Shown here: positions 1-64,000 of the stretch, one piece after another | Numbering within the stretch: the first letter of the stretch is position 1 | Layout: every line of letters starts with the position of its first letter | From: Cupriavidus necator N-1 | GTDB lineage: Bacteria > Pseudomonadota > Gammaproteobacteria > Burkholderiales > Burkholderiaceae | Assembly (NCBI RefSeq): GCF_000219215.1 | Contig: NC_015726.1 | Coordinates: 434,001-498,000 of the forward strand | DNA length: 64,000 bases | Direction: 5' to 3' | Translations under genes and position numbers: made by a program | The notes under the pieces: generated by a model | Seen by the model: the letters and a program-made list of their open reading frames with translations, nothing else | What the model was told of the DNA's origin: nothing | The model's database searches: none

Positions 1-314
1 AGTACGGCGTGGACCTGGACAGCAACGGCTCGGCCGACTGCTACGTGGCCGACCCCGGCGCCAACAACGCCGCGGCCTGCGCCACCGTGCCGGGCTATGA
101 CTGGACCAACGCGCTCGCCAACTGGCGCAACGTCACCACCGTGCGCGTGAACCTGCTGGCGCGCACGCTGAAGCCCTCGGGCGGCCAGTCCGACAACCGC
201 ACCTACGACGTGGGCCGCGCCGCCGCCAGCGGTCCGTTCAACGACGGTTTCAAGCGCCATGTGTACGCCCAGGTGGCGCGGCTGGTCAACGTGGCCGGAC
301 TGCGCGAGCAATGA
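1..314 (+). CDS. pilW: PilW-type minor pilin, C-terminal fragment
   Basis: Only the last 103 codons are present; the gene begins before the window and is read from base 3. The fragment has no membrane segment, as expected for the globular end of a minor pilin, and ends with a basic stretch that includes VRVNLLART. Identification rests mainly on order: it is followed directly by a PilX-like pilin and PilY1, as in the pilV-pilW-pilX-pilY1 minor-pilin operon of type IV pili. Minor pilins prime pilus assembly at the inner membrane. Its stop overlaps the next start (ATGA), so the two are translationally coupled. The name is likely but depends on context. Confidence 0.7.
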   Translation, partial: YGVDLDSNGSADCYVADPGANNAAACATVPGYDWTNALANWRNVTTVRVNLLARTLKPSGGQSDNRTYDVGRAAASGPFNDGFKRHVYAQVARLVNVAGLREQ

Positions 315-904
315 CCTCACCCCGCAAAGAGCAAGCAATGATCAAGCAATCGGGTCGCCAACCGCAGGGCCGGCCACTGCGCCGCGGGCAGGACGGGGTC
401 ACGCTGGTCGTGACGCTGGTGTTTATGGTCCTGTTCCTGCTGATCGCCATGGCCATGGTCAATTCCGGGCTGGTCAACGTGAAAGTGGCCGCCAACCAGC
501 AGCACACCGCCGAGGCGCGCGACGTGGCGCAGCAGGCGATCGAGCAGGTGATCAGCAACGATTTCACCAAGGCGCCGGCCGCGGTTGCGGTGCCGGTGGA
601 CGTCAGCGGCGACGGCAAGGCGGACTACGTGGCACAGGTGGCGCAGCCAGAGTGCGTGACAAGCAAGCCAATGAAGAACGTTGAGCTCGACCTGAGCGAT
701 GCCGACGACGTGTCTTGCCTGATCGGCAGCGGCGTGCAGAACACCGGGATCGTGACTGCAGGCAATAGCGGCGGCAATTCGCTGTGCAATGCCACGCAAT
801 GGGATGTGGCGGCCACTGTCAACGATGCCGCCAATACCGGCACCGTTGCAACCGTGCACCAGGGCGTGGCGGTGCGCATGCCGACCGGTTCGGCCTGTCC
901 GTGA
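311..904 (+). CDS. pilX: PilX-like type IV minor pilin
   Basis: This 197-residue protein has a basic N-terminus, then Gly29 followed by a hydrophobic helix (VTLVVTLVFMVLFLLIAMAM), the pattern of a prepilin peptidase site plus pilin anchor. The usual Glu at mature position 5 is Val here. GspK-type tip pilins are known to lack Glu5, so this fits a role at the pilus tip. The C-terminal domain holds cysteines (PECVTS, VSCLIG, SLCNAT, SACP) that could form disulfides. The start at 311 overlaps the pilW stop; an in-frame ATG at 338 would give 188 residues and cannot be excluded. PilX-family proteins support assembly and aggregation. Confidence 0.8.
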   Translation: MTSPRKEQAMIKQSGRQPQGRPLRRGQDGVTLVVTLVFMVLFLLIAMAMVNSGLVNVKVAANQQHTAEARDVAQQAIEQVISNDFTKAPAAVAVPVDVSGDGKADYVAQVAQPECVTSKPMKNVELDLSDADDVSCLIGSGVQNTGIVTAGNSGGNSLCNATQWDVAATVNDAANTGTVATVHQGVAVRMPTGSACP

Positions 905-953
905 CCGCGCAGGACACTACGACCTCTTCACCATCGATCGGACGGGAACCAGC

Positions 954-3900
954 ATGACGACCAACGCCTGCCGGCAGCGCCGCCTTGCGGCTTTCGCAAT
1001 CGCCCTGCTTACCTTTGCGGGCGTGAACCGCGCGCGCGCCGAGGACATCGACCTGTTCACCGGTCTGCAGACCAACGCCGGCACCAAGCCCAACGTGCTG
1101 CTGCTGCTGGACAACGCGTCCACCTGGAACGCCAGCACCACGATCAAGGGCTGCGACATTCCCGATGTGGTCAGCGCCAACAATGCCGGCACCGATGTCG
1201 GCGCGATCCAGTGCGCGCTGTACCGGGCGGTCAACACGCTCGTGACCAATCCGCAGCTCGCCGGCAACATCAACATGGGGCTGATGATGTTCGGCACCAG
1301 CACCAACACTGGCGGGATCTTCCGCTATCCGTCGGCGGCGCCCTATACGCTGCCGACCATGGATGCCACCAACGGTAACGCGTTCCTTCAGTACATCAAG
1401 AGCATCGACCGCCAGCGCGACAACTCGAACAACTCGCAGGTGGGCGGCGGCATGCAGGAGGCGTGGGCATTCTTCGCGGGCAAGAAGGGCTTGTCGGGCA
1501 CGCAGTACACGTCGCCGATCACCAACCCGTGCCAGAAGAATTTCGTCATTTACATCGCCAATGCGGTCAACAACGGCAAGCCGCAGGACACCGGCACGGA
1601 CGCCAAGGACGCGCTGGTGGCGGCCGGGGCCAACGCGACGCAGCTGACCACGCTCAAGCTGAATCCGGCCGCCAACAAGTACGAGAGCAACTGGGGTGAT
1701 GAATGGGCGCGGTTCATGTACCAGACGGACGTGAACGGCAATGTCGAGAACAACCAGAACATCATCACCTACACCATCGCCGTCACCGACGACAACAACC
1801 CGGACTATGTCGAGTCGACCCGCAGCATGGGCGACAACGGCGGCGGCAAGCGCTACGTGGTGAAGCTGGGAGACGTGCAGGCGCTGGTCGATGCGCTGCT
1901 GCAGATCTTCAACGAGATGCAGGCCGTCAACAACGTGTTCTCGTCGGTGAGCCTGCCGGTCAGCGTGAATGGGCAGGGCTCGTACCTGAACCAGATCTAC
2001 ATCGGCATGTTCCGTCCTGACGCCACCGCGGCGCCGCGTTGGATGGGCAACCTGAAGCAATACAAGCTTGGCTACGACAGCAGCAAGCAGATCGTGGTGC
2101 TGGATGCGAATCCGAGCGGGCCCAACCAGCAGAGCGCGATCAGTAATGCCGGTACGGGCTTTATCTCGCCCAACGCCAAGAGCTTCTGGACCGCGGAGCC
2201 GCCGCTGGCGTTCAGCGGCAGCAGCTATTCCGGCAGTGCCGTCACCGGCTGGCCCGCCAAGGGCTTCTGGGTCAATAGCCCCTCGGGCGCGGCCGGGGCG
2301 CTGGACTCTGCGGACGGCGCCGCTGGCGTCACCGGCGGCGACGGCGAGATCGTCGAGAAGGGCGGCGCCGGCGAAATGCTGCGCGCGCAGATCGTCACCG
2401 ACCAGGCCGCGCGCAAGCTCTACACCTGCCCGTCGGGCGCGTGCACCGCCAAGGTCCTGGCGTCGTTCGATACCGCCAACACCTGGCTGACCAACGCCAC
2501 CGGGCAGACGGCGCTGAACAGCAGCGCTGCCGACGTGAAGAACCTGATCAACTGGGTGCGCGGCCGCGACGTGCAGGCGCTGGGCGAGAGCACCGTGGCC
2601 GGCACGGAGCAGCAGAAGGGCCCCGGCGGTAGCGTCACGGTGCGCGGCTCGGTGCACGGCGATGTGCTGCACTCGCGCCCGGTGGTGATCAACTATGGCG
2701 GCACCACCGGCGTGGTGGTCTTCTACGGTGCCAATGACGGCGTCTTCCATGCGGTCAACGGCAACCAGACCACCGGCATCAACGGCGTGCGCCCTGGCGG
2801 TGAGCTGTGGGGCTTCGTGCCGCCGGAGTTCTATGGCAAGCTCGGCCGCCTCTACACCAACACGCCCGAGGTGCAGCTGAGCGGCTCGCCGACCGGCTCG
2901 GGCGCCAAACCGCGCGACTATTTCTTCGACGGCACCACCACGGTGTTCCAGGACCTGCGCGATCCGGCCAATCCGCGCGTGGTGATCTACCTGACCGCGC
3001 GGCGCGGCGGCAGGCTGGTCTATGCGCTGGACGTGACCAACCCGGTGGCGCCCGAGTTCCTGTGGAAGTCCGACAGCAACCAGATCGCCGAACTGGGCCA
3101 GACCTGGTCGCAGCCGCGCGTGATCCGGGTCAAGGGCTACACCAACCCCCTGGTGGTGATGGGCGCCGGCTACGACGCAGCCGAAGACGCCGAGCCGTCG
3201 CAGGGCGGCGGCGCGACGGGGCAGGGGCGCGGCGTGATCGTGTTCGATGCGCTCACGGGCACTGTGGTGCGGGCGTGGCTGGCCGATTGCACCGGCCTCG
3301 GCGCCACCGTCTGCTCGGTACCCGCCGGCCTGAACCGCGCCATCCCGTCAGACGTCGCGGTGGTGGACCGCAACGGCGACGGTCTGATCGACAAGGGCTA
3401 TGTCGGCGACATGGGCGGCAATGTCTGGCGGCTGGATTTCGAGACGGCTGCCGGTACGGGCCCGGCGGCCTGGACGCTGGGCAAGTTCGCCGCGCTGGGC
3501 GGCGCGCAGACCAGCAACGATGCGCGCAAGTTCATGTACCCACCAGATGTCATCACCACCGGCGCCTATGACGCGGTGATGATCGGCAGCGGCGACCGCG
3601 AGCATCCGCTATACACCACCAGCAACGCGGCGGGCCTGGCCTATAACGTCACCAACCGCTTCTACATGTTGAAGGACACCGCGCTCACCGGCGGGCTGCC
3701 TGCGACATGGACGCCGCTGACCGAGAGCAGCCTGTTCAACGCCACCGCCACGGTGTATGCCGACTCGGGTACCGGCAAGGGCTTCTACCTGACGCTGGGT
3801 ACCGGCGAGAAGGTGGTTAACGCGCCGCTGACTGTGGCCGGCTACACCTACTTCGGCACCAATACCCCCAGCGTGCCCAAGTCAGGGGCCTGCTATCCGG

Positions 3901-4196
3901 ACCTGGGTATCGCGAGGGGCTACGCGGTGTCGTTCCTGACGGGCAAGGGTCTTAACGACAACCGCTATGTCCAGTTCAACAATGGCGGCCTGCCGCCGTC
4001 GCCGGTGTTTGGCGTGGTGGCGGTGAGCGATGCCCAGGGCAACACCAGCAACGTGCCGGTGCTGATCGGCGGCGGCAACCAGAACGGGCCGGGCGGTGGC
4101 GACAATACCTCGTCGCTCGGTGCGCAGAAGATCTCGCCGCCGGGGATCGGCAAGCGCAAGCGCACCTACTGGTACACCCAGAGCGACAAGAAGTAG
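954..4196 (+). CDS. pilY1: PilY1-family type IV pilus tip adhesin
   Basis: A 1080-residue secreted protein. The start at 954 is chosen because it gives a good signal peptide (basic MTTNACRQRR, hydrophobic LAAFAIALLTFAG, likely cut after Ala29); the open frame extends upstream to 789 without a signal. Residues of about 45-370 resemble a von Willebrand A region, but the metal site reads DNAST rather than DxSxS. The C-terminal half is the Neisseria PilC/PilY1 beta-propeller family. Residues 805-813 read DRNGDGLID, matching the DxNxDxxxD calcium site that controls pilus retraction in Pseudomonas PilY1. It is the last gene of the minor-pilin operon and meets the leftward efflux operon tail to tail. 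Confidence 0.93.
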   Translation: MTTNACRQRRLAAFAIALLTFAGVNRARAEDIDLFTGLQTNAGTKPNVLLLLDNASTWNASTTIKGCDIPDVVSANNAGTDVGAIQCALYRAVNTLVTNPQLAGNINMGLMMFGTSTNTGGIFRYPSAAPYTLPTMDATNGNAFLQYIKSIDRQRDNSNNSQVGGGMQEAWAFFAGKKGLSGTQYTSPITNPCQKNFVIYIANAVNNGKPQDTGTDAKDALVAAGANATQLTTLKLNPAANKYESNWGDEWARFMYQTDVNGNVENNQNIITYTIAVTDDNNPDYVESTRSMGDNGGGKRYVVKLGDVQALVDALLQIFNEMQAVNNVFSSVSLPVSVNGQGSYLNQIYIGMFRPDATAAPRWMGNLKQYKLGYDSSKQIVVLDANPSGPNQQSAISNAGTGFISPNAKSFWTAEPPLAFSGSSYSGSAVTGWPAKGFWVNSPSGAAGALDSADGAAGVTGGDGEIVEKGGAGEMLRAQIVTDQAARKLYTCPSGACTAKVLASFDTANTWLTNATGQTALNSSAADVKNLINWVRGRDVQALGESTVAGTEQQKGPGGSVTVRGSVHGDVLHSRPVVINYGGTTGVVVFYGANDGVFHAVNGNQTTGINGVRPGGELWGFVPPEFYGKLGRLYTNTPEVQLSGSPTGSGAKPRDYFFDGTTTVFQDLRDPANPRVVIYLTARRGGRLVYALDVTNPVAPEFLWKSDSNQIAELGQTWSQPRVIRVKGYTNPLVVMGAGYDAAEDAEPSQGGGATGQGRGVIVFDALTGTVVRAWLADCTGLGATVCSVPAGLNRAIPSDVAVVDRNGDGLIDKGYVGDMGGNVWRLDFETAAGTGPAAWTLGKFAALGGAQTSNDARKFMYPPDVITTGAYDAVMIGSGDREHPLYTTSNAAGLAYNVTNRFYMLKDTALTGGLPATWTPLTESSLFNATATVYADSGTGKGFYLTLGTGEKVVNAPLTVAGYTYFGTNTPSVPKSGACYPDLGIARGYAVSFLTGKGLNDNRYVQFNNGGLPPSPVFGVVAVSDAQGNTSNVPVLIGGGNQNGPGGGDNTSSLGAQKISPPGIGKRKRTYWYTQSDKK

Positions 4197-4209
4197 CCGG
4201 CCGCCGCCG

Positions 4210-5700
4210 TCACCGCGGCGCTGCCGCCACAGCGCCGCCTTCCTCCTTCCACCACCCACCCCCCAACGCCTGCAGCAGCGCCGCCGAATCCGCCAGCCGG
4301 TTGGCGCGCGCCTGTGCCAGTTCCAGCGACGCCTGCCGTGATTGCCGTTCGGCATCCAGCACCGCCAGCTGGCTGACGCCGCCGAGGCGGTACTGCTCCG
4401 ACACCACTGCCAGCGTATCGCGCGCCTGCCGCGCGCTGTCGGCGCGTTCGCGCAGCGCCGCGGCATCGGCTTCGAGTGCGCGCAGTGAATCGGCCACGTT
4501 CTGCAGGCCCTGCAACACGGCTTGCCGATACGCGGCCAGCGACTGCTCATAGGCCGCTTCCGCCGCGCGTTTGCGGGCCTGCAGCTCGCCGCCGCGGAAT
4601 ACAGGCTGCACCAGCCCCGCAGCCAGGCTCCATACGTTCAGGCTGCTGAACAGGTCGCGCGCCGCGGTGGCCTGCGTGCCGCCGTTGGCGCTCAGCGTGA
4701 TCTGTGGATAGAGATTGGCGGTGGCTACGCCGATATTGGCGGAGGCCTGGTGCAGCAGGGCCTCGGCCGCGCGGATGTCCGGCCGGCGGCGTGCCAGCGT
4801 GGCCGGCAGGCTGACCGGCAGCGTGTCGGGCAGCTGCAGTTCGTCGAGGCGGAATTCGGGCAGCGTGGCCGAGGCCGGGGTCTGGCCCGTGTACACCGCG
4901 AGCTGGTGCCGCGTGGCATCGAGCTGGCGTTGCAGGGCCGGCACCAGGGCTTGGGTTTGCGCGAGTTCGGCGCGCTGGCGCTGCACGTCGACACGGGCGA
5001 CGCCGCCCGCGCGCAGGCGCTCCTCGGTGATGCCAAGCTGCCGCTGCTGGGCCGCAGCGACGGCGGCCGTATCGGCCAGTTGCGCGCGCAGGCCGGCTTC
5101 GCGGATGGCCGCGGTGGCCACGTTGGCGGTCAGCGCCAGGCGCGCGGCTTCCAGTTCATAGCGCTGGTAATCCACCGCTGCCTGCAGTCCCTCCAGTTCG
5201 CGCCGCTGGCCGCCGAACAGGTCGAGCACGTACGACACCTGCACCGTGGCGCCGTACAGCGTGAACGGGCCGGGGCTGGGGATCGCGGTGATGCCCAGGG
5301 ACTGGAAATCGACCTGCTGGCGCGTGGTGTTCAGCTTTGCGTCAACGGCGGGCCAGCGCGTGGCGCCGGTGCGCGCGGCCAGGTTCTCCTGCGCCTCGCG
5401 CAGCCGGGCGCGCGCCTGTGCGAGCGTGGGGCTGGCATCCAGCGCACCGCGGATGGTGGCGTCCAGCGCCGGGCTGCGGAACAGCGCCCACCACTGCGCG
5501 GGCACATCGGCGCCGGCGGCCAGGGTTTGCGCGTGGGATTGCCCGCCCGCGTCCGCGGCGTCGGCCGCTACGGTTGCCACTGGCTGCGGGCCCGGCACGT
5601 AGCCGGCGTCATCGGGCGGCGCGGGCGCGCGGAAGTCGGGACCGACGGCGCAGCCGCACAACAGTGCCGCGGCGACAAAGACAGGCGTGAGTCGAGACAT
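4210..5700 (-). CDS. NodT-family outer-membrane efflux lipoprotein
   Basis: A 496-residue TolC-like outer-membrane factor. The start at 5700 gives a lipoprotein signal, MSRLTPVFVAAALLCGC, with lipobox L-C-G-C and the acylated Cys at position 17, followed by the family sequence AVGPDF. Two outer-membrane efflux repeats follow, rich in Ala/Arg/Gln coiled coil. An in-frame start 32 codons upstream lies inside the permease gene and would bury the lipobox. It is the last gene of the operon, 11 bases after the permease stop. Most NodT proteins serve RND pumps; here the partner is an ABC-2 exporter with a membrane fusion protein, so the operon can build a complete three-layer export path. Confidence 0.92.
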   Translation of the reverse strand: MSRLTPVFVAAALLCGCAVGPDFRAPAPPDDAGYVPGPQPVATVAADAADAGGQSHAQTLAAGADVPAQWWALFRSPALDATIRGALDASPTLAQARARLREAQENLAARTGATRWPAVDAKLNTTRQQVDFQSLGITAIPSPGPFTLYGATVQVSYVLDLFGGQRRELEGLQAAVDYQRYELEAARLALTANVATAAIREAGLRAQLADTAAVAAAQQRQLGITEERLRAGGVARVDVQRQRAELAQTQALVPALQRQLDATRHQLAVYTGQTPASATLPEFRLDELQLPDTLPVSLPATLARRRPDIRAAEALLHQASANIGVATANLYPQITLSANGGTQATAARDLFSSLNVWSLAAGLVQPVFRGGELQARKRAAEAAYEQSLAAYRQAVLQGLQNVADSLRALEADAAALRERADSARQARDTLAVVSEQYRLGGVSQLAVLDAERQSRQASLELAQARANRLADSAALLQALGGGWWKEEGGAVAAAPR

Positions 5701-5711
5701 GGCGAACCCCT

Positions 5712-6875
5712 TCAATCCAGCGTGCGGCGGTAGAAGCGCACCGCGATCGCCATCACCACCACGATGAACAGCGCCATCGGCCACACATTGGGCCATAGCT
5801 CGACCCAGCCGTTGCCCTTGAGCAGGATGCCGCGCACCATGCGGTGGAAATACGTCATCGGCAGGATGTTGCCGATGGCCTGCGCCCAGCCCGGCATGCC
5901 GGCGAACGGGAACATGAAGCCGGACAGCAGGATGTTGGGCAGGAAGTAGAAGAAGGTCAGCTGCATCGCCTGCAACTGGTTCTGCGCCAGCGACGACAGC
6001 GTGATGCCCACCGTCAGGTTGGCCGCGATAAACAGCAGCGCCGCCAGGTACACCGCCAGCACCGAGCCGACGAACGGCACGCTGAAGATCCAGCGCGCGG
6101 CCAGCAGCACGATGGTCGACTGGATCAGGCCGATGAAGATATAGGGCACGATCTTGCCGGTCATCACCTCGAGCGGCCGCACCGGCGTGGCCAGCAGGTT
6201 CTCCATGGTGCCGCGCTCGCGTTCGCGCGTCATGGCCAGGCCGGTCATCATCACCATGGTCATCGTCAGGATCACGCCCATCAGGCCGGGAATAATGTTG
6301 TATTGCGTGATGCCTTCGGGGTTGTAGAGCCGCTGCACCTGCACGTCGAAAGGCGGCTTGCCGCCGGCAAGCGGCGCCAGTGGTCCCTTCAGGTCATGCG
6401 TGGCCACGCGGTAGGGCAGCTGGGGCAGCGCGGCGATGGCCTGGCCGGTGGCGGAGGGATCGGTGGCATCGGCTTCGACCAGCAGCGCGGGCCGTTCGCC
6501 GCGCAGCAGCCGGCGCGTGAAGTCGGGCGGGATGGTCAGCACGAACTGCACCTCGCCCTTCATCAGCGCCTCGCGCCCGGCCTGTTCGTCGGGCAGCGTG
6601 CCGACCAGCTTGAAGTAGGTCGATTGCTCCATGCTGGCGATAAAGGAGCGCGTGAATTCGCTCTGGTCGGCGGCAATCACGGCGGTTGGCAGGTGGCGCG
6701 GATCGGTGTTGATGGCAAAGCCGAACAGCAGCAGCTGCATGATCGGCAGCCCGATGATCATGCCGAAGGTGACGCGGTCGCGCCGCAGCTGCAGGAACTC
6801 CTTGAGCACGATGCTCCACCAGCGCTGCAGCGAGAAGCGCTGTTGCGCGGCCGGTTTGCGGGCGGCGGCTGTCAT
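5712..6875 (-). CDS. ABC-2 type exporter permease (YbhS/YbhR/YhhJ family)
   Basis: This 387-residue membrane protein has the ABC-2 layout: one N-terminal helix (VTFGMIIGLPIMQLLLFGFA), a large periplasmic region of about 140 residues, then five C-terminal helices. The sequence MTRERERGTMENLLATPVRP is the typical conserved cytoplasmic loop after the second helix. Its start overlaps the ATPase stop by four bases. In E. coli the related ybhGFSR operon has two permeases, YbhS and YbhR; here there is only one, so it probably works as a homodimer with the upstream ATPase. The substrate cannot be read from the sequence; related pumps export cationic drugs and antibiotics. Confidence 0.9.
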   Translation of the reverse strand: MTAAARKPAAQQRFSLQRWWSIVLKEFLQLRRDRVTFGMIIGLPIMQLLLFGFAINTDPRHLPTAVIAADQSEFTRSFIASMEQSTYFKLVGTLPDEQAGREALMKGEVQFVLTIPPDFTRRLLRGERPALLVEADATDPSATGQAIAALPQLPYRVATHDLKGPLAPLAGGKPPFDVQVQRLYNPEGITQYNIIPGLMGVILTMTMVMMTGLAMTRERERGTMENLLATPVRPLEVMTGKIVPYIFIGLIQSTIVLLAARWIFSVPFVGSVLAVYLAALLFIAANLTVGITLSSLAQNQLQAMQLTFFYFLPNILLSGFMFPFAGMPGWAQAIGNILPMTYFHRMVRGILLKGNGWVELWPNVWPMALFIVVVMAIAVRFYRRTLD

Positions 6876-7840
6876 GACGCCTCCCTGGCCTTGCGGGCCG
6901 CCATATTGTCTTCGGCCCCGCTCATCATGTGGATGAACACGTCTTCCAGGCTGGTCTGGGTTTGCTCGACGCGCCGGCCCGGTCCGGCCAGCCGCGCGAG
7001 CGTATCGGCCAGCGCCTGCGCATCGCGCCCGGTCACATGCAGTGCGGTGCCGAAGGCCACGGTCTGCTCCACGCCCGGCGCACCCTGCAGTTGCTCCGAC
7101 AGCGCGGCGAGGTCGTCGCCTTCCACGCTCCAGGTCGACAGATTCTGGCTGGCCACCACTTCATCGGCGGTGCCCTGCGCCAGCAGCTTGCCGTAGGCGA
7201 TATAGGCCAGCTTGTGGCAGCGCTCGGCCTCGTCCATGTAGTGCGTGCTGACCAGCACCGAGATGCCGCGCGCGGCCAGCTGGTGCAGCTGCTCCCAGAA
7301 GTCGCGCCGGGCCTTGGGGTCCACGCCCGCGGTGGGTTCATCCAGCAGCAGCAGCTCGGGCTCGTGCAGCAGGCAGGCCGCCAGCGCCAGCCGCTGCTTC
7401 CAGCCGCCCGACAGCGCGCCGGCCAGCTGCGCCGAGCGCGTGGCCAGGCCCAGGTGTTCCAGTGCGCGGTCGACCGCCTCGCGCCGGTTCGGCATGCCGT
7501 AGACGCGCGCGACGAAGTCCAGGTTCTCGCGGATCGACAGGTCGTCCCAGTAGGAGAACTTCTGCGTCATGTAGCCGACGCGGCGCTTGATCTCGTCGGA
7601 CTCGCTCCGGATGTCGTAGCCCAGGCAGGTGCCCGTGCCGGAATCGGGCGTCAGCAGGCCGCACATCATGCGGATCGAGGTGGTTTTGCCGCTGCCGTTG
7701 GGGCCGAGGAAGCCGAAGATCTCGCCGCGCGCGACCTGCATGCTCAGGTCGTTGACCACGTGCTTGTCGCCGAAGTGCTTGTTCAGACCGCGCACGTCGA
7801 TGGCGAGCCCGGCCGCGCCGCCGTTGATTGTCGTGTTCAT
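6872..7840 (-). CDS. ABC exporter ATP-binding protein (YbhF-like)
   Basis: A 322-residue nucleotide-binding subunit with all motifs: Walker A GPNGSGKT at residues 46-53, signature LSGGWKQRLALA, Walker B LLLLDEPTAGVD, and the switch histidine in VSTHYMDEAERC. It has a single ATPase domain, whereas E. coli YbhF and RbbA carry two, so a dimer is needed. The C-terminal 80 residues form the accessory domain common in ABC-2 drug-export ATPases. The gene overlaps both neighbours by four bases (fusion protein upstream, permease downstream), which implies coupled translation of the exporter subunits. It would power export by the adjacent permease at the inner membrane. Confidence 0.92.
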   Translation of the reverse strand: MNTTINGGAAGLAIDVRGLNKHFGDKHVVNDLSMQVARGEIFGFLGPNGSGKTTSIRMMCGLLTPDSGTGTCLGYDIRSESDEIKRRVGYMTQKFSYWDDLSIRENLDFVARVYGMPNRREAVDRALEHLGLATRSAQLAGALSGGWKQRLALAACLLHEPELLLLDEPTAGVDPKARRDFWEQLHQLAARGISVLVSTHYMDEAERCHKLAYIAYGKLLAQGTADEVVASQNLSTWSVEGDDLAALSEQLQGAPGVEQTVAFGTALHVTGRDAQALADTLARLAGPGRRVEQTQTSLEDVFIHMMSGAEDNMAARKAREAS

Positions 7841-8817
7841 TGCCGTACCACTTCAACGGGCTGGCCCGGCCGCAGCTTGGGCGCATCGGCAGCCGCTGGG
7901 CGCGCTTCGACCAGGAACACCAGCTTGCGCCGGGTCTCGTTGCTGTAGATCACCGGCGGCGTGTATTCGGCCTCGTTGGCGACGTAGCTGATGGTGGCCG
8001 CCACCGGCGCGGCGCAGCCGTCGCAGCGCACCTGCACCGCCTGGCCGTTGCGCAGCGCGCCCACCACCGTCTCCGGCACATAGAAGCGCACCTTGACGTT
8101 GCCCGGCGGCAGCATGCGCACCACGGGGCTGCCCGCCGGCACCCACTCGCCGAGGCGGTAGGGCGTGTCGTAGACCAGCCCCGCCTGGGTCGTGGCCACG
8201 GTCTTGCGCGACAGCTTCCACTCGGCCTGCGCCAGCGCCGCGCGCGCGGCGGCCACCTGCGCGGCCTGCGCGGCTTGCTGCGCATCCCGGCCCGGCAGCC
8301 GGGCCACGTCGATATCGCGCTGCAGTTCGCGCACACGTGCGGCGTCGCTGTTGGCCTGCGCGCGCGATTCGTCCAGCTGCGCCTGCGCGATGCCGCCGAT
8401 CTCATACTGGCGCTGGTCGCGCCGCAAGGCCGCGGCACTGCGCTGCGCCTGGGCCTGTGCCTGCGCCAGCTGGGCACGGCTGACCTCGACTTCGACCGGG
8501 CGCTTGCCGGTCTTCATGTCTTGCAGCTGGGCCTCGGCCGCGCGCAACTGGTCTTCGGCCTGCTGGCGCGCGGCGCGCTCGTCGTCGGATTCGAGGGCAA
8601 ACAGCGCGGCGCCCTGGCCGACCTGCTGGCCGCGCTGCACCGACAGCGTGTCGAGGCGCCCGGCGAAGGGCGAGGCCACGCTGACGAATTCGCCTTCGAC
8701 ATAGCCTTGCCAGGTGTCGGCGCGTTCACGGCTGCAGGCGGCGACCAGCAGCACCGCCGCGAGCGTGGCAAGCACCGCTGCCGGCAGTTGCGGGCGGGTG
8801 GAGTGGGCGGGGTTCAT
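7837..8817 (-). CDS. HlyD/YbhG-type membrane fusion protein
   Basis: A 326-residue periplasmic adaptor. The N-terminus is a signal or anchor helix (LPAAVLATLAAVLLVAACS) with a possible lipobox V-A-A-C at Cys28. A biotinyl-lipoyl half motif (GEFVSVASPFAGRL) comes next, then a long Ala/Gln/Arg coiled-coil hairpin from about residue 85 to 215, then the second lipoyl half (LVYDTPYRLGEWVPAGSPV) and a beta-barrel domain. This is the E. coli YbhG/YhiI layout. It would bridge the ABC-2 permease and the outer-membrane factor encoded in the same operon. It overlaps the TetR gene and the ATPase gene by four bases each. Confidence 0.9.
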   Translation of the reverse strand: MNPAHSTRPQLPAAVLATLAAVLLVAACSRERADTWQGYVEGEFVSVASPFAGRLDTLSVQRGQQVGQGAALFALESDDERAARQQAEDQLRAAEAQLQDMKTGKRPVEVEVSRAQLAQAQAQAQRSAAALRRDQRQYEIGGIAQAQLDESRAQANSDAARVRELQRDIDVARLPGRDAQQAAQAAQVAAARAALAQAEWKLSRKTVATTQAGLVYDTPYRLGEWVPAGSPVVRMLPPGNVKVRFYVPETVVGALRNGQAVQVRCDGCAAPVAATISYVANEAEYTPPVIYSNETRRKLVFLVEARPAAADAPKLRPGQPVEVVRQ

Positions 8818-9515
8818 GATGACTCCGGAGAAAGCCTGGACTTGCCGGCGTCGGGCGCCGGTGCCAGCCCGTGCGTCAGCAGCGCGGATACGTGGCGCAC
8901 CAGCGTGTCGGTATCAACCGCTTCGCCGCCGGGCAGCCTGCGCCAGATATGGGTGGTGGCCAGCGGCAGCAGCGTCAGGCCGATCAGCGACGGCATCACC
9001 AGCGCCGGCTCCAGGCCGCTATTGAGCTGCCCGCGCGCGATCGCGGCCGCCAGCGGCGCGCTCAGTGCGCCGGCGCGCTGCAGCGCGAAGCGGTCCAGCA
9101 CGCGCTCGCGCAGGGCGCCGTCGGCGCTGGCGACTTCACGGATCCACAGCCCGGGAAACCAGGGCGTGGCGGCCGCGGTGCGGATCAGCTGGCCGGCAAT
9201 GCCGATCAGCATGGCCATCGGCTCGGCATCCCCGGCGGCAGCGAAGACGCTGGCCACCAGCGGCTGCAGCTTTTCCTCGACCACGGCGTCCAGCAGCAAT
9301 TCGCGGTCGCTGAAGTAGTAATGGACCAGCGCTGGCGTCACGCCGGCCTGGGTGGCAATCGCCTTGACCGCGGTGCCGGCCACGCCCTGGCGCGAGAACA
9401 GGTCGGTGGCCGCATCGAGGATGCGTTCGCGCTGGCCGGGCTGGCCGGCTGCAGGACGCCCGGGGCTGCGGCGGGGGGAAGGTTTCGGTTTGGCGGGCGG
9501 GCGCGGCATGGGCAA
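8814..9515 (-). CDS. TetR-family regulator of the efflux operon (CecR-like)
   Basis: A 233-residue regulator. After a basic Pro-rich tail, the DNA-binding domain covers about residues 28-80, with the helix-turn-helix in VKAIATQAGVTPALVHYYF. The rest is the helical ligand-binding domain. It is the first gene of the five-gene operon and overlaps the fusion-protein gene by four bases. In E. coli the TetR protein CecR (YbiH) is likewise the first gene before ybhG-ybhF-ybhS-ybhR, so this is probably the local counterpart and represses its own operon. An AT-rich imperfect palindrome lies just upstream (9538-9565). The ligand is unknown. Confidence 0.88.
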   Translation of the reverse strand: MPMPRPPAKPKPSPRRSPGRPAAGQPGQRERILDAATDLFSRQGVAGTAVKAIATQAGVTPALVHYYFSDRELLLDAVVEEKLQPLVASVFAAAGDAEPMAMLIGIAGQLIRTAAATPWFPGLWIREVASADGALRERVLDRFALQRAGALSAPLAAAIARGQLNSGLEPALVMPSLIGLTLLPLATTHIWRRLPGGEAVDTDTLVRHVSALLTHGLAPAPDAGKSRLSPESS

Positions 9516-9537
9516 ACGGATGCAAGCGGTCTCCAGT

Positions 9538-9565
9538 GAATATTAATTTTTGCGTTAATTAATTC
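9538..9565. promoter_or_regulatory. Candidate TetR operator before the efflux operon
   Basis: An AT-rich island in otherwise GC-rich DNA contains GAATATTAAT, a nine-base spacer, and AATTAATTC. The arms are imperfect inverted copies (GAATATTAAT against GAATTAATT), and an 8-base palindrome TTAATTAA lies within. It starts 23 bases upstream of the TetR start codon, where an autorepressor would bind. The assignment is inference from position and symmetry. Confidence 0.45.
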
Positions 9566-9609
9566 AAGGGCGGTTACAACGTCGGCCTTCCGGCACACCC
9601 TTTGGCAGG

Positions 9610-9638
9610 TAGACATGTCATGGGCGCTTGGCTATGCT
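9610..9638 (+). promoter_or_regulatory. Candidate sigma-70 promoter of the porin gene
   Basis: TAGACA (9610-9615, five of six matches to the -35 consensus) and TATGCT (9633-9638, four of six to -10) are separated by 17 bases. Transcription would begin near 9645, leaving about 48 bases before the porin start at 9693. Confidence 0.4.
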
Positions 9639-9692
9639 GCGGGCGCCGGAGCGCGCCGTCTCCGGCACTTCTTTTGCTGACCTCCTCTGCCG

Positions 9693-11069
9693 ATGCCGTT
9701 TCCGCCACTTGCCACCGCTCCCGTTCGTCGAGCGCTCCGTTTTCGCCGTGTGCTGGCGGCGCTGGCCTGTTGTGCGTGCCTGCCAGCGATGGCGCAGCAA
9801 GCGGAGCCGGTGCAAGGCCTGGCTGAAGCGGAAAGCCCGTTCGCCTTTCACGGCCAGAGCACCTACATCTGGCAGCGCAAGCCATCATTCGGCGCGGCAT
9901 ACTCCGGCCCCAATAGCCTGGGTACCGAACGGGCCAAGAGCTACTCGTTCAGCGCGACGCTGGATCTGGGACTGAAGCTGTGGCAAGGCGCGGAGTTCCA
10001 CTTCAACCCGGAAGTCACGCAAGGCGTGCCGTTTTCCGGCCTGCACGGCCTGGGCGGCTTGTCCAACGGTGAACTGGGCAAGGCCGCCAGCACCAACCCG
10101 GTGTTCTACCGCGCGCGCGCCTTCGTGCGGCAGACCTGGGGCCTGGGCGGCGGCAGCGAAGCGCTGGAAGCGGATTTCAACCAGTTTGCGCGCACCGTCG
10201 ACCAGCAGCGCGTGGTGCTGACGGCGGGCAACTTCGGCGTACTGGATGTCTTCGACCAGAACGAGTTCGGCTCGGACCCGCGCACGCAATTCATGAACTG
10301 GTCGTTCATGACGCATGGCGCCTTCGACTATCCGGCCGATGCGCGCGGCTATAGCTGGGGCCTGTCGCTGGAATATATCGGCGACGGCTGGTCGGCGCGC
10401 ATCGGGCGCTTCCTGCAGCCGCTGGAATCCAACGGGCTGCAGCTCGACACCCGCATGTTCGAGCACTACGGCGACATCATCGAAGTGGAGAAGCGCTACC
10501 AGTTGGCCGGCCGGCCCGGCACCGCGCGGCTGCTGTGGTTCCGCAACAAGGCGCGCATGGGCGCGTTCAGCGATGCCATCGGCTTCGGCATGGCCAATAA
10601 CAGCACACCGGACGTCGCCGACGTGCGGCGCGAGCACGCCAAGAGCGGTGTGGGCGTGACACTGGTGCAGCAGGTCACCGATTCACTGGGGATATTCGCG
10701 CGCGCCAGCCTGTCCGACGACAAGACCGAGACCTACGCCTTCACGGAGATCGGCCGCCAGGTGTCGGCGGGCGGCGTGCTGAAGGGCGATGCGTGGGGAC
10801 GGGCGCGCGATGCGCTGGGCGTGGCGGTGGCGATCAACATGCTGGGCCCAAACCACCGCAACTACCTGGCCGCGGGCGGGCTGGGCGCGTTCCTGGGCGA
10901 CGGTGCGCTGCGCTACGGGCCCGAGCAGATCCTGGAGATCTACTACAGCTTCCAGCCGGTGAAGTACCTGAGCATCAGCCCGGACTTCCAGTACGTGCGC
11001 AACCCCGGCTACAACCGCGACCGCGGCCCGGTCAAGTTCTACGGGGTACGGTTTCACGGGGAGTTCTGA
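9693..11069 (+). CDS. OprB-family carbohydrate-selective porin
   Basis: A 458-residue outer-membrane porin. The basic N-terminus (VRRALRFRR) and hydrophobic VLAALACCACLPAMA form a signal peptide cut before QQAEP. The mature protein begins with FAFHGQSTYIWQRKPSFGAA, the usual OprB opening, and has many short amphipathic strands; the last strand, FYGVRFHGEF, ends in Phe as outer-membrane barrels do. OprB proteins pass sugars across the outer membrane in pseudomonads, but many homologues have untested specificity. No clear ribosome binding site precedes the chosen ATG, so the exact start is less certain than the identity. It stands alone between the efflux operon and convergent queF. Confidence 0.88.
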   Translation: MPFPPLATAPVRRALRFRRVLAALACCACLPAMAQQAEPVQGLAEAESPFAFHGQSTYIWQRKPSFGAAYSGPNSLGTERAKSYSFSATLDLGLKLWQGAEFHFNPEVTQGVPFSGLHGLGGLSNGELGKAASTNPVFYRARAFVRQTWGLGGGSEALEADFNQFARTVDQQRVVLTAGNFGVLDVFDQNEFGSDPRTQFMNWSFMTHGAFDYPADARGYSWGLSLEYIGDGWSARIGRFLQPLESNGLQLDTRMFEHYGDIIEVEKRYQLAGRPGTARLLWFRNKARMGAFSDAIGFGMANNSTPDVADVRREHAKSGVGVTLVQQVTDSLGIFARASLSDDKTETYAFTEIGRQVSAGGVLKGDAWGRARDALGVAVAINMLGPNHRNYLAAGGLGAFLGDGALRYGPEQILEIYYSFQPVKYLSISPDFQYVRNPGYNRDRGPVKFYGVRFHGEF

Positions 11070-11084
11070 TCCTCCCCGCCTGCC

Positions 11085-11918
11085 TCACTGCCGCGCGTTG
11101 CGCTTGTTGTCCGGCCACGCCGTATTGAAGTTGGTGCGGAACGGGTTGATATCGAGCCCGCCGCGGCGCGTATAGCGCGCATACACCGCCAGCTTGACCG
11201 GCTTGCACTCGCGCATCACGTCCATGAAGATCCGCTCCACGCACTGTTCGTGGAACTCGTTGTGGTTGCGAAACGAGATCAGGTACTTGAGCAGCCCTTC
11301 CTGGTTGATCGGCGCACCCACGTAGCGGATCTGCACGCTGCCCCAGTCCGGCTGGCCGGTGACCAGGCAGTTGGACTTGAGCAGGTGCGACACCAGCGTT
11401 TCTTCCACCGGGGTTTCTTCCTGGTCCGCGCTGAGCAGCTCAGGCGCGGGCTCATACCGGTCCACCTCGATATCGAGCCGGTCCAGCAGCAGGCCGTCGA
11501 GCTCACCCATCTTCTGCTTGCCCAGGTCCGCTTCGGTTACCAGCCGCACCTGCACGGTGCCGCCGGTGGCTTCGGACAGGTCGTGGTGCAGCAGCTGCTG
11601 CAGCGCCTCGGGTGAAGCAATTTTGGTCTGGTTGAACGAGTTAAGGTACAGCTTGAACGACTTGGACTCGATGATATTGGGCGTGTCCGACGGGATGATG
11701 AAGCTGGCCAGCGCCACCTGCGGCTTGCCCTTCAGGTTCAGCCACGACAGCTCGTACGCATTCCAGATATCGACGCCGAAGAACGGCACCGGCTTGCCTT
11801 CGGGCAGGCCGATCTCGGTGCGCTTGGGCTGACGCGGGATCGGAAAAAGCAGCGAGGCGTCGTATTCGGTCTTGTAGGCCGAAGGCTTGCCCAGCGGCGA
11901 GTGTTCAGGGAGGCTCAT
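11085..11918 (-). CDS. queF: NADPH-dependent 7-cyano-7-deazaguanine reductase QueF
   Basis: This 277-residue protein is the long, two-domain (YqcD-type) QueF. It reduces preQ0 to preQ1 with NADPH in the cytoplasm, a step toward queuosine in tRNA. The catalytic Cys184 and Asp191 are visible in [12 protein letters not shown]. The family motif [15 protein letters not shown], placed in the N-terminal half, marks the nucleotide-binding segment. Histidine and glutamate of the substrate site appear in [11 protein letters not shown]. The gene begins 17 bases after the ilvA stop on the same strand, so the two are probably co-transcribed although their functions are unrelated. It converges with the porin gene. 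Confidence 0.96.
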
Positions 11919-11935
11919 GGGGCGCTCAGCAGGTG

Positions 11936-13474
11936 TCAGGACAGGAACAGCTTGTACACCGGGTTGTCGGTCTCGTCCCAGTGTATGTAACCCAGCGTTG
12001 AAAGGAAGGCGCGGAAGGCGCGCTTCTCGTTCTTCGGCACCTGGATGCCGACCAGGATGTTGGAGGTATCCGCACCCTGGTTGCGGTAGTGGAACAGGCT
12101 GATATTCCAGTTCGGGCTCATGCTGGACAGGAACCGCATCAGCGCGCCCGGGCGCTCCGGGAACTCGAAGCGGAACAGCAGCTCGTCATGCGCCAGCGCC
12201 GAGCGCCCGCCCACCATGTAGCGGATATGCTGCTTGGCCAGTTCGTTGTTGGACAGGTCCAGCGTGTCGAAGCCGTGCTTGCGGAAGCTGGCGGCGATCT
12301 TGTCGTTCTCGGCGCGGCTGGCGATCTGCACGCCGACGAAGATATGCGCCATGCTGGTGTCGGCGATGCGGTAGTTGAACTCGGTCACGCTGCGCGTGCC
12401 GACCAGCTCGCAGAAGCGCTTGAAGCTGCCGCGCTCTTCCGGGATGGTCACGGCGAACACGGCTTCGCGCGCCTCGCCCACCTCGGCGCGCTCGGCGACA
12501 AAGCGCAGGCGGTCGAAGTTCATGTTGGCGCCGCAGGCGATCGCCACCAGGTGCTGGCCCTTGAGCTTCTCGCGCTCGGCATAGGCCTTCAGGCCCGCCA
12601 CGGCCAGCGCGCCGGCCGGCTCCAGGATGCTGCGGGTGTCCTGGAACACGTCCTTCAGGCCCGCGCAGATGGCGTCGGTATCCACCAGGATGATGTCGTC
12701 GACCAGCTCGCGCGTGATGCGGAAGGTCTCCTTGCCGACCAGCTTGACCGCGGTGCCGTCAGAGAACAGCCCCACTTCCTTCAGCTCGACGCGCTTGCCG
12801 GCGTCGACCGAGCGCTTCATCGCGTCAGAGTCCACCGTCTGCACGCCGATCACCTTGATCTCGGGGCGCACCGCCTTGATGTACGAGGCGATGCCAGAGA
12901 TCAGTCCGCCGCCGCCGATGGCGACGAACACGGCATGGATCGGGCCCGGGTGCTGGCGCAGGATCTCCATGGCGATGGTGCCCTGGCCGGCGATGACCTC
13001 GGGATCGTCGAACGGGTGGATGAAGGTCAGCTTGTGCTTCTTCTCCAGCTCCGCGGCATAGTTGTAGGCGTCGCTGTAGGACTCGCCGTGCAGCACGATT
13101 TCCACCCACTGGCCGCCGCGTTCGCGCACGGCGTCGATCTTCACCTGCGGCGTGGTGACCGGCATGGCGATGATGGCCTTGCATTGCAGGCGCGCCGCGG
13201 ACAGCGCCACTCCCTGCGCGTGGTTGCCGGCCGAGGCGGCGATCACGCCGCGCCTGAGTTCTTCCGGCGTCAGCGAGGCCATCTTGTTGTATGCGCCGCG
13301 CAGCTTGAAGGAGAAGACCGGCTGGGTGTCCTCGCGCTTGAACCAGACCGCATTGCCGGTGCGCGCCGACAATTGATGCGCGTAGGTCAGTTCGGTCTCC
13401 TGCGCCACGTCGTAGACCTTGGCGGTCAGGATCTTCTTGAGGTAGTCGGGTCTGGCGGCGGACATGCGGGTCAT
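11936..13474 (-). CDS. ilvA: Threonine ammonia-lyase, biosynthetic (IlvA)
   Basis: A 512-residue enzyme that deaminates threonine to 2-oxobutanoate, the first step of isoleucine synthesis. The PLP lysine is Lys57 in [10 protein letters not shown]; the glycine-rich phosphate-binding loop is [10 protein letters not shown]. The C-terminal 190 residues carry two ACT-like regulatory domains, which marks the isoleucine-inhibited biosynthetic form rather than the short catabolic TdcB. An in-frame ATG three codons later (13465, MSAARPD) is an alternative start; neither has a strong ribosome binding site. It is followed closely by queF. The family is certain, the exact start less so. Confidence 0.95.
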
Positions 13475-13782
13475 GGTCTCGGGCGGGCCGTGGGGCGGCG
13501 CAAAAAAAGGCGGAAATTCTGGCGGAAACCGTCAATGATAAAGGATGGCGGCGACTTCCACCCTGCCCGGGCGGGCCCCCGCCGCCCGGGCAGGGCGGCC
13601 CGTGCCGCGCGGAGGGCGCTTCTCGTGTGGATGACGATGCACTCGCGAGGGCGCGGCGAGCCAGGGCGCAGTGGGGCCGCGGACGCTTGGCCCGGACTTG
13701 CGTCGGGGCGGGGTTGCGTGGGCGCCATGTAGGACGGCGCCCGGTGGACGCCGGTCAAAACGACGTGTTACGGTGTAACGCG
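13475..13782. promoter_or_regulatory. Divergent intergenic region between ilvA and otsB
   Basis: About 308 bases without a supported gene. It must carry the promoters for leftward ilvA and rightward otsB, but I see no convincing -35/-10 pair. The clearest element is a perfect inverted repeat, GTTAC-GGT-GTAAC at 13767-13779, ending three bases before the otsB ATG. No Shine-Dalgarno sequence is visible before that ATG. The middle part is C/G-rich and otherwise featureless. Confidence 0.5.
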
Positions 13783-14583
13783 ATGCCACAACTACCGCTA
13801 ATCGAACCCAATACCGCCCTGTTTCTCGACTTCGACGGCACCCTGGCCGACCTGGCCCCGCGCCCGGAACTGGTGCAGGTCGAACCCGAACTGGTCGGCA
13901 CGCTGCACACGCTATTCGAGCGTCTGAACGGCGCGCTGGCTGTCATCTCCGGGCGTCCGATCTCTGAACTCGACCACTTCCTGCAGCCCCTGCGGCTGCC
14001 GGCCGCCGGCGTGCACGGTGCTGAATTCCGCACCGACGGCGGCATGGTATCCAAGACTTCCGCCCCCGGCCTGGAACCGCTGATCCCCCACCTGGAAGCG
14101 CTGGTGCGCGCCTATCCCGCCCTGCGGCTGGAGCGCAAGTCCGTTGCCGTCGCCATCCACTACCGCCAGGCGCCTGAACTGGCCGGCGTGGTCGATGCCG
14201 CGGTCACCGAAGTGCTGCGCCATGCTGTCGGACTGGAGGCGCTGCCCGGCAAGATGGTGGTCGAGATCAAGCCGGCCGGCGTCGACAAGGGCGACGCCAT
14301 CGCCGCATTCATGAAATCTGCGCCCTTCGCCGAGCGCGTGCCGCTCTTTGCCGGCGACGACCTGACCGACGAGCCAGGTTTTGCCGCCGTGCGCAAGCTT
14401 GGCGGGCTGGGCGTGCTGGTGGGCCAGCGCGAGACCGTGGCCAGCGTCAGCGTGTCCGGGCCGGCCGCGCTGCGCAGCTGGCTGCACCGCTCGGCCCGCG
14501 CGCTGGAAGGCGCCGGCGGCCAGCCGCGCGCCGTGCCGAATGAGGCCGAGCCAGGCCCGGCCCGGCGCACAACGACATCCTGA
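13783..14583 (+). CDS. otsB: Trehalose-6-phosphate phosphatase OtsB
   Basis: A 266-residue HAD-superfamily phosphatase that releases trehalose from trehalose 6-phosphate in the cytoplasm. The nucleophile motif is LFLDFDGTLADLAP with catalytic Asp16 and Asp18; the final HAD motif is FAGDDLTDEPGF. The start MPQLPLIEPN is chosen because the 52 upstream in-frame codons have no homology-like content and the HAD motif sits at the usual distance. It leads the group otsB, GH15 glycosidase, otsA, all rightward and closely spaced, so they likely form one transcript. A short palindrome abuts the start. Trehalose is commonly made under osmotic or desiccation stress. Confidence 0.95.
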   Translation: MPQLPLIEPNTALFLDFDGTLADLAPRPELVQVEPELVGTLHTLFERLNGALAVISGRPISELDHFLQPLRLPAAGVHGAEFRTDGGMVSKTSAPGLEPLIPHLEALVRAYPALRLERKSVAVAIHYRQAPELAGVVDAAVTEVLRHAVGLEALPGKMVVEIKPAGVDKGDAIAAFMKSAPFAERVPLFAGDDLTDEPGFAAVRKLGGLGVLVGQRETVASVSVSGPAALRSWLHRSARALEGAGGQPRAVPNEAEPGPARRTTTS

Positions 14584-14596
14584 GGGAGGTATCGCT

Positions 14597-16462
14597 GTGA
14601 CCAATCCGAGCAGCCCGAGCGAACCGGGCCAGCCGCCGACCGAAGGCGTGCACAAGACCGTGGACGGCGGCAGCCGCTTTGCCAATCCGTCGCTGTCGCT
14701 TGGCATGATCGGCAACTGCGCCATCTCTGCGCTGGTGGACTGCCGCGCGCGCATTGTCTGGTCGTGCCTGCCGCGCTTTGACGGCGACCCGGTGTTCAAC
14801 GCCCTGCTCGACCCGAGCGAGAACGCCGGCCATTTCTCGATCGAGATCGAGAACTTCCAGTCGTCGCGGCAATGGTACGAGCCCAATACCGCGGTGCTGC
14901 GCACGCGGCTGACGGACAGCCATGGCAACTGTCTGGAAATCACCGACTTTGCGCCGCGCTTCTTCCGGCTGGGGCGATATTTCCGCCCGACCGCGCTGGT
15001 CCGGCGCATCCGCCCGGTGCGCGGCGCGCCGCGCGTGCGCGTGGTGGTGGCGCCGCGCTTCGAATGGGGCCGCAAGGCGCCGGAGATGACGCGCGGCAGC
15101 AGCCATGTGCGCTTTATCGGCGACGACATGACCCTGCGCATGACCACCGACGCGCCGATGGCTTACGTGCTGTCGCACACGCCGTTCCTGGTCACGCGCG
15201 GCTACAACTTTATCCTGGGCCCGGACGAGACCCTCGCGCACGGCGTGGAAGAAACCGCGCGCGACTTCGAGCAGGAAACCACCGCCTACTGGCGCCTGTG
15301 GAGCCGCCGCCTAGCGGTGCCGTGCGAATGGCAGGACGCGGTGATCCGCGCGGCCATCACGTTGAAGATGTCGCTGTTCGAAGAGACCGGCGCCATCGTC
15401 GCGGCGATGACCACCAGCATCCCCGAGGCGCCGGGCAGCGGCCGCAACTGGGACTACCGCTTCTGCTGGCTGCGCGACGCCTTCTTCGTGGTGCGCGCGC
15501 TCAACAGCCTGTCCGAGGTCGGCACCATGGAGGACTACCTGCGCTGGCTGTCCAACGTGGTGATGCAATCGCAGGACGGGCACATCCAGCCGCTGTACGG
15601 CATCGGCCTGGAGCGCGAGTTGCCTGAAAGCATGCTCGACCATCTGCCCGGCTACCGCGGCATGGGCCCGGTGCGCGTGGGCAATCAGGCGCAGGAGCAC
15701 TTCCAGCACGACGTCTACGGCAACGTGGTGCTGGGCGCGGCCCAGGCCTTCCATGACCACCGGCTGCTGCACCGCGGCGGCCCCGCTGAATTCCGCCGGC
15801 TGGAAGAGGTGGGCGAACAGGCGGTGAAAGTGTTCGGCACCCCCGACGCCGGCATGTGGGAGCTGCGCACGCGGGCGCGCGTGCATACGTCGTCGGCGCT
15901 GATGAGCTGGGCCGCCTGCGACCGCCTGGCCAAGGTTGCGGACAAGCTGCAGCTGCAGGCGCGCGGCGCCTACTGGCACGACCATGCCGACCGCATGAAG
16001 GAGCGCATTTTGGCCGAATCCTGGAGCGAAGAGCGCCAGGCCTTTGCCGAGAGCTTCGGCGGGCGCGAGCTGGATGCCAGCGTGCTGCTGATGGCCGAAG
16101 TCAATTTCATCGAGCCGCGCGATCCGCGCTTCATCGCCACCGTCAAGGCGCTGGAGGCATCGCTGTGCGACGGCCCCTATATGCGCCGCTACGAGGCGCC
16201 CGACGATTTCGGCAAGCCCGAGACCGCGTTCAATATCTGCACGTTCTGGCGCATCGATGCTCTTGCGCGCATCGGCCGGCGCGAAGAAGCGCGCGAGATC
16301 TTCGAATCGATGCTGGCCGCGCGCAATCCGCTGGGGCTGCTGTCCGAGGATACCCATCCGGTGACCGGCGAGATGTGGGGCAATTTCCCGCAGACGTACT
16401 CGATGGTCGGGCTGATCAATGGCGCGATGCGGCTGTCGGCGCCGTGGGACACGGTGATCTGA
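14597..16462 (+). CDS. Glycoside hydrolase family 15 protein (possible trehalase or glucoamylase)
   Basis: A 621-residue cytoplasmic protein. The GTG start at 14597 is preceded by GAGGGAGGT, a strong ribosome binding site; the frame is open further upstream but that part lies inside otsB. The N-terminal third is the beta-sandwich found before bacterial GH15 domains; the C-terminal part is the six-hairpin barrel with NWDYRFCWLRDAF and NICTFWRIDAL. The segment SEDTHPVTGEMWGNFPQTYS holds the late acidic/aromatic region typical of the family. GH15 includes glucoamylases and mycobacterial-type trehalases. Placement between otsB and otsA favours action on trehalose or a related glucoside, but that is inference. 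No signal peptide is visible. Confidence 0.88.
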   Translation: MTNPSSPSEPGQPPTEGVHKTVDGGSRFANPSLSLGMIGNCAISALVDCRARIVWSCLPRFDGDPVFNALLDPSENAGHFSIEIENFQSSRQWYEPNTAVLRTRLTDSHGNCLEITDFAPRFFRLGRYFRPTALVRRIRPVRGAPRVRVVVAPRFEWGRKAPEMTRGSSHVRFIGDDMTLRMTTDAPMAYVLSHTPFLVTRGYNFILGPDETLAHGVEETARDFEQETTAYWRLWSRRLAVPCEWQDAVIRAAITLKMSLFEETGAIVAAMTTSIPEAPGSGRNWDYRFCWLRDAFFVVRALNSLSEVGTMEDYLRWLSNVVMQSQDGHIQPLYGIGLERELPESMLDHLPGYRGMGPVRVGNQAQEHFQHDVYGNVVLGAAQAFHDHRLLHRGGPAEFRRLEEVGEQAVKVFGTPDAGMWELRTRARVHTSSALMSWAACDRLAKVADKLQLQARGAYWHDHADRMKERILAESWSEERQAFAESFGGRELDASVLLMAEVNFIEPRDPRFIATVKALEASLCDGPYMRRYEAPDDFGKPETAFNICTFWRIDALARIGRREEAREIFESMLAARNPLGLLSEDTHPVTGEMWGNFPQTYSMVGLINGAMRLSAPWDTVI

Positions 16463-16513
16463 ACCGCCCACGGCATCCACGGCATCCAGAACAGAGGACT
16501 CCAAGAACAACAT

Positions 16514-17905
<1,392 letters not shown>

Positions 17906-17940
17906 GGCGCGGGCTGTTCTTCCGGTCGGGGAGCATGACC

Positions 17941-18285
17941 ATGAGCGAAGACCTGGCAGCGCAATCGTGCACGCCTTGCCGTGGCGGCGTGCCGCCGTTG
18001 ACGCCGGCTGAGGCCGAGGATTTACTGCAGCAGGCGCCGGGGTGGGAGCTGGTCGATAGCGCGACGCGGCTCGAACGGCGTTTCACCTTCGGCAATTTCG
18101 CGCAGGCGCTGGCGTTCGTGAACGGCGTCGGGCAGCTGGCCGAGGCGCAGGGGCATCATCCGGAGATCAGCTTTGGCTGGGGGCATGCCACGGTGTCGTG
18201 GCGGACCAAGAAGATCAAGGGGTTGCACCGGAATGATTTCATCATGGCGGTGAAGACGAGCGAGTTGGCGGAGGGGATCGGGTGA
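17941..18285 (+). CDS. phhB: Pterin-4a-carbinolamine dehydratase
   Basis: A 114-residue DCoH/PhhB family protein. The active-site signature is QGHHPEISFGWGHATVSWRT, with the paired histidines and the distal His in KGLHRNDFIMA. The enzyme recycles the pterin cofactor of aromatic amino-acid hydroxylases and may also act with pterin or molybdopterin synthesis. The start at 17941 is preferred over an ATG at 17935 because GGGGAG ends seven bases before it. No phenylalanine hydroxylase gene lies nearby. It ends before, and converges with, the molybdenum-cofactor gene at the tail of the cox-like operon. Confidence 0.93.
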   Translation: MSEDLAAQSCTPCRGGVPPLTPAEAEDLLQQAPGWELVDSATRLERRFTFGNFAQALAFVNGVGQLAEAQGHHPEISFGWGHATVSWRTKKIKGLHRNDFIMAVKTSELAEGIG

Positions 18286-18297
18286 GGTTCGTGGGGG

Positions 18298-18903
18298 TCA
18301 CTTCAAATCCCCAGGCGTATCAATATCGCGAAACGCCCCTTCATCCTCTGTCAGGATCCGCGTCACAGGCTTGTCCTTCAGCAACGCCCGCGCGCCCTCA
18401 TCTCCGTCCAGCTTCAGCAATTCCTCACGCCAGGCTGCGCCAAAACCCACCGGATGCCCACGTTGCCCGTTGCGCCAAGGGGCGGCGATGGTATCCGGCG
18501 TGGTGATCGTCAACGCCACCGCCCGGATCAGTTCCATCGGCAGCCAGGGCATATCCGCCAGCGCTACCACCCAGCCGCGCGCTTCGGGCGTGGCTGCCAC
18601 GGCGGCACGCAGGGCTGCGCCCATGCCGGCTTCGGCGTCGGCCGACTCCACCACGCGGCAGCCGCCGCGGCGCAGTTCCTCCGCCAGTGCCGGGTTGCCC
18701 GGGCGAATGACGGCGATCGATTCCGGCAGCGCCGCGGCCAGCGTGCGCGCGCTGCGCCAGGCCACGGAGCGGCCGCCGGGCAGCACCTCCAGCAGCTTGT
18801 TGCGTTTGCCGGCGGCGTCGAAGCGGCGGCCGAAGCCTGCGGCCAGCAGGATGCCGGTGGGCAGGTCGGTGCGGAGCAGGGGAGCGTTGGGGGCGGCAGT
18901 CAT
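18298..18903 (-). CDS. MocA/MobA-like molybdenum cofactor nucleotidyltransferase
   Basis: A 201-residue nucleotidyltransferase. The N-terminal signature GILLAAGFGRRF with a following Lys (GKRNKLLEVL) is the NTP-binding loop of MobA/MocA enzymes, and ALADMPWL carries the metal-binding Asp. MocA converts Mo-molybdopterin to its cytosine dinucleotide, the form used by xanthine oxidase-family hydroxylases such as CO dehydrogenase. Its place as the last gene of the cox-like operon supports a MocA rather than a GTP-using MobA role, because CoxL-type enzymes use MCD. Homologues also occur next to xdhC in many genomes. Specificity for CTP is inferred. Confidence 0.86.
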   Translation of the reverse strand: MTAAPNAPLLRTDLPTGILLAAGFGRRFDAAGKRNKLLEVLPGGRSVAWRSARTLAAALPESIAVIRPGNPALAEELRRGGCRVVESADAEAGMGAALRAAVAATPEARGWVVALADMPWLPMELIRAVALTITTPDTIAAPWRNGQRGHPVGFGAAWREELLKLDGDEGARALLKDKPVTRILTEDEGAFRDIDTPGDLK

Positions 18904-18925
18904 GGCGGGCGCACTCGCGAAGTCG

Positions 18926-19963
18926 TCAGGTGGGGTCAGGCGCGACGTCGCAGCTGCTGCCGGTGCTGGCAGCCATCTCGCGCGCGGCCTTGGCGCCTTC
19001 CACCTGCAGGATGTCGGGCAGCGATACGTGGTTCCTGGCCGCGATCACCTCGGCCAGGATCGAGATGGCGATCTCGGGCGGCGTGCGGCTGCCGATGTAG
19101 ATGCCCACGGGGCCATGCAGCCGCGCCAGCTGCAGCTCGGTCAGGTCGAATTCCTTGAGGCGTTCGCGGCGCGCCTGGTTGTTGCGGCGCGAACCCAGCG
19201 CGCCCACATAGAAGGCCTTGGTGCGCAGCGCTTCCATCAGCGCCAGGTCGTCCAGCTTGGGGTCGTGCGTGAGCGCGATCACGGCGCAGCGCTCGTCCAG
19301 CTTCATGTCAGTGACGGTGTCGTCCGGCATGGTGCGCACCATGGTCACGCCGGGGATGTCCCAGGTCTCTGTGTATTCCTCGCGCGGGTCGCACACGGTG
19401 ACCTGGAAGCCCAGGCCCACGGCGATCTGGCACAGGTACTTTGACAGCTGCCCGGCGCCGATCACCAGCATGCGGTAGCGCGGGCCGTGGATGGTCAGCA
19501 GGGTCTTGCCGTCGAACACCAGGCCGTCGGTGGCGTTGGCCGGGCCCAGCGTGGCGGTGCCGGTGGCCATGTCGAGCGTGCGCGCGACCAGGCGGCCATT
19601 TTCCACGGCGTCGAGCAGCTCGGCGATGCCGCTGGCCGGGGTCAGCGGTTCGGTGACCAGCTCGATGGTGCCGCCGCATGGCAGCCCGAAGCGGTGGGCT
19701 TCCTCGGCGCTGATACCGTACTTGATCGCTTCCGGGTGGTCGGCGGTGATGCCTTGCCGGCGCACGCGGTCGATGATGTCATCCTCGATGCAGCCGCCCG
19801 AGACCGAGCCCACCACCAGGCCGTCGTCGCGCACGGCCAGCATCGCGCCTTCGGGCCGGGGCGACGAGCCCCAGGTCCGCACTACCGTGACCAGCAGCAC
19901 GCGATGGCCTTGCTGCTGCCACTGCACGCTGTTCTTCAGGACTTCGAGATCCACGCTGTCCAT
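18926..19963 (-). CDS. XdhC/CoxF-family molybdenum cofactor insertion protein
   Basis: A 345-residue protein with the two XdhC domains. The N-terminal CoxI-like part holds TWGSSPRPEGAMLAV and GSVSGGCIEDDII; the C-terminal Rossmann domain holds MLVIGAGQLSKYLCQIA and the region ending in GSRTPPEIAISI. XdhC proteins bind sulfurated molybdenum cofactor and insert it into the large subunit of molybdenum hydroxylases. The gene starts inside the end of coxG (28-base overlap) and is followed by the MocA-like gene, matching the maturation end of cox clusters (coxF/coxI). It is cytoplasmic, with no signal or membrane segments. Confidence 0.9.
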   Translation of the reverse strand: MDSVDLEVLKNSVQWQQQGHRVLLVTVVRTWGSSPRPEGAMLAVRDDGLVVGSVSGGCIEDDIIDRVRRQGITADHPEAIKYGISAEEAHRFGLPCGGTIELVTEPLTPASGIAELLDAVENGRLVARTLDMATGTATLGPANATDGLVFDGKTLLTIHGPRYRMLVIGAGQLSKYLCQIAVGLGFQVTVCDPREEYTETWDIPGVTMVRTMPDDTVTDMKLDERCAVIALTHDPKLDDLALMEALRTKAFYVGALGSRRNNQARRERLKEFDLTELQLARLHGPVGIYIGSRTPPEIAISILAEVIAARNHVSLPDILQVEGAKAAREMAASTGSSCDVAPDPT

Positions 19964-20493
19964 GATCGTTTCCGCTTCGGTTCCTCTGTTGGTTCATTGT
20001 CGCCGGCGGCTGCGGCGGGGGCGCCCTCGGCCGCTGGCGTGTCGTCGGTGGCGTCAGGGGTGACGGCCTCGGTGAAGCGCGCAAAGAAGGTATCTGCCAT
20101 CTTGCGTGCCGCGGCGTCCACCAGCCGCGAGCCGATCTGTGCGATCTTGCCCCCCACGTGGGCGTTGACGGTGTAGGTCAGCACGGTCTCGTCACCGTCT
20201 GGTTCCAGCCGGACCTGGGCGCTGCCCTTGCCGAAGCCCGCCGCGCCGCCCTGGCCATCGAAACGGATGGTGTAGCTGTCGGGGGCCTGGATGTCTTCCA
20301 GTGCCATGCGGCCCTTGAAGCGCGCCTTGACCGGGCCTACTGCGGCCGTCAGGGCCAGCTGGTAGGCGTTGTCGCCGTCGGGCTCGATACTCTCACATCC
20401 CGGGATGCATTGCTTGAGCAGCTCGGTGTCGTTGAGCGCTTCCCATGCCACCTGCTGCGGGACCGGCAGGCGCTGGCTCTGGTTCATTTCCAT
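19936..20493 (-). CDS. coxG: CoxG-like SRPBCC family protein
   Basis: A 185-residue protein. Residues 1-145 form the CoxG/SRPBCC ligand-binding fold (QRLPVPQQVAWEALNDTELL, PGCESIE, then VGGKIAQIGSRLVDAAARKM). The tail is acidic, Ala/Pro-rich and low complexity, ending in a short basic patch (KRKRSW) without a membrane helix. In Oligotropha carboxidovorans CoxG takes part in anchoring CO dehydrogenase at the membrane. Here an anchoring role would need the basic tail or a partner, since no transmembrane segment is visible. Its start overlaps the end of coxE by ten bases and its end overlaps the xdhC start by 28. Confidence 0.87.
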   Translation of the reverse strand: MEMNQSQRLPVPQQVAWEALNDTELLKQCIPGCESIEPDGDNAYQLALTAAVGPVKARFKGRMALEDIQAPDSYTIRFDGQGGAAGFGKGSAQVRLEPDGDETVLTYTVNAHVGGKIAQIGSRLVDAAARKMADTFFARFTEAVTPDATDDTPAAEGAPAAAAGDNEPTEEPKRKRSWTAWISKS

Positions 20494-21740
20494 GGCGGGG
20501 CTTCCTTGTTGTGCCTGGCGAGGGCAGGGGTGGCGGCCCGGGGCGGGCCGCCATGGTCGGACAGCAGCGTCTCGAGCGCCAGCAGGCTGTCCAGGTTATG
20601 GGCCGGGCGCAGTGCGTCCACGTGCGGCAGGATGGCTTGCACGCCACGCGCCTGCGGGGTGAAGCCGGGGTAGCGCAGCAGCGGGTTGAGCCAGACGATG
20701 CGGTGCGCAAAGCGGCGCAGCCGTGCCATTTCGTCGCCGAGCAGGTCGATGTGCTCGTGGTCCAGGCCGTCGGTGACCAGCAGCACGGTGGCGCGCCCGG
20801 ACAGCGTGCGCCGCGCCCAGTGGCGGTTGAAGCTGGCCAGCGCGGCGCCGATGCGGGTGCCGCCGGCCCAGTCGCGCACCTGGCCGGTGATCAGCGCGAC
20901 GGCCTCGTCCGGGTCGCGTTCGCGCAGCGAGCGGGTGATGTTGGTCAGTCGCGTGCCGAACAGGAACACCGACAGCCGCTCGCGCGACTGCATCAGCGCA
21001 TGGCAGAAGTACAGCACCGCGCGCGAGTACTGGCTCATCGAGCCGGAGATGTCGAGCAGCAGCACCACCGGGGGCTTGCGCTCGGCGTGCTTGCGGAATT
21101 TCCAGCGCAGCCACTCGCCATGCTGGCGCACCGCCAAGCGCGCGCTGGCGCGCAGGTCGGCATGGGTGCCGCAGGTGGCTGCGCGCAGGCGGCGGGTGCG
21201 CTGCAGTGCGAGATGGGCGCGGCGCGTGCGCACCAGGTGCTGCAGCGCGCGCCACTCCTGCGCGGTCAGGGTTTCAAAGTCGCGCTGCGCCAGGCGTTCC
21301 TGGTCGGAGAAGGTCAGCGGCACGTGGATGCGCTCGGCTTCGGTTTGCGCGGGCCGCGATGGCGTTTCGGGCTGGCGCGCGGCCAGGGCATCGGCCAGCC
21401 GGTTGCTGCGTTTGGGCGGCGGCGCGCCGCTGTCGACGCGCGGCAGCAGCAGCGCGCGCAGCTTGCCTTCCCAATCGGGATCGCGCCAGAACAGGTCGAA
21501 GGCGGCATCGAACAGCGGGCGCTGGTCGGGGCCGGACAGCACCAGCGCCGCCAGCGCGGCGCGCACCTCGTCGCGCTGGCCGATATCGACATGGCGCAGC
21601 GCCTGCAGCGCATCGACCGCATGGGCCGGCGACAGCGCGAAGCCGCCGTCGCGCAACAGCCGCATGAAGTGCGTGACGTTGCGCGCCAGCACCGGCAGGG
21701 CCGGTGCGGCAGGCCGTACAGCGGCGTGCAGCGTGGCCAT
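20484..21740 (-). CDS. coxE: CoxE-like VWA-domain maturation protein
   Basis: A 418-residue protein. The start MATLHAAV at 21740 has GGAGG eight bases upstream and follows the moxR stop by two bases; the frame is open much further upstream, but that part lies inside the AAA+ gene. The C-terminal third is a von Willebrand A domain with an intact metal site (LLLDISGSMSQ, DxSxS) and LLVTDGLDHEH. The middle is highly basic. CoxE works with the AAA+ protein CoxD to sulfurate and activate the CuSMoO2 cluster of CO dehydrogenase in Oligotropha. Translational coupling with the adjacent MoxR gene fits such a complex. Confidence 0.9.
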   Translation of the reverse strand: MATLHAAVRPAAPALPVLARNVTHFMRLLRDGGFALSPAHAVDALQALRHVDIGQRDEVRAALAALVLSGPDQRPLFDAAFDLFWRDPDWEGKLRALLLPRVDSGAPPPKRSNRLADALAARQPETPSRPAQTEAERIHVPLTFSDQERLAQRDFETLTAQEWRALQHLVRTRRAHLALQRTRRLRAATCGTHADLRASARLAVRQHGEWLRWKFRKHAERKPPVVLLLDISGSMSQYSRAVLYFCHALMQSRERLSVFLFGTRLTNITRSLRERDPDEAVALITGQVRDWAGGTRIGAALASFNRHWARRTLSGRATVLLVTDGLDHEHIDLLGDEMARLRRFAHRIVWLNPLLRYPGFTPQARGVQAILPHVDALRPAHNLDSLLALETLLSDHGGPPRAATPALARHNKEAPPWK

Positions 21741-21742
21741 CT

Positions 21743-22639
21743 TCAGCCTCCCGGCGTGGCACCCGCCAGCAGCTCGGCCACGGTGGGGCCGTCCACGCGC
21801 GCCAAGTCGTCCTGGTACTTGAGCAGCACGCCCAGCGTGTCGCGCACGGACTGCGGATCGAGCTCGGTCGCGCCCAGCGCGGAGAGCGCGCGGCACCAGT
21901 CGATGGCCTCGGCGATGCCCGGCGCCTTGAACAGGTCGATGCCGCGCAGCCGGTGGATAAAGTCGATGGCCTGGGCCTGCAGCGCCGCGGCGGCCTCGGG
22001 GGCGCGCGCGGCCACGATCTGCAGTTCGCGGTCGCGCTCCGGGTAGCCCATCCACTGGTACAGGCAGCGGCGCTTGAGGGCGTCGTGGACTTCGCGGGTG
22101 CGGTTGGAGGTGATCACGATCAGCGGCGGACGCTCGGCCCGGATCACGCCGATTTCGGGGATCGACACCTGGAATTCGGACAGCACCTCCAGCAGGAAGG
22201 CTTCGAAGGGTTCGTCGGCGCGGTCGATCTCGTCGATCAGCAGCACGCGCGGGACGTCCGGTGCGGCAGGGTCGGGCAGCAGTGATTCCAGCAGCGGGCG
22301 CTTGAGCAGGTAGTCGTCGTGGTACAGCGACTGCGCCTCGGGACGTTCGCCGCGTGCCTCGGCCAGGCGCAGCGCCATGATCTGGCGCGGGTAGTCCCAT
22401 TCGTACAGCGCGCTGGCGGCGTCCAGCCCTTCATAGCATTGCAGCCGCAGCAGCCGTGTGCCGAGCACGCCCGCCATCGCATGCGCCATGGCGGTCTTGC
22501 CGACGCCGGGCTCGCCTTCCAGGAACAGCGGCCGCTGCATGCGGATGGCGAGATAGAGCACCGTGGCGGTCTCGCGGTCGGCGAAGTATTGCTGGCGTTC
22601 CAGCTGGGCGATGGTGTCGTCGATGGAGGTGGGAAGCAT
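21743..22639 (-). CDS. coxD: MoxR/CoxD-type AAA+ ATPase
   Basis: A 298-residue MoxR-family AAA+ protein. Walker A is GEPGVGKTAMA, Walker B is RVLLIDEIDRADEP, and sensor 1 is VITSNRTREV. The arginine-finger region NRTREVHDALKRRC follows. CoxD is the ATP-dependent chaperone that unfolds or remodels apo CO dehydrogenase for metal-cluster maturation; MoxR and VWA proteins generally act in pairs. It is followed two bases later by the VWA partner. A large REP-like inverted repeat separates it from coxM upstream, so it may be made from a processed or partly terminated part of the same transcript. Confidence 0.9.
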   Translation of the reverse strand: MLPTSIDDTIAQLERQQYFADRETATVLYLAIRMQRPLFLEGEPGVGKTAMAHAMAGVLGTRLLRLQCYEGLDAASALYEWDYPRQIMALRLAEARGERPEAQSLYHDDYLLKRPLLESLLPDPAAPDVPRVLLIDEIDRADEPFEAFLLEVLSEFQVSIPEIGVIRAERPPLIVITSNRTREVHDALKRRCLYQWMGYPERDRELQIVAARAPEAAAALQAQAIDFIHRLRGIDLFKAPGIAEAIDWCRALSALGATELDPQSVRDTLGVLLKYQDDLARVDGPTVAELLAGATPGG

Positions 22640-22682
22640 GAGATTCTTTCTGTGCCGGCATGCCTCGCACGCCGACGGTTTG

Positions 22683-22804
22683 CTCCCCTCTCCCGCACGG
22701 CGGGAGGGGCGGGGGAGAGGGCAGGAGGTTCGCGCGCGATAACGCTTGATTCAAGCGCCGGCCCTCTCCCCCGACCCCTCTCCCGCGGTGGCGGGAGAGG
22801 GGAG
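22683..22804. repeat. REP/BIME-like paired inverted repeat
   Basis: Two GC-rich hairpin units lie in opposite orientation. The left unit (22683-22722) reads CCCCTCTCCCGC-ACG-GCGGGAGGGG followed by CGGGGGAGAGGGC; the right unit (22761-22804) is its reverse complement with a few changes. Between them sits a perfect palindrome, CGCTTGA-T-TCAAGCG at 22743-22757. The whole block is nearly symmetrical. Such pairs of extragenic palindromes are usually dispersed in many copies and act in mRNA stability or partial termination. It splits the cox-like operon between coxM and coxD. Confidence 0.75.
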
Positions 22805-22832
22805 ACCACAATGGGGAGAGGTAAAACTCGCG

Positions 22833-23633
22833 CTACCCCTTCGCCGCCGCCTCCACCGCCCGCGCCGCCAGCACCGGGATCAGATGCGCCCGGTACTCCG
22901 CCGACGCATGCAGGTCGGCGTTCAGCTTCGACGCATCGACCTTCACCCCACGCGCCGCCTGCGCGGTGAAGCTGGCCGACAGCGCCTGCTCCAGCGGCTG
23001 GCAGCGGAACACGCTGTCGGCCGCGCCTGTCACCGCCACGCGCACCGTGTTGCCGGTGCGCGCCACCATCACGCCCACCAGCGCAAAGCGCGAGGCCGGG
23101 TTGCGGAACTTGGCGTAGGCAGCCTGCTCCGGGATCGGGAAGCGCACCGCGGTGATCAGCTCGTCCGGTTCCAGGGCGGTTTCATAGAGGCCCTTGAAGA
23201 AGTCGTCGGCGGCGATGGTGCGGCGGTCGGTGACCACGGTCGCTCCCAGCCCCAGCACACCCGCGGGGTAGTCGGCAGCGGGATCGTCATTGGCGAGCGC
23301 GCCACCGATGGTGCCCATGGCGCGCACCTGGCGGTCGCCGATGCCGCCGGCCAGTGCCGCCAGCGCCGGGATGCGCTGGCGCACCTCGGCATGCTCGGCC
23401 ACATCGGCATGGCGCGCGGCGCCGCCGACCACGATCTCATTGCCGTCGACGCGGATGTCGGCCATGCCGGGAATGCGCGCCACGTCCACCAGCACGGAGG
23501 GCGCGGCCAGCCGCAGTTTCATCGCGGCCAGCAGACTCTGGCCGCCGCCGAGGAACTTGGCTTCGGGATCGGCCTTTAGCGTGGCCACGGCCGCCTTGGC
23601 ATCCGCGGCGCGTTCAAAATTGAAGGCGTACAT
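22833..23633 (-). CDS. coxM: Molybdenum hydroxylase FAD subunit (CoxM-like)
   Basis: A 266-residue FAD-binding subunit of the CO dehydrogenase medium-chain family. The two flavin motifs are present: LGGGQSLLAAMKLRLA near residue 30 and TIGGALANDDPAADYP near residue 110. The C-terminal CODH flavoprotein domain begins around FRNPASRFALVG. It passes electrons from the 2Fe-2S subunit to a quinone or other acceptor. It lies 27 bases after the large-subunit gene and is the third structural gene of the operon (S-L-M order). A REP-like element follows. Length is typical. Confidence 0.92.
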   Translation of the reverse strand: MYAFNFERAADAKAAVATLKADPEAKFLGGGQSLLAAMKLRLAAPSVLVDVARIPGMADIRVDGNEIVVGGAARHADVAEHAEVRQRIPALAALAGGIGDRQVRAMGTIGGALANDDPAADYPAGVLGLGATVVTDRRTIAADDFFKGLYETALEPDELITAVRFPIPEQAAYAKFRNPASRFALVGVMVARTGNTVRVAVTGAADSVFRCQPLEQALSASFTAQAARGVKVDASKLNADLHASAEYRAHLIPVLAARAVEAAAKG

Positions 23634-23660
23634 GTCGGTTTCCTTTGCGGTGTGCGTGGG

Positions 23661-26036
<2,376 letters not shown>

Positions 26037-26048
26037 GGCCGTTCCCCC

Positions 26049-26537
26049 TTATTCCGCGCTGGCGGCGGTGCCCTGCATGGCCGCCTGGCCTTGCTGCACT
26101 GCGCGCACGATGTTGTGGTAGCCCGTGCAGCGGCACAGGTTGCCTTCCAGGTGCGCGCGGATGGTGGCGGCGTCGGCGCCGGGGTGTTCCTGCACCAGCG
26201 CGGTGGCGCTCATCACCATGCCGGGCGTGCAGAAGCCGCATTGCAGGCCGTGGCATTCGCGGAAGGCTTCCTGCATCGGGTGTAGCGTGCCGGGAGCGGC
26301 GAGGCCCTCAATGGTGGTCACGGCGGCGCCGTCGGCCTGGACCGCGAGGATATTGCACGACTTGACCGCCCGGCCATCCAGGTGGACCGTGCAGGCGCCG
26401 CACTGCGCGGTGTCGCAGCCGACGTGGGTGCCGGTCAGGCGCAGCTGTTCGCGCAGGAACTGGACCAGGAGGGTGTTGGGTTCTACCTGCGCGTCAACGG
26501 ACTTGCCGTTGACCGTCAGGCGGATCGGAATCGCCAT
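26049..26537 (-). CDS. coxS: Molybdenum hydroxylase 2Fe-2S subunit (CoxS-like)
   Basis: A 162-residue small subunit. The start at 26537 ([11 protein letters not shown]) is chosen because GGAGA precedes it at good spacing; an ATG four codons upstream would overlap that site. The N-terminal plant-ferredoxin domain holds [19 protein letters not shown]; the C-terminal helical domain holds [11 protein letters not shown] and [10 protein letters not shown], giving two 2Fe-2S clusters. It transfers electrons from the molybdenum centre to FAD. It is the first gene of the leftward operon coxS-L-M, coxD-E-G, xdhC, mocA-like. No twin-arginine signal is present, so the enzyme is cytoplasmic. Confidence 0.94.
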
Positions 26538-26873
26538 GCTTGTCTCCATGTGGGGTGGACGCGCATGACCAATTGCCCGAAATCCCGAACAAACTGCGTG
26601 GGACTGGCCACGACGCGGTACTGCCGCTTAAGACGGCTATAGGACGGCTAATTCGTGATATTGGTGCTGCCGCTACAACTGCTGTAGGTGCGCCAGCGCA
26701 CGCGGCGAGCGGCTTCAATGCTGGCGCGAATGCTGCGGCCGGCGAACGATTGGCCACAACAGGCTCTAACAGTTAATCACAAATCGTGGGGCGCTGCCAT
26801 GTGGTTTGCCCGCGCCCCGTTCGGGGCACAGCAGCTAGAATGAGCAGCGCCCACTGGCACCCGCCACGCTTAC
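26538..26873. promoter_or_regulatory. Divergent intergenic region before coxS and the YqaA-like gene
   Basis: About 336 bases without a supported gene. A direct repeat GACGGCTA occurs at 26632-26639 and 26643-26650, eleven bases apart (one helical turn), about 100 bases upstream of coxS, where an activator could bind. On the plus strand TAGAAT at 26836-26841 is a plausible -10 for the YqaA-like gene, with no good -35. A small hairpin GCCCCG-TT-CGGGGC lies at 26814-26827. Nothing else is clear. Confidence 0.4.
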
Positions 26874-27452
26874 ATGGAAGCCTTCTTCGACTGGCTGTTT
26901 GAAACCATTGCCCTGCCCAAGGTGGGCCTGCCCGCGATCTTTGTGGTCAGCCTTATCTCGGCCACGCTGCTGCCGCTGGGCTCGGAGCCGGCGGTGTTCG
27001 GCTACGTCAAGCTCAACCCGCATATGTTCTGGCCGGCGATCCTGGTGGCCACGCTCGGCAACACGGTCGGCGGTGCCATCGACTGGTGGCTGGGCTATGC
27101 CGCCAAGCTGGCACTGGTGCGCTACCACAAGCGGCGCCGGGCGCGTGAGCACGACCTTGAGCACCTGGAGCACCGCAAACATATGCGCAAGCCGCCCAAG
27201 CCCAAGCTCGATGCGCGCTACTTCCGGTGGATGCGCCGGCTCGGGCCGCCCACGCTGCTGTTCTCCTGGCTGCCCGGCATAGGTGATCCGTTGTGCACTT
27301 TGGCCGGCTGGCTGCGCCTCTCGTTCTGGCCCAGCCTGGCCTGGATGGCGGTCGGCAAGTTCATCCGCTACCTGTTCATGACCGCCAGCCTGCTGTGGAT
27401 CCCGGACAGCTTTTGGCACAACATTGCGCAAATGTGGAAGGCCTGGTTCTGA
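26874..27452 (+). CDS. YqaA/DedA-family inner-membrane protein
   Basis: A 192-residue membrane protein of the YqaA branch of the DedA (SNARE-associated) superfamily. It has four or five hydrophobic segments (for example VGLPAIFVVSLISATLLPLG and FWPAILVATLGNTVGGAIDW) around a basic cytoplasmic loop rich in His, Lys and Arg (RYHKRRRAREHD). The motif GNTVGGAIDWWLG and the later SWLPGIGDPLCTLAGWLR are the conserved halves of the fold. DedA relatives act as lipid-carrier flippases; the role of the YqaA branch is not established. It is divergent from the cox-like operon and has no obvious link with it. Confidence 0.85.
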   Translation: MEAFFDWLFETIALPKVGLPAIFVVSLISATLLPLGSEPAVFGYVKLNPHMFWPAILVATLGNTVGGAIDWWLGYAAKLALVRYHKRRRAREHDLEHLEHRKHMRKPPKPKLDARYFRWMRRLGPPTLLFSWLPGIGDPLCTLAGWLRLSFWPSLAWMAVGKFIRYLFMTASLLWIPDSFWHNIAQMWKAWF

Positions 27453-27569
27453 TCCGGTGCGCCGCCGGCACCACCGCAGGGCGCCGGTGCCACCGCCTAA
27501 ATGTCGCCTAATCCCTTGTTCCAACAAGGATTCCTCGATGTTGCGGTGCGGCGAAACCGGGCCTTGCAG

Positions 27570-27575
27570 TACAAT
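27570..27575 (+). promoter_or_regulatory. Candidate -10 element before the DUF3683 gene
   Basis: TACAAT matches five of six -10 positions and stands about 60 bases upstream of the start at 27634. No good -35 lies 16-18 bases before it. A short hairpin, GCGCAC-AGTCCTC-GTGCGC, follows in the leader between it and the start codon. Confidence 0.3.
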
Positions 27576-27633
27576 CGCGCTTTAATGAACGATTCGCGCA
27601 CAGTCCTCGTGCGCAGCAGGAAGCGGTCCCCCA

Positions 27634-30600
27634 ATGAACGCCCCACTCGTGCTCGACGCCAAGCTCGCCGCGCAGGACGCCCCGCCGCGCCTGCGTGAAA
27701 TCCCCTATAACTACACGTCCTTCTCGGACCGCGAGATTGTCATCCGCCTGCTCGGCGAGGAAGCCTGGCGCATCCTGGACGAGCTGCGCAGCGAGCGCCG
27801 GACCGGCCGCTCCGCCCGCATGCTGTACGAGGTGCTGGGCGATATCTGGGTGGTTCGCCGCAACCCCTACCTGCAGGACGACCTGCTGGAAAATCCCAAG
27901 CGCCGCCAGATGCTGGTCAGCGCGCTGCACCACCGCCTGAACGAGATCGAGAAGCGCCGCGCGGCCGACCGTGCCGAGCACGCCGAGCCTGCCGCCGAGG
28001 ACCGCTCGCACCGCGTGGAGCAGCTGGTCGCCTTCGCCAAGCAGGCGATCGAGGATTTCAAGAACGAATTCGCCGCCGCCTATGACCTGCGCAAGCGCGC
28101 CCAGCGCGTGCTGGGCAAGGTCACGCAGAAGGACAACATCAAGTTCGACGGCCTGTCGCGCGTCTCGCACGTGACCGACGCCACCGACTGGCGCGTGGAA
28201 TATCCGTTCGTGGTGCTGACGCCGGATACCGAGGAAGAGATCGCCGGCCTGGTCAAGGGCTGCTTCGAGCTCGGCCTCACCATCATCCCGCGCGGGGGCG
28301 GCACCGGCTATACCGGCGGCGCCGTGCCGCTGACGCCGATGAGCGCGGTGATCAATACCGAGAAGCTGGAGCAGCTCGACCCGGTCGAGCAGACCGACCT
28401 GCCCGGCGTGTCGCACAAGGTTGCGACCATCTTCTCCGGAGCCGGCGTGGTGACGCGCCGCGTGGCCGATGCGGCCGACAAGGCCGGCCTAGTGTTCGCG
28501 GTCGACCCGACTTCGATCGATGCCTCGTGCATCGGCGGCAACGTGGCCATGAACGCCGGCGGCAAGAAGGCCGTGCTGTGGGGCACCGCGCTGGACAACC
28601 TGGCCTGGTGGCGCATGGTTGACCCGGAGGGCAACTGGCTGGAAATCACCCGGCTGGACCACAACCTGGGCAAGATCCACGATGTGCCGGTGGCCACCTT
28701 CGAACTGAAGTGGTCGGACGGCAACCGTGCGCCGGGCGAGAAGGTGCTACGCACTGAGACGCTGGCGATCGAAGGCCGCAAGTTCCGCAAGGAAGGCCTG
28801 GGCAAGGATGTCACCGACAAGTTCCTGGCCGGCCTGCCGGGCGTGCAGAAGGAAGGCTGTGACGGCATCATCACCAGCGCGCGCTGGATCCTGCACCGCA
28901 TGCCGAAGTTCATCCGCACGGTCTGCCTGGAGTTCTTCGGCCAGGCGCGCGACGCCATCCCCAGCATCGTTGAGATCAAGGACTTCCTTGATGCGGAGAC
29001 GAAGAAGCCCGGCGGCGCCATCCTGGCCGGCCTGGAGCACCTGGACGAGCGCTACCTGCGCGCGGTCGGCTACGCCACCAAGAGCAAGCGCAACGCCTTC
29101 CCGAAGATGGTGCTGATCGGCGATATCGTCGGCGACGATGAAGACGCCGTGGCGCGCGCCACCTCGGAAGTGATTCGCATGGCCAACGGCAAGAGCGGCG
29201 AAGGCTTTATCGCCGTCAGCCCCGAGGCGCGCAAGAAGTTCTGGCTGGACCGGTCGCGTACCGCCGCCATCGCCAAGCACACCAACGCCTTCAAGATCAA
29301 TGAAGACGTGGTGATTCCGCTCAATCGCATGGGCGAGTACACCGACGGCATCGAGCGCATCAATATCGAGCTGTCGATCAAGAGCAAGCTCAAGCTGGTC
29401 GACACGCTGGAAGCGTTCTTCGCGCGCGGCAACCTGCCGCTGGGCCGCAGCGACGACGCCAACGAAATCCCCAGCGCCGAGCTGCTGGAAGACCGCGTGC
29501 AGCACGCGCTGACGCTGCTGCGCGAGATCCGTGCGCGCTGGCGCTACCTGCAGGACCACATGGACGTGCCGCTGACGCAGGCCAAGGCCTCGCTGATCGG
29601 GCATGGGCTGGGACTGCTGGGGCAGGAGTTCGATGCGCGCCTGCAGCAGCAGCCTGACGCCACCGTGTTCCACCTGCTGCAGGACCGCACCATCCGCGTG
29701 TCCTGGAAGGCCGAGATCCGCGCCGAGCTGCGCAAGATCTTCAACGGCGGCGAGTTCAAGCCGATCCTGGACGAGGCCCAGAAGATCCACAAGCAGGTGC
29801 TGCGCGGCCGCGTCTTCGTGGCGCTGCACATGCACGCCGGCGACGGCAACGTGCACACCAACATCCCGGTGAACTCCGACGACTACGACATGCTGCAGGA
29901 CGCGCACCGCGCGGTGGCCCGCATCATGGCGCTGGCGCGTTCGCTCGACGGCGTGATCTCGGGCGAGCACGGCATCGGCATCACCAAGCTGGAATTCCTC
30001 ACCGAGGAAGAGATCGGCGACTTCCGTGCCTACAAGGCCAAGGTCGACCCGCAGGGCCGCTTCAACAAGGGCAAGCTGCTGCCCGGCGCCGACCTGCGCA
30101 ATGCCTACACGCCGTCGTTCGGCCTGATGGGGCATGAGTCGATCATCATGCAGCAGAGCGATATCGGCGCCATTGCCGAGAGCGTCAAGGACTGCCTGCG
30201 CTGCGGCAAGTGCAAGCCAGTGTGCGCCACCCACGTGCCGCGCGCCAACCTGCTGTACAGCCCGCGCAACAAGATCCTGGCGACTTCGCTGCTGATCGAA
30301 GCCTTCCTGTATGAAGAGCAGACCCGCCGCGGCATCTCGGTCAAGCACTGGGATGAGTTCTCCGACGTGGCCGACCATTGCACCGTGTGCCACAAGTGCG
30401 TGACGCCGTGCCCGGTCAAGATCGACTTCGGCGACGTGTCGATGAACATGCGCAACCTGCTGCGCAAGATGGGGCAGAAGAAGTTCAACCCCGGCACCGC
30501 GGCGTCGATGTTCTTCCTCAACGCCACCAACCCCGAGACCATCAACCTGACCCGCAAGGTCATGATCGACTGGGGCTACAAGGCGCAGCGCCTCGGCAAC

Positions 30601-31608
30601 GACGTGCTAAAGAAATTCGCCAAGAAGCAGACCGCGCATCCGCCCGCGACCGTGGGCAAGGCGCCGGTGCGCGAGCAGGTGATCCACTTCATCAACAAGA
30701 AGATGCCGGGCAACCTGCCCAAGAAGACCGCGCGCGCGCTGCTCGACATCGAAGACAACGAGATCGTGCCGATCATCCGCGACCCGAAGGCAACCACGCC
30801 GGAATCGGAAGCGGTGTTCTACTTCCCGGGCTGCGGCTCGGAGCGGCTGTTCTCGCAGGTCGGGCTGGCCACGCAGGCGATGCTGTGGCACGTCGGCGTG
30901 CAGACCGTGCTGCCGCCGGGCTACCTGTGCTGCGGCTATCCGCAGCGCGGCAACGGCCAGTACGACAAGGCCGAGAAGATCGTCACCGACAACCGCGTGC
31001 TGTTCCACCGCGTGGCCAACACGCTGAACTACCTCGACATCAAGACCGTGGTAGTGAGCTGCGGCACCTGCTACGACCAGCTCGCCGGCTATGAATTCGA
31101 TAAGATCTTCCCGGGTTGCCGCATCATCGACATCCACGAATACCTGCTCGAGAAGGGCGTGAAGCTGGAAGGCGTGACCGGTACGCGCTACATGTACCAC
31201 GATCCCTGCCATACCCCGATCAAGACCATGGACCCGACCAAGCTGGTCAACGACCTGATGGGCGGGAACACCGGTCTGGGCAAGATCGAGAAGAACGAGC
31301 GCTGCTGCGGTGAATCGGGCACGCTCGCGGTGACGCGTCCGGATATCTCGACCCAGGTCCGCTTCCGCAAGGAAGAGGAAATGACCAAGGGCGCAGACAA
31401 GCTGCGCGCCGACGGCTTCACCGGCGACGTCAAGATCCTGACCAGCTGCCCGTCGTGCCTGCAGGGGCTGTCGCGCTACAAGGAAGATGCTTCGGTGCAG
31501 GCGGACTACATCGTCATCGAGATGGCCAAGCATTTGCTGGGCGAGAACTGGATGCCCGAGTACGTGGCCAAGGCCAATGCCGGCGGCATCGAACGCGTGC
31601 TGGTGTAA
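27634..31608 (+). CDS. Giant DUF3683 FAD-linked / Fe-S / CCG oxidoreductase
   Basis: A 1324-residue fusion protein. In order: an N-terminal DUF3683 domain (to about 180); an FAD-binding PCMH domain with [15 protein letters not shown]; an FAD-linked oxidase C-terminal domain containing [15 protein letters not shown]; a ferredoxin-like pair of cluster motifs, [11 protein letters not shown] from residue 854 and [12 protein letters not shown] from 916; then two CCG domains ([56 protein letters not shown]). The layout resembles D-lactate or glycolate dehydrogenase joined to an LutA/GlpC-like electron-transfer module. It likely oxidises a 2-hydroxyacid and passes electrons to quinone. The substrate is unknown. 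No signal peptide. Confidence 0.88.
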
Positions 31609-31617
31609 GCCAACGCC

Positions 31618-32055
31618 ATGACGCGCGCTCCCAACTGCCCGCTCTGCGAGACCGACGGCGGCGAACTGGTCTGGATGGGCGACCGCGCCCGGCTGATCCT
31701 GGTCGAGCATGACCGTTTCCCGGGCTTCTGCCGCATCGTCTGGAACGACCACGTGGCCGAGCTCAGCGACCTGGACGATGCCGACCAGGCCTGGCTGATG
31801 CGGCTGGTCGCACGTGTCGAACGGGTGGTGCGCGAGGTCATGGCGCCGGACAAGGTCAATCTGGCGGCCTTTGGCAATATGGTGCCGCACCTGCACTGGC
31901 ACATCATCCCGCGCTACCGCTGGGATACCCATTTCCCCGAGGCGATCTGGGCCGCGCCGCAACGCGCGGCGGATGCCGTGCGCGTGCAGGAGCTGGCCAG
32001 TCGGCTGCCGGCGCTGCGTACGGCGCTTTCGCTGCTCGAAGCCGGCGACGCCTGA
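31618..32055 (+). CDS. HIT-family protein
   Basis: A 145-residue protein with the histidine-triad signature HLHWHIIPRY (H-x-H-x-H) and the upstream FGNMVP typical of bacterial HIT proteins. HIT enzymes hydrolyse or transfer nucleotide groups using the middle histidine. The N-terminus has a CPLCE pair (NCPLCETDGG) that could bind a metal, as in several HIT subfamilies. It begins nine bases after the DUF3683 stop and is probably co-transcribed with it; these two occur together in related genomes, but their link is not explained. Substrate unknown. Confidence 0.88.
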   Translation: MTRAPNCPLCETDGGELVWMGDRARLILVEHDRFPGFCRIVWNDHVAELSDLDDADQAWLMRLVARVERVVREVMAPDKVNLAAFGNMVPHLHWHIIPRYRWDTHFPEAIWAAPQRAADAVRVQELASRLPALRTALSLLEAGDA

Positions 32056-32178
32056 GTGGTGCGCGGAACCCACGCCTGGCCGTGACCGTCTGAATGCTGT
32101 TGCCACCGTGGCCTGCCGCCACGGTATCCAGAACAACAAGCCCGGCCGGCATCCGCTGACGGGCCAAGCGCTGCCGCT

Positions 32179-34044
32179 ATGTCCTCCACTCCGACCTCCG
32201 TCACCGTACCGGGCCCGGCCGTCCCTGCCAGGGCCCTCAAGATCCAGAGCCGGCTGCGCATGGCCGCCACCTGGGCACTGATCAAGCCTTACTGGAAATC
32301 CGACGACCGCGTCGCCGGGCTTGGCCTGCTGGCCCTGGTGGTCGTGCTCAACCTCGGCATCGTCTATATCAACGTGCTGCTCAACGAGTGGAACCGCGTG
32401 TTCTACAACGCGCTGGAGCAGCGCGACTACGCCTCGTTCAAGGTGCTGCTGCTGCGCTTCTCGTGGATCGCGGCGTTCTTTATCGTGGCGGCGATCTCGC
32501 GCCAGTACTACACCATGATGCTGCAGATGCGCTGGCGTACCTGGATGACCGGCCGCTTCATGGGCCACTGGCTCGGGCACCAGGCCTATTACCGCATCGA
32601 GCAGACCCACACCACCGATAACCCTGACCAGCGTATCGCCGACGATCTGCGCCAGTTTACCGACGGCGCGCTGTCGTTGTCGCTCGGGCTGCTCAACTCG
32701 GTGGTGACGCTGCTGTCCTTCGTCGGCATCCTGTGGACGGTATCGGGGCCGATCAGCTTTGCAATGGGCGGCACCGAATGGACCATCCCCGGTTATATGG
32801 TGTGGTTCGCGGCGGGCTATGCGGTGATCGGCTCGCTGGTGGCGCACGTGGTCGGCCGCCCGCTGATCGGCCTGAACTTCCAGCAGGAACAGTACGAGGC
32901 GGATTTCCGTTTCACGCTGGTGCGCCTGCGCGAGAACAGCGAGCCGGTGGCGCTGTACCGCGGCGAGCCGACCGAGCAGGCCGGCCTGCGCGCGCGCTTC
33001 GACCGCATCCGCGCCAACTGGAACCAGTTGATGCGCTATACGCGGCGGCTGACCTTCGTCAGCTCCGGCTACGCGCAGTTCGCCATCATCTTCCCGATCC
33101 TGGTGGCGGCGCCGCGCTACTTCGCCGGCAAGATGACGCTGGGCGGGCTGATGCAGACCAGCTCCGCCTTCGGCCAGGTGCAGGGCGCGCTGTCGTGGTT
33201 TGTCGACAGCTACGCCACGCTGGTGGGCTGGAAGGCCGCCGCCAACCGCCTGATCGATTTCCAGGAAGCGATCCGCGTGGCCGAGCGCCAGGACATGGCG
33301 CCGGGCGGCGTGCGCGATATCGAGGTGGAACATACCGGCAAGCCGCAGAATGGCATCACCATCGACGGCCTGGCGCTGGCATTGCCGGTACGCGCCGCGC
33401 GCAGCGCGGCCGTGGGCCAGCGGCCGCTGGTGGCGCCGTTCTCGCTGTCGGTCGCGCCGGGCGAGCGCTGGCTGGTCAGCGGCCCGTCTGGTTGCGGCAA
33501 GAGCGTGCTGTTCCGCGCGCTGGCGGGGATCTGGCCGTACGGCAGCGGCACCGTGACCATGCCCGACGGCGCGCGCATGCTGTTCCTGCCGCAGCGCAGC
33601 TACCTGCCGATCGGCACGCTGGCCGATGCGCTGGCTTACCCCGACGCCGGCACCGTGCACAGCGCGGAAGCGCTGCAGGCGGCGCTGCGCCAGGCGCGGC
33701 TGGCCGCACTGGTAGACCAGCTCGACGTGTTCGACAACTGGTCGCTGAGGCTGTCGCCGGGCGAACAACAGCGGCTGGCGTTTGCGCGCGCACTCTTGCA
33801 GAAGCCCGACTACCTGTTCCTGGACGAGGCCACCAGCGCGCTGGACGAGGAAACCGAGGGCGTCATGTACAAGCTCATGGTGGACTCGCTGCCCGGTGCG
33901 GCCATCGTCAGCATCGCCCACCGCAGTACCGTGGCGGCCTTCCACGGCCGGCGCCTGCGCTACGTGCCGCAGGATGGGGACGCCGCCCGGGCTGCGCAAG
34001 CCGGCGAGCCTGGGGTAAGCTATCGAGTTGTATGCGAAGCGTGA
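32179..34044 (+). CDS. SbmA/BacA-type ABC transporter, fused permease and ATPase
   Basis: A 621-residue half-transporter. The N-terminal part has about six helices of the ABC_membrane_2 (SbmA/BacA, YddA, peroxisomal ABCD) family, including the motif NPDQRIADDLRQFTD. The C-terminal ATPase has Walker A GPSGCGKS near residue 436, signature LSPGEQQRLAFA and Walker B YLFLDEATSALD. E. coli YddA has this same fused layout; SbmA and BacA lack the ATPase. Relatives move peptides, cobalamin or very-long-chain fatty acids. The substrate here is unknown. The end of the gene runs close to the DUF971 gene. Confidence 0.88.
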   Translation: MSSTPTSVTVPGPAVPARALKIQSRLRMAATWALIKPYWKSDDRVAGLGLLALVVVLNLGIVYINVLLNEWNRVFYNALEQRDYASFKVLLLRFSWIAAFFIVAAISRQYYTMMLQMRWRTWMTGRFMGHWLGHQAYYRIEQTHTTDNPDQRIADDLRQFTDGALSLSLGLLNSVVTLLSFVGILWTVSGPISFAMGGTEWTIPGYMVWFAAGYAVIGSLVAHVVGRPLIGLNFQQEQYEADFRFTLVRLRENSEPVALYRGEPTEQAGLRARFDRIRANWNQLMRYTRRLTFVSSGYAQFAIIFPILVAAPRYFAGKMTLGGLMQTSSAFGQVQGALSWFVDSYATLVGWKAAANRLIDFQEAIRVAERQDMAPGGVRDIEVEHTGKPQNGITIDGLALALPVRAARSAAVGQRPLVAPFSLSVAPGERWLVSGPSGCGKSVLFRALAGIWPYGSGTVTMPDGARMLFLPQRSYLPIGTLADALAYPDAGTVHSAEALQAALRQARLAALVDQLDVFDNWSLRLSPGEQQRLAFARALLQKPDYLFLDEATSALDEETEGVMYKLMVDSLPGAAIVSIAHRSTVAAFHGRRLRYVPQDGDAARAAQAGEPGVSYRVVCEA

Positions 34045-34117
34045 TGCCGTGCCGTACCGGCAGCATCGCGCGGCAATCACCCCCCTCAGGAGCGACCCTA
34101 ACCGGGCCGCGATCATC

Positions 34118-34540
34118 ATGGCAGGCCTGGAAAAAGACACCCCTCATCCCACCGCGCTGACCGTCCATACGCAATCCCGCGTGCTGGAGATCGGCTTCGA
34201 CAACGGCCGCAGCTTCCGGCTGCCGTTCGAGCTGCTGCGCGTGTATTCGCCGTCCGCTGAAGTCCAGGGCCACGGCCCGGGGCAGGAAGTGCTGCAGACC
34301 GGCAAGCGTGAGGTGGGCGTCAACGCGGTCGAGCCGGTCGGCAACTACGCGATCCTGATCCGCTTTACCGACGGCCACGACACCGGCATCTATTCCTGGG
34401 ACTTGCTGTACCGCCTCGGCGACAACCAGGATGCGCTCTGGCAGGACTACCTGCAGCGCCTGGAAGCCGCCGGCGCCGACCGCGACACCCCGATGCCCGC
34501 CGCCGGCGCTGCCGGCGGCCACGGCTGCGGCCATCACTGA
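34118..34540 (+). CDS. DUF971 (GBBH-like N-terminal domain) protein
   Basis: A 140-residue protein. The DUF971 domain, related to the N-terminal domain of gamma-butyrobetaine hydroxylase, covers residues 10-115 (LEIGFDNGRSFRLPFELLRV, then GNYAILIRFTDGHDTGIYSW). The tail is Gly/Ala-rich and ends GGHGCGHH, a potential metal-binding end. The start at 34118 (MAGLEKD) is preferred to an upstream frame that overlaps the ABC gene. DUF971 proteins often sit next to ubiE, as here (34 bases upstream), or in Fe-S cluster loci. Function is not established. Confidence 0.85.
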   Translation: MAGLEKDTPHPTALTVHTQSRVLEIGFDNGRSFRLPFELLRVYSPSAEVQGHGPGQEVLQTGKREVGVNAVEPVGNYAILIRFTDGHDTGIYSWDLLYRLGDNQDALWQDYLQRLEAAGADRDTPMPAAGAAGGHGCGHH

Positions 34541-34574
34541 GCCGCGCCGAACCGATTACCCTGGAGTCTGAAAG

Positions 34575-35306
34575 ATGAGTGAAACCCACTTCGGGTTTGA
34601 AAAGGTCGACGAAGCGGAAAAGGCCGACAAGGTTGCCGGCGTATTCCATTCGGTGGCAAGCAAGTACGACGTGATGAACGACCTGATGTCCGGCGGCATG
34701 CACCGGCTCTGGAAGATGTTCACCATCGCCCAGGCCGGCGTTCGCCCCGGCCACAAGGTGCTGGATATCGCCGGCGGCACCGGCGACCTGGCCAAGGCGT
34801 TCGCCAAGCAGGCCGGCCCGACCGGGCAGGTCTGGCTGACCGACATCAACGAGTCGATGCTGCGCGTGGGCCGCGACCGGCTGTTGAACAAGGGCATCGT
34901 CACGCCGGTGTGCCTGTGCGACGCCGAGCACATCCCGTTCCCGGACAATTACTTCGACCTGGTCACGGTGGCCTTCGGCCTGCGCAACATGACGCACAAG
35001 GATGCCGCGCTGGCCGAGATGCGCCGGGTGGTCAAGCCGGGCGGCAAGGTCATGGTGCTGGAATTCTCCAAGGTGTGGAAACCCCTGGAGAAGGCCTACG
35101 ACGTCTATTCTTTCAAGGTGCTGCCGTGGCTGGGTGAGCGGGTGGCAGGGGATGCCCCCAGCTATCGCTATCTCGCGGAATCGATCAGAATGCATCCAGA
35201 CCAGGTTTCACTTGTACGCTTGATGGAACATGCGGGCCTGGAAAATGTCGAATACTTCAATCTGACGGCCGGAGTGGTGGCGCTCCACGTCGGGCGCAAG
35301 TATTAA
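34575..35306 (+). CDS. ubiE: Ubiquinone/menaquinone C-methyltransferase UbiE
   Basis: A 243-residue SAM-dependent methyltransferase that adds the C-2 methyl group in ubiquinone synthesis (and methylates demethylmenaquinone where present). Conserved parts are [20 protein letters not shown], the SAM loop [14 protein letters not shown], and [20 protein letters not shown]. Length matches the family. It is the first of three ubiquinone genes here (ubiE, ubiJ, ubiB), as in E. coli ubiE-ubiJ-ubiB, but a Tim44-like gene and a terminator are inserted after it. It acts in the cytoplasm with the soluble Ubi complex. Confidence 0.97.
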
Positions 35307-35369
35307 GAAGACTTGAAATCGCCATGCCTCGCCCGCATATAGGGTGAAACTGACAGGGGATAGCAGAAT

Positions 35370-36353
35370 ATGTCGTCATTTCGTGGAAAATTCCTGGTTG
35401 GGTCGCTGATTACCGCGATTGCCTTCGGGATGGTGTTCGACGCCAATGCCAAGCGCATGGGCGGTTCGCGCAGCATCGGCAAGCAGTCGTCGACGGTCAC
35501 GCAGCAGCGCCAGCAGGCGCCGCAGCCCACTTCACCGACCCAGCAACCGGCCCAGCAGCCTAATCAGGCAGCCCCGGCCACGGCTGGCGCCGCCGGCGCG
35601 GCTGCCGCGGCAGCCCCCAAGCGCAACTGGGGCGGCATCCTGGGCGGCATCGCCGCCGGCCTGGGTATCGGCTGGCTGCTGTCGCACTTCGGCCTGGGCG
35701 GCGCGGCGCTGGGCTTCCTGTCCAACCTGATCCTGATCGCGCTGGTGGCGTTCGCCGCGATCTGGCTGATCCGCAAGTTCCGTGGTGGCAGCAAGCGCAC
35801 CCAGCAACCGGCCTACGCCGGTGCCGGCAACGCGCCGAACCTGGATCGCAGCGCCGAGCCCATGTTCCGCGGTGAGCCGACGTCTGTGTCTTCGGGTAGT
35901 CCGGCCGCCAGCACGGTACTGCCGGCAGCATCGTCGGCCCCGGTCGCGTCCGATGCCGTGGCCCAGCAGCCGTGGGGCGTGCCGGCCGACTTCGATACCG
36001 AGGCCTTCCTGCGCAACGCCAAGGTCCACTTCGTGCGCCTGCAGGCCGCGTGGGATGCCGGCAACCTGGACGACATCCGCGAGTTCACCACGCCGGAGAT
36101 GTTCGCCGAGATCAAGATGGACCTGTCCGAGCGCGGCGCCGAGGTCAACAAGACCGACGTGGTCACGCTGGAAGCCCAGCTGCTCGGCATCGAGTCGGCC
36201 GCGGCCCAGCATATCGCCAGCGTGCGCTTCTCGGGCATGATCCGCGAGAAGTCCGGCGAGGCGGCCCAGCCGTTCGGCGAGGTCTGGAACCTGGCCAAGC
36301 CTGCCAGCGGCACCGGCGGCTGGCTGCTGGCCGGCATCCAGCAAGAGTCCTGA
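35370..36353 (+). CDS. Tim44-like domain membrane protein
   Basis: A 327-residue protein. The N-terminus is a signal-like helix (FLVGSLITAIAFGMVFDANA), followed by a low-complexity Gln/Pro/Ala segment (residues 35-80), two hydrophobic glycine-rich stretches (GGILGGIAAGLGIGWLLSHF and FLSNLILIALVAFAAIWLI), a linker, and a C-terminal Tim44 domain of about 150 residues beginning near WGVPADFDTEAFLRNAKVHF. This is the usual bacterial Tim44-like layout in beta-proteobacteria. Its function is not known; mitochondrial Tim44 binds the import motor. It sits between ubiE and ubiJ, with a strong terminator just after it. Confidence 0.87.
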   Translation: MSSFRGKFLVGSLITAIAFGMVFDANAKRMGGSRSIGKQSSTVTQQRQQAPQPTSPTQQPAQQPNQAAPATAGAAGAAAAAAPKRNWGGILGGIAAGLGIGWLLSHFGLGGAALGFLSNLILIALVAFAAIWLIRKFRGGSKRTQQPAYAGAGNAPNLDRSAEPMFRGEPTSVSSGSPAASTVLPAASSAPVASDAVAQQPWGVPADFDTEAFLRNAKVHFVRLQAAWDAGNLDDIREFTTPEMFAEIKMDLSERGAEVNKTDVVTLEAQLLGIESAAAQHIASVRFSGMIREKSGEAAQPFGEVWNLAKPASGTGGWLLAGIQQES

Positions 36354-36402
36354 TGCCGCACCCCGCGGCGGTGATGCGCCGGGGGGAGTAGCTTAGAATG
36401 GA

Positions 36403-36431
36403 GGCCCACGCGAAAGCGTGGGCCTTTTTTT
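36403..36431 (+). terminator. Rho-independent terminator after the Tim44-like gene
   Basis: A perfect 9-bp stem GGCCCACGC / GCGTGGGCC with a GAAA tetraloop (36403-36424) is followed by seven T residues. It ends the ubiE/Tim44-like transcript. A -10-like TAGAAT lies just before the stem at 36394-36399. Confidence 0.92.
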
Positions 36432-36483
36432 GTTTGGGACGCCCGACCTGCGGCGTCGCTGCCTGCCCGCCAACCGCGCTGTC

Positions 36484-37173
36484 ATGAATACTCTGCCTTC
36501 CGCCCTGGCCATGCCCGCCATCTCGGCGCTGAACCACCTGCTTGAGCAGGAGCCGTGGGCCCGCAACCAGCTCACGCCGTTTGCCGGGCGCGTGATCCGC
36601 TTCGATGCCGCCGCCTTCGTGCTGTCGCTGAAGGTGACAGAGCACGGCTGCACCGAACCGGCGCCCGAGGCCGAGGCGCCCGCGGTCACGCTGCGCGTGC
36701 CGGTGCAGCAGTGGCCGCTGGTGGCCGCCGACGTGGCCGAAGGCGGCCAGGCCGCCGCCATGCGCCATGTCCACATCGAGGGCGACGCCGAGCTGGCCAA
36801 CACCGTCTCGACGCTGGCGCGCAACCTGCGCTGGGACGCCGCCGAAGACCTGTCGCGCGCGCTGCGCGGCATCCTGGGCGGGCCGGTGAGCGACAGCGTG
36901 GCGCAGCGCATGGTCGATGGTGCGCGCCAGGTGCATGAGCAGGCCACACGCGTTGGCCGCGCCCTGGTCGACAACGTCACCGACTACCTGCTGGACGAGC
37001 ATCCGACCCTGGTGCGCCACGCCGCGCTCGATGCCTTCGGCGCCGACGTGGGCCGGCTGCGCGATAGCCTGGCCCGGCTCGAAAAACGGCTGGAGCGGCT
37101 GGAGCGCGCCGGCCCGCCGCCGGTATCCGGCCAGTCGGGCCAGTCCGGCAAGCTGCCGTCGCCGCACCGCTGA
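36484..37173 (+). CDS. ubiJ: Ubiquinone biosynthesis accessory factor UbiJ (SCP2 domain)
   Basis: A 229-residue protein with an N-terminal SCP2-like lipid-binding domain (LNHLLEQEPWARNQLTPFAG, then RNLRWDAAEDLSRALRGILG) and a C-terminal coiled coil (GRLRDSLARLEKRLERLERA). UbiJ (YigP) binds ubiquinone intermediates in the Ubi complex. The start at 36484 (MNTLPSALAM) avoids reading back into the terminator. Position between ubiE and ubiB matches the E. coli order, which supports the name for a family with weak sequence conservation. It starts 52 bases after the T-run of the terminator, so its promoter must be short or overlap it. Confidence 0.88.
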   Translation: MNTLPSALAMPAISALNHLLEQEPWARNQLTPFAGRVIRFDAAAFVLSLKVTEHGCTEPAPEAEAPAVTLRVPVQQWPLVAADVAEGGQAAAMRHVHIEGDAELANTVSTLARNLRWDAAEDLSRALRGILGGPVSDSVAQRMVDGARQVHEQATRVGRALVDNVTDYLLDEHPTLVRHAALDAFGADVGRLRDSLARLEKRLERLERAGPPPVSGQSGQSGKLPSPHR

Positions 37174-37240
37174 GCCGGCCGCGCCACGATCCCATCCACC
37201 ACCAACGTGACTGCCTGCCCGGCCCTGTGAAGACTCCCGA

Positions 37241-38818
37241 ATGACCCGCCTCCTGCGCCTTGGCAAGATTCTCTTCGTCATCCTCTATTACGGCCTGGAC
37301 GAGCTGGTGCTCTCGGGCTTCAGCAGCCGCAGGATCCGCTTCCTGGTGCGCGTCATCACCATCGGGCGCAAGCTCGAGATGCCGCGCGGCGAGCGCCTGC
37401 GGCTGGCGCTGACGCGGCTGGGTCCGATCTTCGTCAAGTTCGGCCAAGTGCTGTCGACCCGGCGCGACCTGATGCCGGCGGACATTGCCGACGAACTGGC
37501 CAAGCTGCAGGACCAGGTGCCGCCCTTCGATTCGGTGGTGGCGGTGAAGATTATCGAGCGCGCGCTGGGGCGGCCGCTGGACCAGCTGTTCGAGACCTTC
37601 GAGCACCAGCCGGTGGCCAGCGCCTCGATCGCGCAGGTGCACTTCGCCACGCTCAAGGGCGGCCCCTGCCACGGCCGCGAGGTCGCGGTGAAAGTGCTGC
37701 GCCCGGGCATGCTGCCGGTGATCGACAGCGACCTGGCGCTGATGCGCGACATGGCCACCTGGCTGGAACGCTTCTGGGCCGACGGCAAGCGCCTCAAGCC
37801 GCGCGAGGTGGTGGCCGAGTTCGACAAATACCTGCACGACGAGCTCGACCTGATGATCGAGGCGGCCAATGCCAGCCAGCTGCGCCGCAACTTTGCCGAC
37901 ACCAGCCTGCTGCTGGTGCCCGAGGTGTTCTGGGACTGGTGCAGCAGCACCGTGTTCGTGATGGAGCGCATGCACGGCATTCCGATCTCGCGCACCGAGT
38001 CGCTCAAGGCCGCCGGCGTGGACATGCACCAGCTGGCGGAAGAGGGCGTCGAGATCTTCTTCACCCAGGTGTTCCGCGATGGCTTCTTCCATGCCGACAT
38101 GCACCCGGGCAATATCCTGGTGTCGGTGCAGCCCGAGTCCTTCGGCCGCTATATCGCGCTGGACTTCGGCATCGTCGGCGCGCTGTCCGAGTTCGACAAG
38201 AACTACCTGGCGCAGAATTTCATCGCCTTCTTCCGGCGCGACTACCACCGCGTGGCGCTGCTGCACGTGGAGTCCGGCTGGGTGCCGCCCGATACCCGCG
38301 TCGAAGAGCTGGAAAGCGCGGTGCGCGCCTGCTGCGAGCCATACTTCGACAAGCCGCTGAAGGAAATCTCGCTGGGCATGGTGCTGATGCGGCTGTTCCA
38401 GACCTCGCGCCGCTTCAATGTCGAGATCCAGCCGCAGCTGGTGCTGCTGCAGAAGACGCTGCTCAATATCGAAGGCCTGGGCCGCCAGCTCGACCCCGAC
38501 CTGGACCTGTGGAAGACCGCCAAGCCTTTCCTGGAGCGCTGGATGCACGAGCAGGTGGGCTGGAAGGGCGCCTGGGAGCGGGTCAAGGTGGAGGCGCCGC
38601 TGTGGGCCAAGATGCTGCCCGACTTCCCGCGCCTGGCGCACCAGTTCCTGGAGCGGCGCGCGCTGACCAGCAACGGCGAGCAGGACAAGCTGCTGGCGAT
38701 GCTGGTGGTGGAGCAGCGCCGCACCAACCGGTTGCTCGGCACCGGGCTGCTGTTGCTGGGCGGCTTTGTCGCCGGCATCGTGCTGACGCATGTGCTGGGC
38801 TGGGCCGGCTACTGGTAG
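37241..38818 (+). CDS. ubiB: Ubiquinone biosynthesis protein UbiB
   Basis: A 525-residue atypical kinase/ATPase of the ADCK/UbiB family. The family-specific KxGQ motif is in [16 protein letters not shown]; other marks are [11 protein letters not shown] (Ala-rich loop replacing the glycine loop), [12 protein letters not shown] and [10 protein letters not shown] (metal-binding DFG). Two C-terminal helices ([20 protein letters not shown]) anchor it in the inner membrane. It supports the Ubi complex, probably by extracting lipid intermediates from the membrane. It follows ubiJ by 67 bases. Length is typical. Confidence 0.96.
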
Positions 38819-38849
38819 CGCACCCGGGACCGATCCATCGGAGATGACC

Positions 38850-39470
38850 ATGAGCGACACCGCCAAGCCTGCGCCGACCTTCGCCACCCGCAACGCCGCC
38901 GACCCGGCGTTCTGGGACGAGCGTTTCGAACAGGGCTTCACGCCCTGGGACCAAGGCGGCGTGCCCGAGGAATTCCGCCAGTTCATTGAAGGCCGCGCGC
39001 CATGCCCGACCCTGGTGCCAGGCTGTGGCAACGGCTGGGAGGCCGCGTGGCTGTTCGAGCGTGGCTGGCCGGTGACGGCGATCGACTTCTCGCCGCAGGC
39101 GGTGGCGTCGGCGCGGCGGACGCTGGGGCCGGCGGGGGTGGTGGTGCAGCAGGGCGATTTCTTCGCCTTCACGCCGCAGCCGGCGTGCGGGCTAATCTAC
39201 GAACGGGCCTTCCTGTGCGCGCTGCCACCGGCGATGCGGGCTGACTATGCCGCCCGGGTCGCGCAACTGCTGCCGCCGGGCGGCCTGCTGGCCGGCTACT
39301 TCTACCTGGGCGAAAACCGCGGCGGGCCGCCGTTCGCGATGCCGGCCGAAGAGCTGGACGCGCTGCTGGCACCGGCCTTCGAGCGACTGGAGGACCGGCC
39401 CTCGGCCGCGCCGCTGCCGGTGTTCCAGGGGCAGGAGCGCTGGCAGGTCTGGCGCCGCCGGTCCGGCTGA
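38850..39470 (+). CDS. TPMT-family SAM-dependent methyltransferase
   Basis: A 206-residue thiopurine-methyltransferase-like protein. Motifs are DPAFWDERFEQGFTPWDQGG at the N-terminus, the SAM loop LVPGCGNGWEAAWLFERGW and the acidic AIDFSPQAV. The start at 38850 is chosen because GGAG at 38840-38843 has correct spacing to it and none to the ATG at 38844. Members methylate sulfur, selenium or tellurium compounds, chloride or thiocyanate; the substrate here is unknown. It follows ubiB by 31 bases and ends at a hairpin terminator, so it probably shares the ubiJ-ubiB transcript. Confidence 0.87.
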   Translation: MSDTAKPAPTFATRNAADPAFWDERFEQGFTPWDQGGVPEEFRQFIEGRAPCPTLVPGCGNGWEAAWLFERGWPVTAIDFSPQAVASARRTLGPAGVVVQQGDFFAFTPQPACGLIYERAFLCALPPAMRADYAARVAQLLPPGGLLAGYFYLGENRGGPPFAMPAEELDALLAPAFERLEDRPSAAPLPVFQGQERWQVWRRRSG

Positions 39471-39508
39471 AGCAGCCGCCGGCCAGCCCTTGTGGCGCAG
39501 GCGATGCT

Positions 39509-39544
39509 CCGCGTGGCGCATTTGCGCCAGCGGGGAATTTTTTT
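39509..39544 (+). terminator. Terminator after the TPMT-family gene
   Basis: The stem CCGC-TGGCGCA / TGCGCCA-GCGG with a TT loop and one bulged G (39509-39533) is followed by GGAA and seven T residues (39538-39544). Confidence 0.7.
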
Positions 39545-39566
39545 CGCTCACGCTGGTCTGCGTCGC

Positions 39567-39572
39567 TATAAT
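39567..39572 (+). promoter_or_regulatory. Candidate -10 element before the symporter gene
   Basis: A perfect TATAAT. The -35 region 17-18 bases upstream (TTTCGC) is weak. It follows directly after the terminator of the previous operon and leaves a leader of about 190 bases before the symporter start at 39765, in which I see no other gene. Confidence 0.45.
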
Positions 39573-39764
39573 CCGCGTTTTGATTCGGCTACGACCGCAG
39601 CCCCGACCGCGTTTTCCGCCCAGCGCGAGAACTCCAGGCAGCTCGATATGCGGCCCCGACCGATGAATTGGACTCCGGGCAGATGCGCGCAAGCAACGTG
39701 CACCCATGCGCCGCCCGGCATTCGGTTTCTCGCCACAAGGGCACTTTCTGCATAGGGCAGCGGC

Positions 39765-41201
39765 ATGCTGATCTGGTTCGTCATCATCTACTGGGTAATC
39801 TCGGTCGGCATCGGCCTGTGGGCGGCGCTGCGCGTACGCAACACCACCGATTTCGCCGTCGCCGGGCGCAGCCTGCCATTCCATATCGTCACCGCCACCG
39901 TCTTCGCCACCTGGTTCGGCTCCGAGACGGTGCTGGGCATCCCCGCCGTATTTCTCAAGGAAGGCCTGTCGGGCGTGGTCTCCGACCCCTTCGGCTCGTC
40001 GCTGTGCCTGATCCTGGTGGGCCTGTTCTTCGCCCGGCCGCTGTACCGGATGAACCTGCTGACCATCGGCGACTACTACCACAACCGCTATGGCCGGCTG
40101 GCCGAGGTGCTGACTACGCTGTGCATCGTGGTGTCCTACCTGGGCTGGGTGGCGGCGCAGATCAAGGCGCTTGGGCTGGTGTTCTTTACCGTCTCGGACG
40201 GCGCGCTGTCGCAGGAGGCCGGCATGATGATCGGCGCCGCCAGCGTGCTGGTCTATACGCTGTTCGGCGGCATGTGGTCGGTGGCCATCACGGACTTCAT
40301 CCAGATGATCATCATCGTGATCGGCATGATCTATATCGGCTACGAGGTCAGCGGGCAGGCCGGCGGCGTCACGGCCGTGGTGTCGCACGCGGCGGCGGCC
40401 GGCAAGTTCGAGTTCCTGCCGTCGCTGGATCTCATCCAGATCATCGGCTTTGCGGCGGCGCTGTTCACCATGATGCTGGGTTCGATCCCGCAGCAGGACG
40501 TGTTCCAGCGCGTGACCTCGTCGCGCACCGAGCAGATCGCCGGGCGCGCCTCGGTGCTGGGCGGCGTGCTGTACTTCTGCTTTGCCTTTATCCCGATGTT
40601 CCTGGCGTATTCGGCCACGCTGATCGACCCGGACATGGTCGCCAAGTACATCAACGCCGATTCGCAGCTGATCCTGCCGAAGCTGATCCTGCAGCACGCG
40701 CCCATGTTCGCCCAGGTAATGTTCTTCGGCGCGCTGCTGTCGGCGATCAAGAGCTGCGCCTCGGCCACGCTGCTAGCGCCGTCGGTGACCTTTGCCGAGA
40801 ACATCCTGCGGCCGTACTTCCGCCACCTGGACGACAAGCAGTTCCTGCGCGTGATGCAGACCGTGGTGCTGGTGTTCACCGTGGTGGTGACGCTGTTCGC
40901 GCTCAACTCGCACCTGTCGATCTTTCATATGGTTGAAAATGCCTATAAGGTCACCTTGGTCTCGTCCTTCGTGCCATTGGCCTTCGGCATGTTCTGGAAG
41001 CACGCCACCCGCCAGGGCGGGCTGGCGGCGATCCTGCTGGGCCTGTCTTCCTGGCTGACCTGCGAGGTGGCCTTTGCCGGTGCCGTGGTGCCGCCGCAAA
41101 TGGTCGGCCTGCTGTTCTCGATCAGCGGCATGGTGATCGGTTCACTGCTGCCACAGTGGATTGCAGATCACGCACCGGTCAAGGAAGTCCATATCGCCTG
41201 A
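39765..41201 (+). CDS. Sodium:solute symporter family protein
   Basis: A 478-residue inner-membrane transporter of the SSS family (LeuT fold) with about 13 hydrophobic segments. The N-terminus has the family pattern VRNTTDFAVAGRSLPFHIVT and TATVFATWFGSETVLGIP; the middle has YTLFGGMWSVAITDFIQMII and MLGSIPQQDVFQRVTSSRTE. SSS members carry sugars, amino acids, proline, pantothenate or organic acids with sodium; this branch (with the IPQQDVFQR motif) is common in beta-proteobacteria with no fixed substrate. It stands alone, with its own promoter and a terminator upstream. Confidence 0.9.
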   Translation: MLIWFVIIYWVISVGIGLWAALRVRNTTDFAVAGRSLPFHIVTATVFATWFGSETVLGIPAVFLKEGLSGVVSDPFGSSLCLILVGLFFARPLYRMNLLTIGDYYHNRYGRLAEVLTTLCIVVSYLGWVAAQIKALGLVFFTVSDGALSQEAGMMIGAASVLVYTLFGGMWSVAITDFIQMIIIVIGMIYIGYEVSGQAGGVTAVVSHAAAAGKFEFLPSLDLIQIIGFAAALFTMMLGSIPQQDVFQRVTSSRTEQIAGRASVLGGVLYFCFAFIPMFLAYSATLIDPDMVAKYINADSQLILPKLILQHAPMFAQVMFFGALLSAIKSCASATLLAPSVTFAENILRPYFRHLDDKQFLRVMQTVVLVFTVVVTLFALNSHLSIFHMVENAYKVTLVSSFVPLAFGMFWKHATRQGGLAAILLGLSSWLTCEVAFAGAVVPPQMVGLLFSISGMVIGSLLPQWIADHAPVKEVHIA

Positions 41202-41257
41202 CGCCCGGGGGTCTGCAACCCCTTCATTTCCGGCGATCAGGCAGCCCCGGAACGGTT

Positions 41258-41263
41258 TATAAT
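41258..41263 (+). promoter_or_regulatory. Candidate -10 element before fmdB-DUF502-aspS
   Basis: A perfect TATAAT in GGTTTATAATTCAAGG. The -35 region is poor (GATCAG). It would start transcription near 41270, about 95 bases before the FmdB-family start at 41366. Confidence 0.45.
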
Positions 41264-41365
41264 TCAAGGCTTTGCATCGTCGCGCGGGAATTTCCCGCAG
41301 CCGCCATGGCCCGCGGCGATGTCCGCCTTTGTACCGATTCCGAAGTTTTCTCGCGAAATAACACC

Positions 41366-41710
41366 ATGCCGATCTATGCCTACCGTTGCGACGCCTGCGG
41401 CCACGGGCGCGATGTGCTGCAGAAAATGAGCGATGCCCCGCTGACGGACTGCCCGTCGTGCGGCGTCGCCGGCTCGTTCAAGAAACAGCTGACTGCTGCT
41501 GGTTTCCAGCTCAAGGGCTCGGGCTGGTATGTGACCGACTTCCGCGGCGGCAGCGCCAGCGCGCCGGCAGCCACCGGCGCCGCGGGTGGCACCTCCGCAG
41601 CGGCGGCCAGCGCCCCGGCGGCGGCTGAATCGTCGGCCAGTCCTGCCTCGTCCGCTTCGGCCACGCCCGCGGCAGCCGGCGGCTGCGGCAGCGCCTGCGC
41701 CTGCCATTGA
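41366..41710 (+). CDS. FmdB-family zinc-ribbon regulatory protein
   Basis: A 114-residue protein. The N-terminal 40 residues are an FmdB/CxxC_CXXC zinc ribbon: MPIYAYRCDACGHGRDVLQK then DCPSCG. A conserved FQLKGSGWYVTDF follows, and the last 50 residues are Ala/Ser/Pro-rich, ending in GGCGSACACH, a possible extra metal site. The start at 41366 is the family start; the frame is open upstream without homology. The FmdB name comes from a formamidase-operon regulator in Methylophilus, but the role in most bacteria is unknown. It heads the conserved fmdB-DUF502-aspS-nudB gene order. Confidence 0.92.
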   Translation: MPIYAYRCDACGHGRDVLQKMSDAPLTDCPSCGVAGSFKKQLTAAGFQLKGSGWYVTDFRGGSASAPAATGAAGGTSAAAASAPAAAESSASPASSASATPAAAGGCGSACACH

Positions 41711-42447
41711 GCCGGACCCGTCCCGTGGTTGCCAAGAAGACTTCCGCCCTGAAAACCTGGTTCCTGACCGGGCTGCTGGTGCTAGTGCCGCTGGGCATCA
41801 CGCTGTGGGTGCTCAGCCTGATCATCGGCACGATGGACCAGAGCCTGGCGCTGCTGCCCGAGGCCTGGCGCCCGGACCGGCTGATGTTCGGCAAGCGCGT
41901 GACCGGCCTGGGCGCCATCCTCACGCTGCTGGTCATCCTGCTGGTCGGCCTGCTGGCGCATAACTTCATCGGCCAGCGCCTGGTGCGCTGGTGGGAAGCG
42001 CTGCTGGGCCATATCCCGGTGGTGGGCCCGATCTACACCAGCGTCAAGCAGGTCTCGGACACGCTGCTGTCGTCCTCGGGCAATGCCTTCCGCAAGGCGC
42101 TGCTGGTGCAGTACCCGCGCGAGGGCTCGTGGACCATTGCCTTCCTGACCGGGCGCCCCGGCGGCGACGTGCAGAACCACCTGCAGGGCGAATACGTCAG
42201 CGTCTATGTGCCGACCACGCCGAATCCGACCTCGGGCTTCTTCCTGATGATGCCCAAGGCCGACACCATCGAACTCGACATGACCGTCGACGCCGCGCTC
42301 AAGTACATCGTCTCGATGGGCGTGGTGGCACCGGCGGAATTGCCGCGCAAGAACGGCAGCGTGCCCCGGCCGGCAGCCCCGGCCAGTCCGGCCAATCCGG
42401 CCGGCAGGGCCAGCAACGAGGAAACGGTCGAGACGACCGATCCTTAA
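41707..42447 (+). CDS. DUF502 family inner-membrane protein
   Basis: A 246-residue protein with two hydrophobic segments near the N-terminus (WFLTGLLVLVPLGITLWVLS and AILTLLVILLVGLLAHNFIG), then the DUF502 soluble region with GHIPVVGPIYTSVKQVSDTL and TTPNPTSGFFLMMPK. The start is uncertain: TTG at 41707 overlaps the fmdB stop, and GTG at 41725 is six codons later; neither has a clear ribosome binding site. The C-terminal 35 residues are Pro/Ala-rich. Function is unknown; a relative, Arabidopsis COV1, affects vascular patterning. It lies between fmdB and aspS. Confidence 0.88.
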   Translation: MSRTRPVVAKKTSALKTWFLTGLLVLVPLGITLWVLSLIIGTMDQSLALLPEAWRPDRLMFGKRVTGLGAILTLLVILLVGLLAHNFIGQRLVRWWEALLGHIPVVGPIYTSVKQVSDTLLSSSGNAFRKALLVQYPREGSWTIAFLTGRPGGDVQNHLQGEYVSVYVPTTPNPTSGFFLMMPKADTIELDMTVDAALKYIVSMGVVAPAELPRKNGSVPRPAAPASPANPAGRASNEETVETTDP

Positions 42448-42465
42448 GCATCCAATCTGATCACG

Positions 42466-42498
42466 GGCCGCCCGATGCGTTTCGGGCGGCCGCGTTTT
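42466..42498 (+). terminator. Terminator-like hairpin immediately before aspS
   Basis: A perfect 10-bp stem GGCCGCCCGA / TCGGGCGGCC with loop TGCGTT (42466-42491) is followed by GCGTTTT. Only 15 bases separate the last T from the aspS ATG, so it cannot simply end one operon before a new promoter. It may be a leaky terminator or an attenuator in the aspS leader. Confidence 0.7.
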
Positions 42499-42513
42499 AC
42501 CGGGAATCTCTTT

Positions 42514-44322
42514 ATGTCCTCCATGCGTACTCACTACTGCGGTCTGGTGACCGAACAATTCTCGGGCCAGGAAGTGGCCCTGACCGGCTGGGTCCAGCGC
42601 CGCCGCGACCATGGCGGCGTGATCTTCATCGACCTGCGCGACCGCGAAGGCCTGGTGCAGGTGGTGTGCGATCCGGACCGCCCCGAGATGTTCAAGGCCG
42701 CCGAAGAGATCCGCAATGAGTTCTGCATCCGCGTCACCGGCAAGGTCCGTCCGCGCCCGGCCGGCACCGAGAACGCCAACCTGACCTCGGGCAAGATCGA
42801 GGTGCTGTGCCATGAGCTGACCGTGCTGAACCCGTCGGTCACGCCCCCGTTCCAGCTCGACGACGACAACCTGTCGGAAACCACGCGCCTGACGCACCGC
42901 GTGCTGGACCTGCGCCGCCCGCAGATGCAGTACAACCTGCGCCTGCGCTACAAGGTGGCGATGGAAGTGCGCAAGTTCCTGGACGCGCAGGGCTTTATCG
43001 ACATCGAGACCCCGATGCTGGGCAAGAGCACGCCCGAAGGCGCGCGCGACTACCTGGTGCCGTCGCGGGTGAATCCGGGCCACTTCTTCGCGCTGCCGCA
43101 GTCGCCGCAGATCTTCAAGCAGATGTTGATGGTGTCGGGCTTCGACCGCTACTATCAGATCACCAAGTGCTTCCGCGACGAAGACCTGCGCGCCGACCGC
43201 CAGCCGGAATTCACGCAGATCGACTGCGAGACCTCGTTCCTGACCGAGCAGGAGATCCGCGACCTGTTCGAGGACATGATGCGCACGGTGTTCAAGAACG
43301 CCATCGACGTCGACCTGGACGCCAGGTTCCCAGTGATGGAGTTCCGCGAGGCCATGGCCCGCTTCGGCTCGGACAAGCCTGACCTGCGCGTCAAACTGGA
43401 ATTCACCGAGCTGACCGAGGTGATGAAGGACGTCGATTTCAAGGTGTTCTCGGGTCCCGCCAACAGCGACAACGGCCGCGTGGTCGGCCTGCGCGTGCCG
43501 GGCGGCGCTGCGATCTCGCGCGGCGAGATCGACGCCTACACCCAGTTCGTCGGCATCTACGGCGCCAAGGGCCTGGCCTGGATCAAGGTCAACGAAGTGG
43601 CCAAGGGCCGCGACGGCCTGCAATCGCCGGTCGTCAAGAACCTGCACGACGCCGCCATTGCCGAAATCCTCAAGCGCACCGGCGCCCAGGACGGCGACAT
43701 CATCTTCTTCGGCGCCGACAAGGCCAAGGTGGTCAACGACTCGATCGGCGCGCTGCGCCTGAAGGTCGGCCACTCTGACTTCGGCAAGGCCAACGGCCTG
43801 TTCGAAGACACCTGGAAGCCGCTGTGGGTGGTCGACTTCCCGATGTTCGAGTACGACGAGGAAGACGCGCGCTGGGTGGCCATGCACCACCCGTTCACCA
43901 GCCCCAAGGACGAGCACCTGGAATACCTCGAGACCGACCCGGGCAAGTGCCTGGCCAAGGCCTACGACATGGTGCTGAACGGCTGGGAAATGGGCGGCGG
44001 CTCGGTGCGGATCTTCCGTTCGGACATCCAGAGCAAGGTGTTCCGCGCGCTCAACATCAACGACGAGGAAGCCCGTGCCAAGTTCGGCTACCTGCTGGAC
44101 GCGCTGCAGTACGGCGCGCCCCCGCACGGCGGCCTGGCCTTCGGCCTGGACCGCATCGTCACCATGATGGCCGGCGCCGACTCGATCCGCGACGTGATCG
44201 CCTTCCCCAAGACCCAGCGGGCCCAGGACCTGCTGACCCAGGCCCCGAGCTCGGTCGACGAGAAGCAACTGCGCGAGCTGCATATCCGCCTGCGCGTCGC
44301 CGAGCCCAAGCCGACGGCCTGA
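42514..44322 (+). CDS. aspS: Aspartyl-tRNA synthetase
   Basis: A 602-residue class II synthetase that charges tRNA-Asp. The N-terminal OB-fold anticodon domain ([20 protein letters not shown]) is followed by the catalytic core with motif 2 [20 protein letters not shown] and motif 3 [16 protein letters not shown], and between them the bacterial GAD insertion (about residues 300-430). The start [10 protein letters not shown] at 42514 gives the usual length; MRTHYCG at 42523 is an alternative. It follows a hairpin in its leader and ends at a strong two-way terminator. Gene order fmdB-DUF502-aspS with nudB nearby is conserved in beta-proteobacteria. Confidence 0.97.
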
Positions 44323-44336
44323 GTTGCCTGAAGCTC

Positions 44337-44372
44337 GCAAAAAAGCCGCGCAATTGCGCGGCTTTTTTGCTT
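44337..44372. terminator. Strong symmetrical terminator after aspS
   Basis: An inverted repeat with arms GCAAAAAAGCCGCGC and GCGCGGCTTTTTTGC around an AATT loop (44337-44370). Flanking A and T runs make it able to work in both directions. Confidence 0.92.
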
Positions 44373-44534
44373 TATGCGCAACGTCGGGTCGACTGTGCTG
44401 TGAGGCGCGCGGCGCATTGGTTTCGATTTGTTACCGGTCGGAACGAAGGGCGCCGCCGCGAGGTCTGCTCTTTTTGACACGTAATTTGCCGAGGGGCCTC
44501 GCAATGAAGGCTTCCGGCACTCGGGAGGAAATTC

Positions 44535-45446
44535 GTGACCCTGGATATCGACCTGATCCGCCAGTTCCTGCTGGCCCATGACCAAACCATCCTGACCTGG
44601 CTGGTGGCCGGGTTGCTGATGATGCTGCTGGCGCGCTTCGAGCTGCGCCGCGCCGTGCGCCGCTCGGCGCAGGCCATGTCTGAATCGGTGGCCACCACCG
44701 TGGCGGCCTGCGTGCCCGACATCGCCCATGCGGTGCAGTCGGCCGCGCCCGCCGCGGTGGCCGAGCCGGTGGAAATGCAGCGCGCCGAAGCGTTGCGCCG
44801 GCTGGCGCTGGATACCGTCGGCGTGGTCATGACGCGCGGGCGCTGGCTGGACGAGCTCGGCAACCTGCGCCTGGCCGACGACGCCTTGCTGGCCGGCCAG
44901 CGCGCCGACGGCGCCGACCCGCTGCTGGTGGTGGCGCCGCAGCCGGTGGTGCAGGCCTACCTGGATGCGCAGCGCGTGTTCGAGGACGAGGCCGCGCAGG
45001 TGCAGGCGCTGCGCCGCGATGCCCAGCGCGTGCAGGAGGCGCTGCAGGCCCTGGACGCCGAGGTTGCCCATATCGAGCAGGAAACTGGCAGCATCGTGCT
45101 GCGTTTCGAGCAGGTCAACGCGCAGGCGGCGCAGGGCATGGATGGCGGCGACTACCAGCGCTTCCTGATCCAGAAGTACAACGCGCTGGGACAGCGCGAG
45201 AAGGAAATCGCGCTGGAGCGCACGCGGCTGCAGGGCGAGGTCCGGCACCGCGCCGACGCCCTAGCCACGCACGCGCATGGCGCGTCCAAGCGCTACCGCC
45301 AGGCGCTGGCGCCGCTGATGGACCAGCTGCGTGCCGCCTGGGGCCACGGCGATTCGCCCCAGGTGTTCGACACCTGGCAGCGCACCGCGGGCGACGAGCC
45401 GTACCTGGCACCCCATACCTCGTATGGCGCGCGCAGCGCCGCCTGA
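44535..45446 (+). CDS. Membrane-anchored coiled-coil protein of unknown function
   Basis: I do not recognise a family. The 303-residue protein starts with GTG at 44535 behind a clear GGAGG. Residues 18-35 (DQTILTWLVAGLLMMLLARF) form one transmembrane helix after a short acidic N-terminus. The rest is soluble, Ala/Arg/Gln/Glu-rich, with a strong coiled coil from about residue 140 to 240 (QALRRDAQRVQEALQALDAE, QKYNALGQREKEIALERTRL). There is no enzyme motif. It stands between the aspS terminator and nudB, an insertion relative to the common aspS-nudB order. It could be a membrane scaffold, but that is speculation. Confidence 0.75.
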   Translation: MTLDIDLIRQFLLAHDQTILTWLVAGLLMMLLARFELRRAVRRSAQAMSESVATTVAACVPDIAHAVQSAAPAAVAEPVEMQRAEALRRLALDTVGVVMTRGRWLDELGNLRLADDALLAGQRADGADPLLVVAPQPVVQAYLDAQRVFEDEAAQVQALRRDAQRVQEALQALDAEVAHIEQETGSIVLRFEQVNAQAAQGMDGGDYQRFLIQKYNALGQREKEIALERTRLQGEVRHRADALATHAHGASKRYRQALAPLMDQLRAAWGHGDSPQVFDTWQRTAGDEPYLAPHTSYGARSAA

Positions 45447-45544
45447 AGGCCGCCGACAGTCGCCTCGGGCGGGCGCCGCCACGCTTTCGCGTGGCAACGT
45501 GGCGCGGCTGCGCTATCCTTGGGTTTGTCCTTTCGCCCAGACCC

Positions 45545-46033
45545 ATGTCCTACAAGATCCCGGAATCCGTGCTGGTGGTGATTTACACGCCAGATCTTCA
45601 AGTCTTGCTGCTGGAACGCGCCGATCGCCCGGGGTTCTGGCAGTCCGTGACCGGCAGCCTCGACACCCTGGACGAACCCCTGGCCCTGACCGCCGCGCGT
45701 GAAGTGGCCGAGGAAACCGGCCTCATCACCGGCGAGCACCAGTTGACCGACTGGGGCCATACCATCCAGTACGAGATCTACCCGCAGTGGCGCCACCGGT
45801 ACGCCGAAGGCGTCACGCGCAATACTGAGCATTGGTTCGGGCTGCGCGTGCAGGAGGCGCTGCCGGTGACGCTGGCGCCACGCGAACACCTGCAATACCA
45901 GTGGCTGCCATGGGAGCAGGCGGCGCAGCAGTGCTTTTCCAGCAGCAATGCCGAGGCCATCCGCCAGTTGGCCTGGCGCGCGGCCGGGGCTGGCGCTGGC
46001 GAGCGGCAGGCGGTGTACGGAGCGCAGCCATGA
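45545..46033 (+). CDS. nudB: Dihydroneopterin triphosphate diphosphatase NudB
   Basis: A 162-residue Nudix hydrolase. The Nudix box GSLDTLDEPLALTAAREVAEETGLI (positions about 41-65) has the full G-x5-E-x7-REUxEExGU pattern. The N-terminal MSYKIPESVLVVIYTPD and the TIQYEIYPQWRHRY segment are those of NudB (NtpA), which removes pyrophosphate from dihydroneopterin triphosphate in folate synthesis. The start at 45545 fits the family. In E. coli nudB follows aspS; here one extra gene lies between. Its stop overlaps the start of the next gene (ATGA). Confidence 0.93.
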   Translation: MSYKIPESVLVVIYTPDLQVLLLERADRPGFWQSVTGSLDTLDEPLALTAAREVAEETGLITGEHQLTDWGHTIQYEIYPQWRHRYAEGVTRNTEHWFGLRVQEALPVTLAPREHLQYQWLPWEQAAQQCFSSSNAEAIRQLAWRAAGAGAGERQAVYGAQP

Positions 46034-46812
46034 AGCTGCGCGTGGTTACCTACAACATCCACAAGGGAGTGACCGGCATCTCGCGGCGCCCGCGCATCCA
46101 GAACGTGCGCGCCGGCCTGCATGCGATGGATGCGGACATCGTCTTCCTGCAGGAAGTGCAGGACCGCAACGACCGTCTGGTGGCCGCGGCGCTGTTCGAT
46201 CCGGAGCATACGCAGCTCAACTACCTGGCCACTGACGCCTATCCGCACTCGGTCTACGGACGCAACGCGGTCTATGACTACGGCCATCACGGCAACGCGA
46301 TCCTGTCGCGCCACCCGATCCTGATGTCCGAGAACCTGGATATTTCCGACCACCGCTTCGAGCAGCGCGGGCTGCTGCATGCGGTGGCGGATGTGCACGG
46401 GGTGGAAACCCACCTGATCTGCGTGCATTTCGGTCTGTTTGCGCGCAGCCGCGCGCGCCAGGCCGAGGCTCTGGTGGAGCGCGTGCGCAATGTAGTGCCG
46501 GCCGGCATGCCGCTGGTGATCGCCGGGGACTTCAACGACTGGAACCACCGGCTCGATGCGCAGATCTGCAATACGCTGGGCGCGGTCGAGGCCTCGCACG
46601 CGCGTGGCGCGCGTCTGCATACCTTCCCCAGCCATATGCCGTGGTGGCAGCTCGACCGCATCTATGTGCGCGGCTATGAGATCGAGCGCGCGCATGCGCT
46701 GACCGGCCGCGACTGGGCGCAGCGCTCGGATCACGTGCCGCTGGTGGCGGAACTGGGGCATCCGCAGGGCGAGTTGGCCATGCCCGCGGAGCCCGCCGGC
46801 AAGGCCGCCTGA
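46030..46812 (+). CDS. Endonuclease/exonuclease/phosphatase family protein (YbhP-like)
   Basis: A 260-residue protein of the EEP metal-dependent hydrolase fold. Catalytic motifs are VVTYNIHKG near the start, FLQEVQ (metal-binding Glu), HFGLFARSR, IAGDFNDWNHR and the final RSDHVPLVAEL. E. coli YbhP is the closest named type and lies beside clsB (ybhO); here clsB is also close, at 47472. The fold covers DNases, sphingomyelinases and inositol phosphatases, so a lipid-related phosphodiester substrate is plausible but unproven. The ATG overlaps the nudB stop; an upstream in-frame extension lies inside nudB. Confidence 0.88.
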   Translation: MKLRVVTYNIHKGVTGISRRPRIQNVRAGLHAMDADIVFLQEVQDRNDRLVAAALFDPEHTQLNYLATDAYPHSVYGRNAVYDYGHHGNAILSRHPILMSENLDISDHRFEQRGLLHAVADVHGVETHLICVHFGLFARSRARQAEALVERVRNVVPAGMPLVIAGDFNDWNHRLDAQICNTLGAVEASHARGARLHTFPSHMPWWQLDRIYVRGYEIERAHALTGRDWAQRSDHVPLVAELGHPQGELAMPAEPAGKAA

Positions 46813-46814
46813 AT

Positions 46815-47330
46815 TCAGCGCGCGCGCTCCGGATAGTCGCGGATGAAGGCGAACACCGCCTGCGGGTCGTTCAGGTCCAGCACCGGCAGCGCGGTCATGG
46901 CGGCCACCGCGGCAGGGTCGTCGCTGGCCACCGCCACCACGCCCGGCACCTCGTCCCACAGCGGCGTGCGCCCCAGCGCCGGGCGATATACCTCCAGCTT
47001 GGGAAAATCACTGCGCTTGTAGCCCTCAACCAGCACCAGTTCGGTGTCGGCCGGCAGTACGGCGAGCGCATCGTCCAGTTCGGGCGAGGGCACCGCTTCC
47101 GGATAATGGCGCATCAGCGTCAGGTGGCGCGCGCCGACCAGCACGACATTGGCGCAGCCGGCCTCGCGCATGCGCCAGGAGTCCTTGCCGGGCGTGTCGG
47201 GGTCAAAGCCGTGGTGGGTGTGCTTGACGCCGGCCACGCGCAGGCCGGCGGCGACGAAACAGGGGATGAGCTGGTCCAGCAGCGTGGTCTTGCCGCTGCC
47301 GGACGATCCGGTAATGCCGAATACCTTCAC
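46815..47330 (-). CDS. mobB: Molybdopterin-guanine dinucleotide biosynthesis protein MobB
   Basis: A 171-residue P-loop protein. The start chosen is GTG at 47330 (reading KVFGITGSSGSGKTTLLDQL), which puts the Walker A motif at the N-terminus as in E. coli MobB and has GGAA upstream; the frame is open 19 codons further. Other motifs are VAGVKHTHHGFDPDTPGKDS and LVLVEGYKRSDFPKLEV. MobB binds GTP and aids addition of GMP to molybdenum cofactor. It is leftward, convergent with the EEP-family gene (two bases apart) and divergent from clsB. Other molybdenum genes lie at 18-26 kb. Confidence 0.93.
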   Translation of the reverse strand: MKVFGITGSSGSGKTTLLDQLIPCFVAAGLRVAGVKHTHHGFDPDTPGKDSWRMREAGCANVVLVGARHLTLMRHYPEAVPSPELDDALAVLPADTELVLVEGYKRSDFPKLEVYRPALGRTPLWDEVPGVVAVASDDPAAVAAMTALPVLDLNDPQAVFAFIRDYPERAR

Positions 47331-47471
47331 AATGGGTTCCGTGGGGGGCGTCAGTCGTCGATGGCCCGTCGCTGGCTGCGCAGGCAAGCATCAGTATCGA
47401 CGATAGCAGAGATGCGCCTGCCAATGTGCGCGCGGCGCCTTGCGCCCGGCAATCTGTCCGATAATCACGGC

Positions 47472-48767
47472 ATGTCACGGATATCCCACTCCGCTCATGC
47501 CGACGCCCGCGCGCACGACCCGGCCGCGGCCGGCGACCACGCGCCGCGCCGCCACATGCTGCGCTGGACCTGGCGCCGCGGCAAGCCCACCACCGGCAAT
47601 GCGGTGCGGCTGCTGCACGGCGGCCAGGACTTCTTCCCCGCGCTGATCGCCGCCATCGACCAGGCCGCGTTCCAGGTGATGCTGGAAACCTACATCTATG
47701 CCGATGACGAGGTCGGCCGCGCGGTCAGCGACGCGCTGATCCGCGCCGCCGCGCGCGGCGTGACCGTGCGCGTGACGGTGGACGGATTCGGCGCCGGCGA
47801 CATGCCCGCCGAGCTGGCCGCGCGGCTGCGCGCCGGCGGCGTGCAACTGCGCGTGTTCCGCATGCTGCGCGGCTTCCGGCTGGCGCGGCGCCACCTGCGC
47901 AGGCTGCACCGCAAGCTGGCGGTGATCGACCGGCGCGTCGCCTTCGTCGGCGGCATCAATATCATCGACGACCACAACCACGGCCCGTTCGAGGGCGCCA
48001 ACCTGGGGCCGCGCTATGACTTCGCGGTGCAGGTCAGCGGCCCGCTGGTGGACGGCATTGCGCTGTCCGCCGAGCGGCTCTGGTGGCGCTTGTCGCTGCG
48101 CGATATGCACGGCGCCGAACGCGCCGCCGCGGTGGCCGACTACCCGCTGGTCACCGACCTGCCGCCGCGCCCGGAAGCCGCGGGCGGCGTACGCGCCGCG
48201 CTGCTGCTGCGCGACAACCTGCGCAACCGCCGCACCATCGAGCGCGAATACCTGCGCGCGCTGGGCGCCGCGCGCCACGACGTGATCCTGGCCAACGCCT
48301 ACTTCCTGCCTGGCCACAGGATGCGGCGCGCGCTGCTGGCCTGCCGCGCGCGCGGCGTGCGCGTGCGGCTGCTGCTGCAGGGCCGGGTCGAATACCGGCT
48401 GCAGCACTACGCCACCCATGCGCTGTACGCCTCGCTGCTGGAGGCCGGCGTCGAGATCTACGAGTATGCCGAGAGCTTCCTGCATGCCAAGGTGGGCGTG
48501 GTGGACGAGGCCTGGGCCACGGTCGGGTCGAGCAATATGGACCCGTTCAGCCTGCTGCTTGCACGCGAAGCCAATGTCGCCGTTTATGATGCGGCCTTCG
48601 CCGCTGAACTGCGTACCGCACTGGAATACGCCATTGCGCACCGCAGCGTGCGCGTGATGCCGGAGGTGCATGCGCGCCGCTCGCCGCTGCACCGGCTCGC
48701 CAACTGGACGGCCTATATGGTGCTGCGCCTGGGTGTCGTCATTGCTGGTGTCACAGGGCGCTACTGA
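47472..48767 (+). CDS. clsB: Cardiolipin synthase B (ClsB/YbhO type)
   Basis: A 431-residue phospholipase D-superfamily enzyme without N-terminal membrane helices, which is the ClsB pattern. Two HKD motifs are present: HRKLAVIDRRVAFVGGIN and HAKVGVVDEAWATVGSSN. ClsB condenses phosphatidylglycerol with another phospholipid to make cardiolipin at the inner membrane. The start at 47472 (MSRISHSAHA) is the first after a stretch with no family sequence. The C-terminal 45 residues are basic and end in a hydrophobic segment (YMVLRLGVVIAGVTG) that may attach to the membrane. In E. coli ybhP and clsB are adjacent; here mobB lies between. Confidence 0.92.
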   Translation: MSRISHSAHADARAHDPAAAGDHAPRRHMLRWTWRRGKPTTGNAVRLLHGGQDFFPALIAAIDQAAFQVMLETYIYADDEVGRAVSDALIRAAARGVTVRVTVDGFGAGDMPAELAARLRAGGVQLRVFRMLRGFRLARRHLRRLHRKLAVIDRRVAFVGGINIIDDHNHGPFEGANLGPRYDFAVQVSGPLVDGIALSAERLWWRLSLRDMHGAERAAAVADYPLVTDLPPRPEAAGGVRAALLLRDNLRNRRTIEREYLRALGAARHDVILANAYFLPGHRMRRALLACRARGVRVRLLLQGRVEYRLQHYATHALYASLLEAGVEIYEYAESFLHAKVGVVDEAWATVGSSNMDPFSLLLAREANVAVYDAAFAAELRTALEYAIAHRSVRVMPEVHARRSPLHRLANWTAYMVLRLGVVIAGVTGRY

Positions 48768-49076
48768 ACGGCAGCCGCGAGCGCGATGTACGTTTGCTGC
48801 CATGCGGCAGGGCGCTGGCTGCAACCGGTTGCAACGCCAGCCATGGCCGACATGAAGGACATGCTGCATTGCAGTCCGTTTAGAAACAGCGGTCTAATTA
48901 AAAGCTTGATGGTCGGCTGCTGCGCCAGAATAATCTGAACGACCGTTCTTTTTTGGCTTAGACTGCGTGCATTCGCGGTATGCACCGGCAAATCCGCCGG
49001 TTCGGCCGCAAGCAGAAATGCAACGTCAGGGTCATACGCGATGCCGCAGCAGGGCATCGCAGAACGGAGAAAAAAC
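48768..49076. promoter_or_regulatory. Leader of the fatty-acid TetR gene with three inverted repeats
   Basis: About 309 bases without a gene. It holds three symmetrical sites: TTAGA-N8-TCTAA (48880-48897), GAACG-AC-CGTTC (48937-48948, perfect) and GTGCAT-N7-ATGCAC (48967-48985, perfect). The middle one has the size and form of a TetR operator. TTGGCT at 48953-48958 may be a -35 element directly after it. These sites probably control the regulator and the downstream beta-oxidation genes. Confidence 0.55.
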
Positions 49077-49718
49077 ATGCGACACCAGTCAGCCCGTCTC
49101 GAATCCGCCGCCGCCTCCCCCGCGCCAATGCGCAAGGGTGAAATGACGCGCGTGGCGATTCTGGATGCCGCACTGGAATTGTCGTCCCGCGACGGGCTCG
49201 AAGGTCTGACCATCGGGCTGCTCGCGGAACGCATGCAGATGAGCAAGAGCGGTGTCTTCGCGCATTTCGGTTCGCGCGAAGACCTGCAGGTGGAGGTGGT
49301 GCGGGAGTATCACCGCCGGTTCGAGCAGGAGGTGTTCTATCCCTCGCTGCAGGAGCCGCGCGGACTGCCCCGGCTGTGGTCGATGGTGCGGCGCTGGATG
49401 GAGAAGCGCATCCAGGAAGTGACGACTGGATGCATCTACATCAGCGGCGCCGTGGAGTACGACGACCGTGCCGGCAGCCTGGTGCGTGACGAACTGGTCA
49501 AGAGCGTCACCATCTGGCGGGCAGCGCTCACGCGCGCCATCAACCAGGCGCGGGAGGAAGGGCACCTGCGCGCGGACTGCGATCCGCGCCTGATGCTGTT
49601 CGAGATGTACAGCCTTGAACTAGGCTTGCATCATGACGCCCGTTTCCTGCGCCTGCCTGACAGTGCCGAGCTTGCCATGGTCGCGCTCAACAAACTGATT
49701 CAGTCTTACCGTACCTGA
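49077..49718 (+). CDS. TetR-family regulator of fatty-acid degradation genes
   Basis: A 213-residue regulator. The start at 49077 is chosen because GGAGA lies six bases upstream; an ATG at 49041 is also in frame. The DNA-binding domain spans about residues 20-70, with the helix-turn-helix in IGLLAERMQMSKSGVFAHFG. The remaining helical domain holds a Cys-containing stretch (EVTTGCIYISGAVEYDD) and is the ligand pocket. It is rightward, 76 bases before an acyl-CoA dehydrogenase gene, and is preceded by a perfect TetR-like palindrome. Such regulators commonly respond to acyl-CoA; that ligand is inferred from context. Confidence 0.88.
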   Translation: MRHQSARLESAAASPAPMRKGEMTRVAILDAALELSSRDGLEGLTIGLLAERMQMSKSGVFAHFGSREDLQVEVVREYHRRFEQEVFYPSLQEPRGLPRLWSMVRRWMEKRIQEVTTGCIYISGAVEYDDRAGSLVRDELVKSVTIWRAALTRAINQAREEGHLRADCDPRLMLFEMYSLELGLHHDARFLRLPDSAELAMVALNKLIQSYRT

Positions 49719-49794
49719 GGTCGCCCCAGTCGGACCGTATCGCGCAAGCGGGACGGGCGGCGTGGCGGCATCGCACAACTCCAAGGAGTCTCAG

Positions 49795-51582
49795 ATGGGC
49801 CAGTACACCGCACCGTTGCGCGACATGCAGTTCGTGCTCCATGAACTGCTCGGCGCCGAAGCCGAACTCAAGGCGATGCCGCCGCACGCGGACATCGACG
49901 CGGACACCATCAACCAGGTCATCGAAGAAGCCGGCAAGTTCTGCTCGGACGTGGTATTCCCGCTCAACCAGGTGGGCGACCGCGAAGGCTGCACCTACGT
50001 CGGCGACGGCGTGGTGAAGGCCCCCACCGGCTTCAAGGAAGCCTACCAGCAGTACGTCGAAGCCGGCTGGCCGGCGCTCGCCTGCGATCCCGAATTCGGC
50101 GGCCAGGGCCTGCCGATCGTGATCAACAATGTGGTCTACGAGATGCTGAACTCGGCCGGCCAGGCCTGGACCATGTACCCGGGCCTGTCGCACGGCGCGT
50201 ACGAGGCGCTGCACGCGCACGGCACGCCCGAACTGCAGCAGACCTACCTGCCCAAGCTGGTCTCGGGCGTGTGGACCGGCACCATGTGCCTGACCGAGCC
50301 GCACTGCGGCACCGACCTCGGCATCCTGCGTTCCAAGGCAGAGCCGCAGGCCGACGGTTCGTACCTGATCTCGGGCACCAAGATCTTCATCTCGGCCGGC
50401 GAGCACGACATGGCCGAGAACATCATCCACCTAGTGCTGGCACGCCTGCCGGACGCGCCGGGCGGTACCAAGGGCATCTCGCTGTTCGTGGTGCCCAAGT
50501 TCATCCCCGATGCCAACGGCAACCCGGGCGAGCGCAACGGCATCAAATGCGGCTCGATCGAGCACAAGATGGGCATCCACGGCAACGCCACCTGCGTGAT
50601 GAACCTGGACGGCGCGCGCGGCTGGATGGTCGGCGAGCCCAACAAGGGCCTGAACGCCATGTTCGTGATGATGAACGCCGCGCGCCTGGGCGTGGGCGCA
50701 CAGGGCCTGGGCCTGACCGAAGTGGCGTACCAGAACTCGCTGGCCTACGCTAAGGACCGCCTGCAAATGCGCGCGCTGACCGGCCCGAAGGCGCCGGACA
50801 AGCCCGCCGACCCGATCATCGTGCACCCGGACGTGCGCCGCATGCTGCTGACGCAGAAGGCCTACGCCGAAGGCGGCCGCGCCTTCAGCTACTGGACCGC
50901 GCTGCAGATCGACCGCGAGCTGTCGCACCCTGACGAAGCCGTGCGCAAGCAGGCCGGCGACCTGGTCGCGCTGCTCACGCCGGTGATCAAGGCCTTCCTG
51001 ACCGACAACGCTTTCACGTCCACCAACGAGGGCATGCAGGTGTTCGGCGGCCACGGCTATATCGCCGAGTGGGGCATGGAACAGTATGTGCGCGATGCGC
51101 GCATCAACATGATCTACGAAGGCACCAACACCATCCAGGCGCTGGACCTGCTGGGCCGCAAGATCCTGGGCGACATGGGCGCCAGGATGAAGGCCTTCGG
51201 CAAGATCGTGCAGGAGTTCGTTGAAGCCGAAGGCACCAACGAAGCCATGCAGGAGTTCATCAACCCGCTCGCCGACATTGGCGACAAGGTGCAGAAGCTC
51301 ACCATGGAAATCGGCATGAAGGCGATGGGCAATGCCGACGAGGTGGGTGCCGCCGCGGTGCCGTACCTGCGCGTGGTGGGCCACCTGGTGTTCTCGTACT
51401 TCTGGGCCCGCATGGCCAAGATCGCGCTGGAGAAGGAAGGCAGCGGCGACAAGTTCTACACCGCCAAGCTGGCCACGGCACGCTTCTATTTTGCCAAGCT
51501 GCTGCCGGAAACCGCCGCCGAGATCCGCAAGGCGCGCGCCGGTTCGGCCACGCTGATGGCGCTGGACGCAGACCTGTTCTGA
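49795..51582 (+). CDS. Acyl-CoA dehydrogenase (large, 595-residue class)
   Basis: A flavoenzyme that introduces the first double bond of beta-oxidation. Parts in order: an N-terminal extension (AcdN-like, QYTAPLRDMQFVLHELLGAE), the acyl-CoA dehydrogenase N, middle and C domains with MCLTEPHCGTDLGILRSKAE and QVFGGHGYIAEWGMEQYVRD, and a further C-terminal domain after IYEGTNTIQALDLLGRKILG. The latter segment carries the catalytic Glu (YEGTN). Length of about 600 residues is typical of this subclass, which handles medium to long acyl-CoA. The ribosome binding site AAGGAG precedes the ATG. It is followed by the multifunctional hydratase/dehydrogenase and thiolase. Confidence 0.94.
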   Translation: MGQYTAPLRDMQFVLHELLGAEAELKAMPPHADIDADTINQVIEEAGKFCSDVVFPLNQVGDREGCTYVGDGVVKAPTGFKEAYQQYVEAGWPALACDPEFGGQGLPIVINNVVYEMLNSAGQAWTMYPGLSHGAYEALHAHGTPELQQTYLPKLVSGVWTGTMCLTEPHCGTDLGILRSKAEPQADGSYLISGTKIFISAGEHDMAENIIHLVLARLPDAPGGTKGISLFVVPKFIPDANGNPGERNGIKCGSIEHKMGIHGNATCVMNLDGARGWMVGEPNKGLNAMFVMMNAARLGVGAQGLGLTEVAYQNSLAYAKDRLQMRALTGPKAPDKPADPIIVHPDVRRMLLTQKAYAEGGRAFSYWTALQIDRELSHPDEAVRKQAGDLVALLTPVIKAFLTDNAFTSTNEGMQVFGGHGYIAEWGMEQYVRDARINMIYEGTNTIQALDLLGRKILGDMGARMKAFGKIVQEFVEAEGTNEAMQEFINPLADIGDKVQKLTMEIGMKAMGNADEVGAAAVPYLRVVGHLVFSYFWARMAKIALEKEGSGDKFYTAKLATARFYFAKLLPETAAEIRKARAGSATLMALDADLF

Positions 51583-51593
51583 GTCGACTCTAC

Positions 51594-51619
51594 CCGTCGT
51601 TCCCGGCCGGGAACGACGG
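51594..51619. repeat. Perfect 26-base palindrome between beta-oxidation genes
   Basis: Two 13-base arms, CCGTCGTTCCCGG and CCGGGAACGACGG, meet with no spacer, 11 bases after the acyl-CoA dehydrogenase stop. There is no T-run, so it is not a classic terminator. It may stabilise or process the operon mRNA. Confidence 0.8.
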
Positions 51620-51658
51620 CTTCGCATCTGTCTAACGCTCACTAATCCAGGAGCGAGC

Positions 51659-54082
51659 ATGTCCAATTTCATCGTCAAGAAAGTCGCCGTGCTGGGTGCC
51701 GGCGTCATGGGGGCGCAGATCGCCGCCCACCTGATCAATGCACGCGTGCCCGTGGTGCTGTTCGACCTGCCGGCCAAGGAAGGCCCCAAGAACGGCATCG
51801 CGCTGCGCGCCATCGAGAACCTGAAGAAGCTCTCGCCCGCGCCGCTGGGCATCAAGGAAGAGGCCGGCCTGATCCAGGCGACCAACTACGAGGACGACAT
51901 CGCGCTGCTCAAGGAATGCGACCTGGTGATCGAGGCGATCGCCGAGCGCATGGACTGGAAGCACGACCTGTACAAGAAGGTCGCGCCGCACCTGGCCTCG
52001 CACGCGATCTTCGCGACCAACACCTCGGGCCTGTCGATCACCGCGCTGTCCGACGGGTTTGATGCCGACCTGAAGTCACGCTTCTGCGGCGTGCACTTCT
52101 TCAACCCGCCGCGCTACATGCACCTGGTCGAGCTGATCCCGACCGCGACCACGCAGCCGCAGATCCTCGACCAGCTTGAAGCGTTCCTGACCACCACGCT
52201 CGGCAAGGGCGTGGTGCGCGCCAAGGACACGCCCAACTTCATCGCCAACCGCGTCGGCATCTTCTCGATCCTGGCGGTGTTTGCCGAAGCCGAGAAGTTC
52301 GGCATCCCGTTCGACGTGGTCGATGACCTGACCGGCTCCAAGCTGGGCCGCGCTAAGTCCGCCACCTTCCGCACCGCGGACGTGGTCGGCCTGGACACCA
52401 TGGCGCACGTAATCAAGACCATGCAGGACACCCTGCACGACGACCCGTTCGCGCCGGTGTACAAGACCCCGGCCGTGCTCAAGAGCCTGGTCGACGCGGG
52501 CGCGCTGGGCCAGAAGACCGGCGCCGGCTTCTACAAGAAGGAAGGCAAGGCCATCAAGGTGCTCGACGCCAAGACCGGCCAGTATGTCGATGCCGGCAAG
52601 AAGGCCGACGAGATCGTGGTGCGCATGCTGAAGAAGGATGCGGCCGAGCGCATCAAGCTGCTGCGCGAGTCGACCAACCCGCAGGCGCAGTTCCTGTGGG
52701 CGGTGTTCCGCGACGTGTTCCACTACATCGCCGTGTACCTGGAGCAGATCGCCGGTTCCGCCGCCGATATCGACCTGGCGATCCGCTGGGGCTTCGGCTG
52801 GACCTCGGGTCCGTTCGAGGACTGGCAGTCGGCCGGCTGGAAGCAGGTGGCCGAGTGGGTCAAGGAAGACGTGGAAGCCTGCAAGGCGCTGTCGGCGGCG
52901 CCGCTGCCGGCATGGGTATTCGAGGGTCCGGTGGCAGAGAACCAGGGCGTGCACGCCGCCGCCGGTTCGTGGTCGCCGGCGACGCAGTCGTTCGTCGTGC
53001 GCAGCACGCTGCCGGCGTACCAGCGCCAGGCATTCCGTGCCGCGATCAAGGGCACTGCCGCGGCCGATCCGCGCAAGGCCGGCCGCACCGTCGAAGAGAA
53101 CGACGCCGTGCGCATCTGGGTGAGCGAAGGCCAGGACGACGTGCTGGTCGTCTCGTTCAAGAGCAAGATGAACACCATCGGGCCGGACGTGATCGACGGC
53201 CTGACCCGCGCCATCGACCTGGCCGAAGCCGGTTACAAGGGCCTGGTGGTATGGCAGCCGACTTCGCTGCAACTGGGCGCGCCGGGTGGCCCGTTCTCCG
53301 CCGGCGCCAATCTGGAAGCGGCCATGCCCGCCTTCATGATGGGCGGCGCCAAGGGCATCGAGCCGTTCGTGAAGAAGTTCCAGGACGGCATGATGCGCGT
53401 GAAGTACGCCTCGGTGCCGGTGGTCTCCGCGGCGTCCGGCATTGCGCTGGGCGGCGGCTGCGAGCTGATGCTGCACTCGGCTTCGCGCGTGGCCGCACTG
53501 GAGACGTATATCGGCCTGGTCGAAGTGGGCGTGGGCCTGGTGCCGGCCGGCGGCGGCCTGAAGGAAGCCGCGCTGGCAGCCGCGCGTGCGGCGCAGGCCG
53601 CGGGCAGTACCAACATCCTGCAGTTCCTGACCAGCCGCTTCCAGAGCGCGGCCATGGCCAAGGTCTCGGCTTCGGCGCTGGAAGCGCGCCAGATGGGCTA
53701 CCTGCAGCCGTCCGACAAGATCGTCTTCAACGTGCATGAGCTGCTGTACGTGGCGCAGAACGAAGTGCGCGCGCTGGCCAACGCGGGCTACCGCGCGCCG
53801 CTGCCGACGCTGGTCCCGGTGGCCGGCCGCTCGGGCGTTGCCACCATCAAGGCATCGCTGGTCAATATGCGCGACGGCGGCTTTATCTCCGCACACGACT
53901 TCCTGATCGCCAGCCGCATTGCCGAAGCGGTGTGCGGCGGCGACGTCGAGGCCGGCTCGCTGGTGAGCGAGGACTGGCTCCTGGCGCTGGAGCGCAAGGC
54001 CTTTGTCGACCTGCTCGGCACCGGCAAGACGCAGGAGCGCATCATGGGCATGCTGCAGACCGGCAAGCCGGTGCGTAACTAA
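51659..54082 (+). CDS. 3-hydroxyacyl-CoA dehydrogenase / enoyl-CoA hydratase fusion (FadN-like)
   Basis: An 807-residue bifunctional enzyme. The NAD-binding dehydrogenase domain comes first (VAVLGAGVMGAQIAAHLINA), with its catalytic His in GVHFFNPPRYMHLVELIP; the C-terminal dehydrogenase domain follows to about residue 400; the enoyl-CoA hydratase domain comes last (KSKMNTIGPDVIDGL and GIALGGGCELMLHSASRVA). E. coli FadB has the reverse order, hydratase first, so this is the FadN (Bacillus) architecture. It hydrates enoyl-CoA and oxidises the 3-hydroxy product. AGGAG precedes the ATG. Thiolase follows 24 bases later. Confidence 0.94.
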   Translation: MSNFIVKKVAVLGAGVMGAQIAAHLINARVPVVLFDLPAKEGPKNGIALRAIENLKKLSPAPLGIKEEAGLIQATNYEDDIALLKECDLVIEAIAERMDWKHDLYKKVAPHLASHAIFATNTSGLSITALSDGFDADLKSRFCGVHFFNPPRYMHLVELIPTATTQPQILDQLEAFLTTTLGKGVVRAKDTPNFIANRVGIFSILAVFAEAEKFGIPFDVVDDLTGSKLGRAKSATFRTADVVGLDTMAHVIKTMQDTLHDDPFAPVYKTPAVLKSLVDAGALGQKTGAGFYKKEGKAIKVLDAKTGQYVDAGKKADEIVVRMLKKDAAERIKLLRESTNPQAQFLWAVFRDVFHYIAVYLEQIAGSAADIDLAIRWGFGWTSGPFEDWQSAGWKQVAEWVKEDVEACKALSAAPLPAWVFEGPVAENQGVHAAAGSWSPATQSFVVRSTLPAYQRQAFRAAIKGTAAADPRKAGRTVEENDAVRIWVSEGQDDVLVVSFKSKMNTIGPDVIDGLTRAIDLAEAGYKGLVVWQPTSLQLGAPGGPFSAGANLEAAMPAFMMGGAKGIEPFVKKFQDGMMRVKYASVPVVSAASGIALGGGCELMLHSASRVAALETYIGLVEVGVGLVPAGGGLKEAALAAARAAQAAGSTNILQFLTSRFQSAAMAKVSASALEARQMGYLQPSDKIVFNVHELLYVAQNEVRALANAGYRAPLPTLVPVAGRSGVATIKASLVNMRDGGFISAHDFLIASRIAEAVCGGDVEAGSLVSEDWLLALERKAFVDLLGTGKTQERIMGMLQTGKPVRN

Positions 54083-54106
54083 CAGGGCAAGCGAGGAACC
54101 GACATC

Positions 54107-55303
54107 ATGAAACAACTGCAAGACGCATATATCGTTGCGGCCACCCGCTCGCCGATCGGCAAGGCCCCGAAGGGCGCGTTCAAGAACACGCGCCCGGACG
54201 ACCTGCTGGCCACCATCCTGAAGGCTGCCGTGGCGCAGGTGCCGAACCTGGACCCGAAGCTGATCGAAGACGCCATCGTCGGCTGCGCGATTCCTGAGGC
54301 GCAGCAGGGCCTGAACGTGGCGCGCATCGGCGCGCTGCTGTCGGGCCTGCCCAATACCGTGGGCGGCATCACCGTCAACCGCTTCTGCGCCTCGGGCGTG
54401 AGCGCGGTGGCGATGGCGGCCGACCGCATCCGCGTGGGCGAGTCCGACGTCATGATCGCCGCCGGCGTGGAATCGATGAGCATGGTGCCGATGATGGGCA
54501 ACTCGCCGTCGATGTCGCCGGAAATCTTCACCCGCGACGAGAACGTGGGCATCGCCTACGGCATGGGCTTGACCGCCGAGAAGGTGGCGCAGCAATGGCA
54601 GGTCAGCCGCGAGGACCAGGATGCGTTCTCGCTGGCCTCGCATCAGAAGGCCATCGCCGCGCAGCAGGCCGGCGAGTTCAAGGACGAGATCACGCCGATC
54701 GAGATCGTCGAGCGCTTCCCCGACCTCGCCAGCGGCCAGGTCAACGTGAAGACGCGCACGATCTCGCTGGACGAAGGCCCGCGCCCGGAGACCTCGCTGG
54801 AAGGCCTGGGCAAGCTGCGCCCGGTGTTTGCCAACAAGGGCAGCGTCACCGCCGGCAACAGCTCGCAGACCTCTGACGGCGCCGGCGCGCTGATCCTGGT
54901 CTCGGAAAAGATCCTCAAGCAGTTCAACCTGGTGCCGCTGGCGCGCTTCGTCTCGTTCGCGGTGCGCGGCGTGCCGCCCGAGATCATGGGCATCGGCCCC
55001 AAGGAAGCGATTCCGGCGGCGCTGAAGGCCGCGGGCCTGACCCAGGACCAGCTCGACTGGATCGAACTGAACGAGGCCTTTGCCGCGCAGTCGCTGGCGG
55101 TGATGCGCGATCTGCAACTGGACCCGGCCAAGGTCAACCGCATGGGCGGCGCGATTGCGCTGGGCCACCCGCTGGGTGCCACCGGTGCGATCCGTTCGGC
55201 CACGGTGGTGCACGCGCTGCGCCGCCACAACCTGAAGTACGGCATGGTGACCATGTGCGTCGGCACGGGCATGGGCGCCGCAGGCATCTTCGAGCGCGTC
55301 TGA
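54107..55303 (+). CDS. fadA: Acetyl-CoA C-acyltransferase (thiolase, FadA)
   Basis: A 398-residue thiolase. The nucleophile is Cys94 in NRFCASGVSAVAMAADRI; the C-terminal catalytic His and Cys are in ALGHPLGATGA and MCVGTGMGAAG. Close conservation with FadA/FadI-type enzymes and its place behind a hydratase/dehydrogenase gene point to the degradative thiolase that splits 3-ketoacyl-CoA to acetyl-CoA and a shortened acyl-CoA, rather than the synthetic PhaA type. It is the last gene before a GC-rich hairpin at 55312. Confidence 0.94.
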   Translation: MKQLQDAYIVAATRSPIGKAPKGAFKNTRPDDLLATILKAAVAQVPNLDPKLIEDAIVGCAIPEAQQGLNVARIGALLSGLPNTVGGITVNRFCASGVSAVAMAADRIRVGESDVMIAAGVESMSMVPMMGNSPSMSPEIFTRDENVGIAYGMGLTAEKVAQQWQVSREDQDAFSLASHQKAIAAQQAGEFKDEITPIEIVERFPDLASGQVNVKTRTISLDEGPRPETSLEGLGKLRPVFANKGSVTAGNSSQTSDGAGALILVSEKILKQFNLVPLARFVSFAVRGVPPEIMGIGPKEAIPAALKAAGLTQDQLDWIELNEAFAAQSLAVMRDLQLDPAKVNRMGGAIALGHPLGATGAIRSATVVHALRRHNLKYGMVTMCVGTGMGAAGIFERV

Positions 55304-55311
55304 ACGCGCCT

Positions 55312-55339
55312 GCGGGACGGTCCCTCGGGACTGTCCCGC
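55312..55339 (+). terminator. GC-rich hairpin after fadA
   Basis: Arms GCGGGACGGTCCC and GGGACTGTCCCGC pair with one G-T wobble and a very short loop. Only short T-containing sequence follows (CCTTCTGTC), so termination is likely partial. Confidence 0.5.
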
Positions 55340-55416
55340 CCTTCTGTCAGGTGAAGAAAGCAGTACCGGGGCTGCCGCCCGCCATGCGGGTCACCAGGTA
55401 GGGAGGAGACAATAAT

Positions 55417-56373
55417 ATGCAGGAGACAGCCATCCTGGCCGATGCCGCGTGCGATCTGCCGCGCGACGTCATGGCCCAGCTGAAGATCCATACCATTCCG
55501 TTCCGCATCCGCGCGGGCGAGCATTTCGTCGCCGATACGCGCGATGAAGACGCGCTGCCCATGCTCTACCATCAATACCTGGTCGGCCGCCAGGACCACT
55601 ACGCCGAATCGATCCCGCTGCTCGAGCGCGAGCTGGAAGAACACCTGCTGCGCAATGTAGTGGCCCATTGCGACCGCGCCATCCTGTTCACCATCGCCAG
55701 TTCGCGCAGTAAGCTGTATGCGCATGCCACCGGCGCGGTGATCGGTACCGTGGCGCGCAGCGTGCGCCTGCGCAAGGAAGCCGGGCGCACCGGCCTGTTC
55801 GACCTGACCGTGGTCGACACCGGCGCGATCGGGCCGGGCCAGGCGCTGATCGTGCGCGAAGCCGCGCGCATGGCCGCCGCCGGCGCCAGCCCGCAGGCGG
55901 TGCGGGAAGCGGTCGAGACGCGCCTGCGCGACGCCGCCCATATGTTCCTGGTGCCCGACGAGCTGCTCTACATGTACACGCGCGCGCGCCAGAAGGGCGA
56001 GGGCAGCATCACCTGGGGGCGCTATGTGATGGGCAGCGCCTTCAATATCCGCCCGGTGGTGCGCATGCACCGCGGGCACACCGGCGCCATCGCCAGGGCG
56101 CGCGGCTCCGAGGAGGGCGCGCGCCGCGTGCTGCAGCATGCCGAGCAGTGCATCCGCGGCGGCGACCTGATGGTGCCGGCGATCTCCGTCTGCTATGCCG
56201 GCCCGCTCGACGCCGTGCGCGCGATGCCGGCCTTCCAGTCGCTGGAGCGCACCGCGCGCAGCCAGGGCGTGGAACTGATGCTGGCGCCGATGAGCCTGAC
56301 GGTGGCGCTGAATGTCGGCGCGCGCGCGTTCGGGCTGAGCTATCTTTCCGAATCGCCGCCGCCTTTTGAATAA
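55417..56373 (+). CDS. DegV-family fatty-acid-binding protein
   Basis: A 318-residue DegV protein. The N-terminal domain opens with ETAILADAACDLPRDVMAQL, and the Ser/Arg pair that binds the fatty-acid carboxylate is in FTIASSRSKLYAHATGA. The C-terminal domain holds WGRYVMGSAFNIRPVVRMHR. In Gram-positive bacteria DegV-type FakB proteins deliver fatty acids to the kinase FakA; no FakA gene is visible here, so the partner is unknown. GGAGGAG precedes the start. Its position between thiolase and an enoyl-CoA hydratase supports a fatty-acid role. Confidence 0.88.
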   Translation: MQETAILADAACDLPRDVMAQLKIHTIPFRIRAGEHFVADTRDEDALPMLYHQYLVGRQDHYAESIPLLERELEEHLLRNVVAHCDRAILFTIASSRSKLYAHATGAVIGTVARSVRLRKEAGRTGLFDLTVVDTGAIGPGQALIVREAARMAAAGASPQAVREAVETRLRDAAHMFLVPDELLYMYTRARQKGEGSITWGRYVMGSAFNIRPVVRMHRGHTGAIARARGSEEGARRVLQHAEQCIRGGDLMVPAISVCYAGPLDAVRAMPAFQSLERTARSQGVELMLAPMSLTVALNVGARAFGLSYLSESPPPFE

Positions 56374-56407
56374 CCCTCCAAGCAATGCATCCACAGACGA
56401 GGACACC

Positions 56408-57184
56408 ATGAGCATCCGCACCGGCATCGAGCAGGGCATCCTGACCATCGAGTTCGACCGCATCGACAAGAAGAACGCCATCACCGCGGCGATGTACCAG
56501 GCCATGGCCGACGCGCTGCGCGCGGCCGAGACCGACCGCAACGTGCGCGCCATCCTGCTGCGCGGCAAGCCCGAGATCTTTACCGCCGGCAACGACCTGG
56601 AAGACTTCATGCAGCGCCCGCCTAGCGCGGGCGATGGCGCCGAGCAGGCGCCGGTGTTCCAGTTCCTCTACCAGATCAGCCACGCCACCAAGCCGATCGT
56701 GGCAGCCGTCAGCGGTGCCGCGGTCGGGGTGGGCACCACCATGCTGCTGCATTGCGACCTGGTCTATGCGTCCGATACGGCCAAGCTGTCGCTGCCGTTC
56801 GTGCAGCTGGGCCTGTGCCCCGAGGCGGCCTCGAGCCTGCTGCTGCCGCGGCTGGTCGGCTACCAGCGCGCGGCCGAGAAGCTGCTGCTGGGCGAGGCTT
56901 TCAGCGCGCAGGAGGCGCTGGAGATCGGGCTGGTGACGCGGGTGCTGCCAGTGGCCGAGCTGCACGATTTTGCGCTGCAGCAGGCGCGCAAGCTGGCGGC
57001 CCTGCCGGCGTCTTCACTGCGCGAGACCAAGCGGCTGATGAAGGCGGGCGATGTGGCGGCCGTGGAAAAGCAGATGGCCGAGGAGGGCGCGGTGTTCCGG
57101 AAGATGCTGGTGGCGCCGGAGGCGAAAGAGGCGTTTGCTGCCTTCTTCCAGAAGCGCAAGCCGGATTTTACGAAGTTTGAGTAA
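56408..57184 (+). CDS. Enoyl-CoA hydratase/isomerase family protein
   Basis: A 258-residue crotonase-fold protein. The start at 56408 (MSIRTGIEQG) is the family start; an earlier in-frame ATG lies in the end of degV. Conserved parts are IEFDRIDKKNAITAAMYQAM, the first oxyanion loop FTAGNDLEDF and the second in AAVSGAAVGVGTTMLLHCDL. The Glu that acts in classical hydratases (at the position after FVQLGLCPE) is present as Pro-Glu, though specificity cannot be told from this. It follows degV by 34 bases and ends at a terminator, so degV and this gene may form one unit after the main operon. Confidence 0.9.
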   Translation: MSIRTGIEQGILTIEFDRIDKKNAITAAMYQAMADALRAAETDRNVRAILLRGKPEIFTAGNDLEDFMQRPPSAGDGAEQAPVFQFLYQISHATKPIVAAVSGAAVGVGTTMLLHCDLVYASDTAKLSLPFVQLGLCPEAASSLLLPRLVGYQRAAEKLLLGEAFSAQEALEIGLVTRVLPVAELHDFALQQARKLAALPASSLRETKRLMKAGDVAAVEKQMAEEGAVFRKMLVAPEAKEAFAAFFQKRKPDFTKFE

Positions 57185-57215
57185 GCCGGTCGGAGCCCCG
57201 GAAAGGAATAAAAGA

Positions 57216-57246
57216 AGCCGCCTGCGTTACGCGCAGACGGCTTTTT
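57216..57246 (+). terminator. Terminator after the enoyl-CoA hydratase gene
   Basis: The stem AGCCGCCTGCG / CGCAGACGGCT with one mismatch and loop TTACG is followed by five T residues. Confidence 0.85.
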
Positions 57247-57265
57247 GCATTCGGGGCCGAGGCGC

Positions 57266-57670
57266 TCAAGCCGACGGCAACACCCGCGGCTGCCGCGATT
57301 CATCTGTCGCCACATACGTCAGCGTGGCCTCCGTAACCTTGACGATCTCATTGCTGTGGCGCATCCGTTGCGCATAGACCTCGACCGACACCGTGATCGA
57401 GGTACGGCCGGTCTTGACGATGTCCGCATAAAAGCTGACCAGGTCGCCAACGAACACCGGATGCTTGAACAGGAAGGAGTTGACCGCGACGGTGGCCACG
57501 CGGCCCTGGGCGCGTTCCACTGCCGGGATCGAGCCGGCGATATCCACCTGCGCCATGATCCAGCCGCCGAAAACGTCGCCGTGCACATTGGCGTCGGCGG
57601 GCATGGGCACTACGCGCAGAGCGGGATTCTTGCCGGCGGGCAGGGCTGGGACGGTGTGGGGAGCGTTCAT
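57266..57670 (-). CDS. Acyl-CoA thioesterase (YciA-like hotdog fold)
   Basis: A 134-residue hotdog thioesterase. The start at 57670 (MNAPHTVPALP) is chosen because the upstream in-frame part lacks family sequence and runs into the ABC promoter region. The catalytic Asp/Gly segment is ANVHGDVFGGWIMAQVDIAG and the later FLFKHPVFVGDLVSFYADIV is the core beta strand pair. Enzymes of this type hydrolyse short to long acyl-CoA to free acid and CoA. It converges with the fatty-acid genes and is divergent from the ABC exporter gene that starts 107 bases away. Confidence 0.92.
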   Translation of the reverse strand: MNAPHTVPALPAGKNPALRVVPMPADANVHGDVFGGWIMAQVDIAGSIPAVERAQGRVATVAVNSFLFKHPVFVGDLVSFYADIVKTGRTSITVSVEVYAQRMRHSNEIVKVTEATLTYVATDESRQPRVLPSA

Positions 57671-57777
57671 GACGGTGTGTGGTGGACTGCGGAAGGGGCG
57701 GGGCGCGGCGAAAGACCCTTCGCCTGCCACGTAATGCGAACTCTGCGACAATCGCGCATTGGCCCGAATTCTAACGT

Positions 57778-59676
57778 ATGCGCCGCTATTCCACGACCGC
57801 TGAGCCGGCCCCCGCTCCTGCTTCAAACACGCTCTTTCCCGGTCAGCGCGCGCCCCGCAGCGACTGGCAGACGGTGCGCAACCTGCTGCCCTATGTCTGG
57901 CACTACAAGTGGCGCGTGATGCTGGCGCTGGCGTGCCTGGTGTCGGCCAAGGTGGCCAACCTGGGCGTGCCGGTGCTGATGAAGCAGCTGATCGACAGCA
58001 TGAACCTGCAGCCGGGCGACCCGCGCGCGCTGCTGGCCGTGCCGGTCGGGCTGATCGTCGCCTACGGGCTGCTGCGGCTGTCGGCGACGCTGTTCACCGA
58101 GTTGCGGGAGATGCTCTTTTCCAAGGTCACGCAGAGCGCGGTGCGCGAGATCGCGCTGCAGGTGTTCCGGCACTTGCACGCGCTGTCGCTGCGCTTCCAC
58201 CTGGACCGGCAGACCGGCGGCATGAGCCGCGACATCGAGCGCGGCACCCGCGGCATCCAGTCGCTGATCTCGTATTCGCTGTACAGCATCCTGCCCACGC
58301 TGGTGGAGATGGGGCTGGTGATCGGCTTCTTTATCCTGCACTACGACATCTGGTTCGCGGCCATCACCGGTTGCGCGCTGGTGGGCTATATCGTCTTCAC
58401 CATTGTGGTGACGGAATGGCGCACGCATTTCCGCCGCCGCATGAACGAGCTGGATTCGCGCGCCAACCAGAAGGCGATCGATTCCCTGCTCAACTTCGAG
58501 ACGGTCAAGTACTTCGGCAATGAAGAGTATGAGGCGCAGCGCTACGACGAGAACCTGCGCAAGTACCGCACCGCGGCGATCCGCTCGCAGAATTCGCTGT
58601 CGTTCCTGAACTTCGGCCAGCAGACCATCATCGCATTGGGGCTGATCCTGATCCTGTGGCGCGCCACCGTGGGCGTGGTCGACGGCAAGCTCACGCTGGG
58701 CGACCTGGTCCTGGTCAATACGCTGATGATCCAGCTCTATATCCCGCTGAACTTCCTCGGCGTGATCTACCGCGAGATCAAGCAGGCCACCACCGACATG
58801 GACCGCATGTTCGTGCTGCTGGGCACCAACCAGGAGGTGGCCGACGCGCCTGATGCGAAGCCGCTGCAGGTCAACGGCGCGCAGGTGCGCTTCAGCGGCG
58901 TGCGCTTCAGCTATGAGCCGGACCGGCTGATCCTGGACGGCGTGGATTTCACCATCGCGGCGGGCACCACCACCGCGGTGGTCGGGCACAGCGGCTCGGG
59001 CAAGTCGACGCTGGCGCGGCTGTTGTTCCGCTTCTACGACGTCAACGGCGGCGCCATCGAGATCGACGGCCAGGATATCCGCGCGATCACGCAGGACAGC
59101 CTGCGCCGCGCCATCGGTATCGTGCCGCAGGACACGGTGCTGTTCAACGACAGCATCTTCTACAACATCGCCTACGGCCGGCCCGACGCCAGCCGCGACG
59201 AGGTCATCGCCGCCGCGCGCGCCGCGCAGATCGACAGCTTCATCCGCGAGCTGCCGCAGGGCTACGACACCCCGGTGGGCGAGCGCGGCCTGAAGCTGTC
59301 CGGCGGCGAGAAGCAGCGCGTGGCGATCGCGCGCACGTTGCTGAAGAACCCGCCGGTGCTGGTCTTCGACGAAGCCACCTCGGCACTGGATTCACGCACC
59401 GAGCAGGCGATCCAGGCCGAGCTGATGCGGCTGGCGCAGAACCGCACCACGCTGCTGATCGCGCACCGGCTGTCCACCGTCGTGCATGCCGACCAGATCC
59501 TGGTGATGGACCACGGCCGCATCGTCGAGCGCGGCACCCATGCCGAGCTGATGCGCGCGCGTGGCCGCTACGCCGAGATGTGGGACATCCAGGCGCGCGC
59601 CGCCGCCAAGGGCGGCGAAGCCGTGGGCGCGGATGCGCTGGCACTCGACGTTGGCGACGCCACGCAGGACGCCTGA
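57778..59676 (+). CDS. ATM1-type ABC exporter (fused permease and ATPase)
   Basis: A 632-residue half-transporter. Six helices cover about residues 35-320, with the ATM1/HMT1 family marks RQTGGMSRDIERGTRGI and KYFGNEEYEAQRYD. The ATPase has Walker A GHSGSGKST, signature LSGGEKQRVAIA, Walker B VLVFDEATSALD and the switch His in LIAHRLSTV. Mitochondrial Atm1 and its Novosphingobium homologue export glutathione conjugates and heavy-metal thiols. A homodimer at the inner membrane is expected. There is no ribosome binding site of note before the ATG. It stands alone. Confidence 0.92.
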   Translation: MRRYSTTAEPAPAPASNTLFPGQRAPRSDWQTVRNLLPYVWHYKWRVMLALACLVSAKVANLGVPVLMKQLIDSMNLQPGDPRALLAVPVGLIVAYGLLRLSATLFTELREMLFSKVTQSAVREIALQVFRHLHALSLRFHLDRQTGGMSRDIERGTRGIQSLISYSLYSILPTLVEMGLVIGFFILHYDIWFAAITGCALVGYIVFTIVVTEWRTHFRRRMNELDSRANQKAIDSLLNFETVKYFGNEEYEAQRYDENLRKYRTAAIRSQNSLSFLNFGQQTIIALGLILILWRATVGVVDGKLTLGDLVLVNTLMIQLYIPLNFLGVIYREIKQATTDMDRMFVLLGTNQEVADAPDAKPLQVNGAQVRFSGVRFSYEPDRLILDGVDFTIAAGTTTAVVGHSGSGKSTLARLLFRFYDVNGGAIEIDGQDIRAITQDSLRRAIGIVPQDTVLFNDSIFYNIAYGRPDASRDEVIAAARAAQIDSFIRELPQGYDTPVGERGLKLSGGEKQRVAIARTLLKNPPVLVFDEATSALDSRTEQAIQAELMRLAQNRTTLLIAHRLSTVVHADQILVMDHGRIVERGTHAELMRARGRYAEMWDIQARAAAKGGEAVGADALALDVGDATQDA

Positions 59677-59825
59677 CGGGACTGCATTCTCCTGCATCCG
59701 CGTGCACCAAGGGGCGGCGGGCATTGTCGACAATCATTGCCGACGATGCCGATGCGGCAATCGCCTCGCACGATTTTGGTTCGGCAATCGCTTGCGGGCA
59801 CGCCCTGAAACGGAGCTTCAAAACC

Positions 59826-59840
59826 TGGCACGTCCCTTGC
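59826..59840 (+). promoter_or_regulatory. Sigma-54 promoter before the ABC importer
   Basis: CTGGCACG-TCCC-TTGC matches the RpoN consensus YTGGCACG-N4-TTGC at every fixed position, with GG and GC at -24 and -12. Transcription would begin near 59852, about 29 bases before the start at 59881. A TGCACCA half-site, like an NtrC half-site, lies about 120 bases upstream at 59703-59709. Also upstream are the palindrome ATTGTCGACAAT (59723-59734) and two copies of CGGCAATCGC. Confidence 0.8.
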
Positions 59841-59880
59841 GGACGAATCCCTCCGAGATCACGATCCACGGAGAGATTCC

Positions 59881-61023
59881 ATGCCTCATATCCACGCTGC
59901 GCCAGTGTCCCCCGGTGTTTGTGCCGCTGCCGCCGGGAACACTGACAATGCCGGCACGCGCGCGGCCCGCATCACGGCACGGCGCCGCCTGCTGAAGCTC
60001 GGCGTGATGATCGGCACCAGCCTGGTGCTGTCGACACAATTCACCGGCGCGGCCCACGCGCAGGCTGCACCAACCAAGGTCCGCTTCCAGCTCGACTGGC
60101 GCTTCGAAGGGCCGGCGGCGCTGTTCCTGCTAGGCGAGCAGAAGGGCTACTACAAGGCCGAGAAGCTCGATGTCTCGATCGACGCCGGCAACGGCTCGGG
60201 CAACGTGGTCAACCGCGTGGCCTCGGGCACGTACGACATGGGCTTCGCCGACATGTCGTCGGTGATGGAGTTCTACGGCAACAACCCCGATGCCAAGAAC
60301 AAGCCGGTGGCCGTGATGATGGTCTACAACAACACGCCCGCGGCCGTCCTGGCGCTGAAGAAGTCCGGCATACGCGCGCCGAAGGACCTCGCCGGCAAGC
60401 GCATGGGCGCGCCGGTGTTCGACGCCGGCCGCCGCGCCTTCCCGATCTTCGCCAAGGCCAACGGCCTGCAGCCGTCCTCGTTCAACTGGCAGGCGATGGA
60501 CCCGACGCTGCGCGAGACCATGCTCACGCGCGGCGACCTCGATGCCATCACCGGGTTCTCGTTCACCTCGATCCTGAACCTGAACGCGCGCGGCGTGAAG
60601 GATGAAGACATGGTGGTGCTGCCGTACCCGCAGTTCGGCGTGAAGCTGTACGGCAACGCGGTGATCGCCTCCGAGGAGTTCATTAAGAAGAACCCCGAGG
60701 CGGTGAAGGCCTTCCTGCGCGCCTTCAGCAAGTCGGCGCGCGACGTGATCGCGCGGCCGGAAGAGGGCATCAAGGCGGTCAAGGCGCGCGACGGCATCAT
60801 CGACGAAAAGCTGGAAGTGCGCCGGCTCAAGCTTGCGCTGGACAGCGTGGTCAAGTCGCCGGACGCGAAGGCCGAGGGTTTCGGGCGCATCAGCAAGCCG
60901 CGCCTGTCGCTGATGGCCTCGCAGGTGGCCGATGCCTTCGGCACCAAGGGCCGCATCAACCCCGATGCGCTGTGGACCGACGCGTTCCTGCCCAGCGCGG
61001 CCGAACTGGATGTGCTGCGATGA
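59881..61023 (+). CDS. ABC importer substrate-binding protein (NMT1/SsuA-like)
   Basis: A 380-residue periplasmic protein. The long N-region ends with an RRRLLKLG motif (residues 34-41), resembling a twin-arginine signal, then a hydrophobic stretch and a cut after Ala60 (GAAHA). The mature part starts TKVRFQLDWRFEGPAALFLL, and GYYKAEKLDVSIDAGNGSGN is typical of NMT1/THI5-like and sulfonate/taurine binding proteins. The ligand cannot be deduced. It is the first gene of a three-gene importer behind a sigma-54 promoter; the ATPase start overlaps its stop. Control by RpoN hints at a nitrogen source. Confidence 0.9.
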   Translation: MPHIHAAPVSPGVCAAAAGNTDNAGTRAARITARRRLLKLGVMIGTSLVLSTQFTGAAHAQAAPTKVRFQLDWRFEGPAALFLLGEQKGYYKAEKLDVSIDAGNGSGNVVNRVASGTYDMGFADMSSVMEFYGNNPDAKNKPVAVMMVYNNTPAAVLALKKSGIRAPKDLAGKRMGAPVFDAGRRAFPIFAKANGLQPSSFNWQAMDPTLRETMLTRGDLDAITGFSFTSILNLNARGVKDEDMVVLPYPQFGVKLYGNAVIASEEFIKKNPEAVKAFLRAFSKSARDVIARPEEGIKAVKARDGIIDEKLEVRRLKLALDSVVKSPDAKAEGFGRISKPRLSLMASQVADAFGTKGRINPDALWTDAFLPSAAELDVLR

Positions 61024-61883
61024 TGACGCGCCAGGCTGCCTTCATGCCCGCGTCCGGCGGCAGTGCCGCGCCCGCCGCGCCCCCGGGCGCGGAACCCTTT
61101 GTCGATTTCAACCGGGTCTGGCTGGCCTATAACGACGAGCTCGCGCACAAGGGCGAGTTCGCGGTCGAGGACATCTCACTGCAGGTGGCGCCGGGTGAGT
61201 TCATTGCCATCGTCGGCCCGTCCGGCTGCGGCAAGTCCACCTTCATGAAGCTGGCGACGGGGCTCAAGCCGGCCACGCGCGGCATCGTGAAAATCGCCGG
61301 CCAGAAGGTGACCGGCCCGCTCAAGCAGGTCGGCATGGCCTTCCAGGCGCCCACGCTGCTGCCGTGGCGCACCACGCTGGACAACGTGATGCTGCCGCTG
61401 GAGATCGTCGAGCCGTATCGCTCCACCCTGCGCGCACGTCGCGACGAGTACATCGAGCGCGCCCGCAAGCTGCTGCATACGGTGGGCCTGGCCGGCTACG
61501 AGGACAAATACCCGTGGCAGCTGTCCGGCGGCATGCAGCAGCGCGCCTCGATCTGCCGCGCGCTGATCCACGAGCCGCGCATGCTGCTGCTGGACGAGCC
61601 CTTCGGCGCGCTCGACGCCTTTACCCGCGAGGAGCTCTGGTGCGTGCTGCGCGACCTGTGGCAGGCGCAGCGCTTCAACGTGATCCTGGTCACGCACGAC
61701 CTGCGCGAGGCCGTGTTCCTGGCCGACACCGTCTACGTGATGAGCCAGCGCCCGGGCCGCATCCTGATGCGCAAGGAGATTGACCTGCCGCGCCCGCGCG
61801 ACCTGGAACTGACCTATACCGAGCCCTTTGCCGACCTGGTGCACGTGTTGCGCGAAAAGATCGGCCATGTGCGGCAACACTAA
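61020..61883 (+). CDS. ABC importer ATP-binding protein (SsuB/TauB-like)
   Basis: A 287-residue ATPase. Motifs are Walker A GPSGCGKST, signature LSGGMQQRASI, Walker B LLLDEPFGALD and the switch His in LVTHDLREAVFLAD. The LSGGMQQRASICRALIHEP and LPWRTTLDNVMLPLE segments are those of the nitrate/sulfonate/taurine importer family. The start overlaps the binding-protein stop (ATGA), and a second ATG follows at once at 61023. About 45 N-terminal residues precede the ATPase fold, somewhat longer than usual. The permease gene begins 12 bases after its stop. Confidence 0.92.
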   Translation: MMTRQAAFMPASGGSAAPAAPPGAEPFVDFNRVWLAYNDELAHKGEFAVEDISLQVAPGEFIAIVGPSGCGKSTFMKLATGLKPATRGIVKIAGQKVTGPLKQVGMAFQAPTLLPWRTTLDNVMLPLEIVEPYRSTLRARRDEYIERARKLLHTVGLAGYEDKYPWQLSGGMQQRASICRALIHEPRMLLLDEPFGALDAFTREELWCVLRDLWQAQRFNVILVTHDLREAVFLADTVYVMSQRPGRILMRKEIDLPRPRDLELTYTEPFADLVHVLREKIGHVRQH

Positions 61884-61895
61884 GGCAACCCAACG

Positions 61896-62669
61896 ATGAT
61901 GACTCTGACTTCCGCGCAAGAGCGCCGCGTGCAGCGCGTGGCGCCCTGGCTGCTGCTGGCCGCGGTGCTGTTGCTGTGGCAGGGCGCGTGCATGGCCTTC
62001 GGCGTGTCCGACTTCATCCTGCCGACGCCGTCGGCGATCGTGGCCTCGCTGGTGGAATATGCCGGCGTGATCGCCGGCCATGCGTGGCGCACCTTCTGGA
62101 CCACCATGGTGGGCTTCGGCGTGGCCATCGCCGTGGGCGTGCTGCTGGGGCTGGCAATGGGCTCGTCGCGGCTGCTCTATGCCGCCAGCTATCCGCTGAT
62201 GACGGCCTTCAACGCGCTGCCCAAGGCCGCCTTCGTGCCGATCCTGGTGGTGTGGTTCGGCTTGGGCGCCGGCCCGGCGATCCTGACCGCGTTCCTGATC
62301 TCGTTCTTCCCGATCATGGTCAATATCGCCACCGGGCTGGCCACGCTGGAGCCGGAGCTGGAAGACGTGCTGCGCGTGCTGGGCGCCAAACGGCGCGACG
62401 TGCTGTTCAAGGTCGGGCTGCCGCGCGCGATGCCGTATTTCTTCGCCTCGCTGAAGGTGGCGATCACGCTGGCCTTTGTCGGCACCACGGTGTCGGAGAT
62501 GAACGCCGCCAACGAAGGCATCGGCTACCTGCTGGTGTCGGCCGGCTCGGCCATGAAGATGCCGCTGGCCTTTGCCGGGCTGGTGGTAATCGCGGTGATG
62601 GCGATGGCGATGTACGAGCTGTTTGCGGTGGTCGAGAAGCGCATGACGGGCTGGGCGCATCGCGGCTGA
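61896..62669 (+). CDS. ABC importer permease (SsuC/TauC-like)
   Basis: A 257-residue inner-membrane permease with six hydrophobic segments. The BPD_transp_1 family loop appears as EPELEDVLRVLGAKRRDVLF followed by KVGLPRAMPYFFASLKVAIT, with the EAA-type sequence placed between helices as expected. It completes the importer with the binding protein and ATPase just upstream. The likely class is the nitrate/sulfonate/taurine/hydroxymethylpyrimidine group. No fourth component is visible, so the substrate may be guessed only from regulation and neighbours. Confidence 0.92.
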   Translation: MMTLTSAQERRVQRVAPWLLLAAVLLLWQGACMAFGVSDFILPTPSAIVASLVEYAGVIAGHAWRTFWTTMVGFGVAIAVGVLLGLAMGSSRLLYAASYPLMTAFNALPKAAFVPILVVWFGLGAGPAILTAFLISFFPIMVNIATGLATLEPELEDVLRVLGAKRRDVLFKVGLPRAMPYFFASLKVAITLAFVGTTVSEMNAANEGIGYLLVSAGSAMKMPLAFAGLVVIAVMAMAMYELFAVVEKRMTGWAHRG

Positions 62670-62684
62670 CGGCTTGCTGCCGGG

Positions 62685-62728
62685 CAGGTGACGCGCAGGT
62701 GACGGACAGCCCGGCGCGGGTGGATAAT
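62685..62728 (+). promoter_or_regulatory. Candidate promoter and direct repeat before the LysR gene
   Basis: CAGGTGACG occurs twice, at 62685-62693 and 62696-62704, eleven bases apart. GTGACG (62699-62704) and GATAAT (62723-62728) form a possible -35/-10 pair with 18-base spacing. The start codon at 62736 would then be at or next to the transcription start. Confidence 0.4.
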
Positions 62729-62735
62729 CCGCGTC

Positions 62736-63719
62736 ATGGAAATCAAATGGCTTGAAGACTTCGTCAGCCTGGCCGAGACGCACAGCTTCTCGCGCTCGGC
62801 CGAGCTGCGCCACGTCACGCAGCCCGCGTTCTCGCGCCGCATCCAGTCGCTGGAGGCGTGGGTCGGCACCGAGCTGATCGACCGCTCGAGCTACCCCACC
62901 AGCCTGACCCCGGCCGGCAAGGTGTTCTACGAGCAGGCGCTGGCCATGCTGGCGCAGGTCAGCGAGACCCGCGCGCTGATGCGCGGCCAGCGCTCGGCCA
63001 ACGCCCAGGTGCTGGAGTTCGCGGTGCCGCATACGCTGTCGCTGACCTTCTTCCCGGAATGGCTCAAGGCGCTGGAGCGCCGGATCGGCACGCTGCCCTG
63101 CCGGCTGCGCGCCCTCAACGTCCATGATGCGGTGCTGATGCTGGTAGAGGGCGGCTGCGACCTGGTGATGGTCTACCACCACGCGCGCCAGGCCATCCAG
63201 CTGGATCCGGCACGGTACGACATGCTGGTGCTTGGTACCGAGCGGCTGTCGCCCTACAGCGTGCCGGACGCCGCCGGCAAGCCGCAGTTCCGGCTGCCCG
63301 GCACCGACAAGAAGCCGGTGCCCTTCCTCAGCTACACGCCCAACGCCTTCCTCGGCCGCATGGTCGACCTGCTGCTGGCCGACACCTCCGAGGCGCTCAA
63401 GCTCGACAAATGCTACGAGACCGACATGGCCGAGGCGCTCAAGGTGATGGCGCTGGCCGGCCACGGCATGGCCTTCCTGCCCGAAAGCGCGGTACGCGAG
63501 GACGTGGCGGCGGGCCGGCTGGTGCGGGCCGAGTCGGCGCGCGGGCTGCCGCTGTCGATCGACATGGAAATCCGGCTGTACCGCGAGCGCCCGGGCGAGA
63601 ACGGCAACGAACGCCGCGCCGGGGCACGGCGCAAGCGCCAGCTGGTCGATCAGGTGTGGTCGACCTTGTCAGCGGCCCAGTCCGCCCAGCCGGCCGGTGC
63701 CCCGGTTTCCGCCAGATGA
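62736..63719 (+). CDS. LysR-family transcriptional regulator
   Basis: A 327-residue regulator. The winged helix-turn-helix is at residues 1-60, with LAETHSFSRSAELRHVTQPA and FSRRIQSLEAWVGTELIDR. The C-terminal effector domain spans about 90-300. The tail from 300 is basic and low complexity. It is in the same direction as the importer upstream and the glutamate dehydrogenase gene downstream. A perfect ATGC-N7-GCAT inverted repeat of LysR-box type lies just after its stop, 82 bases before gdhA, so gdhA is a natural target. The effector is unknown. Confidence 0.9.
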   Translation: MEIKWLEDFVSLAETHSFSRSAELRHVTQPAFSRRIQSLEAWVGTELIDRSSYPTSLTPAGKVFYEQALAMLAQVSETRALMRGQRSANAQVLEFAVPHTLSLTFFPEWLKALERRIGTLPCRLRALNVHDAVLMLVEGGCDLVMVYHHARQAIQLDPARYDMLVLGTERLSPYSVPDAAGKPQFRLPGTDKKPVPFLSYTPNAFLGRMVDLLLADTSEALKLDKCYETDMAEALKVMALAGHGMAFLPESAVREDVAAGRLVRAESARGLPLSIDMEIRLYRERPGENGNERRAGARRKRQLVDQVWSTLSAAQSAQPAGAPVSAR

Positions 63720-63726
63720 CAAGGTT

Positions 63727-63741
63727 ATGCAGGTTTTGCAT
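63727..63741. promoter_or_regulatory. Candidate LysR box before gdhA
   Basis: ATGCA-GGTTT-TGCAT is a perfect inverted repeat of the T-N11-A type recognised by LysR regulators. It lies between the LysR gene and gdhA, on the upstream side of gdhA. Confidence 0.5.
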
Positions 63742-63822
63742 GACCGGATGAGCAAACGGCATTGGATTCGGGCGGGGCGCCACCCCTAAGCTTGCGGGCA
63801 TTCTTCACACCGGAACCAACCG

Positions 63823-64000
63823 ATGTCTTCCGCAGCACCGACCAATATTGCTGGCCAAAAGCACGCACTCCCGTCTTACCTCAATGCCGACAATCTCGGC
63901 CCCTGGGGCATCTACCTGCAGCAGGTCGACCGTGTCACGCCTTACCTGGGCTCGCTGGCACGCTGGGTCGAAACCCTCAAGCGCCCCAAGCGCGCGATGA
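63823..64000 (+). CDS. gdhA: Glutamate dehydrogenase, N-terminal fragment
   Basis: The first 59 codons of a gene that continues past the window. The visible protein begins [20 protein letters not shown] and contains [20 protein letters not shown] followed by [12 protein letters not shown], which is the dimerisation segment at the N-terminus of Glu/Leu/Phe/Val dehydrogenases, as in Burkholderiales GdhA. That enzyme interconverts glutamate and 2-oxoglutarate with ammonia. The start at 63823 has only a weak ribosome binding site (GGAA). A LysR regulator and a LysR-type box lie just upstream. Cofactor preference cannot be seen in this part. Confidence 0.85.

Follow-up and report, generated by a model that had tools for sequence, protein, structure and literature searches.

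The ABC importer operon at 59881–62669 of the window, by which we mean the whole 64,000-nucleotide stretch of Cupriavidus necator N-1 DNA that was analysed, is preceded by a −24/−12 element that is retained in every orthologous locus found in the genus and is almost certainly a genuine sigma-54 promoter. The gene context of orthologues outside the genus, together with upstream motifs shared with purine-breakdown genes, suggests that the importer quite probably carries a purine catabolite. The reading as a whole, which combines a sigma-54 promoter, activation by NtrC, import of a purine catabolite and input from a purine-pathway regulator, is in our judgement somewhat likely on these sequence comparisons. 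The features concerned are as follows.

59723–59734, no strand assigned: palindrome ATTGTCGACAAT (block A), of the same class as two gntR-uraH sites of this genome
59728–59788, plus strand: array of CGRCAAT heptamers, with copies at 59728, 59741, 59755 and 59782
59768–59782, plus strand: NtrC-like site B GCACGATTTTGGTTC, one mismatch to the NtrC core, overlapping array slots 4–5
59802–59816, plus strand: weaker dyad D GCCCTGAAACGGAGC, a site 34 bp downstream of B with three mismatches to the NtrC core
59826–59840, plus strand: sigma-54 (−24/−12) promoter element TGGCACGTCCCTTGC, assigned from sequence match and conservation
59881–61023, plus strand: periplasmic binding protein, NMT1/THI5-like (PF09084)
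60972–61883, plus strand: ABC ATPase; the ORF start was placed mechanically and the true start may be an ATG near 61020
61896–62669, plus strand: ABC permease (PF00528)
62736–63719, plus strand: LysR-type regulator, a neighbour in genus loci

The sigma-54 −24/−12 consensus is TGGCACGNNNNTTGCW, and the original prediction held that every fixed base of it was matched. Agreement was found at 11 of the 12 specified positions, the final W being a G, and the element has the TGGCAY-N5-TTGC frame with GG and GC ten bases apart. A gap of 40 bases separates it from the binding-protein ATG at 59881, and transcription of the operon would be expected to start near 59852. By bare match alone the element is not beyond chance and proves nothing: TGGCAYN5TTGC occurs once in the window against 0.56 expected, 47 of 100 shuffled windows contain at least one occurrence, and when no more than one mismatch to the 16-letter consensus was allowed, the 8.48 Mb genome gave 48 + 48 matches against 41 + 50 for a control in which the pattern was read backwards, so that no excess was seen.

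The significance of TGGCACGTCCCTTGC lies in its conservation and not in match frequency. The binding protein has an orthologue in 37 of 60 sampled genus genomes, the window's own genome included, and in 19 of 200 family genomes (E up to 1e-90), all of the same genus (1 of 25 genera); TGGCAY-N5-TTGC preceded the binding-protein gene in all 37 genus orthologues. In an alignment of 30 loci, nine of the ten consensus positions TGGCAC/TTGC were invariant, the sixth being C or T, compared with 26 of 131 other gap-free intergenic columns (Fisher p=1e-5), and over all 15 element columns ten were invariant (TGGCA, CTTGC) compared with 25 of 126 others (p=3e-4, or p=3e-7 when the ten invariant columns are chosen after the fact), p-values that merely rank columns because the aligned loci are related and the columns are not independent of phylogeny. 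A sample of named genomes comprised the best 80 of 220 relatives, with 22 loci at 84–95% identity (20 labelled Cupriavidus, the nearest by binding protein being Cupriavidus necator UYPR2.512 at 95%) and 58 loci at 62–73% from Herbaspirillum, Noviherbaspirillum, Comamonadaceae and other Burkholderiales. YGGCAY-N5-TTGC was found in the expected stretch for 18 of the 56 non-genus orthologues with enough upstream sequence, against a mean of 0.21 and a maximum of 2 in 300 dinucleotide shuffles, a count that, like the others from outside the genus, includes close relatives (e.g. L123, L125, L134, L135, L144) and not independent events; the strict −24/−12 was absent from the tested stretch in the other 38. 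The same pattern was seen on the other strand in 1 of the 56 regions and upstream of 11 of 546 other ORFs in these loci, three of them puuE-like, one encoding an NCS1 permease and five matches standing before an unidentified ORF.

An accidental match, with some other promoter driving the operon, would agree with the chance-level frequency of the −24/−12 pattern in window and genome alike. It is nevertheless very improbable given that each of the 37 orthologues found in the genus retains the element, that it is enriched in other genera, and that a simple scan of the importer's intergenic region found no sigma-70-like site. The sigma-54 promoter originally predicted before the importer is thus borne out by its conservation within and beyond the genus, and the genome encodes one copy of rpoN.

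The binding protein scored 125.4 bits against the Pfam NMT1/THI5-like model (cut-off 20.5) and fell below the curated NCBIfam cut-offs for the SsuA family (70.4 of 163.5 bits) and taurine-binding TauA (43.6 of 304.25 bits). The importer shares the three-part NitT/TauT architecture and the NMT1 fold with TauABC, SsuABC and NrtABC, from which it differs in having a binding protein below the cut-offs of the NCBIfam models scored. An AlphaFold model of middling quality (mean pLDDT 71, 31 sequences) most closely resembled a thiamin-binding protein, Thi5 and a formyl-aminopyrimidine-binding protein, and TauA and SsuA ranked lower; such heterocycle-binding neighbours would be compatible with a purine catabolite ligand without showing it. 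Sigma-70-like hexamers are present at 62699–62728, between the permease and LysR genes, and the LysR gene may for this reason have its own promoter. Beyond it lies a glutamate dehydrogenase-family ORF, cut by the end of the stretch and with matches below curated cut-offs, and a glutamate/aspartate binding-protein gene is also found downstream. The original prediction invoked a gdhA just beyond the importer; an ORF of this family is indeed there, but the adjacency is seen, by position, in genus loci alone, and this neighbourhood appears to be weaker evidence than the purine context. Genes beside the genome's own 40%-identical paralogue on C1 were scanned and gave no clue to function.

Evidence on the ligand comes from loci outside the genus. 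BLAST placed one or more members of a set of ten core purine proteins near the orthologue in 39 of the 58 non-genus loci, with urate oxidase in 27, and no core purine gene in the other 19, 10 of the 58 contigs being shorter than 9 kb; none of the 22 named genus loci had a tested purine gene within 8 kb. A profile scan of representative non-genus neighbours identified urate oxidase (PF06181), hydroxyisourate hydrolase, OHCU decarboxylase, M20 amidohydrolases and GntR/FCD regulators, as well as adenosine deaminase, an NCS1 nucleobase symporter (below cut-off), a PnrA-like binding protein, a PRK12393 amidohydrolase, a cytidine/guanine-deaminase-like protein and UreD. The nitrogen-linked function proposed for the importer is supported by this purine-breakdown context, and the ligand, originally described as unknown, can be narrowed by the gene context and the shared motifs to a probable purine catabolite. 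A nitrogen-regulated importer of other cargo, whether a pyrimidine or thiamin precursor, a sulfonate or a compound related to glutamate and used together with gdhA, would account for the nearest solved folds, which bind thiamin or HMP precursors, for the weak matches to SsuA/TauA models and for the glutamate-related genes downstream. We consider it unlikely, however, since the SsuA-family and TauA cut-offs are missed by a wide margin and the scanned non-genus neighbour clusters are mostly concerned with purine breakdown.

The purine cluster of this genome is located at C3:963001-983000 (L166) and contains uraH, puuE, uraD and xanthine permease genes above NCBIfam cut-offs, a urate oxidase gene and, at about 974 kb on C3, a GntR-type gene with a sub-cut-off match to PhnR and no other. 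The puuE (allantoinase) gene has its own −24/−12 element, TGGCACGTACATTGCG, on the minus strand at C3:971905-971920 (L166:8905-8920), found in 26 of 30 loci examined, and the gntR-uraH gap contains ATTGTTGACAAT and ATTGTCAACAAA, seen in 30 of 30; the loci compared were the best 30 of 59 and 55 genomes. Neither a promoter nor a palindrome match was present upstream of xdhA in this genome. A manganese riboswitch (RF00080; 56 bits, cut-off 45) lies beside the cluster at L166:14069-14229 on the minus strand. Among Herbaspirillum-type loci, strong −24/−12 matches (e.g. TGGCACGGGCTTTGCG) were observed on the minus strand at about 7320–7500 in L114, L120, L124, L129, L133, L142 and L160, preceding an ORF divergent from the importer; one such ORF had no Pfam or NCBIfam match. 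A −24/−12 match of the form TGGCACAyCAyTTGCA was observed in L112, L113, L114, L115, L116, L118, L124, L129, L130, L133 and L160, also Herbaspirillum-type, at or near the start of a puuE-like ORF where that ORF was placed (e.g. L112:3049, with the ORF at 3210).

An NMT1-type binding protein in a purine context recalls the operons of the xanthine riboswitch (NMT1 motif, RF03054), which controls NMT1- and tauA-like genes and whose operons include NMT1/tauA-like, pcbC, PRK12393 and tadA genes, according to the accessible parts of the report (PMC7373994). No Rfam match, RF03054 included, was detected in the window between 57000 and 64000 at E values up to 1. At the gathering threshold RF03054 was found in 2 of the 58 non-genus loci (L162, L164), in each case elsewhere in the locus and not before the orthologue. 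In L162 it directly follows the orthologous importer and is itself followed by another NMT1 gene, a dioxygenase gene and a gene of the PRK12393 cluster, and the riboswitch-linked NMT1 protein shows 22% identity to the window's binding protein.

Upstream of the promoter, the palindrome A was present at the expected distance in 36 of the 37 genus loci and in variant form in the remaining one. The original prediction listed this palindrome, TGCACCA and two CGGCAATCGC copies upstream of the promoter; all are present, but the palindrome and the repeats are unlike NtrC sites. They are members of the CGRCAAT heptamer series, in which a degenerate fifth copy can be made out by eye at 59768 to give steps of 13, 14, 13 and 14, and they look like parts of a purine-regulon operator array. 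As a unique operator ATTGTCGACAAT was rejected: the same 12-mer occurs inside uraH and before a gene pair in L068 (by eye ppsA/ppsR), and ATTGTCAACAAT, a palindrome of the same class, precedes a phnR/aminoethylphosphonate-type locus.

With one mismatch allowed, four heptamers were found in 10 of 30 importer promoters (L009-L018) and one or two in the others. Three to four heptamers with the same steps were found in 7 of the 26 puuE promoters that carry a −24/−12 element (L226-L230, L232, L233), these seven belonging to a single clade, the other 19 having none or one. Measured from the −24 start, the array extends from −44 to −98 or −55 to −109 at the importer and from −51 to −94 at puuE. Chains of at least three heptamers (one mismatch) in 277 loci (1.89 Mb) numbered 35, with 15 at the importer, 19 at puuE and one in an allC-dctA gap, although the same place is in several cases represented by two loci and 13 chains come from loci chosen via a two-repeat pattern or collected for it. 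A strict triple pattern, which misses the window's own array, was found 27 times across the family, in 19 of 398 genomes, and its control 29 times (22 of these in two genomes). The raw count therefore carries no weight, which rests instead on place: 20 of the 27 were at puuE (12 genomes), 3 at allC/dctA and 4 elsewhere, with places assigned by short protein motifs and overlapping puuE arrays counted twice. A looser pair pattern, ACAATN8-9ACAAT, gave 81 matches against 8 for its control in 8 genomes and was given no weight because several of the 14 loci inspected look like −10 boxes or coding sequence. NCBIfam identifies the allC product as an allantoate amidohydrolase (545.9 bits against a cut-off of 479). 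Direct CGACAAT-like heptamers with 13/14-bp steps were observed in the allC-like/dctA gaps of L280, L288 and L292, in L274 a gene that looks GntR-type by eye is found beyond dctA, and in another genus (G134) a short tandem heptamer repeat occurs at L295:1501-1531 just before an ORF that is by eye NCS2 nucleobase permease-like.

A sigma-54 promoter is opened by an enhancer-binding protein, for which the genome offers 27 Sigma54_activat (AAA+) matches, 22 strong and 5 weak. It contains glnA-ntrB-ntrC, with NtrC scoring 685.6 bits against TIGR01818 (cut-off 558.6) and NR(II) 308.3 (cut-off 240), and TGCACCATTATGGTG and TGGCACGCTTTCTGCT lie upstream of glnA. The NtrC dyad core is GCACN5TGGTGC. TGCACCA at 59703–59709, put forward originally as an NtrC half-site, is present, but no more than 9 of 30 loci have TGCACC at that position and the assignment is not upheld. 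Site B is the better kept NtrC-like sequence. Mononucleotide shuffling of the 149-bp region produced an equally good match in 1.4% of cases, and B has up to two mismatches in 33 of the 37 genus loci (one locus unscored and one read out of register), a conservation that may not be due to NtrC because B overlaps array slots 4–5. Dyad D has one mismatch to the core in 7 of the 37; for this 37-locus count B and D were placed at fixed offsets from A, the measured spacings coming from 30-locus scans. In the latter the distance from A to B was 55 bp in 29 of 30 loci, i.e. wherever both matched, B and D, which the core scan detected together in 12 of 30 loci, were 34 bp apart in these, and B lay 48 bp from the −24 in 18 loci and 58–59 bp in 11, the extra turn falling between D and the −24. 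This pattern of constant A–B and B–D spacing with an extra turn after D would fit DNA looping from a fixed upstream complex. In other genera an NtrC-like core with up to one mismatch was found 20–170 bp upstream in 10 of the 18 promoter-bearing loci, against a shuffle mean of 0.35 and a maximum of 3 in 200, and no NtrC core was seen by eye at genus puuE promoters.

On balance NtrC is slightly more probable than not as the activator. It is rather improbable that the sigma-54 promoter is real and is served, in place of NtrC, by an enhancer-binding protein specific to the pathway and bound at the CGRCAAT array itself. The 22 strong enhancer-binding-protein matches would supply candidates, and the array stands at similar distances before two sigma-54 promoters, those of the importer and puuE, but it also occurs in the allC-dctA gap, where the pattern found no −24/−12, and the array is missing from 19 of the 26 puuE promoters that have a −24/−12. 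Because the array is found in that gap without a −24/−12 by pattern, the protein that binds it is more likely to be a pathway regulator than a sigma-54 activator.

On the preferred reading, the operon would encode an ABC importer of the NitT/TauT type that takes up a nitrogen compound derived from purines (urate, allantoin, allantoate or xanthine) and would be transcribed by sigma-54 RNA polymerase from the −24/−12 at 59826–59840. An enhancer-binding protein, most likely phosphorylated NtrC bound at site B and perhaps D, would open the promoter when nitrogen is scarce. Expression would also be coupled to purine supply by a second protein, a regulator of the purine pathway that may belong to the GntR/FCD class and would bind the palindrome and heptamer array.

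Related regulation has been described in the order. In the accessible parts of a study of Ralstonia solanacearum, RpoN1 is required for the use of xanthine as a nitrogen source and NtrC is proposed to act on the xanthine permease (PMC4676750). For Burkholderia cenocepacia, the accessible parts of the report place xdh, the urate oxidase cluster and allantoicase in the NtrC regulon and describe lowered allantoin use in an ntrC mutant, but uric acid is among 11 sources contrasted with the impaired ones, which counts against the reading (PMC5491218). The accessible parts of a Paraburkholderia phymatum transcriptome paper hold nothing on urate or allantoin (PMC5748707), and a search of a library without most subscription journals found no paper on the importer or its ligand. 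The operon resembles the NtrC/sigma-54 nitrogen-scavenging operons of Burkholderiales (glnA, glnK-amtB, RSc2118 and the B. cenocepacia urate oxidase cluster) in its −24/−12, in an NtrC-like site upstream (in several orthologues) and in the import or breakdown of a nitrogen source. It differs in that its NtrC-like site is degenerate in the genus and is accompanied by a palindrome and heptamer array, and, from the Ralstonia xanthine permease RSc2118, in belonging to a different transporter family.

The promoter is of a known type, whereas the heptamer array is a candidate new operator. We suggest, tentatively, that this may be the first NitT/TauT-type importer for urate, allantoin or allantoate, that the heptamers could be the operator of an undescribed regulator of purine catabolism, and that nitrogen hunger and purine supply might be combined as an AND gate. 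The array regulator would then act, as an equally tentative part of this proposal, both at sigma-54 promoters (importer, puuE) and at a promoter of another type (allC). Such a scheme would connect the importer with reports that Ralstonia and Burkholderia depend on RpoN/NtrC for purine use, and the short heptamer array, which was found upstream of purine genes and hardly anywhere else, could serve as bait for its binding protein. For an importer family spread through the Burkholderiales, it would provide a testable substrate class and regulatory logic.
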